The notes under the pieces were generated by a model. It was given only the letters and a program-made list of their open reading frames with translations, was not told the origin of the DNA and searched no databases. The position numbers were made by a program, and so were the translations under genes. A stretch of 64,000 nt of DNA from Pseudohongiella sp. O18 (lineage in GTDB: Bacteria > Pseudomonadota > Gammaproteobacteria > Pseudomonadales > Pseudohongiellaceae): NCBI RefSeq assembly GCF_021729085.1, contig NZ_JAJSAR010000001.1, positions 1,178,001 to 1,242,000 of the forward strand. The letters are read 5' to 3'. Below, in pieces: positions 1 through 64,000 of the stretch (its first letter is position 1; each line of letters starts with the position of its first letter).

Positions 1-72
1 CGGGCCGTCACCCTGACGGCCCTTGAAATTGGTCTGGGCAGCTACCATGATGAAATGAGTATGTTTCTGTAG
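1..72 (+). CDS. 3' end of an unidentified gene (partial)
   Basis: The first 72 bases are open in frame 1 and end in TAG, 11 bases before the next gene's ATG. They would encode a 23-residue C-terminus ending in SYHDEMSMFL. The tight spacing to the downstream protease is typical of an operon. I do not recognise the family from so short a tail, and it could be chance coding. The gene body lies outside the window. Confidence 0.35.
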   Translation, partial: RAVTLTALEIGLGSYHDEMSMFL

Positions 73-83
73 CAGGATCGCCC

Positions 84-1190
84 ATGAACACGTTTTCAGC
101 CCGATTGACCCGCTTGCTGGCTGCCTGCTGTGTGCTGGTCTCGTCCATCCTGGTTCTGGCACCAGCGCAGCTTGCCGCGCAGGCAGCCCCCGATTACACA
201 GCCTTTCGCACCAACGATGAAGACAACAACATTGAGGTCTTCAAGAAAGCCAGCCCATCGGTGGTATACATCACCAATTCCCGACTCGTGCGGCGTTCGT
301 TCCTGTCGCTGAACCCGGAGGAGATACCTCAGGGCAGCGGCTCAGGTTTCGTATGGAATAGCGATGGTTATATTGTCACCAATTTCCATGTCATTCAGAA
401 CGCATCACGCCTGACGGTTCGCCTTCAGGATGGTACTGCCTGGGACGCGCGAGTGGTGGGCGTTGAGCCCGACAAGGACCTGGCGGTGCTGCATATTGAA
501 GCGCCTCAGGATCATCTGGTTCCCGTTGAGCTGGGAGACTCCTCATTGCTGGAGGTCGGGCGCAAGGTCATCGCCATTGGCAACCCATTTGGTCTTGATA
601 CCACTCTGACCGTTGGCGTGGTCAGTGCATTGGGTCGCGAAATCGATTCAGTGACGCGGCGTCGGATCCGGGACGTCATTCAGACAGATGCTGCCATCAA
701 TCCGGGCAATTCGGGTGGACCACTGCTGAATTCCCTGGGCCAGCTGGTCGGCGTGAATACTGCCATCTATAGCCCCAGTGGAGCCAGCTCTGGTATCGGT
801 TTTGCGATACCGGTTAACACCGTCAAAAAAATTGTACCTGAGCTGATTGAGTTCGGACGTGTGCAGACGCCAACGCTGGGCATTGCCATGTTCCCGCCTC
901 AGTATGCTGATTATTATCGCAGCCGCTGGGGTATCACTGGCGTGATTGTGCTGGATGTTATCGAGGGCGCCAGTCCCGAACGCGCGGGCATGCGAGGTCT
1001 GACCGAGACCAATCGCGGTATCCTGCTTGGTGATGTCATTATCGAGGTGGATGGTGAGCCGATCGCTGACGAAGATGATCTGCTTAACGTGCTGGAGAAT
1101 CGCGAGGTCGGCGACATCATCGAAGTTATTTCAATGCGTGATAATCAGCGGGTAAGTTACCGTATTGAGCTACGGGCCAGCCGGCAATGA
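84..1190 (+). CDS. Periplasmic trypsin-like serine protease with one PDZ domain (HtrA/Deg family)
   Basis: A 368-residue protein with an N-terminal signal peptide (hydrophobic to about residue 33, AQAA cleavage region), a trypsin-like domain and one C-terminal PDZ domain. The catalytic triad is visible: His102 (TNFHVI), Asp132 (DKDLAVL) and Ser210 (GNSGGP). Deg/HtrA proteases degrade or cleave damaged envelope proteins. A single PDZ and about 360 residues match DegS/AlgW length, but the cleavable signal peptide and the core sequence look closer to secreted DEG1-like proteases than to membrane-anchored DegS, so I give no symbol. It converges on the ABC-F gene. Confidence 0.9.
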   Translation: MNTFSARLTRLLAACCVLVSSILVLAPAQLAAQAAPDYTAFRTNDEDNNIEVFKKASPSVVYITNSRLVRRSFLSLNPEEIPQGSGSGFVWNSDGYIVTNFHVIQNASRLTVRLQDGTAWDARVVGVEPDKDLAVLHIEAPQDHLVPVELGDSSLLEVGRKVIAIGNPFGLDTTLTVGVVSALGREIDSVTRRRIRDVIQTDAAINPGNSGGPLLNSLGQLVGVNTAIYSPSGASSGIGFAIPVNTVKKIVPELIEFGRVQTPTLGIAMFPPQYADYYRSRWGITGVIVLDVIEGASPERAGMRGLTETNRGILLGDVIIEVDGEPIADEDDLLNVLENREVGDIIEVISMRDNQRVSYRIELRASRQ

Positions 1191-1211
1191 CAGGATAAGA
1201 CCTCTGGCAGC

Positions 1212-1234
1212 TGATGCCCTGCTTGCATCAGGGC
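1212..1234. terminator. Possible hairpin between convergent genes
   Basis: GCCCTG and CAGGGC (1216-1221 and 1229-1234) can pair, and an overlapping alternative pairs TGATGC with GCATCA. It sits between the stop codons of two convergent genes, where a bidirectional terminator is expected, but no T-tract follows on either strand. Confidence 0.3.
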
Positions 1235-1241
1235 ACTCAGA

Positions 1242-3197
1242 TCAGTCCGTATCCTCCAGAAGCGCACTTTTTTCCAGCCAGGCTTCTTCGGCCTGGCTTA
1301 GTTCCGCGCTGCAATATCCCTGCTGACGCACCAGGTCGGCGAGCTCGTCGCGGCGACTGTCGTCATACAGTCCAGGGTCAGCCAGTTTGTCTTCCAGTAA
1401 CTTCTGCTCGGCACTCAATCGGTCTATGGTTTTTTCCAGCTGTTTGACTTCACGGCGCAGGGGCGCCAGCTGTTCACGTTGCTGGGCCGCCTGGCGTCGC
1501 AGTTCTTTTTTGTCGCCCGACGAGCGGTCCGCGCTGGAGCCTGCTGATGCCGCGTTGCTTTTTCCTGATGCATTACCAGCCTTGCTGTCCGTTTTTTCGG
1601 TAGCGGCTGTAGCAGGCTTGGCTGCTGGGGCGTCAGGGTTCTGCATCCAGGCGGCGTAGTCGTCCAGGTCACCCTCGAATGTGTCGAAACGCCCGTTGTG
1701 GACCGTATAAAACTCGTCGACCGTGTTGGCTACCAGGTGGCGATCGTGAGAGACCAGCACCAGCGCTCCCTCAAAGCCCTGCAATGCGACGGTGAGTGCG
1801 TGGCGCATCTCAAGATCCAGGTGGTTGGTGGGTTCGTCCAGCAGCAGTACATTGGGCTTTTGCCAGACTATCAATGCGAGCGCCAGTCGTGCCTTTTCTC
1901 CACCTGAAAAGTTGATGATCGGCTCAACAACACGATCGCCGCGAAAATCAAAACCGCCAAGGAAGTTGCGTACTTCCTGTTCGCGCACTTTCGGGTCATG
2001 TTGCTGTATCAACTGCAGGGGGCTGGAGCGCAGGTCTATGACGTCGACCTGATGCTGTGCAAAATAACCGATACGCAGATGTTTGGAAGCGACTGTCTCA
2101 CCATCCAGCCAGGGCAACTGGCCTGCCAGTGTTTTCAAAAGTGTGGACTTGCCCATGCCATTGAAGCCAAGCAAACCGATTCTTGTCGTGTCCATCAGCT
2201 TAAAACTGATGCCTGAGGCGACAGGTGTCTCATAACCAATCACTGCTTTCTTGACGCTTAGTAAATCGCTGGCCGTCTGTGGTGGCTTGAAAAACTCAAA
2301 GCGAAACGGTGAGTCAATGTGCGCCGGAGCAATGTCCTGCATGCGGGACAATTCTTTCAGACGACTCTGTGCCTGGCGGGCTTTGCTGGCCTTGGCCCGG
2401 AAACGCCGCACGAAATCTTCAATTTCAGCCTTGCGTCGCTGCTGCTTCTCAAACTGCGCCTGCTGCTGGGCCATACGCTCCGCGCGCTGTATTTCATACG
2501 CAGTAAAATTGCCGCGATACATGAACAGGGTCTGTTGCTCAAAACTGATGACGTGGTCGATCACCTTGTCCAGGAAGCTGCGATCGTGAGAGATCAACAG
2601 CAGTGTGCCTGGATAGCGATTGAGCCATTGCTCCAGCCACAGGGTGGCTTCCATGTCCAGGTGGTTGGTTGGCTCGTCCAGCAGCAACAGATCGGAAGGT
2701 GCCATCAGTGCGGCTGCCAGGTTCAGTCGGATACGCCAGCCTCCTGAGAATGACTTAAGCGGCTGTTCAAACTCGGCTACCTTAAATCCGAGGCCGGAGA
2801 GCAATTGTTCGGCACGAACGCGGATGCTGTAGCCGTCGATTTTGTCGAGCTCGTTGTGAAGGCTGGCTATCGCATGTCCATCGTGTGCTTCCTCGGCCTG
2901 TGCCAGCTTCGATTCGATTTGCCGATACCGTTCATCGCCATCTATGACGTGATCGATCGCCGAACGCGCCGAACCTTCTGTTTCCTGCTTCATCCAGGCA
3001 CAGCGCAGACCATCGGGCATCAGCAGATCGCCAGCGTCGAGACCGATCTGTCCGGTCAGGCAGGCAAACAGGCTGGATTTACCGGCGCCATTGCGACCGA
3101 TGATGCCGGCCTTCTGGCCTTTGTTAATGGTCAGGGTCGCGCTTTCCAGCAGCACGTGTTCACCGCGCATCAGGCGCGCATTTGTCAAATTGATCAT
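1242..3197 (-). CDS. yheS: ABC-F family ATPase, YheS type
   Basis: A 651-residue soluble protein with two ABC ATPase domains and no membrane segments. Domain 1 has Walker A GRNGAGKSS (34-42), signature SGGWR (151-155) and Walker B LLLLDEP (170-176). Domain 2 has GFNGMGKST and SGGEKARLAL. Between them lies a basic helical linker of the ABC-F type (about 245-285), and the C-terminus is a charged coiled coil after a low-complexity Ala/Ser stretch. ABC-F proteins bind the ribosomal E site and modulate translation. The length fits YheS (637 residues in E. coli), as far as I recall, better than Uup or EttA. The protein is cytoplasmic. It is divergent from the response-regulator gene. Confidence 0.92.
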   Translation of the reverse strand: MINLTNARLMRGEHVLLESATLTINKGQKAGIIGRNGAGKSSLFACLTGQIGLDAGDLLMPDGLRCAWMKQETEGSARSAIDHVIDGDERYRQIESKLAQAEEAHDGHAIASLHNELDKIDGYSIRVRAEQLLSGLGFKVAEFEQPLKSFSGGWRIRLNLAAALMAPSDLLLLDEPTNHLDMEATLWLEQWLNRYPGTLLLISHDRSFLDKVIDHVISFEQQTLFMYRGNFTAYEIQRAERMAQQQAQFEKQQRRKAEIEDFVRRFRAKASKARQAQSRLKELSRMQDIAPAHIDSPFRFEFFKPPQTASDLLSVKKAVIGYETPVASGISFKLMDTTRIGLLGFNGMGKSTLLKTLAGQLPWLDGETVASKHLRIGYFAQHQVDVIDLRSSPLQLIQQHDPKVREQEVRNFLGGFDFRGDRVVEPIINFSGGEKARLALALIVWQKPNVLLLDEPTNHLDLEMRHALTVALQGFEGALVLVSHDRHLVANTVDEFYTVHNGRFDTFEGDLDDYAAWMQNPDAPAAKPATAATEKTDSKAGNASGKSNAASAGSSADRSSGDKKELRRQAAQQREQLAPLRREVKQLEKTIDRLSAEQKLLEDKLADPGLYDDSRRDELADLVRQQGYCSAELSQAEEAWLEKSALLEDTD

Positions 3198-3230
3198 GAT
3201 TGGCGTTCGAGTCTGCGGGAAAAAAGGCGT

Positions 3231-3236
3231 ATTATA
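3231..3236 (-). promoter_or_regulatory. Candidate -10 box for the ABC-F gene
   Basis: Read on the minus strand these bases are TATAAT, 34 bases upstream of the ABC-F start codon. No good -35 hexamer lies 17 bases upstream, so the promoter assignment is tentative. Confidence 0.35.
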
Positions 3237-3317
3237 CGTGACTGCGGCCGACTTGCAGGCCTGCGCGTGTTTTTATCAGATTGATTTATCCTTGGCAAAT
3301 TCGTAAACTCCCGCGTT

Positions 3318-4019
3318 ATGAAACAAATCCTGATTATTGACGACGACGAAAAACTCGGCCAGCTACTGACGCAGTATCTGGAGCGCTACGATATGCAGGT
3401 TACTGTGGCGCACACGCCGTCGAAGGGATTTGAACTGCTCAAGCGCTCCAAGCCGGACCTGCTGATTCTGGATGTCATGCTGCCAGAGAAAGACGGCTTT
3501 GAAATATGTCGCGAAATCCGCGCAAAATCCTCTGTCTACGGTCACCTGCCCATCATGATGCTGACAGCGCATGGCGAAGTGACTGACCGCATCGTGGGTC
3601 TGGAGCTGGGTGCAGACGACTATCTACCCAAACCCTTTGAACCCCGTGAGCTGGTCGCCCGGATTGCCAACATTCTGCGCCGAGCTGGTGATGATACGCG
3701 ACCCAGCAGTGACCTGCCATCAATCGAAGGGCTGGAGGTTGATACAGCTCGCCGGACTGTGCATCTGGACGGTGAACTGATCGAGCTGACCACGATGGAG
3801 TATGAACTTCTGGTGCTGTTCATGCAGTCGCCCAACAAGACCTTTACACGTGACGAGCTAATGAATCGCCTGCGTGGTATTGATGCAGAACTGTTCTCTC
3901 GCGCTGTTGATACGCTGGTCAGCCGATTACGTCACAAACTCAAGGACACCTCCAAAACGCCACGCTTCATTAAAACTGTCTGGGGGCGCGGCTACACGTT
4001 TGTCGGCCAGTTAAAATGA
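3318..4019 (+). CDS. OmpR-family response regulator (RstA/CpxR-like)
   Basis: A 233-residue two-domain regulator. The receiver domain has the acidic pocket DDD (8-10), phospho-acceptor Asp52 (LDVMLP) and the conserved Lys in YLPKPF. The C-terminal half is a winged-helix DNA-binding domain ending in KTVWGRGYTFVG, typical of OmpR/PhoB proteins. The downstream sensor kinase overlaps it by 4 bases (ATGA), so the two are translationally coupled and almost certainly partners. Sequence alone does not show the stimulus. RstA-like is my best family guess. Confidence 0.93.
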   Translation: MKQILIIDDDEKLGQLLTQYLERYDMQVTVAHTPSKGFELLKRSKPDLLILDVMLPEKDGFEICREIRAKSSVYGHLPIMMLTAHGEVTDRIVGLELGADDYLPKPFEPRELVARIANILRRAGDDTRPSSDLPSIEGLEVDTARRTVHLDGELIELTTMEYELLVLFMQSPNKTFTRDELMNRLRGIDAELFSRAVDTLVSRLRHKLKDTSKTPRFIKTVWGRGYTFVGQLK

Positions 4020-5326
4020 AGTTCCGCCTGCCGAAAGTCACTGAGTCGCTGTACTTTCGACTCTTTCTGATCTTTTCCGGCACTGTGATTTTCTTCCTCA
4101 TCACGATTACCCTGTCTCTGCGTCAGATCGACGAAAACTGGCGCCGCGAGCGGCTTAATCCGCTACCCGTTTTTTATCTCGACAATGTTCGCCTGATCAT
4201 AGATGCCATTGGCATTCCTCCCAATATGGAGCGTGCAGAGCAACTAGCCGAAGATCTGTCGCTGACCATCATTATTCGCAGTCCCTACATCAACTGGCAG
4301 TCAGATGATCAGTCGGATCTGGATATCTCGGCTGCTGAGTTTGTGCGGCGCCTGTCAGAAGATGCGGAGATGCTTGCCGTTGGCAGTGAGCAGGTGATAC
4401 GTGTCGCCCGCGGTGGTTATGAGTATTTCCTGAACCGGAAGTCGCCCTCCCTGAGTGACTTCGATTACCTGGTGATTTACATCGGCCTGGGTTTTGCGAT
4501 TGTCATACTATTCTCCAATTACCTGCTGGTCCGGCGTTTGATGGATCCGGTCGGACGCCTGCGTCAGGGAGCGGAAAAAATCTGCGAGGGTGATCTCGGC
4601 TATCGCGTTGAAGTCGCCCGTAATGACGAGCTTGGCGAGCTGACGGAAAGTATCAACCACATGGCTGATTCGCTGCAGTCCATGCTGGAGGCAAAGCGGC
4701 AGTTGCTGCTGGCGATCAGCCACGAGCTGCGCACGCCCGTGACCCGAGCCAAACTGCAACTGGAGTTCATGGACGAGGGCGATCTGAAGGAAGCCTTGAG
4801 CGAGGACATCAATGAGATAGACCTGCTCATTTCCGACCTGATCGAAGCAGAACGCCTGAGCACGAAGCACTCGGCACTGACTTCGGACGATGTGGATTTT
4901 GCCGACTATATCGGCATGCTGTCGGAGCAGTACCGTGAATACGAAGGCGGGCTGGTGGTCGAGCTGCCTGACGACGACAGGGCCATGCATATCGACAAGC
5001 TGCGTATACGTCTGTTGTTTGCCAATATCGTCAACAATGCCATGCGGCATGGCCGCAACCGCCCTGTTGTTGTTCATGTGGAGTTTTCAGATAACGAGGC
5101 GCTGCTGCAGATCTCTGACTCCGGAGAAGGTATCTCTGCTGAGCACCTTAAACACGTCAAGGAACCCTTCTACCGGGTGGACAACTCCCGTACGCGTAAT
5201 ACCGGCGGGTTTGGGTTAGGACTTTATCTTTGTAATCTGATTGCGGAAGCGCATGGTGGTCGTATGTTGATAGACAGCCGACCCGGAGAGGGCACCCGGG
5301 TCAGCATCTATCTGCCTATCCACTAA
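4016..5326 (+). CDS. Membrane sensor histidine kinase, partner of the upstream regulator
   Basis: A 436-residue inner-membrane kinase. TM1 spans about residues 12-34, a periplasmic sensor region about 35-148, and TM2 about 151-172. HAMP follows (about 173-225), then the dimerisation box with His236 (AISHELRTP), the N box (NIVNNAMRHG), G1 (SDSGEGI) and G2 (GGFGLGL). The architecture matches RstB/CpxA-type kinases that phosphorylate an OmpR-family regulator. The ATG lies inside the 3' end of the regulator gene (4-base overlap). The gene is followed directly by the inverted-repeat element. Confidence 0.93.
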   Translation: MKFRLPKVTESLYFRLFLIFSGTVIFFLITITLSLRQIDENWRRERLNPLPVFYLDNVRLIIDAIGIPPNMERAEQLAEDLSLTIIIRSPYINWQSDDQSDLDISAAEFVRRLSEDAEMLAVGSEQVIRVARGGYEYFLNRKSPSLSDFDYLVIYIGLGFAIVILFSNYLLVRRLMDPVGRLRQGAEKICEGDLGYRVEVARNDELGELTESINHMADSLQSMLEAKRQLLLAISHELRTPVTRAKLQLEFMDEGDLKEALSEDINEIDLLISDLIEAERLSTKHSALTSDDVDFADYIGMLSEQYREYEGGLVVELPDDDRAMHIDKLRIRLLFANIVNNAMRHGRNRPVVVHVEFSDNEALLQISDSGEGISAEHLKHVKEPFYRVDNSRTRNTGGFGLGLYLCNLIAEAHGGRMLIDSRPGEGTRVSIYLPIH

Positions 5327-5330
5327 CGGA

Positions 5331-5510
5331 CTGTTGAAAAACTATCTCGGCTTTGGCGTCCTGCGTCGCCCTATCTCCTGCATCCATGCAGTCGTGTGTT
5401 GCCATTGCTTCGTTAAAAACAGGCTCAAAATGCTCATTTACTCGGTGTAAACTGCGCTTTTTCGCCTGTTTTTGTCTCGCACTGACTGCCTCGATTACGT
5501 TTTTCAAAAG
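5331..5510. repeat. 180-bp element with inverted terminal repeats (MITE-like dispersed repeat)
   Basis: The ends CTGTTGAAAAAC (5331-5342) and GTTTTTCAAAAG (5499-5510) are inverted copies matching at 11 of 12 bases. Inside are a perfect inverted pair AAAAACAGGC/GCCTGTTTTT (5415-5424, 5464-5473) and a CTGCAT..ATGCAG palindrome (5378-5391). A minus-strand open frame across the element (5316-5507) looks spurious. From memory, similar sequences recur in many marine gammaproteobacterial genomes and are often mis-annotated as small hypothetical proteins. No second copy lies in this window. No transposase is present, so movement would need help in trans. Confidence 0.7.
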
Positions 5511-5524
5511 CCCGTCTCGCAGGC

Positions 5525-7507
5525 TTAGCGTGCGTGCGCGAATCGGCGTCGGCGACGCGACTTCAGCAGTGACACTGTCAGTACGACAATAATCAGCAGT
5601 GCTGGAATCAACCAGGTGTTGATGATCTGCAGCACGGTGCCCAGTCGATCGATTTCCTGATTCAGGCGGAACTGCACGTCTCTCAGTTCGCGGCGGGTCT
5701 CCAGCTGCAGCTGCAGGAACTGTTCAATTTGGGCTTCCTGCTCCGGTGAAATACCGGTAGACCCTTCCTGGTTCAGCGCCATCAATTGCTGCTCGGTTTG
5801 CGACAGGCGCTCCAGCAGACGGGTTTCTTCCGCACGCAGCCGCTCGTCAGCTTCACGCTGCAGATCCAGTACCCGTGTAAATGGGCGTGCGTAGCGTCCG
5901 CGGCTGCGGATGTTGACCAGTTCGGTGCTGCCGCTGAGATTGTCCAGCGCATTGATCATGAAGTCGCCGTTGCTGGCAAAGGCATTTATGACACGCTGAC
6001 CGGCAATTTGTTGTGACTGCGCCCACATGCGATCCGCCAGCACGTCGCTGTCCGCAACCACGATAACGGCGATATCGCCATCGGACTCGCTGAGGTGGTT
6101 GTCTGGCATGCGGTAGGTCACTTCTGCCTCAGCGGGCTCTTCGGTTTCTTCCGCAGCGCTCAGGGGGTCGTCGGAGGCCTCGGTCGCTGGCGCACCAATG
6201 GTCACCGGAGCAGGCTCTGGTTCAACCGGCACACCCTGCGGGAAGGCTGTCTGGGCGGGGCCTGATACGCGCGCGGCAAGCGTGTGCCGTCGGTTCTCAG
6301 ACTCAAACTCATCGATCAGCAGAGTCGGGTCACCCATTTCACTGAAGAAACCGGGCGCCATCAGCATGGTCTGTTCCGATGTCTGAATCAGTGGATCGAA
6401 TGTGGTGCTGGCGCTCTCAATCGGTGAAAGTGAGCCAGTGGATGACATGTTCATCACTTCCAGCTGTCCGCTGACGATATCGTCAGCAAAGCCTTCGCGC
6501 TGAATGCCCAGCATGCCGTAATGTGCAACCGGACGCTGTCCTGCCTGAAGGGTCACGTAAAGGGCGAGTTCGCTATCGGTGACAACCTGTTCCGGGTTGT
6601 AGTCAACTCCCCAGGCTTCCAGCAGGCCCGGCAGGTCCGATGCCATGGTGTCGCGGAAGCCACCACCGCTCATTGCGATCTGTGTCTGTGTGTCGGAATT
6701 GGGATCAACAAACACAATCGCGCGACCGCCACGCAGCACAAACTGATCAATGGCGTACAGTGTCTGTTCGGGCAGATCCTGAGGATGGACGATCATCAGG
6801 ATATCGATATTCTCGCCAATCTCCTCGACGTCCAGCTGCAGACGTTCCACGTCATACATATAGCGGACGGTATCCATAACCGCCCAGGCACGACTTGCCT
6901 GGTTCGTGGCAGGGTTGAAGCCACCATCGATGTCCAGTGAAGTGATAAGGCCCACCACGGTCGGGTCCGGGTCAATGACGCGAGTAATCAGACGCGCAAA
7001 TTCGTATTCCAGGAACTCTTCCTGATCCGGGCGGATTAGCGGAATCGTTTCATAGACACCGGGCTCACCATCTTCTGCGGTGCTGGGGTCAGATGCCACA
7101 ACACCAAAGTAGACTGATTCCCGGCCCTGTGCCAATGGTACGGACTGTATGCCGTAGGCTGTGGCGAGATCCTCTTCCGCGGAGAAGGGCTCCGGATCAA
7201 TCATTTCCAGACTCAGCATGCCATCACTGGCAATGACGATCTCGCGCAGCATTTCCTGGACGCGTTGTGCATAGGTGCGCACCTGAGGCACCTCGGAGGC
7301 GGCTTCTTCCGAGTAGAAGAAAGTCAGTTCCAGCGGGCGGTCAAGATCGCTGACGATGTCGCGGGTTGCATCACTGAGGGTATAGAGATTCTGCTGGGTC
7401 AGGTCCAGTCGCAGTCTGGGCAGCAGACTGATCAGGGTAATGACAATAATCAGGCCGACTGCGACAGTAGCCAGCCCGGCAGGCGAATAGAGTGCTTTGT
7501 TCTTCAT
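5525..7507 (-). CDS. GldG-like auxiliary component of an ABC transporter
   Basis: A 660-residue protein with an N-terminal membrane segment (about 9-29), a long extracytoplasmic region and a C-terminal membrane segment (about 628-650) followed by a basic tail (KSRRRRR). The extracytoplasmic part resembles the ABC_transp_aux/GldG family, including FVDPNSDTQ and a late coiled-coil stretch (about 560-620). An acidic Glu/Pro/Ala linker at about 420-460 is probably disordered. The protein is last in a three-gene operon behind the permease and ATPase. In Bacteroidetes GldAFG supports gliding; in gammaproteobacteria the role is unknown. The usual fourth gene, a DUF4340 protein, is missing. Confidence 0.85.
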   Translation of the reverse strand: MKNKALYSPAGLATVAVGLIIVITLISLLPRLRLDLTQQNLYTLSDATRDIVSDLDRPLELTFFYSEEAASEVPQVRTYAQRVQEMLREIVIASDGMLSLEMIDPEPFSAEEDLATAYGIQSVPLAQGRESVYFGVVASDPSTAEDGEPGVYETIPLIRPDQEEFLEYEFARLITRVIDPDPTVVGLITSLDIDGGFNPATNQASRAWAVMDTVRYMYDVERLQLDVEEIGENIDILMIVHPQDLPEQTLYAIDQFVLRGGRAIVFVDPNSDTQTQIAMSGGGFRDTMASDLPGLLEAWGVDYNPEQVVTDSELALYVTLQAGQRPVAHYGMLGIQREGFADDIVSGQLEVMNMSSTGSLSPIESASTTFDPLIQTSEQTMLMAPGFFSEMGDPTLLIDEFESENRRHTLAARVSGPAQTAFPQGVPVEPEPAPVTIGAPATEASDDPLSAAEETEEPAEAEVTYRMPDNHLSESDGDIAVIVVADSDVLADRMWAQSQQIAGQRVINAFASNGDFMINALDNLSGSTELVNIRSRGRYARPFTRVLDLQREADERLRAEETRLLERLSQTEQQLMALNQEGSTGISPEQEAQIEQFLQLQLETRRELRDVQFRLNQEIDRLGTVLQIINTWLIPALLIIVVLTVSLLKSRRRRRFAHAR

Positions 7508-7519
7508 GGCCGGCTGCTC

Positions 7520-8266
7520 CTAGTTGGCTTTCTTGATTTCAATGACGATGGCCGATGCCATTAGCCAGGCACCAATGACAGCTGCAAAGAACAGCATGTC
7601 GCGGATATCCAGCACGCCTTTACTGATGGCATCGAAATGCGTCAGAAAACTCAGGCTGGCGATGGCGTTGGTCAGAAACTCTGGCGCCCATCCTGAGAAC
7701 GCGTTGAGCACAATGGCAGAGCCAGAGGCTACAAAGGCAAAACAGATCGCCACCGTCAGAATGAAGGCAATCACCGCATTACGGGTCATTGCTGACATGC
7801 AGGAGCCGATGGCGAGGAAGCCGCCGGCCATAAGCCAGCTGCCGATATATGCCGCCAGGATGACGCCATTGTCCGGATTACCCAGGTAATTGACGGTAAT
7901 CCAGATCGGGAATGTCAGCAGCAGGGCAACGCCACTCAATACCCACGCAGCCAGGAACTTGCCGAGTACGGCGTCGCGCAGTTTGATGGGCAGTGTCATC
8001 AACAATTCGATGGTGCCAGTCTTGCGCTCATCGGACCAGAGTCCCATGGCCAGTGCCGGGATCATGAACAGATACAACCAGGGATGGAAGTTGAAAAATG
8101 GCTGCAGGTCAGCCTGCCCACGAATAAAGAAACCACCCAGGTCGAAGGTGAATATGCCGTTCATCACCAGGAAGATGACGATAAACACATAAGCCAGAGG
8201 CGTGCTGAAGTAAGCCATCAGCTCGCGTTTGAAAATAATGCCGGTTTTGCCGAATAGTGAGTCCAT
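7520..8266 (-). CDS. ABC-2 type transporter permease (GldF-like)
   Basis: A 248-residue integral membrane protein with about six hydrophobic segments. After the first segment comes FFNFHPWLYLFMIPALAMG, then WSDERKTGTIELLMTLP, the short amphipathic motif characteristic of ABC-2/GldF permeases. It lies 5 bases downstream of the ATPase gene and 12 bases upstream of the GldG-like gene, so it should form the membrane channel of that complex. The substrate is unknown. Confidence 0.88.
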   Translation of the reverse strand: MDSLFGKTGIIFKRELMAYFSTPLAYVFIVIFLVMNGIFTFDLGGFFIRGQADLQPFFNFHPWLYLFMIPALAMGLWSDERKTGTIELLMTLPIKLRDAVLGKFLAAWVLSGVALLLTFPIWITVNYLGNPDNGVILAAYIGSWLMAGGFLAIGSCMSAMTRNAVIAFILTVAICFAFVASGSAIVLNAFSGWAPEFLTNAIASLSFLTHFDAISKGVLDIRDMLFFAAVIGAWLMASAIVIEIKKAN

Positions 8267-8271
8267 GCTGA

Positions 8272-9021
8272 TCAGGCCTCCTGCGCTGTGACACTGCGGA
8301 AAAACGCTTCGAGGCGTCCCGGTGCTGTCGGCATGTCGGCAGCATCGGTAACCGGGGCCTGCGCTTCCAGTTCGTTAGGTGTGCCATCGGCAACAATACG
8401 GCCATTGGCGATAATGATGGCGCGTGTGCACACGGCACTGACTTCTTCAAGAATATGCGTCGAAACGATGACGATCTTGTCTTTGGCCAGGTTGCGAATC
8501 AGTTGGCGAACCTGATGCTTCTGATTGGGGTCGAGGCCGTCCGTCGGTTCATCCAGAATCAGGACCTTGGGATCATGCAGGATAGCCTGTGCCAGTCCTA
8601 CGCGCCGTTTGAAGCCCTTGGACAGGGTATCGATGGTCTGTTCGCAAACGCTGCTCAGGTCAACGTCATTCAGGACCTTTTCGACACGCTGCTGCATTTC
8701 TGTGCCAGAGTAGCCGCGAATCTGTGCGATGAACTCAAGGAACCCCAATACAGTCATATCGGGGTAGCTGGGGGCGCCTTCTGGCAGATAACCAATGAGC
8801 TGCTTGGCAGCCAGCGGATCGGTGCGAATATCATGACCGTCTATGGTCACGGTGCCCGAAGTGGGAGCCAGAAAACCGGTGATAATCTTCATGGTCGTGG
8901 ACTTGCCCGCGCCGTTTGGACCGAGGAATCCAAGTACCTCGCCTTCGGACACGGAGAAACTGAGGTCGTCCACCGCCGTAAAATGTTCAAACTTCCTGGT
9001 TACGTGACTGATTTCAATCAT
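8272..9021 (-). CDS. ABC transporter ATP-binding protein (GldA-like)
   Basis: A 249-residue ATPase with Walker A GPNGAGKST (about 34-42), signature LSKGFKRR (about 133-140) and Walker B VLILDEPTDGLDP. The KGFKRRVG form of the signature is usual for the GldA/CcmA-like exporter group. It is first in the leftward ATPase-permease-GldG operon. It energises the complex at the inner membrane; the cargo is unknown. Confidence 0.92.
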   Translation of the reverse strand: MIEISHVTRKFEHFTAVDDLSFSVSEGEVLGFLGPNGAGKSTTMKIITGFLAPTSGTVTIDGHDIRTDPLAAKQLIGYLPEGAPSYPDMTVLGFLEFIAQIRGYSGTEMQQRVEKVLNDVDLSSVCEQTIDTLSKGFKRRVGLAQAILHDPKVLILDEPTDGLDPNQKHQVRQLIRNLAKDKIVIVSTHILEEVSAVCTRAIIIANGRIVADGTPNELEAQAPVTDAADMPTAPGRLEAFFRSVTAQEA

Positions 9022-9124
9022 ATTCTTATTGGCCTGTCATGATGTGCGGACTTGTGTCCAGCCTGGGCAGGACATCACATGGTTGGCTGAATATAGGGGC
9101 GCATAGGCGATTTTTCAACCGCTG

Positions 9125-9924
9125 TCACCCGCTTGTTTTTTCCATTTTGAAACAGGCGGAGCCGGTGGGGGTGATCTGTTCGACATTTACCGGTTTGCCC
9201 TCGCTGTCGAATTCGACGTAACCCATGCCGGAGGCGTTGAAAAGCCGCTCGCCGCGTGAAGCTCGCCGCGACGGTAGTAATTGTATTCACTGTCGAACAG
9301 CTCTTTGCTGTTGTTGACCAGAGCGCCTTCGATGGTTTCGGGGTACAGGCCAAGTTTATTGATCAACTGATGGATGGCGGTAAGCATGGGGCCGGCGACA
9401 TCATCCACATAAACCTGGTCGCCAGACAACAGCAGGGCGCCCGGCCACTGATCTGGCTGTTCGCTGCGCTGCGCCAGCCAGTTTGCTGCCGTGACCATGC
9501 CGCCATCGGATGCGTGATGTGGCTTGCGACAGGAGCCGTGCAACAGTTTGTCCGTTCGGCTGCGCAGCACAAATCGTGGCAGAGACTGTCCTGGCTGTGC
9601 AGCATCCGCAGCCCATTCAGTCAGGACATGCCAGTCCTTTGTGTGCCCGTCCAGCCATAGCAGGTCGTACTCTATGAACCGATCTTGCGGCAAAGGTGCT
9701 GCAGGTGTGAAGCTCAACAGGTGGAGATAACAATGTTCGCCTACCCTGACCGGGTGGTGCGTGACAGGTAGCACGGATTGCCATTCATCGTGGTCGACGG
9801 ACAACTGTAGCCGGAAATCAAGTGGGGACTGACTCGCCAGCCAGATGACCAGCCGCCCCGGTTCCATCCTGCGTAGTATGGGGCCTGCCAGTATCTGCTG
9901 GCGTTGTTCTGTGGTGTTGGGCAT
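9125..9924 (-). pseudogene. PhoD-like phosphatase with a large internal deletion
   Basis: The first part (9924 to about 9260, roughly 220 codons) encodes the N-terminal half of a PhoD-like/alkaline phosphatase D family protein, with LLHGSCRKPHH and LLLSGDQVYVDD metal-site motifs and ending near YNYYRRGEL. The frame then runs on as unrelated sequence to a stop at 9187. One frame over, from about 9260 to TGA at 9125-9127, lies a clear family C-terminus (ERLFNASGMGYVEFD... ending KMEKTSG). Family members are, from memory, about 600-650 residues, so several hundred central codons are gone and the ends are out of frame. CGGCGAGC occurs twice at the junction. The product cannot be a normal enzyme. 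Confidence 0.8.
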
Positions 9925-10006
9925 GCCCCGATTATAGCCACAGACGAGGGCGTCGCGTCCACGCCTGAAGCTACACAGGCAGAGCTAGCAGGCGCGGGGC
10001 GAGAGA

Positions 10007-11434
10007 TCAATCTTCGTCAGCGTCGCCGCCCGAATCCTCGATCTCCAGCTCCTTGATCTTACGGGTCAGGGTGTTGCGACCCCACCCCAGTAACTGCGCT
10101 GCATCCCGGCGCCGACCGAGAGTGTGTTTCAAAGCGACATTGATCATGGTGCGCTCAAACTCCGGTGTAGCCTGATCGAGAATGGCCGAGTGCCCCAGAT
10201 TCAGCTCCTGGTTTGCCCATTCCTCCAGCAACTGTGTCCAGCTGCCTGAACCGCTGCTTTGTGCCTGATGATCCATCAGTTCTGGCGGCAGGTCGTCAAT
10301 GCGGACTTCGCGACTGGAAGCCATCACGGTAATCCAGCGGCAGAAGTTTTCCAGCTGACGGACGTTGCCCGGCCAGCTAAGCCCCGTAATGTATTTCTCG
10401 GTTTCCGGGCGCAGCACTTTGGCTTCAGCATCCAGCTCCTCAGCGGCCCGTGCCAGGAAGTGGCGGGCCAGACGTGGGATATCCTCGCGGCGATCACGCA
10501 ACCTCGGAATGTGAATGCGGATCACGTTCAGGCGGTGGAACAGGTCTTCCCGGAACAGGTGCTGGCCGACCAGCTTTTCCAGATTCTGGTGTGTTGCCGC
10601 GATAATTCGTACATCCACTTTGATTGGCGTTGTGCCGCCAACTCGATAAAACTCACCGTCAGAAAGAACACGCAACAGGCGAGTCTGCGTATCGGCGGGC
10701 ATGTCGCCAATTTCGTCAAGAAACAGTGTGCCGCCATTGGCTTGCTCAAACCGGCCGGTGCGGTGAGTCGTGGCGCCGGTGAAGGATCCTTTTTCATGGC
10801 CGAACAGTTCGGATTCAATCAGATCCTTGGGAATGGCGGCCACGTTTAGAGCAATAAAGTGCCTCTCCCTCCGTGGGCTGTGCTTGTGCAGGGCATGAGC
10901 GACCAGCTCCTTACCTGTGCCGGACTCACCGTTAATAAGTACCGTGATATTGGACTGAGACAAGCGGCCAATGGCCCGAAAGACTTCCTGCATCGCTGGC
11001 GCTTCGCCGATGATTTCCTTGCTGTTCTCCAGCGTGGGCGCAGGAATGTCCATGTGCTGTTCACGGGCATGCTCCAGAGCGCGCTGAGTCATGGCAACCG
11101 CTTCATCAATGTCAAACGGCTTGGGCAGATATTCAAATGCGCCGCGGCTATACGATGAGACAGCGCTGTCCAGGTCAGAGTGCGCCGTCATGATGATGAC
11201 CGGAAGACTGGGGAAGCGAGTATGTACCGTCGACAGCAAATCCAGGCCGTTAATACCAGGCATCCGGATATCACTGATGATGGCATCAGGTCGGTCTTTT
11301 TCCAGGCGGTGCAGCAGGTCGTCGCCGTTATCAAATGAGTGTGTACTGACTCCCGCGCGACTCAGAGATTTCTCGAGAACCCAGCGGATGGACTTGTCGT
11401 CATCCAGAACCCAGACCGTGTTGTGTTTGTTCAT
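10007..11434 (-). CDS. ntrC: Nitrogen regulation response regulator NtrC
   Basis: A 475-residue sigma-54 activator. The receiver domain holds DDD (11-13) and phospho-acceptor Asp55 (SDIRMPG). The AAA+ domain has Walker A GESGTGKE (169-176), the sigma-54 contact loop as GSFTGA (Ser in place of the commoner Ala) and FLDEIGD. The C-terminus is a Fis-type helix-turn-helix ([19 protein letters not shown]). It phosphorylates from NtrB and activates sigma-54 promoters under nitrogen limitation. Its gene is 20 bases downstream of ntrB, and glnA lies upstream with NtrC boxes of its own. Confidence 0.97.
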
Positions 11435-11454
11435 GACATATTACTCCGTCAAGG

Positions 11455-12579
11455 CTACTTGCCAAACTGGCCACTGCCGATGTCGTTGGATGGAATGGTC
11501 GGCGTGTTTACCGGCAGGTAAATGGCAAAACACGTGCGGCCAGGTTCGCTCTTGCATTCGATAATGCCTTTGTGTTGATTGACAATTGAGTGTGCAATAG
11601 ACAGGCCAAGTCCAGTGCCTTCGGCCCGGCCGCTGATCATCGGGAAGAAAATATTGTCTTTTAGCTCTGCTGGAACGCCCGGGCCGTTGTCGATGATATC
11701 GATACGCGTCACCAGTCGGTGATAAACCGTGCCGATGGTGATATTGCGCATGATACGGGTGCCCAGTTCGATGATGCCCGAGCGATGTTTTACATGAGGA
11801 CTTTCCAGGGCCTGTACGGCATTGCGCACAATATTTAGAACGGCCTGTATCAGCTGCTCAGAGTCACCCTGAATTTCCGGAATGCTGGGGTCATAATTGC
11901 GAACCACGGTGATATCCATGTTGCGTACTTCAGCCTCGACCAGGTTGCGCACACGTTCGAGCACTTCGTGAACGTTAAGCGTACGGAACTCCATGGGCTT
12001 TCTCGAGCCAACCAGGCGATCGACAAGCTTGTGCAACCGGTCAGCCTCTTCGATGATCACACTGGTATAGTCGGTCAGGTCGGTATCGGCAGGCAGTTCA
12101 GAGGCCAGCAGTTGCGCAGCCCCGCGAATGCCGCCAAGCGGATTTTTAATTTCGTGCGCCAGGCCGCGAACCAGTTCCCGGGTTGTTTCATGTGTAGAGA
12201 TCAGGTTCTCATCGCGACTGATGCGCTCAGCATAGTTGATGCCCTGAATTTCCATGACCAATGCAACTTCATCCATATCGGTCATGGGTGTGATCGTGTA
12301 GTCCACCTGCAGGGTCTTGCCGTGCAGAAGGTGAATCTGGGTTTTGCGTTTGGTAAAGCTGTGACCCTGCTGAAGGGCCGTGCGAATATCCGCGATATCC
12401 TGATCGCCATTGACCATGATGTCGCCGATAAACGACTGATTGAATTGTCGGCCGCTGATGGCCAGCAGACTTTCCGCTGCAAGATTCAGGTAGCGCAGCC
12501 GCAACTGATCATCCATCACCAGGATGGCCGTGGACAGTGTGTCCATCAGTCGGCGGTATAATTTGGTGCTACTCAGCAT
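11455..12579 (-). CDS. ntrB: Nitrogen regulation sensor kinase NtrB
   Basis: A 374-residue soluble histidine kinase. An N-terminal PAS domain (about 8-120) precedes the H-box LVRGLAHEIKNPLGG, an N box (IVRNAVQAL) and ATP-lid motifs DNGPGVP and GTGLGLS. No membrane segment is present, as expected for NtrB, which takes its signal from PII. It phosphorylates NtrC. It sits between glnA and ntrC in the same direction, separated from glnA by a hairpin terminator, so ntrBC may be transcribed both by read-through and separately. Confidence 0.96.
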   Translation of the reverse strand: MLSSTKLYRRLMDTLSTAILVMDDQLRLRYLNLAAESLLAISGRQFNQSFIGDIMVNGDQDIADIRTALQQGHSFTKRKTQIHLLHGKTLQVDYTITPMTDMDEVALVMEIQGINYAERISRDENLISTHETTRELVRGLAHEIKNPLGGIRGAAQLLASELPADTDLTDYTSVIIEEADRLHKLVDRLVGSRKPMEFRTLNVHEVLERVRNLVEAEVRNMDITVVRNYDPSIPEIQGDSEQLIQAVLNIVRNAVQALESPHVKHRSGIIELGTRIMRNITIGTVYHRLVTRIDIIDNGPGVPAELKDNIFFPMISGRAEGTGLGLSIAHSIVNQHKGIIECKSEPGRTCFAIYLPVNTPTIPSNDIGSGQFGK

Positions 12580-12643
12580 GAAATGTCCGTCAGTCAGTTA
12601 ATCGTGGGACTCATTAACGCAGAGATCCCTTCGCGCTGTTCCA

Positions 12644-12677
12644 ACAAAAACGCCTGGCTGGGGAGCCCGGCCAGGCG
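12644..12677 (-). terminator. Rho-independent terminator of glnA
   Basis: On the minus strand a perfect 8-base stem CGCCTGGC/GCCAGGCG (12651-12658 with 12670-12677) with an 11-base loop is followed by TTTTTGTT. It lies about 40 bases past the glnA stop and upstream of ntrB, so it should limit glnA read-through into ntrBC. Confidence 0.85.
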
Positions 12678-12715
12678 CTTTGTTTTAACCATCAGATGAT
12701 AGTGACAAGCAACCC

Positions 12716-14122
12716 TTACAGGCTGTAGTACATATCAAACTCGACCGGATGCGTTGAGCTGTTCAGGCGTGTGCAGTCCTGACGCTTCAGTTCGATGTAA
12801 CCATCTATCAGGTCGTCACAGAATACGCCGCCTTTCTTCAGGAACTCGCGATCCTGGTCCAGAGCATCCAGCGCTTCGTCCAGAGAGAAGCAAACGCGTG
12901 GAATTGCTGCTTCTTCTTCCGGCTCCAGGTCATACAGATCTTTGCTGGCTGGGTCGCCAGGGTGGATCTTGTTTTCGATACCGTCCAGGCCAGCCATCAG
13001 CAGGGCTGCAAAGTACAGGTAAGGGTTGGCTGTGTTGTCACCAAAACGCACTTCGATACGGATCGCTTTCGGGTTGCCGCCCAGTACGTATGGGATACGG
13101 ATGGAAGCGGAACGGTTGCGTGAGGAGTAGGCCAGCAGTGTTGGTGCTTCGAAGCCTTTTACCAGACGCTTGTAGCTGTTGGTTGAAGCGTTGCCGAAAG
13201 CATTCAGTGCCTTGGCGTGCTTGATGATACCGCCAATGTAGTACAGAGCAGTTTCTGACAGGCCAGCGTAGCCGTCGCCTGCGAAGGTGTTCTTGCCATC
13301 TTTGGAGATAGACATGTGAACGTGCATACCAGAACCGTTATCGCCTACCAGTGGCTTGGGCATGAAGGTTGCAGTTTTGCCGAAAGCGTGTGCTGTGTTC
13401 AGTACGCAATACTTGAGGATCTGTACTTCGTCAGCTTTGTAAACCAGAGTGTTGAACTTGGCACCAATTTCACACTGACCAGCGTTGGCCACTTCGTGGT
13501 GGTGCAGTTCGATGTCCAGACCCATGGCAGTCATGGTGTCGCACATTGCGCCACGCAGATCGCTCAGTGAGTCGACTGGAGGAACGGGGAAGTAACCGCC
13601 TTTGACGCGAGGACGGTGACCCAGGTTGCCGCCTTCAATGCTCTTGCTGCTTGACCATGCGGCTTCTTCACTGCCGATCTTGAAGAAAGAGTAGTCCATG
13701 CCAACGTGCCACTTGATTTCGTCAAACACGAAGAACTCGTTCTCAGGGCCGAAAAACGCCTTGTCACCGATGCCGGTAGACTTCAGGTATTCTTCTGCAC
13801 GGCGTGCAACAGAGCGTGGGTCACGGTTGTAACCACCCATGGTGCGTGGCTCAATGATGTCGCAGCGCAGGTTCAGTTGTACTTCATCAGAGAAGGGATC
13901 GATGACGGCAGTAGTGTCATCCGGCTTCAGGATCATGTCTGACTCGTTGATGCCTTTCCAGCCGGCTACGGAGGAACCGTCGAACATCACGCCGTCCATG
14001 AAACCTTCATCGACTTTGTCGGCCGGGAAGGTAACGTGCTGCTCTTTGCCCTTGGTATCGGTGAAACGGAGATCAACCCATTTCACGTCATTTTCTTTAA
14101 TCATTTCTAATGTCTTAGACAT
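12716..14122 (-). CDS. glnA: Glutamine synthetase, type I
   Basis: A 468-residue enzyme making glutamine from glutamate, ammonia and ATP in the cytoplasm. Length and sequence match the adenylylated GSI-beta class, including FDGSS (47-51), the ATP/metal motif GPENEFF (125-131), the HHHE region (207-210) and the adenylylation site Tyr397 in [14 protein letters not shown] lies 8 bases before the ATG. The promoter region carries a sigma-54 promoter and two NtrC boxes, and ntrBC follow downstream, so expression should rise under nitrogen limitation while activity is set by GlnE at Tyr397. Confidence 0.98.
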
Positions 14123-14215
14123 TCCTGATCCTCCGAGTGATCGAGAATTAATAGTGGCCTCCCCGATCTGAAGTCGGGTGCGGACACAGGTTAAAGGTCT
14201 TGCAATAATCTGCTC

Positions 14216-14244
14216 TCAACAAGCAGGGGAATCGGCACTATAAT
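14216..14244 (+). promoter_or_regulatory. Candidate sigma-70 promoter reading toward thiI
   Basis: TCAACA (14216-14221), a 17-base spacer and a perfect TATAAT (14239-14244) on the plus strand. It would give a leader of about 230 bases to thiI that runs through the glnA control region. The -35 matches only 4 of 6 consensus bases. Confidence 0.35.
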
Positions 14245-14282
14245 GTTTTGGTTGCCGCCTGACCCCCAGTGCACTGAGATGA

Positions 14283-14297
14283 GCAAGACTCATGCCA
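14283..14297 (-). promoter_or_regulatory. Sigma-54 promoter of glnA
   Basis: The minus strand reads TGGCAT-GAGTC-TTGC, matching the -24/-12 consensus TGGCAC-N5-TTGC at all but one base and keeping the invariant GG and GC 10 bases apart. Transcription would begin near 14271, giving a leader of about 150 bases before the glnA ATG. Two NtrC boxes lie upstream. Confidence 0.85.
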
Positions 14298-14358
14298 CAA
14301 TGGAAGGTGTGGTCAGGCCTTGAATATCAAGCAGTTAACACATGCGTCCTGTTTGTGA

Positions 14359-14375
14359 TGCACCAAATAAGTGCA
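14359..14375. promoter_or_regulatory. NtrC-binding site, promoter-proximal
   Basis: TGCACC-AAATA-AGTGCA matches the palindromic NtrC consensus TGCACY-N5-RGTGCA at every specified base. Its centre (14367) is about 96 bases upstream of the predicted glnA start site. Confidence 0.85.
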
Positions 14376-14388
14376 TTGTGCAGCTACA

Positions 14389-14405
14389 TGCACTGGTATA
14401 GTGCC
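14389..14405. promoter_or_regulatory. NtrC-binding site, promoter-distal
   Basis: TGCACT-GGTAT-AGTGCC matches the NtrC consensus with one mismatch at the last base. Its centre is 30 bases (about three helical turns) from the first site, so two NtrC dimers would sit on the same DNA face, as at the E. coli glnA enhancer. Confidence 0.8.
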
Positions 14406-14482
14406 TATCGCCCTGTTTTAAGGCAAGCTTTTACTGACAATCCTAGTTTTGTCTCATATTCCCCAAAATCCAGAGGTAGTTA

Positions 14483-15940
14483 ATGCTTTATGTAGTACGT
14501 TTTTTTCCAGAAATGACCGTCAAATCACGACCTGTGCGTATGCGACTGGTCAAGGCGCTGCGCCGCAATCTGCGCATTATCCTGCAGCGACTGGATGAGA
14601 AGATTTCTGTGGTTGGCAATTGGGACATTCTGGAAGTTGATACCGGGGACCTGGACCAGGCGCTGGAAAGCGGCGTCCTTGATGCATTGCTGAGCACGCC
14701 GGGCATATCAGTGGTAAGGCCTGTGGAGAAGCTCCCGCTGCCGGAGAGCATCGAAGAAATTGCAGAGTCTGTGCTGCTGCACTATCGTGGTGCATTGGCC
14801 GGAAAAACCTTTGTGGTGCGCTGCAAGCGTACCGGCACGCATGACTATTCATCCGGCGATATCGAGCGTCAGGTGGGTGGGTATCTGTTGCACAACAGTG
14901 ATGCTAAAGGGGTAGACCTAAATAATCCCGAGATCACGGTTCGAGTCGAAATCCGTCACAAGGTTCTTTACGTCGTCAAAGAACAGATCAATGGCCTGGG
15001 TGGATATCCGCTGGGAACTCAGGAGCAGGTGCTGTCACTGATATCGGGCGGATTTGATTCAGCAGTTTCCAGTTTCATGACAATGCGCCGCGGCCTGCAG
15101 ACACATTTTGTTTTCTTCAATCTGGGTGGCAGGGAACACGAGTTTGCGGTGAAAGAGGTTGCGCTTTATCTATGGATGAAGTTTGGCTCTTCACATCGCG
15201 TGAAGTTTGTCAGCGTACCGTTCGAGGGCGTCGTGACGGAGATTACACAGAAGGTCGACAGCGGCCACATGGGCGTCATACTCAAACGGCAGATGCTGCG
15301 TGCAGCAGAGCGCATAGCGATTGGTATGCGGCTACGAGCACTGGTGACAGGGGAGGCGATTTCTCAGGTCTCCAGCCAGACGCTGCCTAACCTGAATGTC
15401 ATTGATCGAGTCTGCGACATGATGATCCTCCGGCCATTGATCGTCACTGACAAGCAGGAAATCATCAATACAGCCCGAGCGATAGGCACCGAGCCCTTTT
15501 CAGTGAATGTGCCCGAGTACTGCGGCGTCATTTCAGTGAAACCTACCACTCACGCCAAACGCAGCCGTGTAGAGCACGAAGAGCGTCAGATGGATCCGGC
15601 GGTGCTGGATGCTGCCATCGAAGCCAGTGAATACCAGAGCATTGACCGGGTTGTCGAGGTGCTCAACAGGCGTGATGTCGAGCCTCCAGAGTTTTCTGTG
15701 GCGCCCCCGGAGGCTGTGGTCATCGACATCCGCCACCCCGACGAGCTGGAGCGGGCACCATTTGAGCTTTCAGGTCATGAAGTGCTGCAGGTGCCGTTTT
15801 TCAGGCTGGCGAGTCAGTTTGCGACAATGCCACAGTCACGCCAGTACCTGCTGTATTGCGACAAAGGCATGATGAGTCGACTGCACGCCTCGCATCTGAA
15901 AGATGCCGGCTATGCGAATGTTGGTGTTTTCAGGCCCTAG
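14483..15940 (+). CDS. thiI: tRNA 4-thiouridine sulfurtransferase ThiI with rhodanese domain
   Basis: A 485-residue enzyme that thiolates U8 of tRNA and, in enterobacteria, also transfers sulfur for thiazole synthesis. The order is ferredoxin-like/THUMP (about 1-165), PP-loop ATPase with SGGFDS (188-193), and C-terminal rhodanese (about 405-485). Both catalytic cysteines are present: Cys347 (EYCGVIS) and Cys459 (LLYCDKGMMS), at spacing like E. coli Cys344/Cys456. The ATG follows AGAGG with correct spacing. It is divergent from glnA and shares a CTAG stop overlap with the HupE/UreJ-like gene. Confidence 0.96.
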   Translation: MLYVVRFFPEMTVKSRPVRMRLVKALRRNLRIILQRLDEKISVVGNWDILEVDTGDLDQALESGVLDALLSTPGISVVRPVEKLPLPESIEEIAESVLLHYRGALAGKTFVVRCKRTGTHDYSSGDIERQVGGYLLHNSDAKGVDLNNPEITVRVEIRHKVLYVVKEQINGLGGYPLGTQEQVLSLISGGFDSAVSSFMTMRRGLQTHFVFFNLGGREHEFAVKEVALYLWMKFGSSHRVKFVSVPFEGVVTEITQKVDSGHMGVILKRQMLRAAERIAIGMRLRALVTGEAISQVSSQTLPNLNVIDRVCDMMILRPLIVTDKQEIINTARAIGTEPFSVNVPEYCGVISVKPTTHAKRSRVEHEERQMDPAVLDAAIEASEYQSIDRVVEVLNRRDVEPPEFSVAPPEAVVIDIRHPDELERAPFELSGHEVLQVPFFRLASQFATMPQSRQYLLYCDKGMMSRLHASHLKDAGYANVGVFRP

Positions 15941-17088
15941 GACAATACCGGTACCGACAGTGACAGCGAGCGTTCCAGAAGCCACAGTACACCAAACACG
16001 GTGATGACCAGGCCGGCGGTGCCGAGCGCAAGCCGCCGGCTGAAAGTGGCCCTGCCCAGCAGGGCCAGTATTGGCACCAGCACCAGAACAATCGCGATCT
16101 GCCCCACTTCGACGCCAATATTGAAGCTCAGCAGGCTGCCAAAAAGCAGCTGTTGAGGTAGAGCGAGATCGCCCAGCACGCCGGCGAATCCAAAGCCGTG
16201 AATCAAGCCGAATATGAAGGCGAACTGCCAGGCACGTGTTCTGAACAAGGGATAGAGTATGTTGATGCCTGATATCGCCACAGATAGCGCGATGACCGAT
16301 TCCACAAATCGCCCGGGCAGGGAAACCACCTCAAGTGTGGCCAGTATCAGTGTTATGGAATGTGCGATTGTGAAAGCGGTAACAACTTTGATGACGTCGT
16401 AGAAATACGTGCTGAACGGTACATTCGCAGGTTGTTGCTGGCCGGTGGCGCCTGGAGTTTTGACCAGTACGATGGCCACCAGAAGGGCAAGCAGAAAAAG
16501 GATGTGATCCAGTCCGATCCAGATGTGCCAGATGCCCTCAATGAAAAAGGTCCATAGATATTCGGCATCTGATGGAAGTTCAGTGTCAATCTCATATGTC
16601 GCAGTGTCGGGTGAGAAAACCCTGACATAAGTCTCATCGTTGCTCCGCAGACTGAGTATGCCTCTGTGTGCAGAGTCGATGTCGAACATCAGGCTGTAAC
16701 TCAGGGTGACTTCCGCGACGCCATTGCACAGACCGGTAATCGGCAGGTGAACAAAAGGACCCGCATTCAATTGCTCGATCATCAGCGTGCCAATTTCAAG
16801 GGAGCACGGCTGGCCGTCGGACGCCATGGTGAGGCGGGAAGCTGCGTATTCTCTGATCTGTGAACGGTGCTGGCTAATTTCACCCCATGTAATGGCTGAG
16901 TCGGCGTTGCCATCCAGGCCAATTGCCAGTTCGAGGTCCTCGACGGCAATCAGCCAGTGACCCGAAACACTCTGCTGATCCAGTGAAAGGTTCAGGTAGC
17001 TGTCACTCAAGGTGTGCGCGCTGAGATTGCCCGACGCAACAAGGCACAACAGCGGCAACACAAATATGGACATCAGTCTGCGTTTCAT
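15937..17088 (-). CDS. HupE/UreJ-like membrane protein with periplasmic EF-hand-containing domain
   Basis: A 383-residue protein with a signal peptide (about 1-24), an extracytoplasmic domain (25-175) and about six or seven membrane helices, as in the HupE/UreJ_2 family. Conserved His/Asp residues sit in the membrane part: H188 and D194-H195 (IWIGLDHILF), H243 (AHSITL) and H297 (GLIHGFGFAG). These resemble metal-site motifs in HupE/UreJ nickel or cobalt permeases, but transport is not shown. Residues 59-70 (DGNADSAITWGE) form a textbook EF-hand calcium loop. It is the last gene after the DUF4331 and TPR genes, 2 bases behind the TPR stop. Its stop overlaps that of thiI. Confidence 0.85.
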   Translation of the reverse strand: MKRRLMSIFVLPLLCLVASGNLSAHTLSDSYLNLSLDQQSVSGHWLIAVEDLELAIGLDGNADSAITWGEISQHRSQIREYAASRLTMASDGQPCSLEIGTLMIEQLNAGPFVHLPITGLCNGVAEVTLSYSLMFDIDSAHRGILSLRSNDETYVRVFSPDTATYEIDTELPSDAEYLWTFFIEGIWHIWIGLDHILFLLALLVAIVLVKTPGATGQQQPANVPFSTYFYDVIKVVTAFTIAHSITLILATLEVVSLPGRFVESVIALSVAISGINILYPLFRTRAWQFAFIFGLIHGFGFAGVLGDLALPQQLLFGSLLSFNIGVEVGQIAIVLVLVPILALLGRATFSRRLALGTAGLVITVFGVLWLLERSLSLSVPVLS

Positions 17089-17090
17089 GA

Positions 17091-18308
17091 TTACCTCGCG
17101 CTGCCAGTAGCAATGAGTGTGTCGAGAGCTGCGTACTGCATGCCAGTGCTGTCCGTCCAGTCACGCAGGTTTTCTATAACGTCCTGACGCGAAGCGGCAG
17201 CTGCCGCTTCGGCCAGCAGCAAAGCATCAGAGGGCTCTTTCTGGGAGGTCCAGTTTTTCATGGCTGCCTCCAGTGCGGCTTCAGGACGGCCCTGAATGTC
17301 CAATGCGAAACGGGCAAACTCCTTAACGGGCAAATTCTCTCCTCGCCGGTAGGCAGTCTCAAAATAAACCTCCAGTTCTGCGATCAATGACTCTGCGCGG
17401 TTGCTGTTGGCCGCATCCGGTGAGGAAAGCAGTGCGTTTGTCAGCATCACGCCAAGTTCTACATTACTTGTTGGATCCGGTTCTGATCCCAGCAGCGCGA
17501 TCACGTCGCGGTATCTTTCCTGCTGGAGCAACCACTGTGCATAGTTGTTCAGCAAATAGGTGTTATCTGGCGCCATTGTCAGAGCTGCAAGGTAGTGCTG
17601 GCCAGCCATATCATTTTCACCCAGCCGGTGTGCTATTGTGGCGATCGTAATATGTACTTCCAGCAAGGCCTGGCGACTCATCGGGCGGCCGGAGTCAAGT
17701 TCCTGCGTCAGTGTGTCTAGTGCCGTATCAGCCTTGCCAGTGACCCCGTCTAGCTGTGCCTGACAGTTAATCTGGAATGCTCGCTCCACGCGGTCTACAA
17801 GTGCATCGCAGCTTTTCTGTGTCAATGGGTAGTGAGCCGTTACCAGGCCTATCTGTGCCTGAATCATTAATGCCTGTGCGTTACCTGGCTCTTCTTCCAG
17901 AACGCTACGAAGTTCATCCAGTGCAGGCGCGAATTCATGATTGTGTTGCAGCACGGCCGCAGCAATCAGCCGCAGCGACACCGGTTTGCTAACGTTGTCT
18001 GGCCACTGTTCAATGATCGCCAGCGTTCTACCGTAAGCCCTGGGATCCTGCTCGCTCAGCGCCAGTTGATAGGATCGATATGCCTGGGCGAACAACTCTT
18101 GAGGATTGTCATTGCGGCTGCCTTCAGTGGCGCGCAATTGTTGGGACATCGCCACCACTGCGCTCGGCAGGCGCGTGATGATGGTGTTGTCGTTGTCTGG
18201 TATGTACGGTGCGGCTTGAGCGGCCATGGCGCAGCAGGAAATGCCCAGCAAAAGGGTTTTTCTGAGATTTGGAGCAAAAAGTTTCTGCGCATTTCTGAAA
18301 ACCAACAT
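17091..18308 (-). CDS. Secreted TPR-repeat protein
   Basis: I place the start at 18308 (GAGGG upstream, then a normal signal peptide ending near AAQAAPYIP), not at the longer open-frame start at 18434, which overlaps the DUF4331 gene and adds 42 residues with no signal-peptide character. The mature protein of about 375 residues is almost all helical, with degenerate tetratricopeptide repeats (for example around NAQALMIQAQIG and NTYLLNNYAQWLLQQ). Such proteins usually serve as protein-binding scaffolds in the periplasm. It sits between the DUF4331 and HupE/UreJ-like genes, suggesting a shared envelope job. No enzymatic motif is visible. Confidence 0.8.
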   Translation of the reverse strand: MLVFRNAQKLFAPNLRKTLLLGISCCAMAAQAAPYIPDNDNTIITRLPSAVVAMSQQLRATEGSRNDNPQELFAQAYRSYQLALSEQDPRAYGRTLAIIEQWPDNVSKPVSLRLIAAAVLQHNHEFAPALDELRSVLEEEPGNAQALMIQAQIGLVTAHYPLTQKSCDALVDRVERAFQINCQAQLDGVTGKADTALDTLTQELDSGRPMSRQALLEVHITIATIAHRLGENDMAGQHYLAALTMAPDNTYLLNNYAQWLLQQERYRDVIALLGSEPDPTSNVELGVMLTNALLSSPDAANSNRAESLIAELEVYFETAYRRGENLPVKEFARFALDIQGRPEAALEAAMKNWTSQKEPSDALLLAEAAAAASRQDVIENLRDWTDSTGMQYAALDTLIATGSAR

Positions 18309-18362
18309 GTACCTGCCCTCGCAGCTTGAGAAGTATTCTGATGAGTTCTGAGTGCATAAGAA

Positions 18363-18394
18363 TTCGCCAGACAGGGGTGATCCTGCCTGGCGAA
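18363..18394 (-). terminator. Strong hairpin between DUF4331 and TPR genes
   Basis: The stem TTCGCCAG-A-CAGG pairs with CCTG-C-CTGGCGAA (18363-18375 with 18382-18394): 12 of 13 positions pair around a 6-base loop. It lies just past the DUF4331 stop. Only a weak T-rich stretch (TTCTTA) follows, so it may be a partial terminator or an mRNA-stabilising element lowering expression of the downstream genes. Confidence 0.6.
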
Positions 18395-18402
18395 CAGATC
18401 GC

Positions 18403-19851
18403 TTACTGAACCGCTGAACCAGGCAGAGGTTCATTCAGGTAAGGGAATGAGGTTTTAAAATCCCCTGCAGATACGGTCGTCTGATCCGTGAACGGTGCAG
18501 TTCGGTTGGGCGCTACTGCAGGATCACTGATCAGGGCGCCCATCATTACTCGCAGGGCAATGTCGACAACATCGTCACCCGGGCGGCGGCCGTTCGGGAA
18601 GCCAGCGTTGTCACCGGCCAGTACGCCCATGTTTTGCTGCTGTGACGGCATGGCAGGCGCAATGGAGGTGTTAAGCCGCAGCATCTCACTCCGCGGGAAG
18701 GTGCCGTCAGCGACTGATGCTGGCAGGTTCAGGCCAGGTACACCAACAACGGCATCTACCAGGTCACTGCGCGGTGAGTTGGTTGGAGCCACTGCACCTG
18801 CATCCTGGAACAGTACTTCCAGTAAGTAGGGCAGCGTCGGTTTTTCCACGTAGGCGGCGAACTGCGCGTCGTTGACGGGATGGCTGCTGTTGAACTTGTC
18901 CTTGTCAGGCAGGCCGATGATTACCTCGTTCACCAGTGGGAAGCCCAGGCGTGATACCTGCATGGGTTCGCCGCCGGCCATATCCAGGCTGGCAGTGGTC
19001 CATGCGCCGATAACAGGATCCTGATCAACAAGACAGTTGGTGGGGATTTCAAGCGCCAGGGAGGTGACGTTGGTATCACCAATCGGGTTGGCAACGGCAT
19101 CAGCGGCGCCAAGCGGGTTCAGGTTGACCAGGTCGAATACCTGTCCCAGATTTACTGCAAACCCTTCTTTACGCTGGCCCACAAACACGCGTCCCTGGGT
19201 CTGGCAGCCCGGAATGCTGATGGGGTAGATATGTGCACTGGCGTAATCGGCATAGTTTGGGATGGATTTGGTGCCGATATTGTCTACTGGCTTCCGGAAG
19301 GTCGTGGTTTGCGTGGTAACGTTGGTTACCGCTTGAGCGGTACCAGTCCTGGCGTTGCCGCGAATGACGTCCAGAGTATACTCCTGCCGCGAATTGACCG
19401 CGCTGGTGTCAGTTGCTCCCGGCCCGATGGCACCGGCGTTGATCAGCGGAATTGGAATGTTTTCGCCGCCGACTGGGACAGCAGCACCTGCCAGGATGGT
19501 TGAGAAATCAAAGCGAAAAGTGATGTCCTCCATGGAGTCACCGGTGTTGTCGATGTGGATCTCATAGATTCCGGCTGTCTCCAGGTCGAAATAGTTTGGC
19601 CCGCCGTAGGCCGCCTGTAGCGGAAAATAGTTGGCAATCAGGGTGATGTAGTCCTGGCGGCCAGTCTCATAACTCCTGAACATGTACAGGTCTGTGGCAT
19701 CCAGGCGGGGCAGGCCGGCAATCATGGGTGCCTCACGGTGGCTTGACGCATAGCCTAAAGCCGAGCAGCCCAGCAGTGCCGCTGTCAGAGCGCTGACCTT
19801 CAGGCGCATGTATTTGTTACTTTCTCTTGTCTTGCGGTTATGTCTTTGCAT
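18403..19851 (-). CDS. DUF4331 family secreted protein
   Basis: A 482-residue protein of the DUF4331 family, recognised by the mature start SSHREAPMIAGLPRLDATDL and by DLYMFRSYE. A signal peptide follows an unusually long polar leader of 14 residues. The upstream ATG at 19851 has the better ribosome site (GGGAG, about 6 bases away); an internal ATG at 19809 would give a standard signal peptide. No catalytic function is established for this family. It is the first gene of the DUF4331-TPR-HupE/UreJ cluster, is exported and probably periplasmic or surface-located. A palindrome lies just upstream. Confidence 0.85.
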   Translation of the reverse strand: MQRHNRKTRESNKYMRLKVSALTAALLGCSALGYASSHREAPMIAGLPRLDATDLYMFRSYETGRQDYITLIANYFPLQAAYGGPNYFDLETAGIYEIHIDNTGDSMEDITFRFDFSTILAGAAVPVGGENIPIPLINAGAIGPGATDTSAVNSRQEYTLDVIRGNARTGTAQAVTNVTTQTTTFRKPVDNIGTKSIPNYADYASAHIYPISIPGCQTQGRVFVGQRKEGFAVNLGQVFDLVNLNPLGAADAVANPIGDTNVTSLALEIPTNCLVDQDPVIGAWTTASLDMAGGEPMQVSRLGFPLVNEVIIGLPDKDKFNSSHPVNDAQFAAYVEKPTLPYLLEVLFQDAGAVAPTNSPRSDLVDAVVGVPGLNLPASVADGTFPRSEMLRLNTSIAPAMPSQQQNMGVLAGDNAGFPNGRRPGDDVVDIALRVMMGALISDPAVAPNRTAPFTDQTTVSAGDFKTSFPYLNEPLPGSAVQ

Positions 19852-19883
19852 GTTGTGCTCCCATATATGGTTGGGTCGTTGCG

Positions 19884-19897
19884 TGAGTGTTCACTCA
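19884..19897. promoter_or_regulatory. Candidate operator palindrome upstream of DUF4331
   Basis: TGAGTG-TT-CACTCA is a perfect 6-2-6 inverted repeat, 33 bases upstream of the DUF4331 start. The half-site resembles operators of some TetR-family repressors. No candidate repressor gene is adjacent, so the regulator is unknown. Confidence 0.45.
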
Positions 19898-20136
19898 AAT
19901 CCGTGTGAAAGCGTCGTCGTGTAAAATTTCTATGCTGCTTTCTTTCGGTCTTGTTCCCGGGCTTACGGCCTGGTCTCTCAGCTGGACCTGATAAAAAGTC
20001 TTTGCTTGCAAGGCAGTGTCATGATCTGTGACGTGCATCCCAGTTCGGTGAGGAAATCGACTGATTTTGTGAACTGGTTCCGGGGCGGGTAGGTGCAGCT
20101 ATTGAGCTGACTACAAACTCTGTCGCGCCAGCGTCA

Positions 20137-20165
20137 TGGTAATCAAAACTGTCGTGGTGTATAAT
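20137..20165 (+). promoter_or_regulatory. Candidate typA promoter
   Basis: A perfect TATAAT (20160-20165) lies 75 bases upstream of the typA GTG. The hexamer 17 bases upstream (TGGTAA) is a poor -35. Confidence 0.45.
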
Positions 20166-20239
20166 TCGCGGCCATTTTTACGCGTCCGCATAGGGCGCTC
20201 CAGTCCCAGCGACGCGCTCGCAACCACAGGTAATCCGCA

Positions 20240-22066
20240 GTGATCGAGAAAATCCGCAACATCGCCATTATTGCTCACGTTGACCATGGCAAGACCACCC
20301 TGGTTGATAAACTTCTGCAGCAGTCCGGAACGCTCGGAGATCGCGGGAGCGCGGTTGAGCGTGTGATGGACTCCAATGATCAGGAAAAGGAACGCGGCAT
20401 TACGATCCTGGCGAAAAATACCGCCATCAACTGGAACGGTTATCACATCAATATCGTCGACACGCCCGGACACGCTGATTTCGGCGGCGAGGTGGAGCGT
20501 GTAATGTCCATGGTGGACAGTGTATTGCTGCTGGTTGATGCGGTTGACGGCCCGATGCCGCAGACGCGTTTTGTGACCCAGAAGGCATTCGCTCAGGGCC
20601 TGCACCCAATTGTTGTCATCAACAAGGTCGACCGTCCCGGATCCCGTCCGGACTGGGTGCTGAACGAAGTATTCGACCTGTTTGACAAGCTCGGCGCAAC
20701 CGACGAGCAGCTGGATTTCCCGGTGGTTTACGCATCTGCATTGAACGGTATTGCCGGTCTGGAAGCTGATGAGCTGGCCGACGACATGACACCCCTATTC
20801 GAGACAGTGGTCAAACATGTACCGCCACCGCCGGTAAACGCCGCGGCGCCATTCAAAATGCAGATCAGTGCCCTGGACTACAACAGCTATGTGGGTGTTA
20901 TCGGTATCGGCCGTATCACCGGTGGTGTGGCTAAACCCAATATGCAGGTTATTGTTGTCGATCGTGAAGGCAAGGAACGCAAGGGCAAGATTCTGCAGGT
21001 GAAAAACCACCTTGGCCTGGAGCGAGTAGACGTGCAGGAGGCCACGGCTGGCGAGATCGTCTGCATTACCGGTATCGACAAGCTGAATATTTCCGATACG
21101 CTATGTGATCCTGATCATGTTGAAGCCATGCCGCCTCTGACTGTCGATCAGCCCACGATCAGCATGACATTCCAGGTCAATGATTCGCCTTTTGCGGGTC
21201 GTGAGGGCAAATTCGTCACGACACGTAATATCAAAGAACGGCTGGAACGTGAGTTGATCCACAACGTGGCGCTGCGTGTTGCACAGGGCGAAAGCCCCGA
21301 CAAATACAAAGTATCCGGCCGTGGTGAGCTGCACCTGTCCGTATTGATCGAAACCATGCGTCGCGAAGGCTTTGAGCTAGCCGTATCACGGCCGGAAGTG
21401 ATCATGAAGGAAATCGATGGTGTGCTCAGCGAGCCATTCGAAACACTGGTTATCGACTGTAACGAAGAGCACCAGGGTTCCGTGATCGAGGAGCTGGGTC
21501 TGCGTCGCGCCGAAATGCAGGACATGTTGCCTGATGGCAAGGGTCGTGTACGCCTGACCTTCGAAATTCCAACGCGCGGCCTGATCGGTTTCCGCTCGCA
21601 GTTCCTCAGCCTGACCTCGGGCACCGGTATGATGAACCACGTGTTCGATCACTATGGTCCGGCCAAGGCAGGTGATCTGGCCAAGCGTAAAAACGGCGTG
21701 CTGGTCTCGATGGTGACCGGCAAGGCGTTGGGTTATTCGCTGTGGGCGTTGCAGGAGCGCGGCCGTCTGTTTATCGATCCTAACGTGGAAGTGTATGAAG
21801 GCATGATTATCGGCCTGCACAGCCGCGACAACGACCTGGTGGTGAACCCGATCAAGGGCAAGCAGCTGACCAACGTGCGTGCATCGGGTACGGATGAAAA
21901 CATTGTCCTGACGCCGCCAGTAAAGCATTCCCTGGAGCAGGCCATGGAGTTTATCGATGAGGATGAGCTGGTGGAAATTACACCTGCCAACATCCGGATT
22001 CGTAAAAAGCACCTGACTGAGAGTGACCGCAAGCGCGCCAGCCGTGGCGGTGCCGCTCGCGGCTGA
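20240..22066 (+). CDS. typA: Ribosome-associated GTPase TypA/BipA
   Basis: A 608-residue translational GTPase of normal family length. G1 is AHVDHGKTT, followed by the ERGITI switch, DTPGHADF (G3) and NKVD (G4), then EF-G-like domains II, III and V and the BipA-specific C-terminal domain. BipA binds the ribosome like EF-G and helps 50S assembly and growth at low temperature or stress. The start is GTG at 20240; no earlier ATG in frame gives a better start. dtd follows 33 bases downstream and may be co-transcribed. Confidence 0.97.
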
Positions 22067-22099
22067 CAGACTGGGCTGGATTGACGGGGGAGCCTCTGC

Positions 22100-22537
22100 A
22101 TGATTGCACTGATTCAACGCGTCAATCACGCCAGCGTCAGTATTGCAGGCAGCGAGTACAGCCGCATCGGCAAAGGATTGCTGTTGCTGCTGGGTCTGGA
22201 GAAGCATGACACGCTGGCCGATGGCCAGCGTCTGCTGAGCAAAGTGCTGGACTACCGGGTCTTCGCCGATGCTGAAGGGAAAATGAACCTGAGTTTGCGG
22301 GCGATTGATGGCGAGCTGCTGCTGGTCTCACAGTTCACTCTGGCTGGCAGCACGGACAAAGGCCTGCGCCCATCTTTCTCGTCGGCCATGGCGCCAGGTC
22401 CTGCCCGCGAGCTTTACGATCAGCTGGCCGACTGGCTGCTGCAGGCCCACTCTGCCACAAAAACAGGGCAGTTCGCTGCCGACATGCAGGTCAGTCTGGA
22501 AAACGACGGACCGGTGACCTTCCTACTTAACTCCTGA
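22100..22537 (+). CDS. dtd: D-aminoacyl-tRNA deacylase
   Basis: A 145-residue cytoplasmic enzyme that hydrolyses D-amino acids from mis-charged tRNA. The family motifs are visible: N-terminal MIALIQRVNHASV, the LLVSQFTLAG motif (SQxT) in the middle and NDGPVTFLL at the C-terminus (the GP motif of the active site). Length equals E. coli Dtd. It lies 33 bases after typA in the same direction. Confidence 0.96.
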   Translation: MIALIQRVNHASVSIAGSEYSRIGKGLLLLLGLEKHDTLADGQRLLSKVLDYRVFADAEGKMNLSLRAIDGELLLVSQFTLAGSTDKGLRPSFSSAMAPGPARELYDQLADWLLQAHSATKTGQFAADMQVSLENDGPVTFLLNS

Positions 22538-22603
22538 GCAGGCCTTGGGAGGCTATTCTATCCATTGCCAGAGCCACTGGTGGCGCTGCTTCCTCTGCCT
22601 GGC

Positions 22604-23374
22604 CTACTGATTCTCTGACGCTTCCTGTTCAGCTTTTTTGCGCAGGAAAACCCGGCCGAAATAAATACCGGTTTCAAACAGCATCCACATCGGAACGGCA
22701 AGAATGGTTTGAGTGAAGGGGTCGGGTGGCGTCAGCAACATCGATATGACAAAACAACCAACGATAACGTAAGGGCGTTTAGCCTTCAGATCATCCGGTT
22801 CGAGTATGCCTGCCCAGATGAACAGGAATACCGCGATAGGTATTTCGAATGCGAAACCAAACGCAAAGAATATCTTAAGGACAAAGCTCAAATAGCTCGC
22901 AATGTCGGGTGCTACTGCTATGCCCTCGGGTGCCACCGATACAAAAAAGCTGAACACGATGCCGAACAAAACAAAATACGCAAAGGCCATGCCAGCATAG
23001 AAAAGTAAAACGCTGGAAACGAACAGAGGAATCGCCAGTGACTTTTCATTTTTGTAGAGGCCGGGCGCGATGAATGCCCATAATTGATAAAGAACGTAAG
23101 GCGCGCAAACAAACAGGGCGGCGTAGAACGTTAATTTAAATGGTGTAAAAAACGGCGATGTCGGATCGATGGCGATCATGCTGGTATCAGGCGGCAGCAC
23201 AGAGACCAGCGGGGCAGCAACGTAGGCGTAGATATCATTGGCGAAATAAACCAGGCCCAGAAATACCAGTAATAGCGCGGCCACACACTTAAGAATTCGG
23301 TCGCGCAATTCGACCAGATGGCCGATCAGAGATAGCTCTTTCTGATCATCGTGGATGGGGGTGTTTTCGCTCAT
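22604..23374 (-). CDS. tatC: Sec-independent translocase TatC
   Basis: A 256-residue inner-membrane protein with six predicted helices. The N-terminal HLVELRDRI motif, which binds twin-arginine signal peptides, and the conserved periplasmic loop SPFFTPFKL are present. It forms the signal-peptide receptor with TatB. Its ATG overlaps the tatB stop by 4 bases. It ends the hisE-downstream tatABC unit. Confidence 0.97.
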
Positions 23375-24099
23375 GATGATTTGCTGTCGTCGGCGTCGGG
23401 TTTGTCAGAGTCAGGCACAAACCGTCCACCCTGAGTTGTGATACGGCCGGTTGGCGGCGTATTGTAAAAATCCTGTTTGACCGGTTTGGGTTTCGGTGTC
23501 GGATCCGCTGACTGCGATTCGTGAGATGCTACGGAAGACTCATCTTCAGGCGTAGAAGTGTGTTCTGCTGTGGTGGACGTCTCGCTAGTAGAGGTATTGT
23601 AACTTGATGAGGTCTCTTTACTAACAGAGGACTCTTTACTAGCTGAGGACTTTTTATCAGCTGAGGGCTCTTTATCAGCTGAGGGCTCTTGACCAGCTGA
23701 GGGCTCTTTATCCGCCGGGGTAGCCTTGGCGGTGGGCTCTGTTGGGACGCCCTCTTCGGCACTGCTGGTGACCGGTGTTACCCCGCGCGCATTGTCCAGA
23801 GCCTGCTTGGCCTTTTCACTGCTTTCCTTGAAGTCCTTGCGGGTATCTTCGACCAGTTTGTTGGCGTTCTTTTTGGCTTTTTCGATATCGGCAAGAATAG
23901 ATTCGTTATGCAGCTGACGCCGGATGTCGTCTGCATTGAGTTGCTGTTCTATCTCGGCTTTGGCCTTGTTAAAACTGCGCTTGGCACGACCGACCCAAAG
24001 CGCGCCTGTACGAATGGCACCTGGCAGCTTTTCGGGGCCCAGCACCAAAAGTGCTACGACGCCGATAAGCAGCAGCTCCATAAACCCAATATCAAACAT
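23371..24099 (-). CDS. tatB: Sec-independent translocase TatB with repeat-rich C-terminal tail
   Basis: The first part is standard Tat[21 protein letters not shown] membrane helix, [10 protein letters not shown] hinge and a basic amphipathic helix to about residue 100. The rest of the 242 residues is a low-complexity, probably disordered tail, including a run of six-residue units (PSADKE and variants) at about 128-163 encoded by near-identical 18-base repeats. E. coli TatB is 171 residues, so the tail is long. It works with TatA and TatC in export of folded proteins. Confidence 0.95.
23611..23718 (-). repeat. 18-bp tandem repeats within tatB
   Basis: About six units of 18 bases, the best conserved reading TCAGCTGAGGGCTCTTTA on the plus strand, encode PSADKE-type hexapeptides in the TatB tail. 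Units nearest the helix end are almost identical; those toward the C-terminus have drifted to SSASKE and SSVSKE. Every unit keeps the frame. Confidence 0.8.
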
Positions 24100-24138
24100 C
24101 GCTCAGATCCTGTGGTGCTGCCCGCCAGGGCATGCAGC

Positions 24139-24387
24139 TTACTTGTCCTGCGTTTTTTCGGTGCGGGCACTCGTGGTTGCGCCGGTCTGTTCCTTGTCTG
24201 CTTCCAGCTGCTCGGGCTTTGAGTCCTCGTCGCCATCCTTGTCTTCGTCTTTCATGGCATTTTTGAAGCCCTTCAGCGCGCCGCCAAGGTCAGTTCCCAG
24301 GTTGCGCAGTTTTTTGGTGCCGAACAGCAGCACGATGATCAACGCGATGATTAAAAGTTGCCAGATACTGATACCGCCGATTCCCAT
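24139..24387 (-). CDS. tatA: Sec-independent translocase TatA
   Basis: An 82-residue protein with one N-terminal membrane helix ([16 protein letters not shown]), the [10 protein letters not shown] hinge, an amphipathic helix ([15 protein letters not shown]) and a charged tail. This is the pore-forming Tat subunit. It lies 39 bases before tatB and 59 bases after hisE in the leftward operon. Confidence 0.96.
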
Positions 24388-24446
24388 ACTTCCTCCGAAG
24401 GTTCTGTCTGCGTGATAGCGTCAGGCGACAGACCTGTTATCGTTAC

Positions 24447-24791
24447 TTACTGTTGCGATCTGGCTGCCTTTTCGTCCAGACCAGATATGTTAAAACGCTT
24501 TGCCAGTTCTTCCAATACCTGCTCGTGGCTCAATCCGAGGTGGCTCAGCATCACCATGCTGTGAAACCACAGGTCTGCCGTCTCGCCTATTAGTGCCTGT
24601 GCATCTTTGCCGGCCTCGACATCCCGCGCGGCGAGAATGGTCTCAACAGCTTCCTCGCCCACTTTTTCCAGGATTTTGTTCAGGCCCTTGTGATGCAGTG
24701 AAGCCACATAGGATGAATCCGGAGTCGCAGATTTGCGCTGCTCCAGCACCTTTGCCAGTTCTGTCAGTGTGTCTGAAGTGGTTTGAGTCAT
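24447..24791 (-). CDS. hisE: Phosphoribosyl-ATP pyrophosphatase
   Basis: A 114-residue all-helical enzyme catalysing the second step of histidine synthesis. The MazG-like motif is clear: [19 protein letters not shown], with LWFHSMVML following. It is separate from HisI, as in Pseudomonas, not fused as in E. coli. hisI ends 9 bases upstream. Confidence 0.96.
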
Positions 24792-24800
24792 GCCACGCCT

Positions 24801-25229
24801 TTACTGCTTTTTGTACAAGGACGCAGGGTCAATCAGGACCGGGTCAATAACCTGCCAGTCAGCCTGCTCATTGTCACCCTGCAGCTGTTTGTAAAAACAG
24901 CTCTCACGTCCGGTATGACAGGCCACGCCGCCGACCTGGTCAACCAGATAACAGACTGAGTCGCCGTCACAATCCAGCTGGATTTGACGAATGTGCTGCA
25001 CATTGCCGGACTCTTCGCCCTTGCGCCAGATTTTCTGGCGTGAGCGTGACCAGTAAACTGCGCGGCCTTCCTGCTGGGTCAGCCACAAGGCTTCGCGGTT
25101 GATCCACGCCAGAGTCAGCAGTCTGCCGCTGGTGGCGTCCTGAGTGACGACGGGGACCAGACCGTTACTGTCCCACTTGATCTGGTCCAGCCATGCTGCA
25201 TTTTTCATCAATTCAGTATGCTCTTTCAT
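24801..25229 (-). CDS. hisI: Phosphoribosyl-AMP cyclohydrolase
   Basis: A 142-residue enzyme opening the adenine ring of PR-AMP in histidine synthesis. Zinc and substrate motifs are visible: YWSRSRQKIWRKGEESG, then QLDCDGDSVCYLVDQ and ACHTGRESCF. The start overlaps the ubiB stop by 4 bases. It pairs functionally with hisE next to it. Confidence 0.96.
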   Translation of the reverse strand: MKEHTELMKNAAWLDQIKWDSNGLVPVVTQDATSGRLLTLAWINREALWLTQQEGRAVYWSRSRQKIWRKGEESGNVQHIRQIQLDCDGDSVCYLVDQVGGVACHTGRESCFYKQLQGDNEQADWQVIDPVLIDPASLYKKQ

Positions 25230-26797
25230 CGGCCAAAATACAAAGCTGCCAACAGGGCGCTGGCCATGACTATGATAGCGAACATGGCCCTGCGCTCGCT
25301 GCGTCGCTGTCGCTCCTCGCGCGCGCGCTGCTCAGTCAGCACGTGGGAGAGCGTGTTGTTCAGCGCTTCCACCTGTTTGTGCTGATTCAGGCTGTCCAGC
25401 ACCAGTTGTGGCAGGTGCGGGGCCTGTTCAACCCAGTCAGGGACATTCTGTTTAAGCTGCTTCCACAGCCAGGAAGGCTGCATGCGCTTGCGATTCCAGC
25501 GCTCCAGAAATGGTAGCGCAGTCTGCCACAGATCAAGCTCCGGGTATAGCTGTCGACCCAGTCCCTCGACGTTGAGCAGGGTTTTCTGCAGCAGCACGAG
25601 AGACGGTTGTACTTCCATATTGAAGCGACCGGCCGTGCGAAACAGCTGGACCAGCAGATATCCGAAAGAGATGTCTTTTAAGGGTTTTTCAAAGATCGGT
25701 TCGCATACCGTGCGCATCGCCGCTTCGAATTCAACCACTTTGGTATTTTTGGGAACCCAGCCACATTCCACATGCAGCTCGGCGACTTTCCGGTAGTCAC
25801 GCTTGAAAATCGCCAACAGGTTGCGCGCCAGATATTGTTGATCGTCGCGGCTGAGTGAGCCAATGATGGCGCAGTCTATGGCGATATAACGCGGATTCAG
25901 GGGGTTATCTGCATCCACAAATATATTGCCGGGATGCATGTCGGCATGGAAGAAGCTGTGTTCAAAGACCTGTGTGAAAAATATCTCTACACCGGTCTCA
26001 GCCAGCTTTTTGAGATCAACGCCGCGTTCCCTGAGAGTGTCGATATTGGAAACCGGTATGCCATGTATACGTTCAGTGACCAGCATGTTGTCGCGACTTA
26101 TATCCCAGTAAACGCGGGGCACATACAGCAGTGGAGAGTTCTCGAAATTACGTTTTAGCAGGGTGGTGTTGGCACCTTCCGCGGTCAGGTTCAACTCATT
26201 CAGGATCACGTGCTCGTAGTCGTCGATTACTTCACGTGGTCGCAGGCGGCGTCCATCGGGTACATACCGCTCGACCAGCCGCGCTATCCATTTAAGCACG
26301 GCGATATCCTGACGTATTATTTCGCCGATGCCGGGGCGAAGCACCTTGATGACAACCGCGGTTCCGTCAGGCAGTGTGGCAGCGTGCACCTGAGCGATGG
26401 AAGCGGACGCCAGGGCATCTGTTTCCACGCTCGCGAAATGTGACTGCCACGGCGACTCCAACGTCTGTTCAATTACCTGCAGGATACCGGGCTCTTTAAA
26501 GCCTGGTACTTTGTCCTGAAGGCTCTGCAGCGCTTCACTGACCTCGTAAGGCAGGAAATCGCGGCGGGTTGACAGCAGCTGGCCAAATTTTATGTAAATC
26601 GGTCCGAGCTCTTCCAGCGCGCTGCGCAGTCGCACCGGGGCTGGCAGTTTTCGCACTGAAGAGAATGCCCAGGGTAAAGCCAGCAGGCCCATCACCAGGC
26701 GCAACGGGATAGATTTGGCCGTCAGTGGGCTAAGGTGATGCAGTCGGTACTTGGCCGCAACCGAGATGATCCTTATCAGGCGTGGCAGGTGCGACAC
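25226..26797 (-). CDS. ubiB: Ubiquinone biosynthesis kinase-like protein UbiB
   Basis: A 523-residue ABC1/ADCK-family atypical kinase. The family-specific KxGQ motif is in IYIKFGQLLSTRRDFLP, with EGANT and HADMHPGNIFV further on. The C-terminus ends in a basic region and one hydrophobic segment (FAIIVMASALLAALYFG) for membrane anchoring. UbiB is required for aerobic ubiquinone synthesis, probably by mobilising lipid intermediates. It is preceded 10 bases upstream by coq7, another ubiquinone gene. Confidence 0.96.
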   Translation of the reverse strand: MSHLPRLIRIISVAAKYRLHHLSPLTAKSIPLRLVMGLLALPWAFSSVRKLPAPVRLRSALEELGPIYIKFGQLLSTRRDFLPYEVSEALQSLQDKVPGFKEPGILQVIEQTLESPWQSHFASVETDALASASIAQVHAATLPDGTAVVIKVLRPGIGEIIRQDIAVLKWIARLVERYVPDGRRLRPREVIDDYEHVILNELNLTAEGANTTLLKRNFENSPLLYVPRVYWDISRDNMLVTERIHGIPVSNIDTLRERGVDLKKLAETGVEIFFTQVFEHSFFHADMHPGNIFVDADNPLNPRYIAIDCAIIGSLSRDDQQYLARNLLAIFKRDYRKVAELHVECGWVPKNTKVVEFEAAMRTVCEPIFEKPLKDISFGYLLVQLFRTAGRFNMEVQPSLVLLQKTLLNVEGLGRQLYPELDLWQTALPFLERWNRKRMQPSWLWKQLKQNVPDWVEQAPHLPQLVLDSLNQHKQVEALNNTLSHVLTEQRAREERQRRSERRAMFAIIVMASALLAALYFGR

Positions 26798-26807
26798 AGG
26801 CGTTGCC

Positions 26808-27461
26808 TCAGAGGCGGCGGGTCAGCGTTTTCATGACCCCTGCCATCAGTTTCATGCCAGTGCGCACGGGAAGTGGCAGTTCTGCGCCACCGGCTGCCAT
26901 GGCTGCTTCGCCGTGTTTTTGCTCGTCTGTCATCATCTGCTGCACCACAGCACGGCTACGGTTGTCATTGGCAGGCAGCTGATCCAGATGTTCACCCAGG
27001 TGTTCGCAGACCTGGCGTTCGGTTTCGCCAACAAACCCCAGGCTCCAGCGATCACCAATCAGGCCGGCTGATGCACCCAGGCCAAAGGACAGCGCGTAAA
27101 ACGCCGGATTGAATACACTCGGACGGCTGTCCAGCTCTTTCAGTCTGTCCTCGCACCAGGCAAGGTGATCGATTTCTTCCTGGGCGGCATGATTCATCGA
27201 CTCGCGCACCTGCGGCAAACGCGCCGTCAGCGCCTGGCCCTGATAAAGAGCCTGAGCGCAGACTTCGCCGGTGTGGTTGATGCGCATCAGACCCGCCGCA
27301 AGCGCTCGTTCAGTTTCGGTCAAATCGCCGTCGTCCACCGAGCTGGCGGGCGAGGCCCTGTCAGCGTGGCTGCTGCCGGGAACCAGTGTGTGGAGTGCCT
27401 GGTCAAGTTGCAGCACCAGACGATCAGCCAGGCTGTAGTGCTCTTGTTGCATGCGACTCAT
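26808..27461 (-). CDS. coq7: Demethoxyubiquinone hydroxylase, Coq7 type
   Basis: A 217-residue di-iron monooxygenase of the last hydroxylation in ubiquinone synthesis. Diiron ligand motifs are visible: [15 protein letters not shown]-type segment ([12 protein letters not shown]), EEIDHLAW and DEQKHGEAA. This is the non-flavin alternative to UbiF found in Pseudomonas. It starts a leftward run with ubiB and is preceded by a hairpin after purD. Confidence 0.95.
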
Positions 27462-27484
27462 CCCTTGTTACTGCGAAATTGTTA

Positions 27485-27509
27485 TCGAGTAAGCACCAAG
27501 CTTATTCGA
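27485..27509 (-). other. Hairpin between purD and coq7
   Basis: TCGAGTAAGC (27485-27494) pairs with GCTTATTCGA (27500-27509), with one G-T pair and a 5-base loop. It lies between the purD stop and the coq7 start. No U-tract follows, so it may be a processing or stability element and not a terminator. Confidence 0.4.
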
Positions 27510-27530
27510 GATTGTCAGCAATTACGATTG

Positions 27531-28826
27531 TTAAGAACGACCCTGTTCGCGCGCTATGGCCCGATGGCCAATATCGCGTCGATAGTAGAGTTTATCCCAC
27601 TCAATCTTTTCTGCCAGTGCATAGGCGGCCTGCTGGGCCTCGGTGACAGTGTCGCCAAGCGCAACAGCACACAGTACGCGACCGCCGCTGGTTACTATGC
27701 GTCCATCTTTCAGGGCAGTACCGGCATGGAATACTTTGCCACTGTCGGACTCGACGGCTTTATCAAGACCCGATATGACCGCGCCCTTGTCATAGGCATC
27801 AGGGTACCCACCACTGGCCAGCACCACACCGATACTGGCGCGGGTGTCCCAGTTTGCCTGCGCCTGATCCAGGCGTCCCTCGACAGCTGCCAGACAAAGT
27901 TCGGCGAGGTCTGACTGCAAACGCATCATGACAGGCTGCGCTTCGGGATCACCAAAACGGCAATTGAACTCAATGACATTAACTTTGCCGTCAGGAGAAA
28001 TCATCAGGCCAGCATACAAAAAACCAGTGTAGGGGTTACCTTCTGCGGCCATGCCCTCGACAGTTGGTCGAATGACTTCGGCCATGATCCGTTCATGCAC
28101 TTCGGGGGTTACTACGGGCGCGGGAGAGTAGGCACCCATGCCGCCGGTATTGGGGCCACGGTCGCCGTCGTCACGCGCTTTATGGTCCTGTGAAGTAGCC
28201 ATCGGCAGTACGTTCCTGCCGTCCACCATTACAATAAAGCTGGCCTCTTCGCCGTGCAGGAAGGTCTCAATAACAACACGACTGCCAGCGTCACCAAAGC
28301 GATTGCCTGACAGCATATCGCGAATGGTCGCGGCGGCTTCGTCCTGCGTCTGCGCGATGATCACGCCCTTGCCGGCGGCCAGACCATCGGCCTTGATGAC
28401 AATGGGTGTGCCCTGTTGCTGCACGTATGCAATGGCCTGTTCAGCGTCGGTGAAATTCTGGTAACTGGCCGTCGGAATTTTGTGACGGGCCAGAAAGTCT
28501 TTGGAGAAAGCCTTGGAGCCTTCCAGCTGGGCCGCGCCCCGGCGCGGACCGAAACACTTGAGGCCCTGCTCGGTGAAGTAGTCAACAACACCTGCCACCA
28601 GTGGTGCTTCCGGGCCAACAACGGTCAATTCAACGGCATTGGCTCGGGCGAATTCTACCAGCGCCGGAAAATCCAGTGGATCAATCGCTACGTTCTCAAG
28701 GCCATTCTCAGTGGCCGTTCCCGCATTGCCGGGCGCCACGAATACCTTTTTAACCGCAGGGGACTTGGCGAGTTTCCATGCCAGGGCGTGCTCACGACCG
28801 CCGCTGCCCAGTACCAGTACGTTCAT
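27531..28826 (-). CDS. purD: Phosphoribosylamine-glycine ligase
   Basis: A 431-residue ATP-grasp enzyme making GAR in purine synthesis. The N-terminus MNVLVLGSGGREHALAWKL is diagnostic, followed by VGPEAPLVAG, a glycine-rich IKADGLAAGKGV and NCRFGDPEAQ. Length is as in E. coli. It lies 29 bases downstream of purH in the same direction. Confidence 0.97.
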   Translation of the reverse strand: MNVLVLGSGGREHALAWKLAKSPAVKKVFVAPGNAGTATENGLENVAIDPLDFPALVEFARANAVELTVVGPEAPLVAGVVDYFTEQGLKCFGPRRGAAQLEGSKAFSKDFLARHKIPTASYQNFTDAEQAIAYVQQQGTPIVIKADGLAAGKGVIIAQTQDEAAATIRDMLSGNRFGDAGSRVVIETFLHGEEASFIVMVDGRNVLPMATSQDHKARDDGDRGPNTGGMGAYSPAPVVTPEVHERIMAEVIRPTVEGMAAEGNPYTGFLYAGLMISPDGKVNVIEFNCRFGDPEAQPVMMRLQSDLAELCLAAVEGRLDQAQANWDTRASIGVVLASGGYPDAYDKGAVISGLDKAVESDSGKVFHAGTALKDGRIVTSGGRVLCAVALGDTVTEAQQAAYALAEKIEWDKLYYRRDIGHRAIAREQGRS

Positions 28827-28855
28827 ATAAGTGTTCTCTGTTTCTGTGGTGGCTA

Positions 28856-30427
28856 TCAGTGACGGAAATGGCGGATGCCGGTGAAGACCATTGCCATGCC
28901 AGCTTCGTCGGCCGCGGCGATGACTTCTTCATCACGCATGGAGCCACCGGGCTGAATGACCGCTGTAATGCCAGCTTTGGCTGCTGCATCAATACCGTCG
29001 CGGAACGGGAAGAATGCATCTGACGCCATCACAGAGCCGGCTACCGCCAGGCCTTCATCTTCTGCCTTGATGCCTGCGATCTTGGCGCTGTATACACGGC
29101 TCATCTGGCCGGCGCCTACGCCAATGGTCTGTTGTTTGCGGCAATACACAATGGCATTGGATTTCACGAACTGTGCGACTGTCCAGGCAAACATCAGATC
29201 TGCCAGTTCCTGCTCCGTAGGCTGGCGCTTACTGACTACTTTCAGGTCGCTGTGACTGATCTGGTGATTGTCCCGATCCTGAACCAGCAAACCACCATTT
29301 ACGCGCTTGTAGTCCCAGGCGTCGGCAGGTTTCTCTGGCCACTCACCACAGGCCAGGACGCGCACATTTGGTTTAGCTGACAGCACGTCCAGCGCTTCGT
29401 TGTGTACGGAAGGAGCAATGATCACTTCACTGAACTGCTGCTCGATAATGGCCTTGGCCGTAGCCGCGTCCAGCGGTCGGTTGAACGCAATGATGCCGCC
29501 AAACGCCGACGTCGGATCGGTCTTGAAAGCCAGTTGATAGGCCTGTTCGATAGTTTCGGCAAGCGCGACGCCGCAGGGGTTGGCATGTTTGACAATGACA
29601 CAGGCGGGTTGAGCAAAGCTCTTCACGCACTCCAGCGCAGCATCCGTGTCAGCAATATTGTTGTAGGACAGCTCTTTGCCCTGCAACTGTTCAGCTGTGC
29701 TGACACTGGCTTCCTGCGGGTTTTTCTCGGTGTAGAAGGCTGCATTTTGATGCGGATTTTCGCCGTAGCGCAGATCCTGCTTTTTGACAAACTGGCTGCT
29801 GAAGGTGCGCGGGAACTGGCTGCCAGTAATGGTCTTGCCGAGATAGTTGGCAATCGCCGCATCGTAAGCTGCAGTGTGTTCGAAGGTCTTGGTTGCCAGA
29901 TCAAAGCGCGTCTGTTGTGTCAGACCGCCGTTGTTCTGCTTAATCTCCGAGATGATGGTCTCATAGTCAGACGGGTTGACCACTACGCCCACCCAGGCGT
30001 GGTTTTTGGCGGCAGCGCGCAGCATGGTCGGGCCGCCGATATCGATGTTCTCGATCGCCATATCAAGATTGCAGTCAGGACGTGCCACCGTGCTTTCGAA
30101 CGGATACAGATTGACCACCACCAGATCGATGGGCGGTATGTCGTTTTCGCTCATGACTTTGCCGTCGATATCGCGTCTGGCCAGAATGCCGCCATGCACT
30201 TTTGGATGCAGCGTCTTGACGCGGCCATCCATCATTTCCGGAAAGCCTGTGTAATCGGCAATTTCCGTGGCGGGAATATTGTTGTCCTGCAGCATGCGGT
30301 AAGTGCCGCCAGTGGACAGGATTTCTACACCTGCCGAGTGCAGGTCGCGTGCAAATTCAACAATACCGGTTTTGTCCGACACGCTGATAAGGGCGCGACG
30401 GATGACTGCTGTGTTCTCAGTAGACAT
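28856..30427 (-). CDS. purH: Bifunctional AICAR transformylase/IMP cyclohydrolase
   Basis: A 523-residue two-domain enzyme of the last two steps to IMP. The cyclohydrolase domain starts [17 protein letters not shown] and has GGTYRML; the transformylase domain has the substrate motif KHANPCGVA and ends [13 protein letters not shown] and TGIRHFRH. It is downstream of fis and followed by purD. Confidence 0.97.
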
Positions 30428-30478
30428 AAGCTCGATTTCTAGGTTTATAAGCGGGTGGGAAAGGGCGGATTAACGGCA

Positions 30479-30778
30479 TTACACGCGCAATCCATATTGC
30501 CTGATTTTCTTGCGTAGAGTACCACGATTGAGCCCCAGCATGGTAGACGTGCGGCTCTGGTTACCTGCGTTGTGGTCAAGAACTGCCTGTATCAGAGGGG
30601 GCTCGACCTCGCTCATTACCAGGTCGTAAAGATTGGCGACCAGGTTCTCGTCTTCCTCATCAATATCCGACAGATACACTGCCATCGAGCGCTCAACAGC
30701 CTGACGCAGGCTGAATGGTTCGGCGATATCGGTGGGTGTGGGTGCGCCCATCTGTTGCTCAGTGGTATCTTTTTTCAT
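30479..30778 (-). CDS. fis: Nucleoid-associated protein Fis
   Basis: A 99-residue DNA-bending protein, close to E. coli Fis (98 residues). The C-terminal helix-turn-helix (QSRTSTMLGLNRGTLRKKIRQ, shortened here) is strongly conserved; the N-terminal part varies as usual. It is encoded 7 bases downstream of dusB, the arrangement seen across gammaproteobacteria, where dusB-fis share a growth-rate-controlled promoter. Confidence 0.96.
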   Translation of the reverse strand: MKKDTTEQQMGAPTPTDIAEPFSLRQAVERSMAVYLSDIDEEDENLVANLYDLVMSEVEPPLIQAVLDHNAGNQSRTSTMLGLNRGTLRKKIRQYGLRV

Positions 30779-30785
30779 GCGAGTC

Positions 30786-31811
30786 TTATTGTGTCAGGCT
30801 GAAACTGGCTAAATTCTCGTGGTAGTCGGCAAGTATATCACGCTGTTCCATGACATCACGGCTGTCCATGAAGCGGGATTTGAGCTCTGCGCCAGCTGGC
30901 AACTCCTGGCTGTACCAGTCGATGTGTTTGCGCGCGAACAACGCCCCTTTGAAGTCACCATAAAAAGCGTGCAGGGCGCGGATGTGATCAACCATTAGCT
31001 GGCTGATAGCCTGGGCCGGGGGACGTTCGGTCGTTTTACCGGATTGCAGAAAGTCGTGGATCTGCCGGAACAGCCAGGGACGTCCCTGCGCGGCCCGCCC
31101 GATCATTACACCGTCTGCCTGCGTGTAGTCCAGCACAAACTTTGCCTGCTCGGGAGACGTGATGTCGCCGTTGGCGATCACCGGAATGCTGATTTCCTGC
31201 TTGATGCGGGCAATGGTGTCGTATTCTGCATTGCCTTTGAAGCGGCATTCGCGTGTACGTCCGTGAATGCTCAGCATGGCGATCCCGCAATCCTCAGCAA
31301 TGCGGGCGATCTGCGGTCCGTTCCGTTGTTCGCGACTCCAGCCGGTGCGGGTCTTTAGAGTCACTGGCACTGGCACCGCGGCTACCACAGCGCGCAGTAT
31401 TCTCTCGACCAGCTCGGGATCCTGCATCAGAGCCGAGCCAGAGGCACGTTTGAGCACTTTCTTGGCGGGGCATCCCATGTTGATGTCGATTATTTCAGCA
31501 CCCATCTCGACATTCTTTCGCGCCGCATCGGCCATCATGTCCGGATCAAAACCGGCAATCTGGACAATCTCCGGCCCACATTTGCCTGAGCGTTTCAGGC
31601 GCAGGCGGTTTTTTTCGCTCTGCCAGACCTGTGAGTCGGCAGGCACCATTTCGGCAATGGTTAAAGTCGCACCCTGCTGCAGGCACACTTCACGAAACGG
31701 CAGGTCGCTGACACCAACCATGGGCGCCAGAATGACGGGCTGCTGCAGAAAGTGTTTGCCCAGGTAGAACCCCTGCGGCATGGTGTCGGCATTAAGTCCG
31801 ATGGCGCTCAT
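30786..31811 (-). CDS. dusB: tRNA-dihydrouridine synthase DusB
   Basis: A 341-residue flavoenzyme reducing uridine in the tRNA D-loop. The TIM-barrel start LAPMVGVSDLPFREV and the catalytic cysteine in NMGCPAKKVLK are visible, with TRTGW and IHGRTRECRF for substrate binding. The start overlaps the upstream DUF3426 gene by 4 bases. It is followed by fis. Confidence 0.96.
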   Translation of the reverse strand: MSAIGLNADTMPQGFYLGKHFLQQPVILAPMVGVSDLPFREVCLQQGATLTIAEMVPADSQVWQSEKNRLRLKRSGKCGPEIVQIAGFDPDMMADAARKNVEMGAEIIDINMGCPAKKVLKRASGSALMQDPELVERILRAVVAAVPVPVTLKTRTGWSREQRNGPQIARIAEDCGIAMLSIHGRTRECRFKGNAEYDTIARIKQEISIPVIANGDITSPEQAKFVLDYTQADGVMIGRAAQGRPWLFRQIHDFLQSGKTTERPPAQAISQLMVDHIRALHAFYGDFKGALFARKHIDWYSQELPAGAELKSRFMDSRDVMEQRDILADYHENLASFSLTQ

Positions 31812-32431
31812 GGCTGAATCGCTCGTGGCAAGGAAGCCGGTTTAACAAACTGAATGTCGTAGTTTACGGCATTGCTGCCAGGTTCGGTAAACTCGATCCG
31901 GGCAGATGCCACCTCGCCGGGTTGCAGCGGGGCGGGTTCTGAGTCCGTGTCCAGGTAGTCGCTGGCTGACAGCTGGTCGCTGACCAGCAGGTCTCCCGAC
32001 ATACTGCTGAAACGGACAACGACGTCTGGCATGGGTTGCGCATAGCTGCCGCGATTCTGGAAACTGAACTCGAGCAGGGCCGTGTCAGCCAGAAACGGGT
32101 GTTCCCGGTAGTCGAGCCCGCTTATTTCGAAAGCCTCTGGATCTACCCGAGTCGGCAACTGAAAGGGGCAGCGATCAAGGCATGCTGTTTCGAGCCAGTC
32201 GTAAAAAGCAGGATGTGTCGCAGTCAGCTGTGGGCGGAACAGGAGCAGCTGCACAGGAATGGCCAACAGCAGACACAAAGCAGCCAGGAATGAAAGAGTC
32301 GTCCCAAGTATCCTGCGTGCGCGAAGTTTCCGTTCGGGCCGGGTTGGCCGGGCGGATGACTCCAGCTCCAGAGCTTCATCGATGACCGGAAGCTCGATTT
32401 CTGGTTTGTCTTGTTCAATGATGGTCCACAT
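31808..32431 (-). CDS. DUF3426 membrane protein lacking the zinc-ribbon part
   Basis: A 207-residue protein with a short cytoplasmic N-terminus, one membrane helix (about 43-68) and a periplasmic domain of the DUF3426 type (CLDRCPFQLPTR, LLVSDQLSASDY, LQPGEVASARIEF). Family members at this prmA-dusB position usually begin with a zinc-ribbon (two CxxC pairs); none is visible here, and the upstream gap to prmA is only 62 bases. The function is unknown. The 4-base overlap with dusB suggests translational coupling. Confidence 0.75.
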   Translation of the reverse strand: MWTIIEQDKPEIELPVIDEALELESSARPTRPERKLRARRILGTTLSFLAALCLLLAIPVQLLLFRPQLTATHPAFYDWLETACLDRCPFQLPTRVDPEAFEISGLDYREHPFLADTALLEFSFQNRGSYAQPMPDVVVRFSSMSGDLLVSDQLSASDYLDTDSEPAPLQPGEVASARIEFTEPGSNAVNYDIQFVKPASLPRAIQP

Positions 32432-32493
32432 AGTCAGTTCGACAAGTCTCTATGCCAGATGCTGATAACCGGTTAACAGGACGGCCTGCCAGG

Positions 32494-33369
32494 CTAACGC
32501 CGGACACCGCTTATTCGCACCCACTCATCCTGCAGAACTGGTGGCTGCATTTCAAATGTTTCCCGGTAGGAACTCAGCAGTGCCTCAGTCTGCTCCGACA
32601 ATACCCCTGACAGCACCAGTTGTCCGTTGGGCAGGGTCAAATGCGAGAGAATCGGTGTCAATTCTACCAGCGGTCCGGAAAGAATGTTGGCAACCACGAT
32701 AGGGGCAGGGGTATCGTATTCGCCGGGCAGGTAGACCGGCAGGCGGTCCGCAGCAATCCCGTTGGCGTCACGATTGGCCGCCGTGGCGATAAGGGCCTGC
32801 GGGTCATTGTCGATGGCGATGGCCCGCTCCGCACCCAGCAGAATCGCAGCGATGGCAAGAATGCCCGAGCCGCAGCCGTAATCAATGACAGTCTTGCCTT
32901 TCAGGTCCTGCCCATCCAGCCAGGCCAGGCACAGTGCCGTTGTCGGGTGTGTGCCAGAACCAAATGCCAGCCCCGGGTCCAGCATGACATTGACTGCGTC
33001 AGGCTCCGGTGGTTCGCACCAGCTCGGGCAGATCCAGAGCCGCTTGCCAAACTGAATGGGCTTGAAGTCCTGCATCCAGGCGCGTTCCCAATCCTGGTCC
33101 TCAATCTGTTCGATAATCAGCTCGTTTTCCTGCAGACGGCTGCCGGCCACAACAGCTGCGATTACATCATCAATCACGACATCGCTTTCGAACAGCGCAC
33201 TGAGCATGGTCTGCTGCCATAGCGGTGTGCTGTCCGGCTCCAGTTGGAAAACGGGTTCATCTTCTGCATCCAGAAACGACACAGACACGGCGCCCAGTGA
33301 CTGGAACAGTTGTTCCATCTCTGGGGCTTCCGTGTCTGTGACTCTGGCCTTGATTTGTTGCCAGGGCAT
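32494..33369 (-). CDS. prmA: Ribosomal protein L11 methyltransferase
   Basis: A 291-residue enzyme trimethylating L11. The N-terminal substrate domain starts MPWQQIKARV, and the SAM domain has PGLAFGSGTHPTT, VIDYGCGSGILAIAA and VANILSGPL. Length matches E. coli PrmA (293). It sits in the accC-prmA-dusB arrangement. Confidence 0.96.
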   Translation of the reverse strand: MPWQQIKARVTDTEAPEMEQLFQSLGAVSVSFLDAEDEPVFQLEPDSTPLWQQTMLSALFESDVVIDDVIAAVVAGSRLQENELIIEQIEDQDWERAWMQDFKPIQFGKRLWICPSWCEPPEPDAVNVMLDPGLAFGSGTHPTTALCLAWLDGQDLKGKTVIDYGCGSGILAIAAILLGAERAIAIDNDPQALIATAANRDANGIAADRLPVYLPGEYDTPAPIVVANILSGPLVELTPILSHLTLPNGQLVLSGVLSEQTEALLSSYRETFEMQPPVLQDEWVRISGVRR

Positions 33370-33381
33370 GTTCTTACCAGC

Positions 33382-34734
33382 TTACGATTTTTTGTGGCCG
33401 CTCAGCATGTGTTCCAGATAGTGAATGTTTACACCACCTTTGCGGAAGTTGTGATCACGCAGAATATCTTTGTGCAGCGCGATATTGGTACGGATGCCAT
33501 CGATCAGAATTTCATCCAGTGCGTTTTGCATGCGCACCAGCGCCTCGTCACGATCAGAACCGAAGGTAATCAGTTTGCCGATCAATGAGTCGTAAAACGG
33601 AGGTACGGTATAACCACTGTAAATATGCGAGTCGACGCGCACACCATTACCGCCCGGTGCATGATACAGGTTGATCTTGCCGGGGCAGGGCATAAATGTG
33701 CTGGGGTCTTCAGCATTGATACGACATTCCAGCGCGTGGCCCTTTATCTGCACCTCTTCCTGTTTGATGGAAAGAGGCTGGCCACTGGCGATTTTTAATT
33801 GTTCTTTGACAATATCAATGCCGGTGACCATTTCAGTAACGGGATGTTCCACCTGAACACGCGTGTTCATTTCAATGAAGTAGAACTGCTCGTCCTGGTA
33901 GAGGAATTCCAGTGTGCCGGCGCCGCGATACTTCATCAGCTCGCAGGCCTTGATGCAGGTTTCTGCTACCTGCTGGCGTATTTCGTCAGGGATGCCCGGA
34001 GCAGGAGCCTCTTCAATAACTTTCTGGTGGCGACGCTGCATCGAGCAGTCGCGGTCACCCAGGTACAGCGCATTGCCCTGGCCGTCACCGAGCACCTGGA
34101 TTTCCACGTGGCGCGGGTTTTCCAGAAACTTTTCCAGATAGACCGTATCGTTGCCGAAGGCTGCCTTGGCTTCCGATTGTGTAACGTGAATGGCCTTGAG
34201 CAGTGAGCCTTCGTTATGCACCACGCGCATGCCGCGACCACCACCTCCGGCAGCAGCCTTGATGATCACCGGGTAACCAATGCGACGGGCGATATCCAGC
34301 GTGCGTTCAGGATTACCGTCCAGTGGTCCGTCAGAGCCCGGGACTGTCGGTACGCCTGCTTTTTTCATGGCCTCAATGGCGGAAACCTTGTCACCCATCA
34401 ATCGGATCGTCTCGGCGCGCGGACCGATAAAGGTGAAGCCACTGCGCTCAACCTGTTCAGCAAAATCTGCGTTTTCTGACAGGAATCCGTAGCCGGGGTG
34501 AATTGCCACGGCGTCGGTGACTTCCGTGGCAGCGATAATCGCTGGCACATTGAGGTAACTTTGCGAGGCGCTTGCCGGGCCGATACAGACTGATTCGTCA
34601 GCCAGTCGGACGTGCATCAGGTCGCGGTCGGCACTCGAATGGACGGCCACGGTTTTAATGCCAAGCTCTTTGCACGCTCGCAGAATTCGCAGAGCTATCT
34701 CTCCACGATTGGCGATCAGGACTTTTTCCAGCAT
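33382..34734 (-). CDS. accC: Acetyl-CoA carboxylase, biotin carboxylase subunit
   Basis: A 450-residue ATP-grasp enzyme that carboxylates biotin on AccB. Motifs include [11 protein letters not shown], the glycine-rich [12 protein letters not shown] and [14 protein letters not shown]. Length matches E. coli AccC (449). It is 12 bases downstream of accB, the usual pair. Confidence 0.98.
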
Positions 34735-34746
34735 AGCTATTGACCC

Positions 34747-35214
34747 TTAAACGATTGTGACCAGTGCCTGATCGAATTCAACGGGCTCGCCGTCCTGAGC
34801 CAGAATGGCTTCGACCACACCGGCGTGATCCGCCTCAATCTGGTTCATCATTTTCATCGCTTCAATAATACAGATGACATCGCCCACTTTTACGTGCTGG
34901 CCAACCTCAACAAAGGGCGGAGATGAAGGTGATGGCGCGCGATAGAAGGTACCAACCATAGGAGATTTGACAACATTGCCGCGAATTTTCTGGCTTTCTT
35001 TGCTGCCCGCGTCGGTATCAGCGGCAGCCGGAGCTGGCGCGGGTGCAGGAGCTGCTGGCTGGGGCGGCGGTGCTGCCTGGTACTGGATGGGGGCAGCGTT
35101 GACTGTGCTGCCGCGGCTGATGCGAACCGCCTCTTCACCTTCCTTGATCTCGATTTCCGCAACATCGGAAGATTCGAGCAGTTCGATGAGTTTTTTTACT
35201 TTTCTGATATCCAT
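34747..35214 (-). CDS. accB: Acetyl-CoA carboxylase, biotin carboxyl carrier protein
   Basis: A 155-residue protein with an N-terminal helical part, a Pro/Ala-rich linker (about 45-70) and a C-terminal biotinyl domain. The biotin-accepting lysine is in EAMKMMNQI. The thumb-like insertion ([15 protein letters not shown]) is typical of bacterial AccB. It is upstream of accC. Confidence 0.98.
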
Positions 35215-35251
35215 GATTTCTTCTCTTTTTGCCGGTAGTGGATCAACTTGA

Positions 35252-35698
35252 TTAATGAGTGTCTGTCAGTCTTGTGAGCGCCGCCTGCAGCGCCAGGTCA
35301 TAGCCCTGGGAGCCAAGCCCGACGATTGCGCCGCTGGCAATGTCCGTGAAATAGGAGTGATGCCGAAACGGTTCGCGTTTGTAGACGTTAGACAGGTGAA
35401 CTTCGATAAAGGGAATGCCGGTGCCCAGCAGAGCATCGCGCAGGGCGACGCTGGTGTGCGTGAAGGCAGCCGGGTTAAAGATAATGAAATTAATGCCCTC
35501 GCGTCGCGCGTCGTGGATCCGCTCAATCAGCTCATATTCTGCATTGCTTTGCAGATGCAGCAGGTGGTGTCCAGCGGCCAGGCAGGTGCTGCTGAGGCGC
35601 GAGTTGATATCGTCCAGCGTCTCATTGCCGTATATCTCCGGCTCACGGGTGCCCAGCAGGTTCAGGTTGGGGCCGTGCAACACTAGGATTGTCGCCAT
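35252..35698 (-). CDS. aroQ: 3-Dehydroquinate dehydratase, type II
   Basis: A 148-residue shikimate-pathway enzyme. The N-terminal [16 protein letters not shown] with its active-site Arg and Tyr, [17 protein letters not shown] and [15 protein letters not shown] are family signatures. It forms a dodecamer in other bacteria. It lies 37 bases upstream of accB. Confidence 0.97.
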
Positions 35699-35854
35699 AT
35701 TCTTAATCCAGCTTGTGGTGCGCTATTGCGATCATTGAAGCGGGATTTTCGCAGATTTTTCTTAGATTTTCACCACTCAATTGTGGCTTTTCTCTGATCT
35801 TTTCTCGAAGGTGGTGTTAAGACCGCCGCCCCCGGTGTCGGGCGATGGGTTGAA

Positions 35855-36364
35855 TCAGCGGTAAATCGGGATCTCGCGGGATTCTGGAGGGTAGCACAGG
35901 CCTGCCTCCGCACAGCCCTGGTAGTCCAGCTGCAGGACAATGTCTTCAGTGCTGGCAGTCAGTGTCTGCGGGAGCTGCAGCGATATACGCAGGCTGTCGT
36001 AAAAAACTGTAACGTCGCCAAAGTACTCGTCATGATGAGCGACCCCGGCGGGAAGCTCGAAGGCAAGCTCGCCCGAATCAGATTCCGGGCTGCTTACCGA
36101 AACGCTGAACTTGTCAGCATACAGGTAATATCCCGGAGCAATGGTCCAGTGAATGCTGATCTGCGAATCGCTGTCCAGGCTGGTGTAATAGCTGAAGGCC
36201 TGATCAACTGGCAGGAAGCGCGAGCCGCCGAACAGCGAACTGCCCGGCTTGGCATCAAGCCCGGCCGGCAGCATCAATGCTAGACAGCAGCCTGCAAGCA
36301 GGGCCTGGCGTCTAGTCCGAATAACGCTCGAAGATGAGGGTTGCATTGGTACCACCAAAGCCAA
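35855..36364 (-). CDS. Stand-alone DsbD alpha (N-terminal) domain
   Basis: A protein of up to 169 residues: signal peptide (about 19-38) and one DsbD N-terminal-like beta-sandwich. The redox pair Cys151 and Cys157 in [13 protein letters not shown] matches the DsbD alpha active site (Cys103/Cys109 in E. coli). The central membrane domain and C-terminal thioredoxin domain of full DsbD (about 560-600 residues) are absent, although this locus (fabB-dsbD-aroQ) is where full dsbD often sits. The start lies inside fabB, at 36364 or the internal ATG 36346. Without another DsbD core it could not receive electrons from the cytoplasm. Confidence 0.8.
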
Positions 36365-37529
36365 AGCTGTTGGACATGATGCAGTTCAGGGTGACATCGT
36401 CCATGCGCTGAGTTGCGATGTTCAGACCATCGGCCTCTGGAACAAGTTCCTGAATATTGGCCGATGCGCTGACAAATCGGTTTTCCATCATCAGCAGGCT
36501 GTAGATCGCTTCCTGCGCGCCAGTAGCGCCCAGCGAGTGGCCAGTCAGGGATTTTGTGGAGTTGATGATGGGCGATTTGCCGTCAAACACCTGTTTGATG
36601 GCTTTCAGTTCGGTCACATCACCAACTGGGGTGCTGGTGCCGTGCGTGTTCAGGTAGTCAATTGGCTGTTTGCTGGTGGCCATGGCCATGTTCATGCAGC
36701 GAATCGCGCCTTCGCCGGATGGCGCGACCATGTCATAACCGTCTGATGTCGCACCGTAACCGGTGATCTCGGCGTAAATCTTGGCGCCACGTGCCAGTGC
36801 GTGGTCAAGTGCCTCGATAACCAGCACTGCGCCACCGCCGGCGATAACAAAGCCGTCGCGACTGACGTCGAATGGGCGTGATGCCTTGGTGGGTTCATCA
36901 TTGTGGCTGGTTGTCAGCGCGCCCATGGCGTCGAACAGGTTGGTCAGCGTCCAGTGTTCAGATTCGCCGCCGCCTGCGAATACCATGTCCTGCTTGCCCA
37001 TCTGAATCAGTTCCATGGCATTGCCGATGCAGTGCGCGCTGGTTGCGCAGGCTGATGAGATGGAGTAGTTCACACCTTTGATCTTGAACGGTGTAGCAAG
37101 ACACGCAGAGACGGTGCTACCCATAGTGCGCGGTACACGATACGGCCCGATCTTGCGCAGACCCTTGGTGCGCAGAATGTCGGCTGCCTCCACCTGGTCT
37201 GCAGACGAAGAGCCGCCCGCGCCCATGATGATGCCAGTGCGCTCATTGGATACTTCGTTTTCGGAAAGGCCGGCGTCTTTGATGGCCTGTTCCATGGCGA
37301 TGTAGCCATAGGCTGCAGCATCGCCCATGAATCGCAGCACTTTGCGATCGATGTGCTCTTCAAAATTGATGTCTACCCGGCCAGAGATATGAGCGCGCAG
37401 GCCCATCTCTTCATATACCGGGTTGTAGCTGATTCCGCTGCGGCCTTGCTTCAATGACTCAAGCACGGTCTGCTTGTCATTGCCGATGCAGGAAACAATA
37501 CCGATGCCAGTTACAACAACGCGTCTCAT
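36312..37529 (-). CDS. fabB: 3-Oxoacyl-ACP synthase I
   Basis: A 405-residue condensing enzyme essential for unsaturated fatty acid synthesis. The catalytic Cys161 ([10 protein letters not shown]) and histidines in [11 protein letters not shown] and [14 protein letters not shown] are present. Length matches E. coli FabB (406). Pairing with fabA, 23 bases upstream, supports FabB over FabF. Confidence 0.97.
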
Positions 37530-37552
37530 AGGTACCTCTGTGTAGCGATCGT

Positions 37553-38092
37553 TCAGAATTTGGCGTCAGGCGTAAACAGGCCCACTTTCAGGTTTTTGGT
37601 GGTATAGATTACCTTGCCATCAACGGCGACGGTACCATCCGCAATCCCCATGACCAGTTTACGTTCAATGATGCGGCTGAGAGAAATCTCGTATGTGACT
37701 TTTTTGGCCGTGGGCAGAATTTCACCGCTGAATTTTACCTCGCCGGCACCCAGCGCCCTGCCTTTGCCAAGGTTGCCGCGCCATCCCAGATAAAAGCCCA
37801 CCAGCTGCCACATCGCATCCAGCCCCAGGCAACCTGGCATGACGGGATCTTCCGGGAAATGACAGTCAAAAAACCACAGGTCCGGGCGAATATCGAGCTC
37901 AGCAACGATAAGACCTTTGCCGAACTCGCCGCCGTGATCGTTGATCTCGACGATTCTGTCCATCATCAGCATGTTGCCGACGGGCAGTCGTGCGTTGCCG
38001 GGGCCAAACATTTGACCATAACCGCACTGCAGAAGTTCTTCGCGGTCATAGGCATTTTTGGGAGTAAATATTGGATTCCCTGTATTCTTCAT
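37553..38092 (-). CDS. fabA: 3-Hydroxydecanoyl-ACP dehydratase/isomerase
   Basis: A 179-residue enzyme that dehydrates 3-hydroxydecanoyl-ACP and isomerises trans-2 to cis-3-decenoyl-ACP, the branch point of anaerobic unsaturated fatty acid synthesis. His78 is in [21 protein letters not shown] (quoted in part), with Asp92 following. It starts the long leftward run through fabB to purD. An inverted repeat lies in its promoter region. Confidence 0.97.
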
Positions 38093-38128
38093 AGGCGGTT
38101 TGCATCACCAGTTTGCTGCAAAGCGTGC

Positions 38129-38165
38129 AATATTATCGCGAGCGGGCGAAATAATCGATAATATT
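38129..38165. promoter_or_regulatory. Inverted repeat in the fabA/manC divergent promoter region
   Basis: AATATTATCG (38129-38138) and CGATAATATT (38156-38165) are perfect 10-base inverted copies with a 17-base spacer. The arm reading toward each gene contains GATAAT, which could serve as a -10 for that gene. It may be a pair of facing promoters or an operator controlling both. Confidence 0.5.
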
Positions 38166-38233
38166 TTGCCCCTCCTGACGAATCACGCGGATTTGGGATA
38201 GACTTGCGGCCCAGGTTATTAAAAGGATTTGAC

Positions 38234-39685
38234 ATGATTATCCCCGTCATACTGGCCGGTGGCACCGGGTCCCGCCTGTGGCCACTGTCTCGACAACTTA
38301 ATCCCAAGCAATTTGTTGATATTGCTACCCACGAAGGCGATCTGACCTTGTTTCAGGCGACACTGTCGCGATTGCAGGGTCTTGCGGACCTGGCTCCGCC
38401 GATAGTCATCTGCAACGAGGAGCACCGTTTCCTGGTCGCCGAGCAATTGAGACAGCTGGCTCAGCAGGGAGTCACTGGTGCAGACCAAGCAAGTCTGTTA
38501 CTTGAGCCGGCAGGACGCAATACGGCTCCGGCATTGACGCTGGCAGCGTTGCTGGTTCAGCAGCAGAGCCATACAGATGCGGTAATGCTGGTCCTGCCCG
38601 CAGACCACCTGATTGCTGATACTGCTGCATTTCATGCCTGCGTGCTCACAGGGCAGCGACAGGCAACCAGTGGTGCCCTGGTGACCTTCGGGGTGACGCC
38701 GGGCTACCCGGAAACAGGTTACGGCTATATCCAGGCAGGTAGCCCGCTACCCGCGAGTGACGGCAATGCGTGCCAGGTGGCCCGTTTTGTGGAGAAGCCC
38801 GATGAGGCGACTGCACGCAGCTACCTGGAAGCAGGCGGCTATTACTGGAACAGCGGTATGTTCATGATGACGGCGGATACCTGGCTGGGTGAAGTGAATC
38901 GGCTGGCACCAGGGATCGCCACAGCCTGTAGCCAGGCATTTCAGGTGCTGAATCGCGATGGTGACTTTCTGCGCGTCGACGAGGCCCGTTTCAGCGAGAG
39001 CCCGTCTGACTCGATTGACTACGCCGTCATGGAGAAAACACCGCTGGCAGCCGTCGTGCCAATGCAGGCGGGCTGGAGTGATCTGGGCGCCTGGAATGCG
39101 CTGTGGGAAGCCAGCCCCGCTCGCGACGACAACGGTAATGTCAGCCATGGTGACGTGTGTCTGAAGCACGTCAGCAACAGTTATGTGTATGCCGGGTCGC
39201 GCCTGGTTGCTGCGGTCGGCATGGATCATGCAGTTATCGTGGAAACAGCAGACGCCGTGCTGGTGGCGAACAAGGATCGGGTGCAGGATGTAAAAGGCGT
39301 CGTGCAGTGGCTGACACAGCAAAAGCGCAGCGAGGCGGTGTCCCATACGCTGGTATATCGACCCTGGGGTTCTTACGAGAGTCTGAGCACTGGACCCGGA
39401 TTTCAGGTGAAACGGATACGCGTCAAGCCTGGTGCGTCGCTTTCATTGCAGATGCACCATCATAGGGCAGAGCACTGGGTCGTGATCAGTGGCAGTGCAA
39501 CCGTCACCTGCGATGACCAGGTTTATGTACTGGAGGCTAATGAATCAACATTCATTCCGCTGGGCAGCAAGCATCGCCTGCAGAATGAGGGAACAGATTG
39601 GGTTGAACTGATCGAAGTTCAAACCGGCAGTTATCTGGGAGAAGATGACATTGTCAGATTTGACGATGTCTACGGGCGCAGCTGA
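38234..39685 (+). CDS. manC: Mannose-1-phosphate guanylyltransferase/mannose-6-phosphate isomerase
   Basis: A 483-residue bifunctional enzyme of the AlgA/ManC/CpsB type making GDP-mannose. The pyrophosphorylase signature LAGGTGSRLWPLSR is at residues 7-20, with FVEKPD further on. The C-terminal cupin isomerase domain has QMHHHRAEHWVVISG. I start at the ATG at 38234 (AAAGG 7-8 bases upstream), not at the in-frame TTG at 38204. It leads a rightward manC-galU-manB set for surface polysaccharide. Confidence 0.95.
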   Translation: MIIPVILAGGTGSRLWPLSRQLNPKQFVDIATHEGDLTLFQATLSRLQGLADLAPPIVICNEEHRFLVAEQLRQLAQQGVTGADQASLLLEPAGRNTAPALTLAALLVQQQSHTDAVMLVLPADHLIADTAAFHACVLTGQRQATSGALVTFGVTPGYPETGYGYIQAGSPLPASDGNACQVARFVEKPDEATARSYLEAGGYYWNSGMFMMTADTWLGEVNRLAPGIATACSQAFQVLNRDGDFLRVDEARFSESPSDSIDYAVMEKTPLAAVVPMQAGWSDLGAWNALWEASPARDDNGNVSHGDVCLKHVSNSYVYAGSRLVAAVGMDHAVIVETADAVLVANKDRVQDVKGVVQWLTQQKRSEAVSHTLVYRPWGSYESLSTGPGFQVKRIRVKPGASLSLQMHHHRAEHWVVISGSATVTCDDQVYVLEANESTFIPLGSKHRLQNEGTDWVELIEVQTGSYLGEDDIVRFDDVYGRS

Positions 39686-39730
39686 TCAACAGAGGCCGCG
39701 CAATGACATGCATCATGGAGGCAACGATAG

Positions 39731-40555
39731 ATGATTAAGAAATGTTTGTTCCCGGCCGCTGGTTATGGCACCCGCTTTTTGCCAGCCACCAAAGCGATGC
39801 CCAAGGAGATGTTGACACTGGTCAACAAGCCGCTGATCCAGTATGGCGTTGAAGAGGCTGTGGCGGCCGGTATCACGGGCATTGCGATCGTCACTGGCCG
39901 TGGCAAACGGGCGATCGAGGATCATTTTGATATCAGCTATGAACTCGAACACCAGATCAAGGGCACCTCCAAAGAAAAAGCTCTCGCGCCGATTCGACAG
40001 ATCATCGACACCTGCACCTTTTCCTACACGCGTCAGATTGAAATGAAAGGTCTGGGGCATGCAATCCTGACTGGCGAGACACTGATTGGGTCTGAGCCTT
40101 TCGCCGTCATTCTAGCCGACGACTACTGTGTTGCCGAGCCGGATCCGGTGCTGCTGCAGATGGTGAAACTGTTCGAAAAATATCAGTGCAGTATCGTGGC
40201 CATCGAGGAAGTTCCGGCAGAAGAGACCTACAAGTACGGCGTGATAGATGGCGAAGAAGAGGAAGAAGGTGTATTCCGTATTCGCCAGATGGTGGAAAAG
40301 CCTGATCCCAGTGAGGCGCCTTCCAACCTTGCGATTATTGGTCGTTATATTCTGACACCCGACATTTTCGATATTTTGCGTGATACACCACCTGGTAGAA
40401 ACGGTGAGTTGCAGATTACCGATGCGCTGATGACCCAGGCCAGCGAAGGTCGTGTACTGGGTTACCGGTTCAAAGGCCGTCGCTTCGATTGCGGCAGTGT
40501 TGAGGGGTTTGTTGAGGCAACCAATCACTGCTATACCAACTACTACAAAAAATAA
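39731..40555 (+). CDS. galU: UTP-glucose-1-phosphate uridylyltransferase
   Basis: A 274-residue enzyme making UDP-glucose. Motifs: [21 protein letters not shown] and later LADDYCV and [13 protein letters not shown]. Length fits GalU of Pseudomonas. It lies between manC and manB, 45 bases after manC, so sugar nucleotides for exopolysaccharide or LPS are made together. Confidence 0.95.
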
Positions 40556-40574
40556 CGGCAAAGGATGCAATATC

Positions 40575-41915
40575 GTGCAGATTAATTGTTTCAAGGCCTA
40601 TGACATAAGAGGGCGTGTGCCCGACCAGCTAAACGAAGATATCGCCTGGCGCATTGGTCGCGCCTGTGCGGAGTTTTTGTCAGTTGAAACCATGGTGGTA
40701 GGGCATGACATCCGCTTGAGCAGCCGCAGCCTGTGCGACGCCCTGACGCGCGGGCTGACAGAGGGTGGTGTTGATGTGATCGATATCGGGCAGTGCGGCA
40801 CAGAGGAAGTGTACTTTGCGACCTCTCACCTGAAGGCAGGCGGCGGTATTGTGGTGACGGCCAGTCACAACCCAATGGATTACAACGGTATGAAGCTGGT
40901 GCGCGAGGAATCTCGCCCCATCAGCGGTGATACCGGACTTAACGATATCCGGCGACTCGCCGAGGCTGGCAACTTTGCCCCGGCAGCGCGCACAGGTTCG
41001 GTAACACAGCAGGATACCCGTCCTGCCTACATCGAGCATCTGCTGTCCTACATCAATGTCGGTGAGCTGCGGCCGCTTAAGCTGGTAGTCAATGCAGGCA
41101 ATGGCGGTGCTGGACCCGTGGTCGATGCGCTGGCAGAAAAGCTGCCTTTTGAGCTGATTCGGGTTCATCACCAGCCTGACGGCCATTTTCCCAATGGCGT
41201 GCCCAATCCTCTGCTGGAGGAGAACCGCGCGCCGACCATCGAAGCGATTCGCGAAAATGGGGCCGATCTGGGTATTGCCTGGGACGGCGACTTTGATCGC
41301 TGCTTCTTCTTTGATGAGACGGGTTACTTTGTCGAGGGTTACTACATTGTGGGTCTGCTGGCGCAAAGCTTCCTGAGCAAACAGCCTGGGTCTGCCATCA
41401 TCCACGACCCGCGTCTGACCTGGAATACCCAGGAAATCTGCGAGTCGATGGGCGGGCGCGCCATTCAGTGCAAGACCGGCCATGCCTTCATCAAGGAGCG
41501 CATGCGCAAGGAAGATGCTGTGTATGGCGGCGAAATGAGCGCGCATCATTATTTCAGGGACTTTGCCTACTGCGACAGTGGCATGATCCCGTGGCTGCTG
41601 GTCACAGAACTAATGTCCCAGACCGGCAAACCGCTGTCCGATCTGGTAGCCGAACGACAGGCCGCGTTCCCTGCCAGTGGCGAAATTAACCGGCAGGTGG
41701 AAGACGCAGCATTTCTGTTGAACCAGGTCGAGGACAGATACGGCAAAGACGCTGTGTCGATAGACCACACCGATGGTTTGAGTGTGGCCTTCGCTGACTG
41801 GCGCTTCAATTTGCGCATGTCCAACACGGAGCCGGTAGTGCGACTGAACGTGGAGTCGCGTGGTGATCCTGAGTTGATGCGACAAAAGACGCAGGAGTTG
41901 CTGGCGCTGTTTTAA
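40575..41915 (+). CDS. manB: Phosphomannomutase/phosphoglucomutase (ManB/CpsG type)
   Basis: A 446-residue enzyme interconverting hexose 6- and 1-phosphates. The phosphoserine loop is [11 protein letters not shown], the metal loop [10 protein letters not shown] and the sugar-binding motif [12 protein letters not shown]. The start is GTG at 40575 (AAAGGA upstream), giving [14 protein letters not shown]; the longer open frame from 40452 overlaps galU and has no family match. Its stop overlaps the opposing GNAT stop (TTAA). Confidence 0.93.
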
Positions 41916-42349
41916 GGCGTGTACAGCATCCTGTATCGATAACGGTCTTCAGACTCTATGGCCAGCCCCAGCTTGAGATAGAAATTGTAGGCAGGGTTGG
42001 CCTTGAGGACGTTCAGGCGCAACACTTTCTGTTGCTGCTGACTGGCAGAGAACAGTTTTTCCATCACGGCTGTGCCAACCCCGTTGCGTTGCCAGTCGGG
42101 GTGGATCAACAGCATTTCCAGGCGAAGATAATCAGCCTCAGATTTCAGGCTGTAGCCACCAATATCCTTGTCATTGTGGCTGATCATGGTAAAGCTGGAT
42201 GCGGGAATATTCTCTTCGAAACTGTGGCGCTGAAACAGTTCGTCCCAGCCCCAGGTGTCCGCAATGTACTGCCGCATAACGGTGCGAAACAGCTGGTAGG
42301 CCCAGTCCATATCTTTGGGGTCTGCTTTTTTAAAGTGCAGGGTGATCAT
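41912..42349 (-). CDS. GNAT family N-acetyltransferase
   Basis: A 145-residue protein with the GNAT fold: acetyl-CoA loop [14 protein letters not shown] and the C-terminal [18 protein letters not shown]. The substrate cannot be told from sequence. It lies 13 bases downstream of the RimB-RimK fusion gene in the same direction. In Pseudomonas rimK clusters a different small protein (RimA) is usual, so a functional link is only suggested by position. Confidence 0.85.
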
Positions 42350-42362
42350 GGGTGCGGCCTGT

Positions 42363-43778
42363 TCACCCTTCAGACTTCACAGAGCTGGCTAGCTGGCGCT
42401 TCCATCCCAACTGTTTTTCAACTGCGCTGACCATGGCGCCGGCCAGATCCTTGCCACATACCTCTTCCAGGTCTGCCAGTGCTGGTGAGCTAGTGACCTC
42501 CAGTATCAATGGTCCTTTGCGGGAGCGCAGCATATCCACGCCAGCGACTTTCAGGCCTATGCTGCGTGCGGCCTTGATGGCGAGGCGGCGCTCTTCGGTG
42601 CTGATGCGGGCCACTGTCTGACGCGCCAGTTGTTTTTTGTGGCGAAACTGCCCCGGAATGCCCTGGCGCTCGACCGCACAGACAACTTTTCCGTCGACAA
42701 CCAGCAGCCGCAGAGATTTGCCCTCGGATTCGCGAATGTATTCCTGAACCAGCAGATTCGCCTGAAGCGATTTAAAGGCGTTGATCAGGCTTTCGCCAGC
42801 CGTGCGTGATTCAGCCAGCACAACGCCGCGCCGCTCCGGCCCCTCGAGCAGTTTGACGATCAGCGGGGCGCCATTGACCATGTCAATGAGCTCATCGGTA
42901 TCCAGCGGGCTGTCAGCGAAGCCGGTGGTCGGGATGGGCAGCCCGTTCTGTAACAGGTGCTGCAGGGAATAAAGCTTGTCGCGTGAGTGGGCAATCGCTT
43001 CTGCACTATTCAGAGAATAGATGCCGAGGCTTTCAAACTGTCGCACCAGCGCACAGCCGTAAAACGTCAGGTCCGGTCGGATGCGGGGAATGACGGCATC
43101 CAGTTTGTTCAGCAACTTGCCGCCACGATAGTGTATTTCGGGGTGCTCGGCATCCAGCTTCATGTAGCACTGTCGCACATCGTAAAGCCGGATGCGGTGG
43201 CCACGCTCTTCTCCGGCTTCCAGGATGCGCTGATTACTGGCCAGTTCAGGATTGCTGGCCAGCAGTCCAATACGCAAGCCTGATGGAGTGCGTGAATGCG
43301 CCTGGTACAGTTCCTCGATCTGCTGGCTGGCGATGCGCCCGCACAGAAAGCTGGCCGCCGGGTCTACCAGAATACGCCCGTGCATGGCCTGGCGTCCCAG
43401 CAGCATTCGGTAGCCCATGGAGTCGCGATTGGTCAGCGTAAGCTCAACTGGCCAGGATTGCCCATGCAGCTGCAGTTCAGTCTGAATGACATAGCGTTTT
43501 TCACCAATGCCACTTGAGCTTTTGACGATGCGTTTGTCCACCACTTCCGCCTCGCATCGGATAATGGTGCGCCGATTGTTCTGCAGAGGGTGTACCTCAA
43601 AGCTCACCCAGGGCTGGCCACCCTTGAAAAACGGACGAATATTAAAGGCGTGCAGCGAGGATGTCTTGGCGCCGGAGTCGACTCGCGCCTTGGTCGCCGG
43701 GATCCCAAGCGCAGGCATGGCGCACCATTCCTCGCTGCCGACTATGATCTTGTTGTGGAATACGTCTGACTTGCTCAA
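42363..43778 (-). CDS. RimB-RimK fusion: retropepsin-like protease domain with ATP-grasp glutamate-ligase domain
   Basis: A 471-residue fusion. Residues 10-150 are a RimB/DUF785-type retropepsin-like domain with the aspartic motif ARVDSGAKTSSLHA (Asp34). Residues 168-460 are a RimK-type ATP-grasp ligase (GLLASNP, VPTTGF-like IPTTGF, GVDMLRSRKGPL). RimK adds glutamates to ribosomal protein S6 and RimB trims them. The usual EVNASPGL metal loop reads EVTSSPAL here (Thr429 for Asn), and the usual FRSNLHRGG stretch reads FRHKKQLARQ, so ligase activity or substrate may differ. The start overlaps the pgi stop by 4 bases. Confidence 0.85.
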   Translation of the reverse strand: MSKSDVFHNKIIVGSEEWCAMPALGIPATKARVDSGAKTSSLHAFNIRPFFKGGQPWVSFEVHPLQNNRRTIIRCEAEVVDKRIVKSSSGIGEKRYVIQTELQLHGQSWPVELTLTNRDSMGYRMLLGRQAMHGRILVDPAASFLCGRIASQQIEELYQAHSRTPSGLRIGLLASNPELASNQRILEAGEERGHRIRLYDVRQCYMKLDAEHPEIHYRGGKLLNKLDAVIPRIRPDLTFYGCALVRQFESLGIYSLNSAEAIAHSRDKLYSLQHLLQNGLPIPTTGFADSPLDTDELIDMVNGAPLIVKLLEGPERRGVVLAESRTAGESLINAFKSLQANLLVQEYIRESEGKSLRLLVVDGKVVCAVERQGIPGQFRHKKQLARQTVARISTEERRLAIKAARSIGLKVAGVDMLRSRKGPLILEVTSSPALADLEEVCGKDLAGAMVSAVEKQLGWKRQLASSVKSEG

Positions 43779-45448
43779 TCCTTAACTCCGCCGCAGGCCT
43801 GCTGACGGCAGTATGCCACTAATGCGGCACTGGACGCATCCAGTTCAGACGAGCCGGCACCGGACTGCAGCGCATCGAACAAAGGCGTGCAAAGCTGTTT
43901 GCCAATCTCGACACCCCACTGATCAAATGCGTTGATATTCCAGATGACACTTTGCACAAACACTTTGTGCTCGTAGGCGGCCAGCAGGCAACCCAGGCTG
44001 AAGGCATTAAGTTTTTCCAGCACAATGGTCGTACTGGGTCGGTTGCCTGGTACCCGTTTATGGGGCGCCAGTCTGGCTGCCTCGGCGGCAGGCAGCCCCT
44101 GCTTGATTAGCTCCTGCTCGGCCTGTGCCAGCGTTCTGCCGCACATCAGCGCGCGGCTCTGACTGAAGCAGTTGGCCAGCAGGTATTGGTGCTGGGTCTG
44201 GGCCTGCTCCGACGCCTGTGTGTCTGCCTGCGCCACAGCAATAAAGTCTGCAGGGATCATCTGCGTACCCTGATGCAGCAACTGATGAAAGGAGTGCTGT
44301 CCATTGGTACCGGCACTGCCCCAGATCACCGGGCCGCTTTGCAGGGCCAATACATTGCCGGCGAGGTCAACCGACTTGCCCAGGCTTTCCATGTCCAGCT
44401 GCTGCAGATAACCGGGCAACATGGCCAGGTCCTGCGCGTAGGGCAGCACCACGTGAGATCCGGCATTCCAGTAGTTGCGGTACCAGACAGTCAGCAGGCC
44501 CATCAGTACAGGGATATTCTGCTCGAGCGGAGTGTCTGCAAAATGCTGGTCCATCAGTGCGGCTCCGCTAAGCAACTGTCGAAATGTGGCCATGCTGGTT
44601 GCCAGCGCAATCGGCAGCCCGATCGCGGACCACAGTGAAAAGCGGCCACCCACCCAGTCCCACATCGGGAAGATGTTTGACGCTGCTATGCCGAACTCAG
44701 TCGCAGCCTTGATGTTGCTGCTGACGGCGACAAAGTGACGGGATACATCGGCATCTGCATCGTCAGCCAATAGCCACTGTCTCGCGAACAGGGCGTTGTT
44801 GAGTGTCTCCAGAGTGCTGAATGATTTTGAAGCAACGATAAACAGGGTGCTGGCAGGATTCAGGGTGGCCAGACAGGCCTGCAAATGTGCCGGATCGATA
44901 TTGGACACAAAGTGACAGCGTAACGATGGATGATGTTCCCGTCGGAGCGCAGCTGTGACCATGGCCGGACCGAGGTCGGACCCGCCGATACCAATGTTGA
45001 CTACGTCGCTTATTTTTTTGCCCGATGAGCCGTGCCACTTTCCCGAATGGATTTGCTCGACAAAGGACTGCATCTGCCCCAGTACCTTCTCCACTTCACG
45101 GCCGGTCTCTGGCTGATTGGCTGCGCGATAACCACGCAGCGCTGTGTGCAGGGCGGCACGTCGCTCAGTGGTATTGACGGTTTCACCATCCAGCAGGGCC
45201 TGGCGTCTGGCTGGCAGTTCGTGCTGTTCTGCCAATGACAGGAGTAACTGCAGGGCCCGCGCATCGAGCAGGTTCTTGGACAGATCAACCCGCATGGGCC
45301 CGCAGGCAAATGTGAGTTTGTTCGTTCGTTCAGGGTCTTTGAGGAATAGCGAAGCCAGCTGGTCGGGGGAGCTTGCCAGAAATGCCTGGTGGCTCGACAA
45401 CTGTTGGTGAATCCCGGCGGGGTTATCCTCTGGAGTATTCCGTGTCAT
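43775..45448 (-). CDS. pgi: Glucose-6-phosphate isomerase
   Basis: A 557-residue enzyme interconverting glucose-6-P and fructose-6-P. Motifs NIGIGGSDLGPAMV, the active-site GGRFSLWSAIG and HQLLHQGT, and C-terminal GVEIGKQL are clear. Length is near E. coli Pgi (549). It is followed by the RimB-RimK fusion on the same strand. Confidence 0.97.
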   Translation of the reverse strand: MTRNTPEDNPAGIHQQLSSHQAFLASSPDQLASLFLKDPERTNKLTFACGPMRVDLSKNLLDARALQLLLSLAEQHELPARRQALLDGETVNTTERRAALHTALRGYRAANQPETGREVEKVLGQMQSFVEQIHSGKWHGSSGKKISDVVNIGIGGSDLGPAMVTAALRREHHPSLRCHFVSNIDPAHLQACLATLNPASTLFIVASKSFSTLETLNNALFARQWLLADDADADVSRHFVAVSSNIKAATEFGIAASNIFPMWDWVGGRFSLWSAIGLPIALATSMATFRQLLSGAALMDQHFADTPLEQNIPVLMGLLTVWYRNYWNAGSHVVLPYAQDLAMLPGYLQQLDMESLGKSVDLAGNVLALQSGPVIWGSAGTNGQHSFHQLLHQGTQMIPADFIAVAQADTQASEQAQTQHQYLLANCFSQSRALMCGRTLAQAEQELIKQGLPAAEAARLAPHKRVPGNRPSTTIVLEKLNAFSLGCLLAAYEHKVFVQSVIWNINAFDQWGVEIGKQLCTPLFDALQSGAGSSELDASSAALVAYCRQQACGGVKD

Positions 45449-45535
45449 GAATGACGAGTCTCAACGGCTGCGGATTGCCTTAACTTAGCGGATTCCCCAT
45501 TGCTGATCAATTGCTTTACCACGTACAAAAAAATG

Positions 45536-45564
45536 TTGATCAAATTCTGATTCGTTGGTAGGAT
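45536..45564 (+). promoter_or_regulatory. Promoter of tRNA-Thr
   Basis: TTGATC (45536-45541), a 17-base spacer and TAGGAT (45559-45564) are followed by the GC-rich discriminator GCGCGCCC, typical of stable-RNA promoters under stringent control. The start site would be about 20 bases before the tRNA. Confidence 0.8.
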
Positions 45565-45592
45565 GCGCGCCCTGTAGAGATAACACTGTATC

Positions 45593-45670
<78 letters not shown>

Positions 45671-46086
45671 CTCTCCTTCCCAAGTTAACTCTTACATCCC
45701 CGCCTCTGAAACGACACCTGCCCTGCAGGGGTTATCCATCGTATGACGTTTTTGTGTCATTTTCCCCGCATTTTTCCGTGTCAAAACTGGGTCTGAAGCA
45801 GCATTTCGTGTTCTGATTTGCCTCCCATCAAAAAAAAGTTACTTCCTGTGACATATTTCTCACAAAACTGTAACTTTTCGGCTTTTAATCGTTGCTTTTG
45901 TGAATGTGTTCAGTTAAAACTGCGTCCGTTAAGCAACTTATTCCTGCTTTTAGCGGGACGAGTTGACGAGAAATAAAAACAATATGTTTAAAACGACAAC
46001 CAAAAGATGATGCAAAAAAGTCACTGCTCTGAGGAGCTGGCGGGCATTTTTGTGTTTAATAAATCTATCTTTAAGGTGGGATAAGT
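45671..46086. other. 416-bp intergenic region between tRNA-Thr and the TonB receptor
   Basis: No gene is seen. The region is AT-rich compared with its surroundings and contains an inverted repeat TGTGA-N8-TCACA (45847-45864), CAGTTAAAACTG (45911-45922) and several T-rich stretches. AGGTGGGAT before 46087 is the receptor's ribosome site. I cannot fix a promoter. The length suggests a regulated leader or promoter region. Confidence 0.5.
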
Positions 46087-48981
46087 ATGAACAAGAACTA
46101 CAAACTCAGCCGTGCGATCAAATTCGCGATGCTGTCGGGTGTGTATGCTGTAGGCGCTGGAGTATTCTCCACAGCTCAGGCACAACAGGCCGAAGAGCAG
46201 ATCGAAGAGATCACCGTTACCGGTAGCCGTATTGTCCGTCGTGACTTTGAAGGCACCAGCCCGGTATTCACGCTGGATTCCAGCTCCATCCAGGACGCTG
46301 GTACACCACAGATCGAACAGGTTCTGAACGAGCTGCCACAGCTGGTTCCAACAATCACCACAACGTCCAACAACCCGTCTAACGGTGGTCAGGCACAAGT
46401 TGACCTGCGTGGTCTGGGCAGCAGCCGAACGCTGGTGCTGATGGATGGAATCCGACTGCAGCCTTCTAACGTCTCTGGCATCATCGACCTGAATACAGTG
46501 CCCTCTGGTCTGATTGAGAGCGTTGAGATCGTGACCGGTGGTGGTTCTGCGGTCTACGGTTCCGACGCTATTGCCGGCGTTGTGAACATCAAGCTGCGTC
46601 AGGATTTTGAAGGTGTGCAGGTTCAGTCCACTTACGCACAGACTGGCGAAAGTGATGGCACCACACAGACCATCAGCCTGACCATGGGCGGTAACTTCGA
46701 CGGTGGTCGAGGTAACGCGGTCATGTACATGAGCTACGACGATCGTGAAGCCGTATTCGCGGGTGATCGTGAATTCTCAGCGGTTGCGCTGGGGCCATCC
46801 CTGAACCCACTGGGTTCTGTGGCAATCCCTGATGGCTTCTTCGTCCCAGCTGGTGCGAACGCGCCGTCCCAAGCCGCTTACAACTCGGTTTTCGGCGCCG
46901 GCCGTGTGCCGAACACTGACTACATTGGTTTCAATACTGATGGCACGTTGTTCTCACGTACTGGCACGGTTAACTACAAGGGTGATACCAGTGATCCTGG
47001 CTTTAACCCGGCCAGCTACAGCTATAACTACTCGCCAGTGAACTACCTGCAGCTGCCCCTTGAGCGTCGCCAGGTTGCGGCCTTCGGCCACTATGAGCTG
47101 GCTGACAATGTCGAAGCCTATGCCAAGATGAGCTATACGACCTACAATGCGGCGCAGGAGCTGGCAGCGACACCAATCACCTCTGGTGTTGGTTCAACCA
47201 TGCCGGTCACCAACCCGTTCATCCCGCAGGATCTGCGTACCATTCTGGCATCACGCCCAAATCCGACTGCCCCCTTCACGTTGTTCAAACGTACTACGGA
47301 AGTTGGTGGACGTAATGGTGACAACAACTACGACGTATTGCAGATGATCTACGGTACCCGTGGTGACTTCCAGTTGAGCGATTACACCTGGAACTGGGAT
47401 ATCTGGGGCAGCTGGGGTCGTACACAGCGCACAGAGATCCAGACCGGCAACGTCTCGCGCTCTGCGCTGAACCGCGCCTATAACGCGACTGCAGCGAATC
47501 CGGATCCACTGGGCTGTGGCGGTTTGAATCCCTTCGGTCTGGGCCAGATCTCTGACGCCTGTGCCGCCGCTATCGCTGTTCAGGCACAGAACACCACTGT
47601 GCTGACCAACACCATGGCGGGTGCCACCATGACCGGTGGCGTGTTCGAGCTGCCAGCAGGTACCTTCCAGGTGGCACTGGGTGTGGAATACCGTGAAAAC
47701 GTTGCGGATTTCAAACCGGACCAGTTCCTGGCCAGCGGTGACGTAGTAGGCTTCAACGCCCAGCAGCCGACAACAGGCGCCATCGATGTGAAGGAATTCT
47801 TCGTTGAATTTGATGCTCCGCTGTTGAGCGGTGCGCCCATGGCTAACTACCTGGGTCTGAACGGTGCGGCGCGTCATTCTGACTACAACCTGGCCGGTGG
47901 CGTAGACACCTACTCACTGGGTCTGGACTACGAGCCGATTGATCAGTTGAAACTGCGTGGTTCTTACAACAAGGCGATTGCAGCACCTAATGTCAGTCAG
48001 CTGTTCCGTCCGCAGAACGAAGGCTTCCCGTCCTACACCGATCCATGCTGGAACGGCAGTGCCGAGCGTACTGGTCCAAACGCTTCGCAGGTCAACGCGC
48101 TGTGTGCGGCTCAGGGCGCCCCCGCCAACTTCCCGCAGGGTAACAGCCAGGTTCGTGCTCTGACCGGCGGTAACCCGGACCTCGCGCCGGAAGAAGCCGA
48201 TACCTACACATTGGGTTCCGTATGGACGCCTGATATTCAGGACGTGAATCTGCGTGTTGCAGTGGACTGGTTCCGCTACGAGATCACTGAGCGTATTGGC
48301 AGTGTTGGTGCGTCATCAATCGTGTCTCGCTGCTTTAATGCGCAGGACTCCAACCCAACGTTCAGCCCCAGCAATCAGTGGTGTTCGTTCTTCGAGCGCA
48401 GCACATCTGGTGTCGCTGAAAACGTTCGAGCAACTGACCAGAACCTGGGCAAGATGAACATCGACGGTATCGACCTGCAGGTGGATGGCGCGATGCAGTT
48501 TGGCCCTGGCGAAATCACCGCCAACCTGGCCTGGACTCACCTTCTGAAGTGGCAGCAGCAGGAAGACCCTTCAGCTCCGCTGACTGATCAGGAAGGAACG
48601 ATTGGTATCATCGTTGCTGAAACGCTGCCAGAGAACAAGGCACGTCTGTCGACTGGCTACGCGCTGGGTGACTATAGTGTTCAGTGGACCATGAACTTCA
48701 TTGAAGGCATGGATGTGGTTAACTCGGACGCCCCCCGTTCGCCTGTGGCCAACGGTATCGTACCAACCGTTGGTTCCTACACGTACCATCGTTTGACGGG
48801 TACCTGGAACCCCAGCAATGTGGAAGGTCTGAGTCTGACAGCAGGTATCAACAACCTGTTCGACAAGGCGCCACCGATCTATACATCTGACTCACGTGCT
48901 GGCATCCAGGCCAACACTGATCCGTCAGTGTACGACGTGCTGGGTCGTCGCTACTTTGTGACCGCTTCTTACCGCTTCTGA
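46087..48981 (+). CDS. TonB-dependent outer membrane receptor
   Basis: A 964-residue receptor: signal peptide (to about AQAQQ, residue 35), a TonB box-like stretch EEITVTG, plug domain (LRGLGSSRTLVLMDGIRL; GGGSAVYGSDAIAGVVNI) and a 22-strand-type barrel ending in the aromatic signature YFVTASYRF. It imports a large or scarce substrate, energised by TonB. Codon use is strongly biased to GGT, CGT and AAC, more than its neighbours, which suggests high expression. The sequence group resembles receptors near carbohydrate genes in marine bacteria, but no such genes are adjacent. A terminator follows. Confidence 0.93.
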   Translation: MNKNYKLSRAIKFAMLSGVYAVGAGVFSTAQAQQAEEQIEEITVTGSRIVRRDFEGTSPVFTLDSSSIQDAGTPQIEQVLNELPQLVPTITTTSNNPSNGGQAQVDLRGLGSSRTLVLMDGIRLQPSNVSGIIDLNTVPSGLIESVEIVTGGGSAVYGSDAIAGVVNIKLRQDFEGVQVQSTYAQTGESDGTTQTISLTMGGNFDGGRGNAVMYMSYDDREAVFAGDREFSAVALGPSLNPLGSVAIPDGFFVPAGANAPSQAAYNSVFGAGRVPNTDYIGFNTDGTLFSRTGTVNYKGDTSDPGFNPASYSYNYSPVNYLQLPLERRQVAAFGHYELADNVEAYAKMSYTTYNAAQELAATPITSGVGSTMPVTNPFIPQDLRTILASRPNPTAPFTLFKRTTEVGGRNGDNNYDVLQMIYGTRGDFQLSDYTWNWDIWGSWGRTQRTEIQTGNVSRSALNRAYNATAANPDPLGCGGLNPFGLGQISDACAAAIAVQAQNTTVLTNTMAGATMTGGVFELPAGTFQVALGVEYRENVADFKPDQFLASGDVVGFNAQQPTTGAIDVKEFFVEFDAPLLSGAPMANYLGLNGAARHSDYNLAGGVDTYSLGLDYEPIDQLKLRGSYNKAIAAPNVSQLFRPQNEGFPSYTDPCWNGSAERTGPNASQVNALCAAQGAPANFPQGNSQVRALTGGNPDLAPEEADTYTLGSVWTPDIQDVNLRVAVDWFRYEITERIGSVGASSIVSRCFNAQDSNPTFSPSNQWCSFFERSTSGVAENVRATDQNLGKMNIDGIDLQVDGAMQFGPGEITANLAWTHLLKWQQQEDPSAPLTDQEGTIGIIVAETLPENKARLSTGYALGDYSVQWTMNFIEGMDVVNSDAPRSPVANGIVPTVGSYTYHRLTGTWNPSNVEGLSLTAGINNLFDKAPPIYTSDSRAGIQANTDPSVYDVLGRRYFVTASYRF

Positions 48982-49020
48982 TACTTCAGATAAGGTAGAG
49001 CTGTTGTAAAGCAGCCCCAA

Positions 49021-49057
49021 AAACCACCGCCCGCTTCGTGCAGGCGGTGGTTTTTTT
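49021..49057 (+). terminator. Rho-independent terminator of the TonB receptor gene
   Basis: A perfect 11-base stem AAACCACCGCC/GGCGGTGGTTT (49021-49031, 49043-49053) with a TTCG-containing loop runs into seven Ts. It lies 40 bases past the receptor stop. Confidence 0.92.
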
Positions 49058-49140
49058 ATGCCTGATGACAGGCGTCGCGCACAAACGCTATTATCCAGCG
49101 AACAAGTGAGCGACCGATTGATGACATGATGGAGAGATTA

Positions 49141-49800
49141 ATGAACGCCAGCCAACTGGAAACCAGACCACTGTTTGCTTCGCCGGTCGCCACGCGTTCC
49201 CTGCACCAAGCTGAGGGTCTCAACCAGGAACTTGCGCAGCTGATTTTGCAACGTGAAGCCGAACCGTACCGCAATCCGAATCCGACCCACATCCCGCAGC
49301 GTGAAGTGTTCGAAAGCAACTTCGATATGTTTCGCTGGCCAGAGCCTTGCGTGCAGACCTTGCGTGGTTTCATGATGGAGTCCATTGCTCAGGTCGTGGC
49401 ACAGCTCAATGGTTATTCGGCGGAGCAGATGCGTCAGTTCAATATTCACAATCACACCTGGTTCCATGTCACCCGGTTTGGTGGCTCGTTCGTGGCGCAC
49501 AACCATCCAATGGCATCCTGGTCAGCCGTTTATTGTGTGACGCCCGGGGAAGAAGTGGCGGATAGAAGAGACAGTGGTGTGTTGCGTTTTCTTGATCACA
49601 GGCCTGGATCAAACATGTTTCTGGATCCGGCCAATGCCAGGCTGCAGGTTCCCTACAACTTTGGGCACTACTCCATGCGTCTGGCAGCAGGCCAGCTGGT
49701 GATTTTTCCTTCCTACCTGGTACATGAAGTGGCGCCGTTCCTTGGCAAGGATGTACGCATTACGGTTGCCAGCAACTGCTGGTTTACACAGCGCGCCTGA
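49141..49800 (+). CDS. Putative 2OG-Fe(II) oxygenase (TIGR02466 type)
   Basis: A 219-residue protein. I choose the ATG at 49141 (GGAGAG 5 bases before) over 49126. The core has WFHVTRFGGSFVAHNHPMASWS, quoted here as HNHPMASW for the first iron ligand, RFLDHRPG, and the C-terminal LVHEVAPF histidine with a downstream Arg (DVRITV) for 2-oxoglutarate. This family often sits beside TonB-dependent receptors and tryptophan halogenases in marine bacteria. The substrate is unknown. It follows the receptor after its own terminator. Confidence 0.8.
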   Translation: MNASQLETRPLFASPVATRSLHQAEGLNQELAQLILQREAEPYRNPNPTHIPQREVFESNFDMFRWPEPCVQTLRGFMMESIAQVVAQLNGYSAEQMRQFNIHNHTWFHVTRFGGSFVAHNHPMASWSAVYCVTPGEEVADRRDSGVLRFLDHRPGSNMFLDPANARLQVPYNFGHYSMRLAAGQLVIFPSYLVHEVAPFLGKDVRITVASNCWFTQRA

Positions 49801-50788
49801 AACGCAGTGCCCAGCCCAGAAGTTCGCCGGAACTTCTATGCAGCGGAGAATGCGACAGGTTTTCCAGACCTGATTGAGCAGCGGTCTGAATCAGCTTTGA
49901 AATCGCCTGCTCATCGTGAGCTGCGTCAATGTTGGCTTGAATTCGTGCTGAGTGCGCAGCCATCTCCTGTTCCAGTACTTGAAGTACATGCTCCGTGTTT
50001 GCTCGCCCGGCGCGAGGGATGGCGTTAAGAGTGGTCGCGAACTGAGTGCCAATATCGCGGGCAAAACCACAGTCAGGGTGCGTATGGCTAAAGTCGGTGA
50101 TGCTGCTCAGCTGACGCTGAATGCGCTGCATAATTTCTTTTGCGCTTGGATCGCTGGCAATAAGCGAAGGGTTGCTGATCAGCCCAGATTTATCAAAGTG
50201 CTGAATCAACGCCCGAGAATCACCAAACAGATTCAACTGTTGATAGAAATAGTCGAAGAAGGCCAGTTCGTTGCGACTGACCGCAACGATATTGGCGTCC
50301 GTGTGGTGCACAATAAAAGCTGCGATGCCACCTGGCACTAATACCCGGGCCACCTGGGCGAGTGACAGATCGACACGGGTATATTCGATGGCATACTGGC
50401 TTGTGACGAGGTTCACGCTGTTATCAGCATGATCGAGGTGCTCGCTTGACTGATTGCCTCTAAGTATCAGTGCGCACTGGCCCGAGTTTATTGGCGTTTC
50501 GGCGGACTGTATGTCAGCAGCGTCGATACCTTCAATCTGCCAGTTGAAGCTGCGACTCGCCGCAAAGTCTAGCGCCAGGCGGGCAATAGCGCCGTTGCCT
50601 GTGCCAATGTCCAGAACTCTGCCGTGCTCGTCGATCTCCGTGAAGGTGCTGTGCCAGAACTCCCTGATGCTGTCTTCGTAGTTACCCTGAAACGCTCCCG
50701 GGCAGGAGTGCAGGTGGCCTCTGCGCCAGTACTGGCTCCAGGCGGATTGTGAGGATGTTGCGGGTCTGCCATTGCTTGTATTATTCAC
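49784..50788 (-). CDS. SAM-dependent methyltransferase (class I)
   Basis: A 334-residue protein from the GTG at 50788; the longer open frame to 50995 would run through the divergent thioesterase start and adds 69 residues of no visible family. The SAM-binding motif I is VLDIGTGNGAIARLAL, with IEGIDAADIQ (motif II) and LSLAQVARVLVPGGIAAFIVHH (motif IV region, quoted in part as RVLVPGG). A long C-terminal helical part follows. The substrate is unknown. It converges on the oxygenase gene with 17 bases overlap. Confidence 0.7.
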   Translation of the reverse strand: MNNTSNGRPATSSQSAWSQYWRRGHLHSCPGAFQGNYEDSIREFWHSTFTEIDEHGRVLDIGTGNGAIARLALDFAASRSFNWQIEGIDAADIQSAETPINSGQCALILRGNQSSEHLDHADNSVNLVTSQYAIEYTRVDLSLAQVARVLVPGGIAAFIVHHTDANIVAVSRNELAFFDYFYQQLNLFGDSRALIQHFDKSGLISNPSLIASDPSAKEIMQRIQRQLSSITDFSHTHPDCGFARDIGTQFATTLNAIPRAGRANTEHVLQVLEQEMAAHSARIQANIDAAHDEQAISKLIQTAAQSGLENLSHSPLHRSSGELLGWALRFRRAV

Positions 50789-50881
50789 GGTCCGGTGCCA
50801 AGCTTTCTTCTTAATCAAACCGCCATCATAGCAGACCTTGCTGACAGTAGATGGCCGATAGCAACACGAATGGAAGGTATC

Positions 50882-51304
50882 ATGCCCAGCTCTCCAGGAT
50901 TTGAATGTCTCATGGCGGTGCGCGATTACGAATGTGATATGCAGGGTATCGTCAATAATGCCGTATACCAGCACTATCTCGAACATGCCCGGCATGAATT
51001 CCTCAAGACAGCCGATCTCGATTTTGCGCAGCTGACGGCGGAAGGGGTTATTGTGGTTGTTGCCAGAGCAGAAATTGACTACCTGCGCCCTTTACGCAGT
51101 GGAGACCAATTCATTGTGACTGTCAGTCCGTCACTCAGCGGGCGGGTGCGCATGGTATTTGATCAGCAGATTCGCCGCTCCGACTCTCAGGAACTGATGG
51201 TAAATGCTCGCATCATCACTACAGCAGTAAATGCGAGAGGGAGGCCGTGGATGCCGCCACAATTGCATCGATTACTCGAGGCTGTCCCGGCCAGCGTCAA
51301 GTAA
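50882..51304 (+). CDS. Hotdog-fold acyl-CoA thioesterase (4HBT/YbgC-like)
   Basis: A 140-residue protein from the ATG at 50882, which has GGAAGG at good spacing; the longer open frame from 50795 has no family support. The active-site stretch [18 protein letters not shown] contains the Asp of the 4HBT family (D in DMQGIV) and the following helix [10 protein letters not shown]. Such enzymes hydrolyse acyl-CoA or acyl-ACP; the chain length is not predictable. It converges on the sirtuin gene with 8 bases overlap. Confidence 0.85.
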
Positions 51305-52031
51305 GCGGGTCAAGTTGCCGGATTACGCGATCCACAAAAGCAGGCACGATCTCGCTGGCCTGGCCGTAAATATGCTCATCAAAGTGCGAGTGAGTCGGGT
51401 CAAGGTTCAATTCTACCGTGTGGGCACCTGATGACTTGGCACTTTCGTAGAAGCCTGCTGCTGGATAAACATTGCCCGAAGTGCCAATTGACAAAAACAG
51501 GTCACACTCGTCAAGCGCGCGGGTAATACGTGGCATTTCCAGCGGCATTTCACCGAACCACACGACGTGTGGTCGCAGGTTGCCGGGAACCCGGCAGCAA
51601 CGGCATTCGTCGCCGACCTGCAGGTTGTCGCGATGTTCGAAAATCAGCCCACTCTCGGCGCAGCGGATCTTGAGCAGTTCACCATGCATGTGGACAAGCT
51701 CCCGGCTGCCAGCACGCTCATGCAGGTTGTCGATATTCTGCGTGACCAGCAGGAATTTGTGGTCCGGCCGCTGGCTCATCTCGTATTCCAGCCGTGCCAG
51801 TGCGGAGTGAGCAGGATTGGGTCTGATATGAGGCTGCTGCAGTTGGTGTCGCCGACCATTGTAAAACTGGTGGACGATCACGGGGTTGCTGGCAAAACCC
51901 TCAGGGGTTGCCACATCTTCGACGCGATGATTTTCCCAGAGGCCATCAGAGGCGCGGAACGTCTGGATACCGGATTCAGCAGATATACCAGCGCCTGTCA
52001 GCACCACGATGGATCGGTAAGGACTTGTCAC
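51297..52031 (-). CDS. cobB: NAD-dependent protein deacylase (sirtuin, CobB type)
   Basis: A 244-residue class III-type sirtuin. NAD motifs [30 protein letters not shown] and the catalytic His in HMHGEL are present. YNGR supplies the Tyr and Arg (YxxR) that bind succinyl or malonyl lysine. A zinc-binding CRCCR and CAES pair is visible. It removes acetyl or succinyl groups from lysines. Confidence 0.93.
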
Positions 52032-52080
52032 AAATTACTCCTGCAGGTGTTGAGTCTTTATCAACAATCCGCCGCCCGCC

Positions 52081-52109
52081 ATGACGACAGTCTATCGTAA
52101 CGCTATAAT
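52081..52109 (+). promoter_or_regulatory. Candidate bcp promoter
   Basis: ATGACG (52081-52086), 17 bases, then a perfect TATAAT (52104-52109). It gives a leader of about 20 bases to bcp. The -35 matches 4 of 6 consensus bases. Confidence 0.6.
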
Positions 52110-52135
52110 GTATTGTTTTTAAAGGGAGCATGTCC

Positions 52136-52642
52136 ATGAGTACATCTGACACCAAGACAGCAAACAGCCCAGAATTGCCGCAGACAGGCAAGCAGGCGCC
52201 AGCCTTCAGACTGCTTGATCAGCGCGGGGAGCCAGTGTCGCTGGCTGAATTTAAGGGCAAAAAGAATGTAGTGCTGTATTTCTATCCAAAGGCCATGACG
52301 CCGGGCTGCACGGTTCAGGCGTGTGGACTGCGTGACAGCCAGAGTGAGCTTGAGTCGCTGGATACCGTCGTGCTGGGCGTGTCGCCTGACCCGGTTGCCC
52401 GCTTGCAGAAGTTCATCGACAAGGAAGAACTGAACTTCACCCTGCTGTCAGATGAAGATCATGCCATCGCCGAGAAATACGGTGCCTGGGGTCTGAAGAA
52501 GTTCATGGGCCGTGAGTATATGGGAATACTGCGACAGACATACATCATCGACAAGCAGGGTAAACTGCAGCACGTTATGGACAAAGTGAAAACAAAAACT
52601 CACCATGACGATGTCATTAGCTGGATAAAAGAGAATCTGTGA
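52136..52642 (+). CDS. bcp: Thioredoxin-dependent peroxiredoxin (BCP/PrxQ)
   Basis: A 168-residue PrxQ-type peroxidase reducing organic hydroperoxides with thioredoxin. The peroxidatic cysteine is in YPKAMTPGCTVQACGLRD, with the resolving Cys five residues on. I prefer the ATG at 52136 because GGGAG is only 1 base from the earlier ATG at 52130 and 7 from this one. It overlaps the next gene (GTGA). Confidence 0.92.
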   Translation: MSTSDTKTANSPELPQTGKQAPAFRLLDQRGEPVSLAEFKGKKNVVLYFYPKAMTPGCTVQACGLRDSQSELESLDTVVLGVSPDPVARLQKFIDKEELNFTLLSDEDHAIAEKYGAWGLKKFMGREYMGILRQTYIIDKQGKLQHVMDKVKTKTHHDDVISWIKENL

Positions 52643-53424
52643 GCAGCGTAGCACTTAACTTTAAAAAGTATGGTTCATGCGGCGAGCCGTTGATCATCAT
52701 TCATGGCCTGTTTGGCAGCCACAGCAACTGGGCCTGGCATTGCCGCAAGTTCGCCGAACATTACACCGTCTTCGCGCTCGACATGCGCAATCACGGTGCG
52801 TCACCTCATGTGCCATCCATGGATTACGCGGCGATGGCGGACGATGTCGTACGCTTCATGTCAGAACAGGAGCTGGATCACGCACATGTGCTGGGTCATT
52901 CCATGGGTGGCAAAGTGGCGATGCAGCTGGCGCTCAGCAATCCGTCGCTGGTCGATCGACTGATTGTCGCCGATGTGGCGCCCGTGCAGTATGGCGGAGA
53001 GCGAGGCGAACACGACGAAATATTTGAGGGACTGTGTGCTCTGCAACCCGAGTCGCTGGAGAGCAGAAATCAGGCAGACCAGCAGCTGGCAGAGTGGGTA
53101 GAGGATGAAATAGTCCGGCAGTTCCTGCTGTCAAATCTGGTGCGACGTGAGGCAGGTGGTTTTCAGTGGCGAATCAACTTGTCTGTGCTTAAAGAAAGCT
53201 ACCCGGCACTTAGAGACAGGCCGTCTGCAGAAGGACCTTTTGAGGGGCCTGTACTGTTTATTCGCGGTGATCTGTCTGACTACATCAAGCCCGAACACAA
53301 AGAGGCTATATTAAAGCTGTTTCCCAAGGCAACCGTAAAAACCATCATGCAGACCGGACACTGGCTGCATGCAGAGAAGCCGGAAACATTTCACCGATTG
53401 GCTGCGGATTTTCTGGGAGACTGA
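52639..53424 (+). CDS. Alpha/beta hydrolase (YbfF-type esterase)
   Basis: A 261-residue hydrolase with start GTG overlapping the bcp stop by 4 bases. The nucleophile elbow GHSMGGKVAM holds the catalytic Ser, HGLFGSHSNW is the oxyanion loop, and the C-terminal TGHWLHAEKP supplies the His. The sequence resembles E. coli YbfF, an acyl-CoA esterase. The physiological substrate is unknown. Confidence 0.88.
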   Translation: MSSVALNFKKYGSCGEPLIIIHGLFGSHSNWAWHCRKFAEHYTVFALDMRNHGASPHVPSMDYAAMADDVVRFMSEQELDHAHVLGHSMGGKVAMQLALSNPSLVDRLIVADVAPVQYGGERGEHDEIFEGLCALQPESLESRNQADQQLAEWVEDEIVRQFLLSNLVRREAGGFQWRINLSVLKESYPALRDRPSAEGPFEGPVLFIRGDLSDYIKPEHKEAILKLFPKATVKTIMQTGHWLHAEKPETFHRLAADFLGD

Positions 53425-53427
53425 GTC

Positions 53428-54171
53428 ATGACCCTGTTGAGCGTCAATGTAAACAAGATTGCGCTGCTGCGAAACTCGCGTGGTACCAACTACCCGGATC
53501 TGTTGGCTTTTGTTGAAAAAATTCTTGATGCAGGTGTTAAGGGCATTACCGTACATCCGCGACCCGATGAGAGACACATCACGCGGCAGGATGCCCACGA
53601 CATCGCCGGGTTCTTAAAGGATCGCCCGGATGTGGAGTTCAACATAGAAGGCTATCCGTCCGATGGTTTCATGCGGCTGATTGAAACCATCAGACCGGCC
53701 CAGTGCACATTGGTGCCCGACGAGCCAGGGCAGCTGACCTCTGACCACGGCTGGGATGTACGAGCCAGCAAGGGGCTGCTGACTGATGTACTGCCCACAC
53801 TGCGGGAATGGGGCGTGCGCAGCAGCCTGTTCCTGGACCCTGTCCCCGCGCTTGTCGAGGATGTCCGCGCTGTCGGGGCCGATCGCATTGAGCTTTACAC
53901 CGAACATTATGCCCGCGTCTTTGCGAAAGGTGATAATCAACGTCTGCAGCAGACGCTGGAAATTTATCACCAGACAGCGCGTGCCGCTGTTGAGGCTGGA
54001 ATAGGTGTCAATGCCGGCCACGATCTGAACCTGCAGAATCTGGCAGCTCTGCTTGCAGGTGGTCTTATTCACGAAGTGTCTATTGGTCATGCCTTGATTG
54101 TGGAGTCGCTGGAGCTGGGAATGGCCGAGGTCCTTGCGCGTTACCTGACCATCACCCGCAATGCTGTCTAA
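53428..54171 (+). CDS. pdxJ: Pyridoxine 5'-phosphate synthase
   Basis: A 247-residue TIM-barrel enzyme closing the pyridoxine ring from DXP and aminoacetone phosphate. Motifs: NVNKIALLRNSRGTNYPD, GITVHPRPDERHI, RIELYTEHYA, GVNAGHDLNLQNL and VSIGHALIVESLELG. It lies 3 bases after the esterase gene, and the MFS gene overlaps its end by 11 bases. pdxH is also in this window. Confidence 0.97.
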   Translation: MTLLSVNVNKIALLRNSRGTNYPDLLAFVEKILDAGVKGITVHPRPDERHITRQDAHDIAGFLKDRPDVEFNIEGYPSDGFMRLIETIRPAQCTLVPDEPGQLTSDHGWDVRASKGLLTDVLPTLREWGVRSSLFLDPVPALVEDVRAVGADRIELYTEHYARVFAKGDNQRLQQTLEIYHQTARAAVEAGIGVNAGHDLNLQNLAALLAGGLIHEVSIGHALIVESLELGMAEVLARYLTITRNAV

Positions 54172-55453
54172 GCGGCCTGTCTACTATGGCTACTGGATAA
54201 TTCTGGCGGCCTTTGTTACCCAGTTTGTTGCCATTGGCATGCAGAACTACATCATCGGCCCATTCACGGTGCCGATGATTGATGAATTTGGCTGGTCGCG
54301 TGCCGAATTTACCTCTGCGCGCTCGATAGGTCAGATGGTTGCCGCGTTTACCGGATTTTTTATAGGTGCCGGTGTCGACCGCTGGGGTGGCCGGCCTTTC
54401 ATCCTGACGGGTCTGGTTGTGCTGTCGGTGTCACTGTTTGCGCTGGGCAGTGTGCAGTCGCTGGGTCAGTGGATTGTCATCAATGGTGTGGCGCTGACAG
54501 TCGGCTCGGCGATGATCGGTAACCTGGTCGTCAACGTCACGCTGGGCAAATGGTTTGTTACTCAGCGCGGGCGTGCAGTAGCACTGGCGGCGATGGGCAT
54601 TTCACTCAGCGGCGTATTACTGCCGCCGATCACGACTACCCTGGTGGATACCCTGGGCTGGCGTGAGGCCTGGCATGTGCTTGGTATCGCTGCGGCGATC
54701 CTGATATTTCCTGCGGCGCTGGTCATCAGGCGCAGTCCCGAAGACTACGGCATGAATCCCGATGGCCACACTGCCGAGCAGATGGCCACCGAACTGGGCG
54801 ACAAAGCCAGACTGGATTACGCCAGCTCCATGACAAGGCGTCAGGCCATGCGCACCGGGCGCTTTTACACCCTGGTCGTCGCCTTTGGCCTGTTCCAGAT
54901 TTCCATTACAGTGATGCTGCTGCAGACCGTGCCTTTCATGACGGATGCCGGATATTCACGCATCGTAGCCGCCTCAATGATTTCTCTGACATCCATACCT
55001 GCATTCATCAGTAAACCCTTCTGGGGCATTCTGATTGATCGCTACAGCGCAAGACCACTGGCGGCAATTGGTGCGGGCATTACCGGCTTCTCGTTGATCA
55101 TCATTGTGCTGGCGGTGCAGGTGAAAAACGACATGCTGGTTTACTGCGCGTTTTTGCTGATGGGGGTCGGCTGGGGAGGCCTGGTGCCGCTGCAGGAGGT
55201 CATCTGGGCAACCTTTTTCGGGCGGCGTTATCTGGGTTCGGTGCGCGCCACTGCCATGCCTTTCACGTTTGCGCTGACAGCACTGGGTCCAGTGATGGCG
55301 GCCGGCTACTACGATCGCGCGGGCAACTACGACAATGCTTTTCTGGCCATGGCGGTGTGCAACCTTATAGCCGCAGTGGTCCTGATGGTGATTTCCGACA
55401 AGCGCCCGCTGTATGTGCAGCCTACTGTCGATGACTCAGCTAACAGGCCTTAG
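54161..55453 (+). CDS. Major facilitator superfamily transporter
   Basis: A 430-residue protein with 12 predicted membrane helices and the MFS loop GVDRWGGRPFILTG between helices 2 and 3. The N-terminus YYGYWIILAAFVTQF resembles the monocarboxylate/oxalate-formate type. The substrate is unknown. The ATG lies inside the end of pdxJ (11-base overlap), so it depends on pdxJ translation. Confidence 0.88.
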   Translation: MLSKRPVYYGYWIILAAFVTQFVAIGMQNYIIGPFTVPMIDEFGWSRAEFTSARSIGQMVAAFTGFFIGAGVDRWGGRPFILTGLVVLSVSLFALGSVQSLGQWIVINGVALTVGSAMIGNLVVNVTLGKWFVTQRGRAVALAAMGISLSGVLLPPITTTLVDTLGWREAWHVLGIAAAILIFPAALVIRRSPEDYGMNPDGHTAEQMATELGDKARLDYASSMTRRQAMRTGRFYTLVVAFGLFQISITVMLLQTVPFMTDAGYSRIVAASMISLTSIPAFISKPFWGILIDRYSARPLAAIGAGITGFSLIIIVLAVQVKNDMLVYCAFLLMGVGWGGLVPLQEVIWATFFGRRYLGSVRATAMPFTFALTALGPVMAAGYYDRAGNYDNAFLAMAVCNLIAAVVLMVISDKRPLYVQPTVDDSANRP

Positions 55454-55464
55454 TTTCGGTTGCG

Positions 55465-56160
55465 TCAGCTTTCAGGTTCCAGCATCGGCAATAACACGGG
55501 CCATACAATATCAACAATCATGCCTTGCGCCTCAGCGCGCGGGTGAATGCCGTCATCCTGCATTAAGTCCGCCTGGTCAGCGATGCCGTCCAGCAGGAAG
55601 GGAATAAATGTCGTCCCGTACTGGTCCGCAAGTTCCTGGTACTGGTCGTAGAAGGGCTGCGTATAGCGTGGCCCATAGTTGGGTGGAATCTGGATGCCAA
55701 CCAGCATCACGCGCGCGCCTGCCTGCTGGCTCAATTCGATCATCTGCTGCAGATTGGCGCGTATGGTGGGGACTGGCAGGCCGCGCAGGCCGTCATTGCC
55801 GCCCAGTTCAAGGATCACGATATCGGGTTGCGTGCTGTCGAGAACTGCAGGCAGGCGCGCCAGGCCGCCGCTGGTGGTTTCGCCGCTGACACTGGCGTTT
55901 TGCACCTGCCAGTGCAGGCCGTCAGTGTCCACGCGCTGCTGCAGCAAAGCCACCCAGCCCTGTTCCTCATCCATGCGGTACGCAGCGCTCAGGCTGTCGC
56001 CAAATACCAGCACTACCCCAGGCTCAGACTCTGCCCACGCTGCTGACACAGTAGCCAAAACCGTGAAGAGAGCCAGAGCCGCGACCTGAGCCACGAATCG
56101 ACACGAAAACGCGACCTGTCGCAACAACTTGCGGCAGGCAGAAAAAGATTTGTCAGGCAT
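55465..56160 (-). CDS. tesA: Arylesterase/acyl-CoA thioesterase TesA (SGNH hydrolase)
   Basis: A 231-residue periplasmic GDSL hydrolase. After a signal peptide (cleavage near AAWA, about residue 43) comes the nucleophile block VLVFGDSLSAAYRM, ASVSGETTSGG, the ELGGNDGLRG block and the Asp/His pair in DGIHP. Length after processing matches E. coli TesA. It is divergent from ybbA, its usual partner locus. Confidence 0.94.
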   Translation of the reverse strand: MPDKSFSACRKLLRQVAFSCRFVAQVAALALFTVLATVSAAWAESEPGVVLVFGDSLSAAYRMDEEQGWVALLQQRVDTDGLHWQVQNASVSGETTSGGLARLPAVLDSTQPDIVILELGGNDGLRGLPVPTIRANLQQMIELSQQAGARVMLVGIQIPPNYGPRYTQPFYDQYQELADQYGTTFIPFLLDGIADQADLMQDDGIHPRAEAQGMIVDIVWPVLLPMLEPES

Positions 56161-56350
56161 AAGTCAGTACAATACACCGTTTGTGAAAAGACATTTATAA
56201 CGCTTAGAGTAAGACTTCTGCAGCATCGCTGCAATGCAGTGAGTCCGGATACTGCCGGCAGCAAAATGAACCTGGCAGCCACTCTCAACGTATTCATTAC
56301 GCTTTCTAGATACGAGCGAACCGTAAAATCAGGTCAGGAGACGCCAGCGC

Positions 56351-57034
56351 ATGACAGCCATTCTGGAAGCCAGACATCTGGCCAAACAAGTCAGTACCAG
56401 TGAGGGCCAGCTGGTTATCCTCAAGGATATCAATCTGAGCATCGAGCCGGCGGAGACAGTTGCCATTGTTGGTGCATCGGGTTCCGGCAAGTCCACTCTA
56501 CTTGGGCTGATGGCAGGTCTGGACACAGCCAGCAGCGGTGACATGCTGCTGGATGGCGATAATCTCTCGGCAATGAACGAGGACGAGCGGGCCATCATTC
56601 GCGGCCAGTCAGTTGGTTTTGTGTTTCAGTCCTTTCAGCTGTTGCCCAGTCTGACAGCGCTGGAAAACGTCATGCTGCCAATTGAGCTGAAAAATGACAG
56701 CGATGCCCGAGGCAAAGCGGCAAGGCTGCTGCAGCGTGTGGGGCTGGAGTCGCGTCTGCATCACTACCCCAACCAGCTTTCCGGTGGCGAGCAGCAGCGT
56801 GTAGCCATCGCCAGGGCCTTTGCTTCCGAGGCGCGTATCCTGTTTGCTGATGAACCCACTGGCAACCTCGATACGGCGACCGGTGCCAAGGTCATTGACC
56901 TGCTGTTTTCGCTGAATGCTGAATTTTCCACCACCCTGGTTCTGGTGACTCACGATGACCGCCTCGCGGCGCGCTGCAAACGAGTGATCCGACTGGTGGC
57001 GGGCGACATCACTGAGGACAGTCGGCATGAGTGA
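56351..57034 (+). CDS. ybbA: ABC transporter ATPase, YbbA (LolD-like)
   Basis: A 227-residue ATPase with Walker A GASGSGKSTLL, signature LSGGEQQRVAIARA and Walker B ILFADEPTGNLD. It groups with LolD/MacB-type ATPases. It overlaps the large permease gene by 8 bases and forms the conserved tesA-ybbA-ybbP set. The substrate is unknown; a lipoprotein or lipid role is inferred only from the family. Confidence 0.94.
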   Translation: MTAILEARHLAKQVSTSEGQLVILKDINLSIEPAETVAIVGASGSGKSTLLGLMAGLDTASSGDMLLDGDNLSAMNEDERAIIRGQSVGFVFQSFQLLPSLTALENVMLPIELKNDSDARGKAARLLQRVGLESRLHHYPNQLSGGEQQRVAIARAFASEARILFADEPTGNLDTATGAKVIDLLFSLNAEFSTTLVLVTHDDRLAARCKRVIRLVAGDITEDSRHE

Positions 57035-59672
57035 TCAGGGCAGCAAAAGCGTCAATGGCGCTGGTCTGCAGCGATTGACACTTATTCGCATCGCGCTGCG
57101 CCTGCTCTGGCGCGACTGGCGCGGCGGTGAATTAAAACTGCTGCTGTTCGCCATGATCATGGCAGTGACATCTGTCAGTGGTATCGCGCTGTTTACCGAC
57201 CGGCTTGAACGGGCACTGTTGCAGGAGTCAGCCAATATGCTGGCCGCTGACCGCGTGCTGAGCGGGCGTACGCAGCCGCCCCGTGAATGGCTGCAGGAAG
57301 CGGAATCCCGAGGCCTGCAGACTGCCGAGTTTGTTGCCTTCGCATCCATGGTATTTTCCGATCAGGGCAATATGCTGGTGTCTGCCAAGGCAGTCAGCGA
57401 TGCCTACCCTCTGCGTGGCGAGCTGCAGGTGGCGGATAGGCCATTCGGTCCTCCCTATGTCAGTGATCAGGGCGGCCCCGAACCGGGCGAAGTCTGGGTG
57501 GAGTCCCGCATCCTGCCGGCGCTGGGCGCTGAAGTGGGGGATAGCATATATCTGGGTGACGCAGAATTTGTGGTCAGCCGTGTTCTGGTCCAGGAGCCGG
57601 ATCGACAGCAGGGCGGCATGATGGAAAACGCCGGTCCACGTCTGTTGATGCATCTGGAGGATGTGCCGGCCACCAATATTATTCAGCCTGGCAGTCGTTT
57701 GACCTATCGCTATCTGTTTGCCGGCGACCAGGCGGCACTGGAAACCTTCGCGGACTGGCTGCAGTCTCAGCCGGAGAACGGCTTCCGGCTAAGCGATGTG
57801 CGCGATGAAAGCCAGGAAGTGGCAGAGGCCCTGGGGCGCGCCGAGAGCTTCCTGATGCTGGGCAGTCTGTTTGCGGTGCTGCTAGCTGGTATCGCCATCG
57901 CATTGACGGCGCGTCGCTATAGTGAGCGGCATTTTGACTATGCCGCCATCCTGAAAACCATAGGCTGCACGGCGGGACAGATATCGGCAATTTACTTCGT
58001 TATTCTGGCTGCCTTGCTGGTGCTGGCCGTTGTCCTGGGTTCGGTGCTGGGCTGGCTGGTTCACGAAGCCATTCTGATGGCCCTGGCCTCTGTTATTCCT
58101 ATCCAGCTGCCAGAGGCGTCTTTCCTGCCCTACACCATAGGCGCGGCGACGGCACTGATCTGCCTGTTCGCCTTTGCCCTGCCACCCTTGCTGGCGCTCA
58201 AGCACATCTCTCCGCTGCGAGTGTTGCGCAAAGATCTGGATGACTCCCACCTGAGTACACGCTTGCCCTATGCGCTCGGTCTGGCTGGTGCGCTCGTGTT
58301 AATTCTCTGGTACAGCCAGGACCTGCTTATCAGTGCCATTCTGGTCGCTGCCGTGGCCGGTGTGGCGGTTACTCTTGGTCTGCTCTCGCTGCTCCTGCTG
58401 CGCAGTGGCTCGGCGGTTGGCATGCGCGCTGGCAGTGCCAGTATGCTGGCCATGTCTGCGGTGCGGCGGCGACGTCGTCAGAGTGTGCTGCAGGTGCTGG
58501 TGTTCTCACTGACCATCATGAGCCTGTTAACGCTGGCGCTGCTGCGAACTGACCTAATCAGGGACTGGCAGGCACAACTGCCCGAGAATACCCCCAATCA
58601 TTTCATGATGAATATCACCGAGTCCCAGGTAGATGGCATGGAGGCGTTTCTGGCACAGCGGGATATCGCGACAAATGCGTTTTACCCGATGATGACTGCC
58701 GGACTGGTCAGCGTGAACGGCGAACCGCCACGTAACCCCTGGGACGATGACGATGATGAGGGGCAGCAGAACCTGACCGAGCGCAGCGGGCAGCTCAATG
58801 AGATGTCGCCCCAGGATGGCCAGAGCGCCGACGCTCAGAGCGAAGGCGAAGAGGGGGAGCGTGAGCGGGTGATCAATCGCCAGGTGACCTATACGGATTC
58901 GCTGCCTCCGGACAACCAGATTGTCGCTGGTGAATGGTGGTCGGGTGCGGACATCGCAGGCCAGGTTTCGGTTGAAGATGATTATGCTTCACGGCTGGGT
59001 GTGTCTCTGGGCGACGAACTGGTATTCCGTGTCGGTGAAGACGAAGTGACGGTAACAGTGACCAGCATGCGCAGTGTTCGCTGGGACAATATGCAGCCGA
59101 ATTTCTTCTTTATTTTTTCGCCAGGCACGCTGGACTACCTGGGCGCCACCTATCTGTCTACGCTGCTGCTGGAGGGCGAGGAAAAGTTGCAGCTAAACGA
59201 GCTGCTGCGGCAGTTTCCGACCATCGTGGTACTTGAGGTCGATGCTCTGATTGAGCAAATTCAGACAATCATTGCCCAGGTCAGCTCGGCCATTGAACTG
59301 ATTGCGGTGCTGGTTTTGCTGTCCGGTGCGCTGGTGCTGCTGGCCTGTGTCAACGCCACGCTGGATGAGCGTTTTCGGGAGAATGCGATACTGCGAACCC
59401 TGGGTGCGGGCAGGCGGCTGATCTTGAATGCGCTGCTGCTGGAATTTGCCTTTATCGGGCTGTTGGCCGGTTTAATTGCTACCATAGGAGCAGAATTGAG
59501 TCTTTACTACCTGCAGACGCAGGTATTTGGCCAGGACTTCAGATTGCACTATTGGGTGTGGTTTGCCGGTCCATTGGCGGGAACCATCATTATCGCTGCA
59601 CTGGGCGTCAATGCCACACGGCGAGTTGTCAATACCAGTCCCCTGGCGGTGCTGCGGCAATTGACGGTCTGA
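57027..59672 (+). CDS. ybbP: FtsX-type ABC permease YbbP
   Basis: An 881-residue membrane protein of the YbbP family with two FtsX/MacB-like domains: a first TM near 31-55, two TM groups near 285-420 and 435-515, and a last FtsX domain from about 745. Periplasmic parts lie between. A run of Asp/Glu/Ser residues around 570-617 (starts NPWDDDDDEG) interrupts the second periplasmic domain. It pairs with YbbA. Confidence 0.92.
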   Translation: MSDQGSKSVNGAGLQRLTLIRIALRLLWRDWRGGELKLLLFAMIMAVTSVSGIALFTDRLERALLQESANMLAADRVLSGRTQPPREWLQEAESRGLQTAEFVAFASMVFSDQGNMLVSAKAVSDAYPLRGELQVADRPFGPPYVSDQGGPEPGEVWVESRILPALGAEVGDSIYLGDAEFVVSRVLVQEPDRQQGGMMENAGPRLLMHLEDVPATNIIQPGSRLTYRYLFAGDQAALETFADWLQSQPENGFRLSDVRDESQEVAEALGRAESFLMLGSLFAVLLAGIAIALTARRYSERHFDYAAILKTIGCTAGQISAIYFVILAALLVLAVVLGSVLGWLVHEAILMALASVIPIQLPEASFLPYTIGAATALICLFAFALPPLLALKHISPLRVLRKDLDDSHLSTRLPYALGLAGALVLILWYSQDLLISAILVAAVAGVAVTLGLLSLLLLRSGSAVGMRAGSASMLAMSAVRRRRRQSVLQVLVFSLTIMSLLTLALLRTDLIRDWQAQLPENTPNHFMMNITESQVDGMEAFLAQRDIATNAFYPMMTAGLVSVNGEPPRNPWDDDDDEGQQNLTERSGQLNEMSPQDGQSADAQSEGEEGERERVINRQVTYTDSLPPDNQIVAGEWWSGADIAGQVSVEDDYASRLGVSLGDELVFRVGEDEVTVTVTSMRSVRWDNMQPNFFFIFSPGTLDYLGATYLSTLLLEGEEKLQLNELLRQFPTIVVLEVDALIEQIQTIIAQVSSAIELIAVLVLLSGALVLLACVNATLDERFRENAILRTLGAGRRLILNALLLEFAFIGLLAGLIATIGAELSLYYLQTQVFGQDFRLHYWVWFAGPLAGTIIIAALGVNATRRVVNTSPLAVLRQLTV

Positions 59673-59691
59673 CAGAACAGGAGTCGACACT

Positions 59692-60321
59692 ATGAGACTG
59701 ACAGGAACAATCAAACAGGTAACGCAGTGGCTGCTTGCCTGGGCCCTGATGAGTGCGGGCGCCATCAGCCTGGCGCAGGAAAGCGGCGTGGACGAGCTCA
59801 GCCGTGAGTGCGTGTATGGTGACTGCCAGGAAGGCTTCGGCACGCTGGAAATTCGCACGACACTGGGGACCGATCGATATGAAGGCAACTTTCAGGACGG
59901 CAAATTCCATGGTCATGGTCGCTACGAGCGGATGATCAGTCGTTTTGAGCGCGCCTACTACGAGGGAGACTGGGTGTTGGGAGTCAAGGAAGGGCGTGGC
60001 ACCTATTGGGATGGTCGCGATCGTCTGTACATTGGCCAGTGGCGCAATGACCGCAGACACGGTTATGGCTCCTATTTTATTGGCATAGAAGACTGGCATC
60101 CCAACAAGCATTCCGAGCACTGGCTGCGTGAAAATGTTGAAAACTATACCGGTGATTTTGTGGATGATCTGTATCAGGGGCAGGGAACTTACCGATGGCC
60201 GGATGGTCAGAGATACGTCGGCGGTTTCTACGCCAATGAAAAACATGGACCTGGCACGTTTTACTATCCAACCGGCACTCGTCGTGATCAGGTTTGGGAA
60301 TATGGCCGCTTCGTGCGATAA
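59692..60321 (+). CDS. Exported MORN-repeat protein
   Basis: A 209-residue protein with an N-terminal signal peptide (about 1-28) and several MORN repeats (for example YEGNFQDGKFHGHGRYE, YIGQWRNDRRHGYGSY, YVGGFYANEKHGPGTFYY). MORN repeats form beta-hairpin rods that bind protein or lipid. There is no enzymatic domain. It lies 19 bases after ybbP. Function is unknown. Confidence 0.85.
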   Translation: MRLTGTIKQVTQWLLAWALMSAGAISLAQESGVDELSRECVYGDCQEGFGTLEIRTTLGTDRYEGNFQDGKFHGHGRYERMISRFERAYYEGDWVLGVKEGRGTYWDGRDRLYIGQWRNDRRHGYGSYFIGIEDWHPNKHSEHWLRENVENYTGDFVDDLYQGQGTYRWPDGQRYVGGFYANEKHGPGTFYYPTGTRRDQVWEYGRFVR

Positions 60322-60344
60322 CCTAGAATAACAGAGACGCTGTA

Positions 60345-60983
60345 ATGGATTTGCAATCGATTCGCCGTGAGTATTTGCGCGGCAGCCTGACCCGCGAAGA
60401 TCTGCTGGATGACCCAATCAAACAGTTCCAGCGATGGATGGAAGAAGCCATCAGGATGGAGCAGACGGAACCCACTGCGATGGTGGTGGCGACCACGCCA
60501 CGCGACGGACAGCCCAGTCAGCGTGTGGTATTGCTGAAGGGAGTTGATGAGCGTGGTTTTACGTTCTTCACAAATTACGAGAGCCGCAAGGCCCGTGAGA
60601 TCGCCGTCAATTCGCGTGTCAGTCTTCACTTCCCGTGGCTTAGTATTGAGCGTCAGGTCATCATCGGTGGCGTGGCCGAGAAGGTATCTGTGGAAGAGTC
60701 CCGCGCTTACTTCAGCAGTCGTCCTAGAGAAAGCCAGCTAGGCGCCTGGGCGTCACCACAAAGCCGTGTGCTGGAGTCTCGCGAGAGCATGCTTCAGCAA
60801 TTTGATTCGATTTCCAAAAAGTTCAAGGACGGTGAAATTCCGCTGCCGGAATTCTGGGGCGGGTTTCGCGTGCGTCCCTGCCAGATCGAGTTCTGGCAGG
60901 GCGGGGCGAGACGCCTGCATGATCGTTTCGTTTATACCCTGCAGGCTGGCGGCGACTGGAATATCGAGCGGCTGGCGCCCTGA
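60345..60983 (+). CDS. pdxH: Pyridoxamine 5'-phosphate oxidase
   Basis: A 212-residue FMN enzyme making pyridoxal 5'-phosphate. Motifs: RRVYLRG-like IRREYLRGSL, TPRDGQPSQRVVLLKGVD, FFTNYESRKAREI and the C-terminal RPCQIEFWQGGARRLHDRF (quoted in part) with the final RLAP. It lies 23 bases after the MORN gene and converges on the phosphofructokinase gene. Confidence 0.97.
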   Translation: MDLQSIRREYLRGSLTREDLLDDPIKQFQRWMEEAIRMEQTEPTAMVVATTPRDGQPSQRVVLLKGVDERGFTFFTNYESRKAREIAVNSRVSLHFPWLSIERQVIIGGVAEKVSVEESRAYFSSRPRESQLGAWASPQSRVLESRESMLQQFDSISKKFKDGEIPLPEFWGGFRVRPCQIEFWQGGARRLHDRFVYTLQAGGDWNIERLAP

Positions 60984-60986
60984 TTA

Positions 60987-62249
60987 TCAGCGCGCTTCCC
61001 AGTCGGCTAGCTGTTTCTTCTCCAGAACTGATTTCAGGCGTGCATACTGTGGCAGACCGTTTTTATACGGCGGGTAGTCCTCGCCCTTAATCAGTGGTGA
61101 GAAATACCTGCGTGCCGTTTCAGTAATACCGAAACCATCTTCTGTAATGTAGTCCCGGGGCATTGGCTTTTCGACGTTAGCGACGTCAGCAAGTGCTGCT
61201 TCGCCAATTTCCCAGTCATACTTGTCACCAGGTTTGCGCACAATGGTTGGCATGACTGCATTCTTGCCAGCCAGTGCAAATTCCACAGCAGCCTTGCCGA
61301 CAGCGTAGGCCTGCGCTACATCAGTTCCCGATGCAATATGCCGTGCTGCGCGCTGCAGGTAATCTGCGACCGCCCAGTGGTATTTGTAGCCAAGTTCCTG
61401 CTTGACCATGCTGGCAATAAACGGTGCCACGCCGCCCAGCTGTGTGTGTCCGAATGCATCTTTGCCGCCAGCGTCAGCCAGGAACTGGCCGTTGTCGTAA
61501 CGAGCGCCTTCTGACACAACAATTGCACAATAGCCGTACTGGTTGACGCAGTGTTTGACGCGTCGCAGAAAGCTTGCTTTGTCGAATGCGATTTCAGGGA
61601 ACAGAATGATGTGAGGTGCGTCACCTTCCTGCTCTGAAGCCAGGCCTGCTGCGCCGGCAATCCATCCGGCATGGCGCCCCATTACCTCCATCACAAACAC
61701 CTTTGTAGAGCTTTCGCACATGGACGCGACATCAAGGCCAGCTTCGCGAATTGATACCGCGACATACTTGGCGACAGATCCGAACCCGGGACAGTTGTCG
61801 GTGATTGGCAGGTCGTTATCGACAGTCTTCGGAATGCCGATGCAGGTGATCGGGAAGCCTTCTTTAAGGCTGAGCATGGACACCTTGTTGGCGGTGTCCT
61901 GCGAGTCGCCACCACCGTTGTACAGGAAGTAACGGATATTGTGCGCCCGGAAAACATCCATCAGGCGCTGATACTCCGCGCGGTTGTCTTCCAGGCTCTT
62001 GAGCTTGTAACGGCAGGAACCAAATGCGCCTGCGGGTGTGTGGCGCAGGGCGGCGATGGTGGCATCGGACTCTTTGCTGGTGTCGATCAACTCTTCACGC
62101 AGTGCGCCGATGATGCCATTCATACCGGCGTATACTTTGCCGATCCTGTCTGAGTGTTTGCGGGCGGTTTCGATAACGCCACAGGCGCTGGCATTGATGA
62201 CGGCGGTCACGCCGCCGGACTGAGCGTAAAAAAGATTGGCTTTGGACAT
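60987..62249 (-). CDS. pfp: Diphosphate-dependent 6-phosphofructokinase
   Basis: A 420-residue phosphofructokinase started at the ATG 62249 (MSKANLFYAQSGG); the open frame upstream to 62324 adds only unconserved residues. The substrate block PKTVDNDLPITD and NGGGDSQDTANK are typical of PPi-dependent enzymes; ATP enzymes use GTIDND and a GGDGS loop. It catalyses reversible fructose-6-P phosphorylation with pyrophosphate. With pgi it would complete upper glycolysis. Confidence 0.9.
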   Translation of the reverse strand: MSKANLFYAQSGGVTAVINASACGVIETARKHSDRIGKVYAGMNGIIGALREELIDTSKESDATIAALRHTPAGAFGSCRYKLKSLEDNRAEYQRLMDVFRAHNIRYFLYNGGGDSQDTANKVSMLSLKEGFPITCIGIPKTVDNDLPITDNCPGFGSVAKYVAVSIREAGLDVASMCESSTKVFVMEVMGRHAGWIAGAAGLASEQEGDAPHIILFPEIAFDKASFLRRVKHCVNQYGYCAIVVSEGARYDNGQFLADAGGKDAFGHTQLGGVAPFIASMVKQELGYKYHWAVADYLQRAARHIASGTDVAQAYAVGKAAVEFALAGKNAVMPTIVRKPGDKYDWEIGEAALADVANVEKPMPRDYITEDGFGITETARRYFSPLIKGEDYPPYKNGLPQYARLKSVLEKKQLADWEAR

Positions 62250-62398
62250 GCTGTACCTGTGGGATTTCCTGTGAGCGGTGGAGGCGAGATGCAAAGTGGA
62301 ACGGGCCGGGGCATAATGGTACAAATTGTGCCGCGCCTTGGCAATCCGGCGCCGTACGTGTCTCGTATCGTAGATTCCTGCCTGATTCGGATTTTTAC

Positions 62399-62974
62399 AT
62401 GAAGCGATTGATCATAGGGATGTCAGGGGCCAGCGGGCTTATTTACGGCATCAGACTACTGGAAGTGTTAAAACACACCGACGACGTCGAAACCCACCTG
62501 GTAATGACACCCTCTGCACGACTGAATATCAGCCTCGAAACCGACTGGCAGGCTGATGAAGTAATCGCGATGGCTGACCAGTTTCATTCCGTCAAAGACC
62601 TGGCTGCCAGCATTGCCAGTGGCTCTTACCGGACGGATGGCATGGTGGTTGCGCCATGTTCGATTAAAACCCTGTCGGCCATTGCCAACTGCTATGCCGA
62701 CAACCTGCTCACCCGTGCTGCCGATGTGGTCCTCAAGGAGCGGCGACGACTGGTGCTGATGCCGCGTGAAACGCCTCTGCACACCGGGCACTGTGAGTTG
62801 TTGTTGCGGGCGAGCCAGATGGGTGCCATTCTTGCGCCGCCCATGCCAGCCATGTATGCGCGGCCGCAATCGGTTGACGACATCATCAATCACAGCGTGG
62901 GACGAGTGCTGGATCTGTTTGATATCGAATCAGGTCTGGTCAAACGCTGGCTGGGAGCTGCGGCGCAAAGCTGA
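62399..62974 (+). CDS. ubiX: Flavin prenyltransferase UbiX
   Basis: A 191-residue enzyme making prenylated FMN, the cofactor of UbiD in ubiquinone synthesis. Motifs: IGMSGASGLIYGIRLLEVL (quoted), TPSARLNI, MVVAPCSIKTLSAI and RETPLHTGHCELLLRA. Its 3' end overlaps the opposing TIGR02444 gene by 35 bases. coq7 and ubiB are elsewhere in the window. Confidence 0.96.
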   Translation: MKRLIIGMSGASGLIYGIRLLEVLKHTDDVETHLVMTPSARLNISLETDWQADEVIAMADQFHSVKDLAASIASGSYRTDGMVVAPCSIKTLSAIANCYADNLLTRAADVVLKERRRLVLMPRETPLHTGHCELLLRASQMGAILAPPMPAMYARPQSVDDIINHSVGRVLDLFDIESGLVKRWLGAAAQS

Positions 62975-63425
62975 GCAGTGCCTGCCACCGGGCATCGGGG
63001 ATAGCGGGTGCGAACAGACCTCCATAGTCGCACAGATTATTCCGGATGGACTGCTGGCTGCCGCTGGCAGTGGATTGTTCGATCCAGGGTACGGCCATTG
63101 CTTCGAGCTCTTTCAATAGCGCGAGCTCGGCCTTCAGCTCGGTGGCTTTGATTCGCTCTCTCAGTTCAGACTGCGCCTGCCAGCCTTCTTTCATCCAGCG
63201 ACGGGCAGCTCGCAAGGGCCTAATGACCTGCTGCGACAAGGACTGACTGTGCGCCAGTGTCTTCGACCCCAGAGTCTCTGGCAGGTCGCCCACGCAGGCC
63301 CCGTACCAGCAAAGGAACAGTGCGTAGGGCACATCGATGCCGTATTCATCCTGCAGTAACAGGCAACAACCCTGGACTTCAGGTTGCTGGTACAATTCGA
63401 GCGCGTAGTCGGTCAGCGATATCAT
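62940..63425 (-). CDS. TIGR02444 (DUF2390) family protein
   Basis: A 161-residue helical protein recognised by the YALFLCWYGACVGDLP region and the RPLRAARRWMK block of the TIGR02444/DUF2390 family. No function is established. It overlaps ubiX by 35 bases on the other strand and is divergent from mpl. Confidence 0.8.
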   Translation of the reverse strand: MISLTDYALELYQQPEVQGCCLLLQDEYGIDVPYALFLCWYGACVGDLPETLGSKTLAHSQSLSQQVIRPLRAARRWMKEGWQAQSELRERIKATELKAELALLKELEAMAVPWIEQSTASGSQQSIRNNLCDYGGLFAPAIPDARWQALLSFAPQLPASV

Positions 63426-63505
63426 TCGGCAATGACTGTCTTGTTGAATTTATCCTGATCGTCGACAGGATGCTACATTAGGGATATTAGCGTACAGGAT
63501 CACTT

Positions 63506-64000
63506 ATGCGAATTCATATTCTGGGTATTTGCGGCACATTCATGGGCAGCCTGGCCATTCTGGCCAAGGAGCTCGGCATGCAGGTGAGCGGCTCGGACGC
63601 CAATGTGTACCCGCCCATGAGCACGCAGCTTGAGCAGCAGGGTATCGCCTTGCACGAGGGTTTTGATCCTGCTCATCTGCAGCCGCACCCTGACCTGGTG
63701 GTCATCGGCAATGCCATGTCACGCGGCAATCCCAGTGTCGAGTATGTGCTGAACCGCGGTCTGCCTTACTGCTCCGGTCCCGAATTTCTGTCCCGTTATG
63801 TATTGCCGGGCAAGTGGGTGCTGGCAGTCGCTGGTACCCATGGCAAGACCACCACCAGCGCCATGCTGGCATGGATTCTGGAATTTGCCGGTATGCAGCC
63901 AGGTTATCTGATTGGTGGTGTTCTCAAGAATCTGCCGTCCTCGGCCCGACTCGGAGGCAGTGATTTTTTTGTTGTCGAGGCGGATGAGTATGACAGCGCC
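63506..64000 (+). CDS. mpl: UDP-N-acetylmuramate:L-Ala-gamma-D-Glu-mDAP ligase (5' part, cut by window end)
   Basis: The first 165 codons of Mpl, which joins recycled murein tripeptide to UDP-MurNAc. The start MRIHILGICGTFMGSLAILA is diagnostic; the ATP loop is AGTHGKTTT (109-117), and VVEADEYDSA is the expected Mur-ligase segment. The rest lies beyond the window. The ATG follows ACAGGATC at usable spacing. Confidence 0.95.
   Translation, partial: MRIHILGICGTFMGSLAILAKELGMQVSGSDANVYPPMSTQLEQQGIALHEGFDPAHLQPHPDLVVIGNAMSRGNPSVEYVLNRGLPYCSGPEFLSRYVLPGKWVLAVAGTHGKTTTSAMLAWILEFAGMQPGYLIGGVLKNLPSSARLGGSDFFVVEADEYDSA

Follow-up and report, generated by a model that had tools for sequence, protein, structure and literature searches.

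Three leftward genes at 15937-19851 of the window (the whole stretch of 64,000 nucleotides that was analysed) form a conserved module that is present or absent as a unit. They constitute an operon in the order DUF4331 protein, exported TPR protein and HupE/UreJ-2 membrane protein. On balance, the trio probably acts as one functional module for handling a divalent transition metal at the cell envelope, with nickel and copper as the likeliest candidates. The features of the locus, all on the minus strand, are as follows.

19852..20239, minus strand: DUF4331-typA intergenic region between divergent genes, presumed to contain the operon promoter
18403..19851, minus strand: DUF4331 protein (PF14224), 482 aa, exported (PF14224 profile and family-wide signal-peptidase pattern)
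19738..19746, minus strand: Ser1-Ser2-His3 codons of the predicted mature DUF4331 protein, a candidate X-X-His (ATCUN) Cu(II)/Ni(II) site
17091..18308, minus strand: exported TPR protein, 405 aa (weak TPR matches; the ORF opens at 18434)
15937..17088, minus strand: HupE/UreJ-2 membrane protein with an N-terminal periplasmic domain, 383 aa (PF13795)
16576..17016, minus strand: Ang-1-like periplasmic beta-sandwich domain, mature residues 1-147, with a predicted His1 start (codon 17014-17016), from a structural match
16879..16914, minus strand: EF-hand-like loop D35-x-N-x-D39-..-E46 in the Ang domain (D35, D39 and E46 invariant in 19 sequences)
15964..16569, minus strand: seven predicted membrane helices, the HupE/UreJ permease domain (model helices 150-351, PF13795)
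16504..16527, minus strand: HX5DH metal-permease motif (H164, D170 and H171, mature numbering)

The leftward trio reported in the initial annotation was found as three ORFs at these positions, and its description of exported proteins next to a membrane protein with His/Asp motifs agrees with the signal-peptide-like N-termini of all three products and with the invariance of HX5DH and other motif residues (see below). For the TPR gene, the ATG at 18308 is the more likely start than 18434, so that it does not overlap the DUF4331 gene and a gap of 94 bases is left instead. The TPR stop codon is followed, after 2 bases, by the ATG of the HupE gene (17088). Housekeeping genes without relation to the trio flank it, thiI in convergent and typA in divergent orientation. 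A sigma-70 promoter scan of the DUF4331-typA intergenic region gave no match exceeding shuffles. In Marinobacter and Alcanivorax, ECF sigma/anti-sigma pairs adjoin the module; unlike there, no such pair adjoins the trio in the genome studied here, which also has no RskA-type anti-sigma factor dedicated to the module.

The initial annotation stated that these families lie side by side in other bacteria and proposed a gene-neighbourhood survey, with a lack of conserved co-occurrence as a refuting outcome. The survey was run and instead confirmed the association across the Pseudomonadota and on plasmids, with a variant form in Actinomycetota. All three genes were present in 49 of the 80 closest DUF4331 loci, with order and strand as here in 47; in 33 of 48 relatives, the TPR and HupE reading frames share 4 bases (ATGA). 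Another 25 of the 80 loci, mainly roseobacter and some betaproteobacterial, have neither partner nearby. In a phylogenetic profile of 370 Gammaproteobacteria genomes (29 with DUF4331), a strong match to the TPR family was found in 23, of which 22 also carried DUF4331 (expected ∼2; hypergeometric p ∼2e-28); none of 32 DUF4331-negative relatives had it, and the family thus occurs almost only in DUF4331-positive genomes. Pseudohongiella genomes differ in this respect: some carry the trio between thiI and typA, and in seven others these two genes are direct neighbours, with a clean absence of the trio. In Actinomycetota, the order DUF4331-TPR-NicO was found in seven plasmid loci. That three unrelated exported proteins are neighbours by chance, as the unrelated flanks and the frequent occurrence of DUF4331 on its own might suggest, is ruled out for practical purposes by the co-occurrence statistics, the gene order kept across phyla and plasmids, the translational overlap and the co-absence.

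The DUF4331 protein matches the PF14224 profile over its full length (positions 1-421 of 421) with 440 bits, versus a curated cut-off of 27. It is large and strongly conserved, with many invariant Asp, Asn and Arg residues. Its predicted mature N-terminus is S-S-H-R-E-A-P. An ATCUN motif was defined as a free mature N-terminus X-X-His without proline at position 2; almost all of the 91 close relatives have SSH, and A, G or S occupies position −1 in all 91. Cleavage yielding X-X-His is allowed by the −1/−3 rule in 91/91 close and 11/11 distant members, and other positions scored much poorer. A crude per-sequence signal-peptide predictor, whose results on Ala-rich signals were too noisy, placed the cleavage elsewhere in most Ala-rich signal peptides, and the X-X-His assignment is for this reason based on the family-level pattern; by the family-wide signal-peptidase rule, the mature N-terminus of DUF4331 would be an ATCUN motif. 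Cleavage right before the His, giving His1, would also suit the close relatives, but just 3 of the 11 distant members permit it, and it is therefore not preferred. In the structural model residues 1-4 are disordered, which is compatible with an exposed tail but is no evidence of a site. In Adhaeribacter (Bacteroidota) the SSHREAP motif lacks a clear preceding cleavage site. The protein from this genus carries a type IX (T9SS) sorting tail, and T2SS genes adjoin DUF4331 in ∼10 roseobacter loci and on plasmids; this genomic context suggests that DUF4331 is destined for the cell surface. No fold could be assigned to it (the best Foldseek match had E 2.7e-3 and a probability of 0.06, and unrelated immunoglobulin domains were the best VIA match, at Z 5.7), and sequence searches found no solved relative.

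The TPR protein gave Pfam matches that were all below cut-off (CcmH/CycH-type TPR at 22.6 bits, TPR_14, TPR_8 and others); its actinobacterial and Bacteroidota counterparts match Pfam TPR models well above cut-off. C167 is invariant and C182 near-invariant in the family (A3). We infer that the protein serves as a scaffold or adaptor.

The third protein matches PF13795 (HupE_UreJ_2) with 151.7 bits (cut-off 24.5) and the classical HupE/UreJ profile PF04955 with 19.2 bits, below the cut-off of 23. H164, D170, H171, H219, H273, E239 and E303 (mature numbering) are invariant in 19 diverse relatives. Cleavage is predicted between A and H, leaving His1 in 49/49 trio proteins, with A or V at −3 in 42/49. 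In the structural model (pLDDT 86.7) the N-terminal domain is a beta-sandwich that has three helices inserted after strand 2 and before strand 3; its closest structure is Cu-bound Ang-1 (9GCE; Z 12.3, rmsd 3.1 over 132 residues; Foldseek 7.2e-5). From this modelled fold and the predicted His1, the periplasmic domain is of the Ang-1 ("anglerase") type. Permeases of this type were described in 2025, with metal capture for uptake as the proposed role; in vitro, Ang-1 binds Cu with a Kd of 74 nM and Ni with a Kd of 220 nM (PMC12537917). The protein described here shares with them the signal peptide, the predicted mature His1 and an eight-strand beta-sandwich of the same topology followed by a PF13795 permease domain. 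It differs in that its Ang domain is too distant for sequence search (no match to the RbAng-1a domain at E 1 with the protein or E 10 with the profile), in its invariant EF-hand-like loop, and in being tied to DUF4331 and TPR genes. A profile search of the PDB gave weak hits to EF-hand proteins. A roseobacter HupE protein encoded 0.65 kb away from a DUF4331 gene is related to 9GCE (E 6.5e-27).

Other known systems share some of these features. The HupE/UreJ nickel permeases encoded in hydrogenase and urease clusters have an HX5DH-type permease domain (here PF13795); the protein described here differs from them in its additional N-terminal, predicted metal-binding domain and in lacking a hydrogenase or urease context. 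ZrgA and PA4063, periplasmic zinc-binding proteins, have the beta-sandwich fold of the Ang domain (Z ∼10) but were crystallised as stand-alone periplasmic domains, in chains without a permease domain. This sharing of the Ang fold by zinc-binding proteins was counted against the nickel/copper reading of the module. ATCUN proteins such as serum albumin (PMC7701195) bind Cu(II)/Ni(II) at a free X-X-His N-terminus, the kind of site predicted for DUF4331, which belongs to an unrelated family.

In Actinomycetota, the permease slot after DUF4331-TPR is held by the nickel/cobalt permease NicO. NicO/RcnA (PF03824) is a separate permease family, absent from the module in the window, yet it shares the His1 and an EF-hand-like N-terminal domain: the actinobacterial module proteins, where readable at that end, start with cleavage between A and HPLG, and most have an EF-hand-like loop. 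They also contain a His-rich loop, and in NCBIfam the RcnA-type nickel/cobalt efflux family comes closest to them, with a score of 117 bits that stays below the cut-off. When the profiles of the N-terminal domains of HupE and NicO were compared, the alignment was confined to the EF-hand-like region and a helix, with a probability of 11 to 33 percent; with so limited an alignment and so low a probability, their common descent is not established.

Of the nickel enzymes, neither urease (17/33 versus 12/32, p 0.32) nor Ni-SOD (2/33 versus 2/32) tracks the module, and among 28 genomes with the full trio, 10 have no urease, no Ni-SOD and no full-length NiFe hydrogenase; nickel supply to these three as the sole purpose was rejected on these grounds. 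No hydrogenase or urease genes lie beside the trio, NiFe hydrogenase is absent from the genome, and its urease, 0.37 Mb from the trio, has a separate HupE paralogue 8 kb away. It is quite possible that the substrate is copper (or zinc) rather than nickel and that the HupE/UreJ label misleads for the Ang-1 branch, a reading compatible with the module proposed here. The preference of Ang-1 for Cu over Ni in vitro (PMC12537917), the binding of both Cu(II) and Ni(II) by ATCUN sites (PMC7701195) and the enzyme distribution and paralogue just described favour copper, against the classification of both module permease families, HupE/UreJ and NicO, as Ni/Co permeases.

Uptake is somewhat more likely than efflux as the direction of transport. 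A detoxification role, in which the permease exports Ni, Co or Cu and the exported X-X-His protein sequesters the metal outside, is unlikely: by the work that PMC2667541 and PMC5557971 cite, those HupE/UreJ proteins that have been tested to date take up nickel, and capture for uptake is what the Ang-1 paper proposes (PMC12537917). It draws on the RcnA-like, His-rich NicO partner, on the ECF sigma/anti-sigma pairs, which suggest a stress response, on a Sphingobium HupE/UreJ gene strongly induced by excess nickel (PMC5557971), and on the many carriers without major nickel enzymes. Still less probable is that the HupE-like and TPR proteins load the metal centre of an exported DUF4331 enzyme, metal uptake not being the purpose. 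DUF4331 is indeed large, conserved and often found without the permease, and TPR proteins commonly act in assembly, here with weak CcmH/CycH similarity; however, no enzyme fold or solved relative was found for DUF4331, and the exchange of the permease for one of another metal permease family points to a role in membrane transport.

In the mechanism that we propose, DUF4331 would be exported, probably to the cell surface, and bind Cu(II)/Ni(II) via its free N-terminal X-X-His on a large beta-sandwich body. The exported TPR protein would be the adaptor that keeps this capture protein near the inner-membrane protein, so that metal caught outside the cell could be handed to the membrane transporter, a surface-to-membrane nickel/copper relay. 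Of the earlier suggestion of metal handling or cell-envelope assembly, the metal part is thus retained by inference from the Ang-1-type domain, HX5DH, the NicO swap and the DUF4331 X-X-His, and no support was found for an assembly complex. Nor is the system wholly undescribed, as had been claimed, since the HupE/UreJ-2 type is known (PMC12537917); the main text of that paper does not mention DUF4331 or a TPR partner, and a search of the available literature library for DUF4331/PF14224 found no paper.

Tentatively, and with a probability below even, DUF4331 might represent a new class of proteins, spanning phyla, that capture metal at the surface via a secreted X-X-His. Its partners would be a TPR adaptor dedicated to it and a permease with an N-terminal His (HupE/UreJ-2 or NicO), together relaying nickel or copper from surface to cytoplasm without a siderophore-like small molecule. 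DUF4331 is a widespread family without known function, and its tie to metal permeases and the proposed site (X-X-His, His3) make its function testable. The finding would widen the 'anglerase' idea of 2025, which concerned single proteins, to a system of three parts, one of them possibly extracellular, in which the permease is exchangeable between families while the module persists.

Three leftward genes lie between thiI and typA on the chromosome of Pseudohongiella sp. O18:

15937-17088, minus strand: third gene, HupE_UreJ_2 membrane protein
17091-18308, minus strand: second gene, exported protein with faint TPR similarity
18403-19851, minus strand: first gene transcribed, DUF4331 protein (full-length profile match, 440 bits)

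The initial annotation had named the same families, order, strand and coordinates and was thus correct. For the TPR gene, 18308 is a likelier start than 18434. Conservation of the trio was assessed in the surroundings of the 80 closest DUF4331 genes from ~85,000 species genomes. TPR and HupE genes were both present at 49 of the 80 loci (another 5 are interrupted by contig ends), and in 47 of the 49 the order DUF4331-TPR-HupE was found on one strand. The TPR and HupE genes share a 4-base overlap (ATGA) in 33/48, which suggests translational coupling. Carriers of the trio include Marinobacter, Alcanivorax, Psychrobacter, Burkholderiales, Tahibacter, Corallococcus, Lichenicola (on a plasmid) and one verrucomicrobial and one melainabacterial genome. 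As this sample is skewed to close relatives, a second test was performed on 370 genomes taken evenly across the class. DUF4331 was present in 29 of these and a strong match to the TPR family (E < 1e-50) in 23, of which 22 fell among the DUF4331 genomes (hypergeometric p ~2e-28). The sole strong TPR match in a genome lacking a DUF4331 match is G146:C1:2821888-2823039. In a paired set, the TPR family was found in 32/40 DUF4331-positive versus 0/32 DUF4331-negative genomes, and the trio within 6 kb in 28 of the 40. The initial annotation had proposed a survey of neighbourhood conservation, and co-occurrence was found at the level of both loci and genomes; the cluster is a real, conserved and so far unnamed module.

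Seven Pseudohongiella genomes lack the trio and have glnA, thiI and typA immediately adjacent to one another; in the trio-positive Pseudohongiella tested, the HupE and TPR genes lie directly behind thiI. The module is plasmid-borne in Marinobacter adhaerens HP15, a Comamonadaceae strain and Lichenicola, and 7/7 plasmid records with the TPR protein are also on the DUF4331 list. Directly upstream of the module on M. adhaerens pHP-187 (L150:1578-8626) are genes for alkaline phosphatase D, a metallophosphoesterase, DUF3299 and a PKD-domain protein. In many relatives, but not in the window, a small lipoprotein-like gene follows DUF4331 or separates it from TPR; a family scan of three members gave no match.

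Small lipoprotein-like genes in relatives (L-numbers denote loci around their DUF4331 genes)
L020:9466-9708
L032:9472-9720
L028:9537-9812
L150:10539-10784
L153:10595-10900
L152:10657-10881

Upstream of the module in Marinobacter and Alcanivorax, mostly divergent, are genes for a sigma-K-like ECF factor and an RskA-type anti-sigma factor. The pattern TGCATC-N15/16-CGT, spotted by eye, recurs before DUF4331; at L053, L056, L058, L039 and L046 the interval separating DUF4331 from the divergent ECF sigma gene carries it on each strand. These patterns are possibly paired sigma-dependent promoters. A search of the Pseudohongiella sp. O18 genome yielded no RskA-type protein, and the control of the module thus differs here from that in Marinobacter and Alcanivorax.

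The structure model of the HupE/UreJ protein (pLDDT 86.7) combines a beta-sandwich of eight strands, in which three helices separate strand 2 from strand 3, with seven membrane helices behind it. The beta-sandwich domain has the topology of Ang-1, the periplasmic metal-binding ("anglerase") domain of a Rhodobacteraceae HupE/UreJ-2 protein (PMC12537917). Its best structural alignment was with copper-bound Ang-1 (PDB 9GCE; VIA Z 12.3, rmsd 3.1, 132 residues), which Foldseek placed at rank 3 (7.2e-5); the remaining matches were zinc-binding ZrgA and PA4063. Sequence searches did not connect the domain to 9GCE, and it is therefore a distant, not a close, member of the Ang-1 kind. A roseobacter relative closer to 9GCE (E 6.5e-27) lies ~0.65 kb from the DUF4331 gene at L062. 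Histidine is the predicted mature N-terminus of the window protein and of 49/49 trio relatives; no variation was seen among 19 diverse relatives in the EF-hand-like loop (D35, D39, E46) or in the HX5DH permease motif. The description of the system as new, made in the initial annotation, holds for DUF4331 and its TPR partner, for which the searched literature contained no description, but not for the HupE part, which is distantly related to a protein kind already described.

The third gene of the module differs in Actinomycetota: behind DUF4331 and a clear TPR protein stands a NicO permease, which belongs to another family. In addition, tblastn placed TPR and NicO behind DUF4331 in 4 further plasmids. 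The NicO proteins start with HPLG after the signal peptide, and the majority carry an EF-hand-like loop in a position comparable to that in HupE. Profile comparison of the HupE and NicO N-terminal domains aligned only this loop and a helix, with low probability, so common ancestry of these domains is possible. The functional analogy holds: DUF4331 and TPR accompany a metal permease with a predicted histidine start, irrespective of its family.

The end of the DUF4331 signal peptide reads A-S-S-H-R-E-A-P in nearly all close relatives. Cleavage before S-S-H was compared family-wide with the signal-peptidase rule, which calls for small residues at -1 and -3; it agreed with the rule in 91/91 close relatives and, at the corresponding position, in 11/11 distant members, in which the residues preceding the histidine often vary (A-N-H, A-D-H, S-D-H, S-H-H). 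Alternative positions scored lower, most of all in distant members. With this predicted cleavage, mature DUF4331 would start with X-X-His, an ATCUN motif, known to bind Cu(II) and Ni(II) (PMC7701195). A crude signal-peptide predictor was unreliable on DUF4331, and Bacteroidota members retain the motif with no clear cleavage site. The A-S-S-H-R junction (window 19735-19749, minus strand) resembles, as a chemical curiosity, the (S/T)-X-His sequences known for nickel-assisted peptide hydrolysis. The DUF4331 model is of good quality (pLDDT 82.9, pTM 0.88), but structural comparison gave no convincing relative.

At ~10 roseobacter loci, and likewise on Paracoccus, Marinovum and Jannaschia plasmids, DUF4331 adjoins a type II secretion (T2SS) cluster that includes a prepilin peptidase and takes the place of TPR and HupE. 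Adhaeribacter DUF4331 has a C-terminal type IX secretion sorting domain, and Streptomyces DUF4331 ends in a membrane-anchor-like tail, with a sortase gene that may be adjacent. Being independent of one another, these contexts suggest a cell-surface role for DUF4331. At L167 (32.5 kb plasmid of Jannaschia sp. W003), L166 and L152, the T2SS cluster encloses DUF4331 together with a small lipoprotein-like gene and may serve mainly DUF4331 in these plasmid loci.

Both HupE/UreJ and NicO are classed among the Ni/Co permeases, and the affinity of Ang-1 in vitro is higher for Cu than for Ni (PMC12537917); these preferences and those of ATCUN overlap at nickel and copper, the candidate metals. DUF4198 genes, whose product is reported as a nickel-binding, N-terminal-His protein (PMC12537917), lie near DUF4331 at L071:9777-10661 (Ramlibacter) and L091:5226-6062 (a Hyphomonadaceae genome). 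The module may export metal, a candidate direction since actinobacterial NicO most resembles an efflux transporter. Nickel supply to urease, Ni-SOD and NiFe hydrogenase is not the general purpose, because these enzymes show no association with the module (urease in 17/33 genomes with it versus 12/32 without, Ni-SOD in 2/33 versus 2/32; 10/28 full-trio genomes without urease, Ni-SOD and full-length NiFe hydrogenase) and the urease of Pseudohongiella sp. O18 has another HupE paralogue ~8 kb away. The pairing of this other HupE_UreJ_2 paralogue with urease alpha (G000:C1:1557483-1557986 and 1565638-1565988, beyond the window, G000 being the O18 genome, which has six PF13795 matches in total) was seen again in other Pseudohongiella genomes. 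The best-supported mechanism is a proposed metal-capture relay that DUF4331, TPR and HupE would form together.
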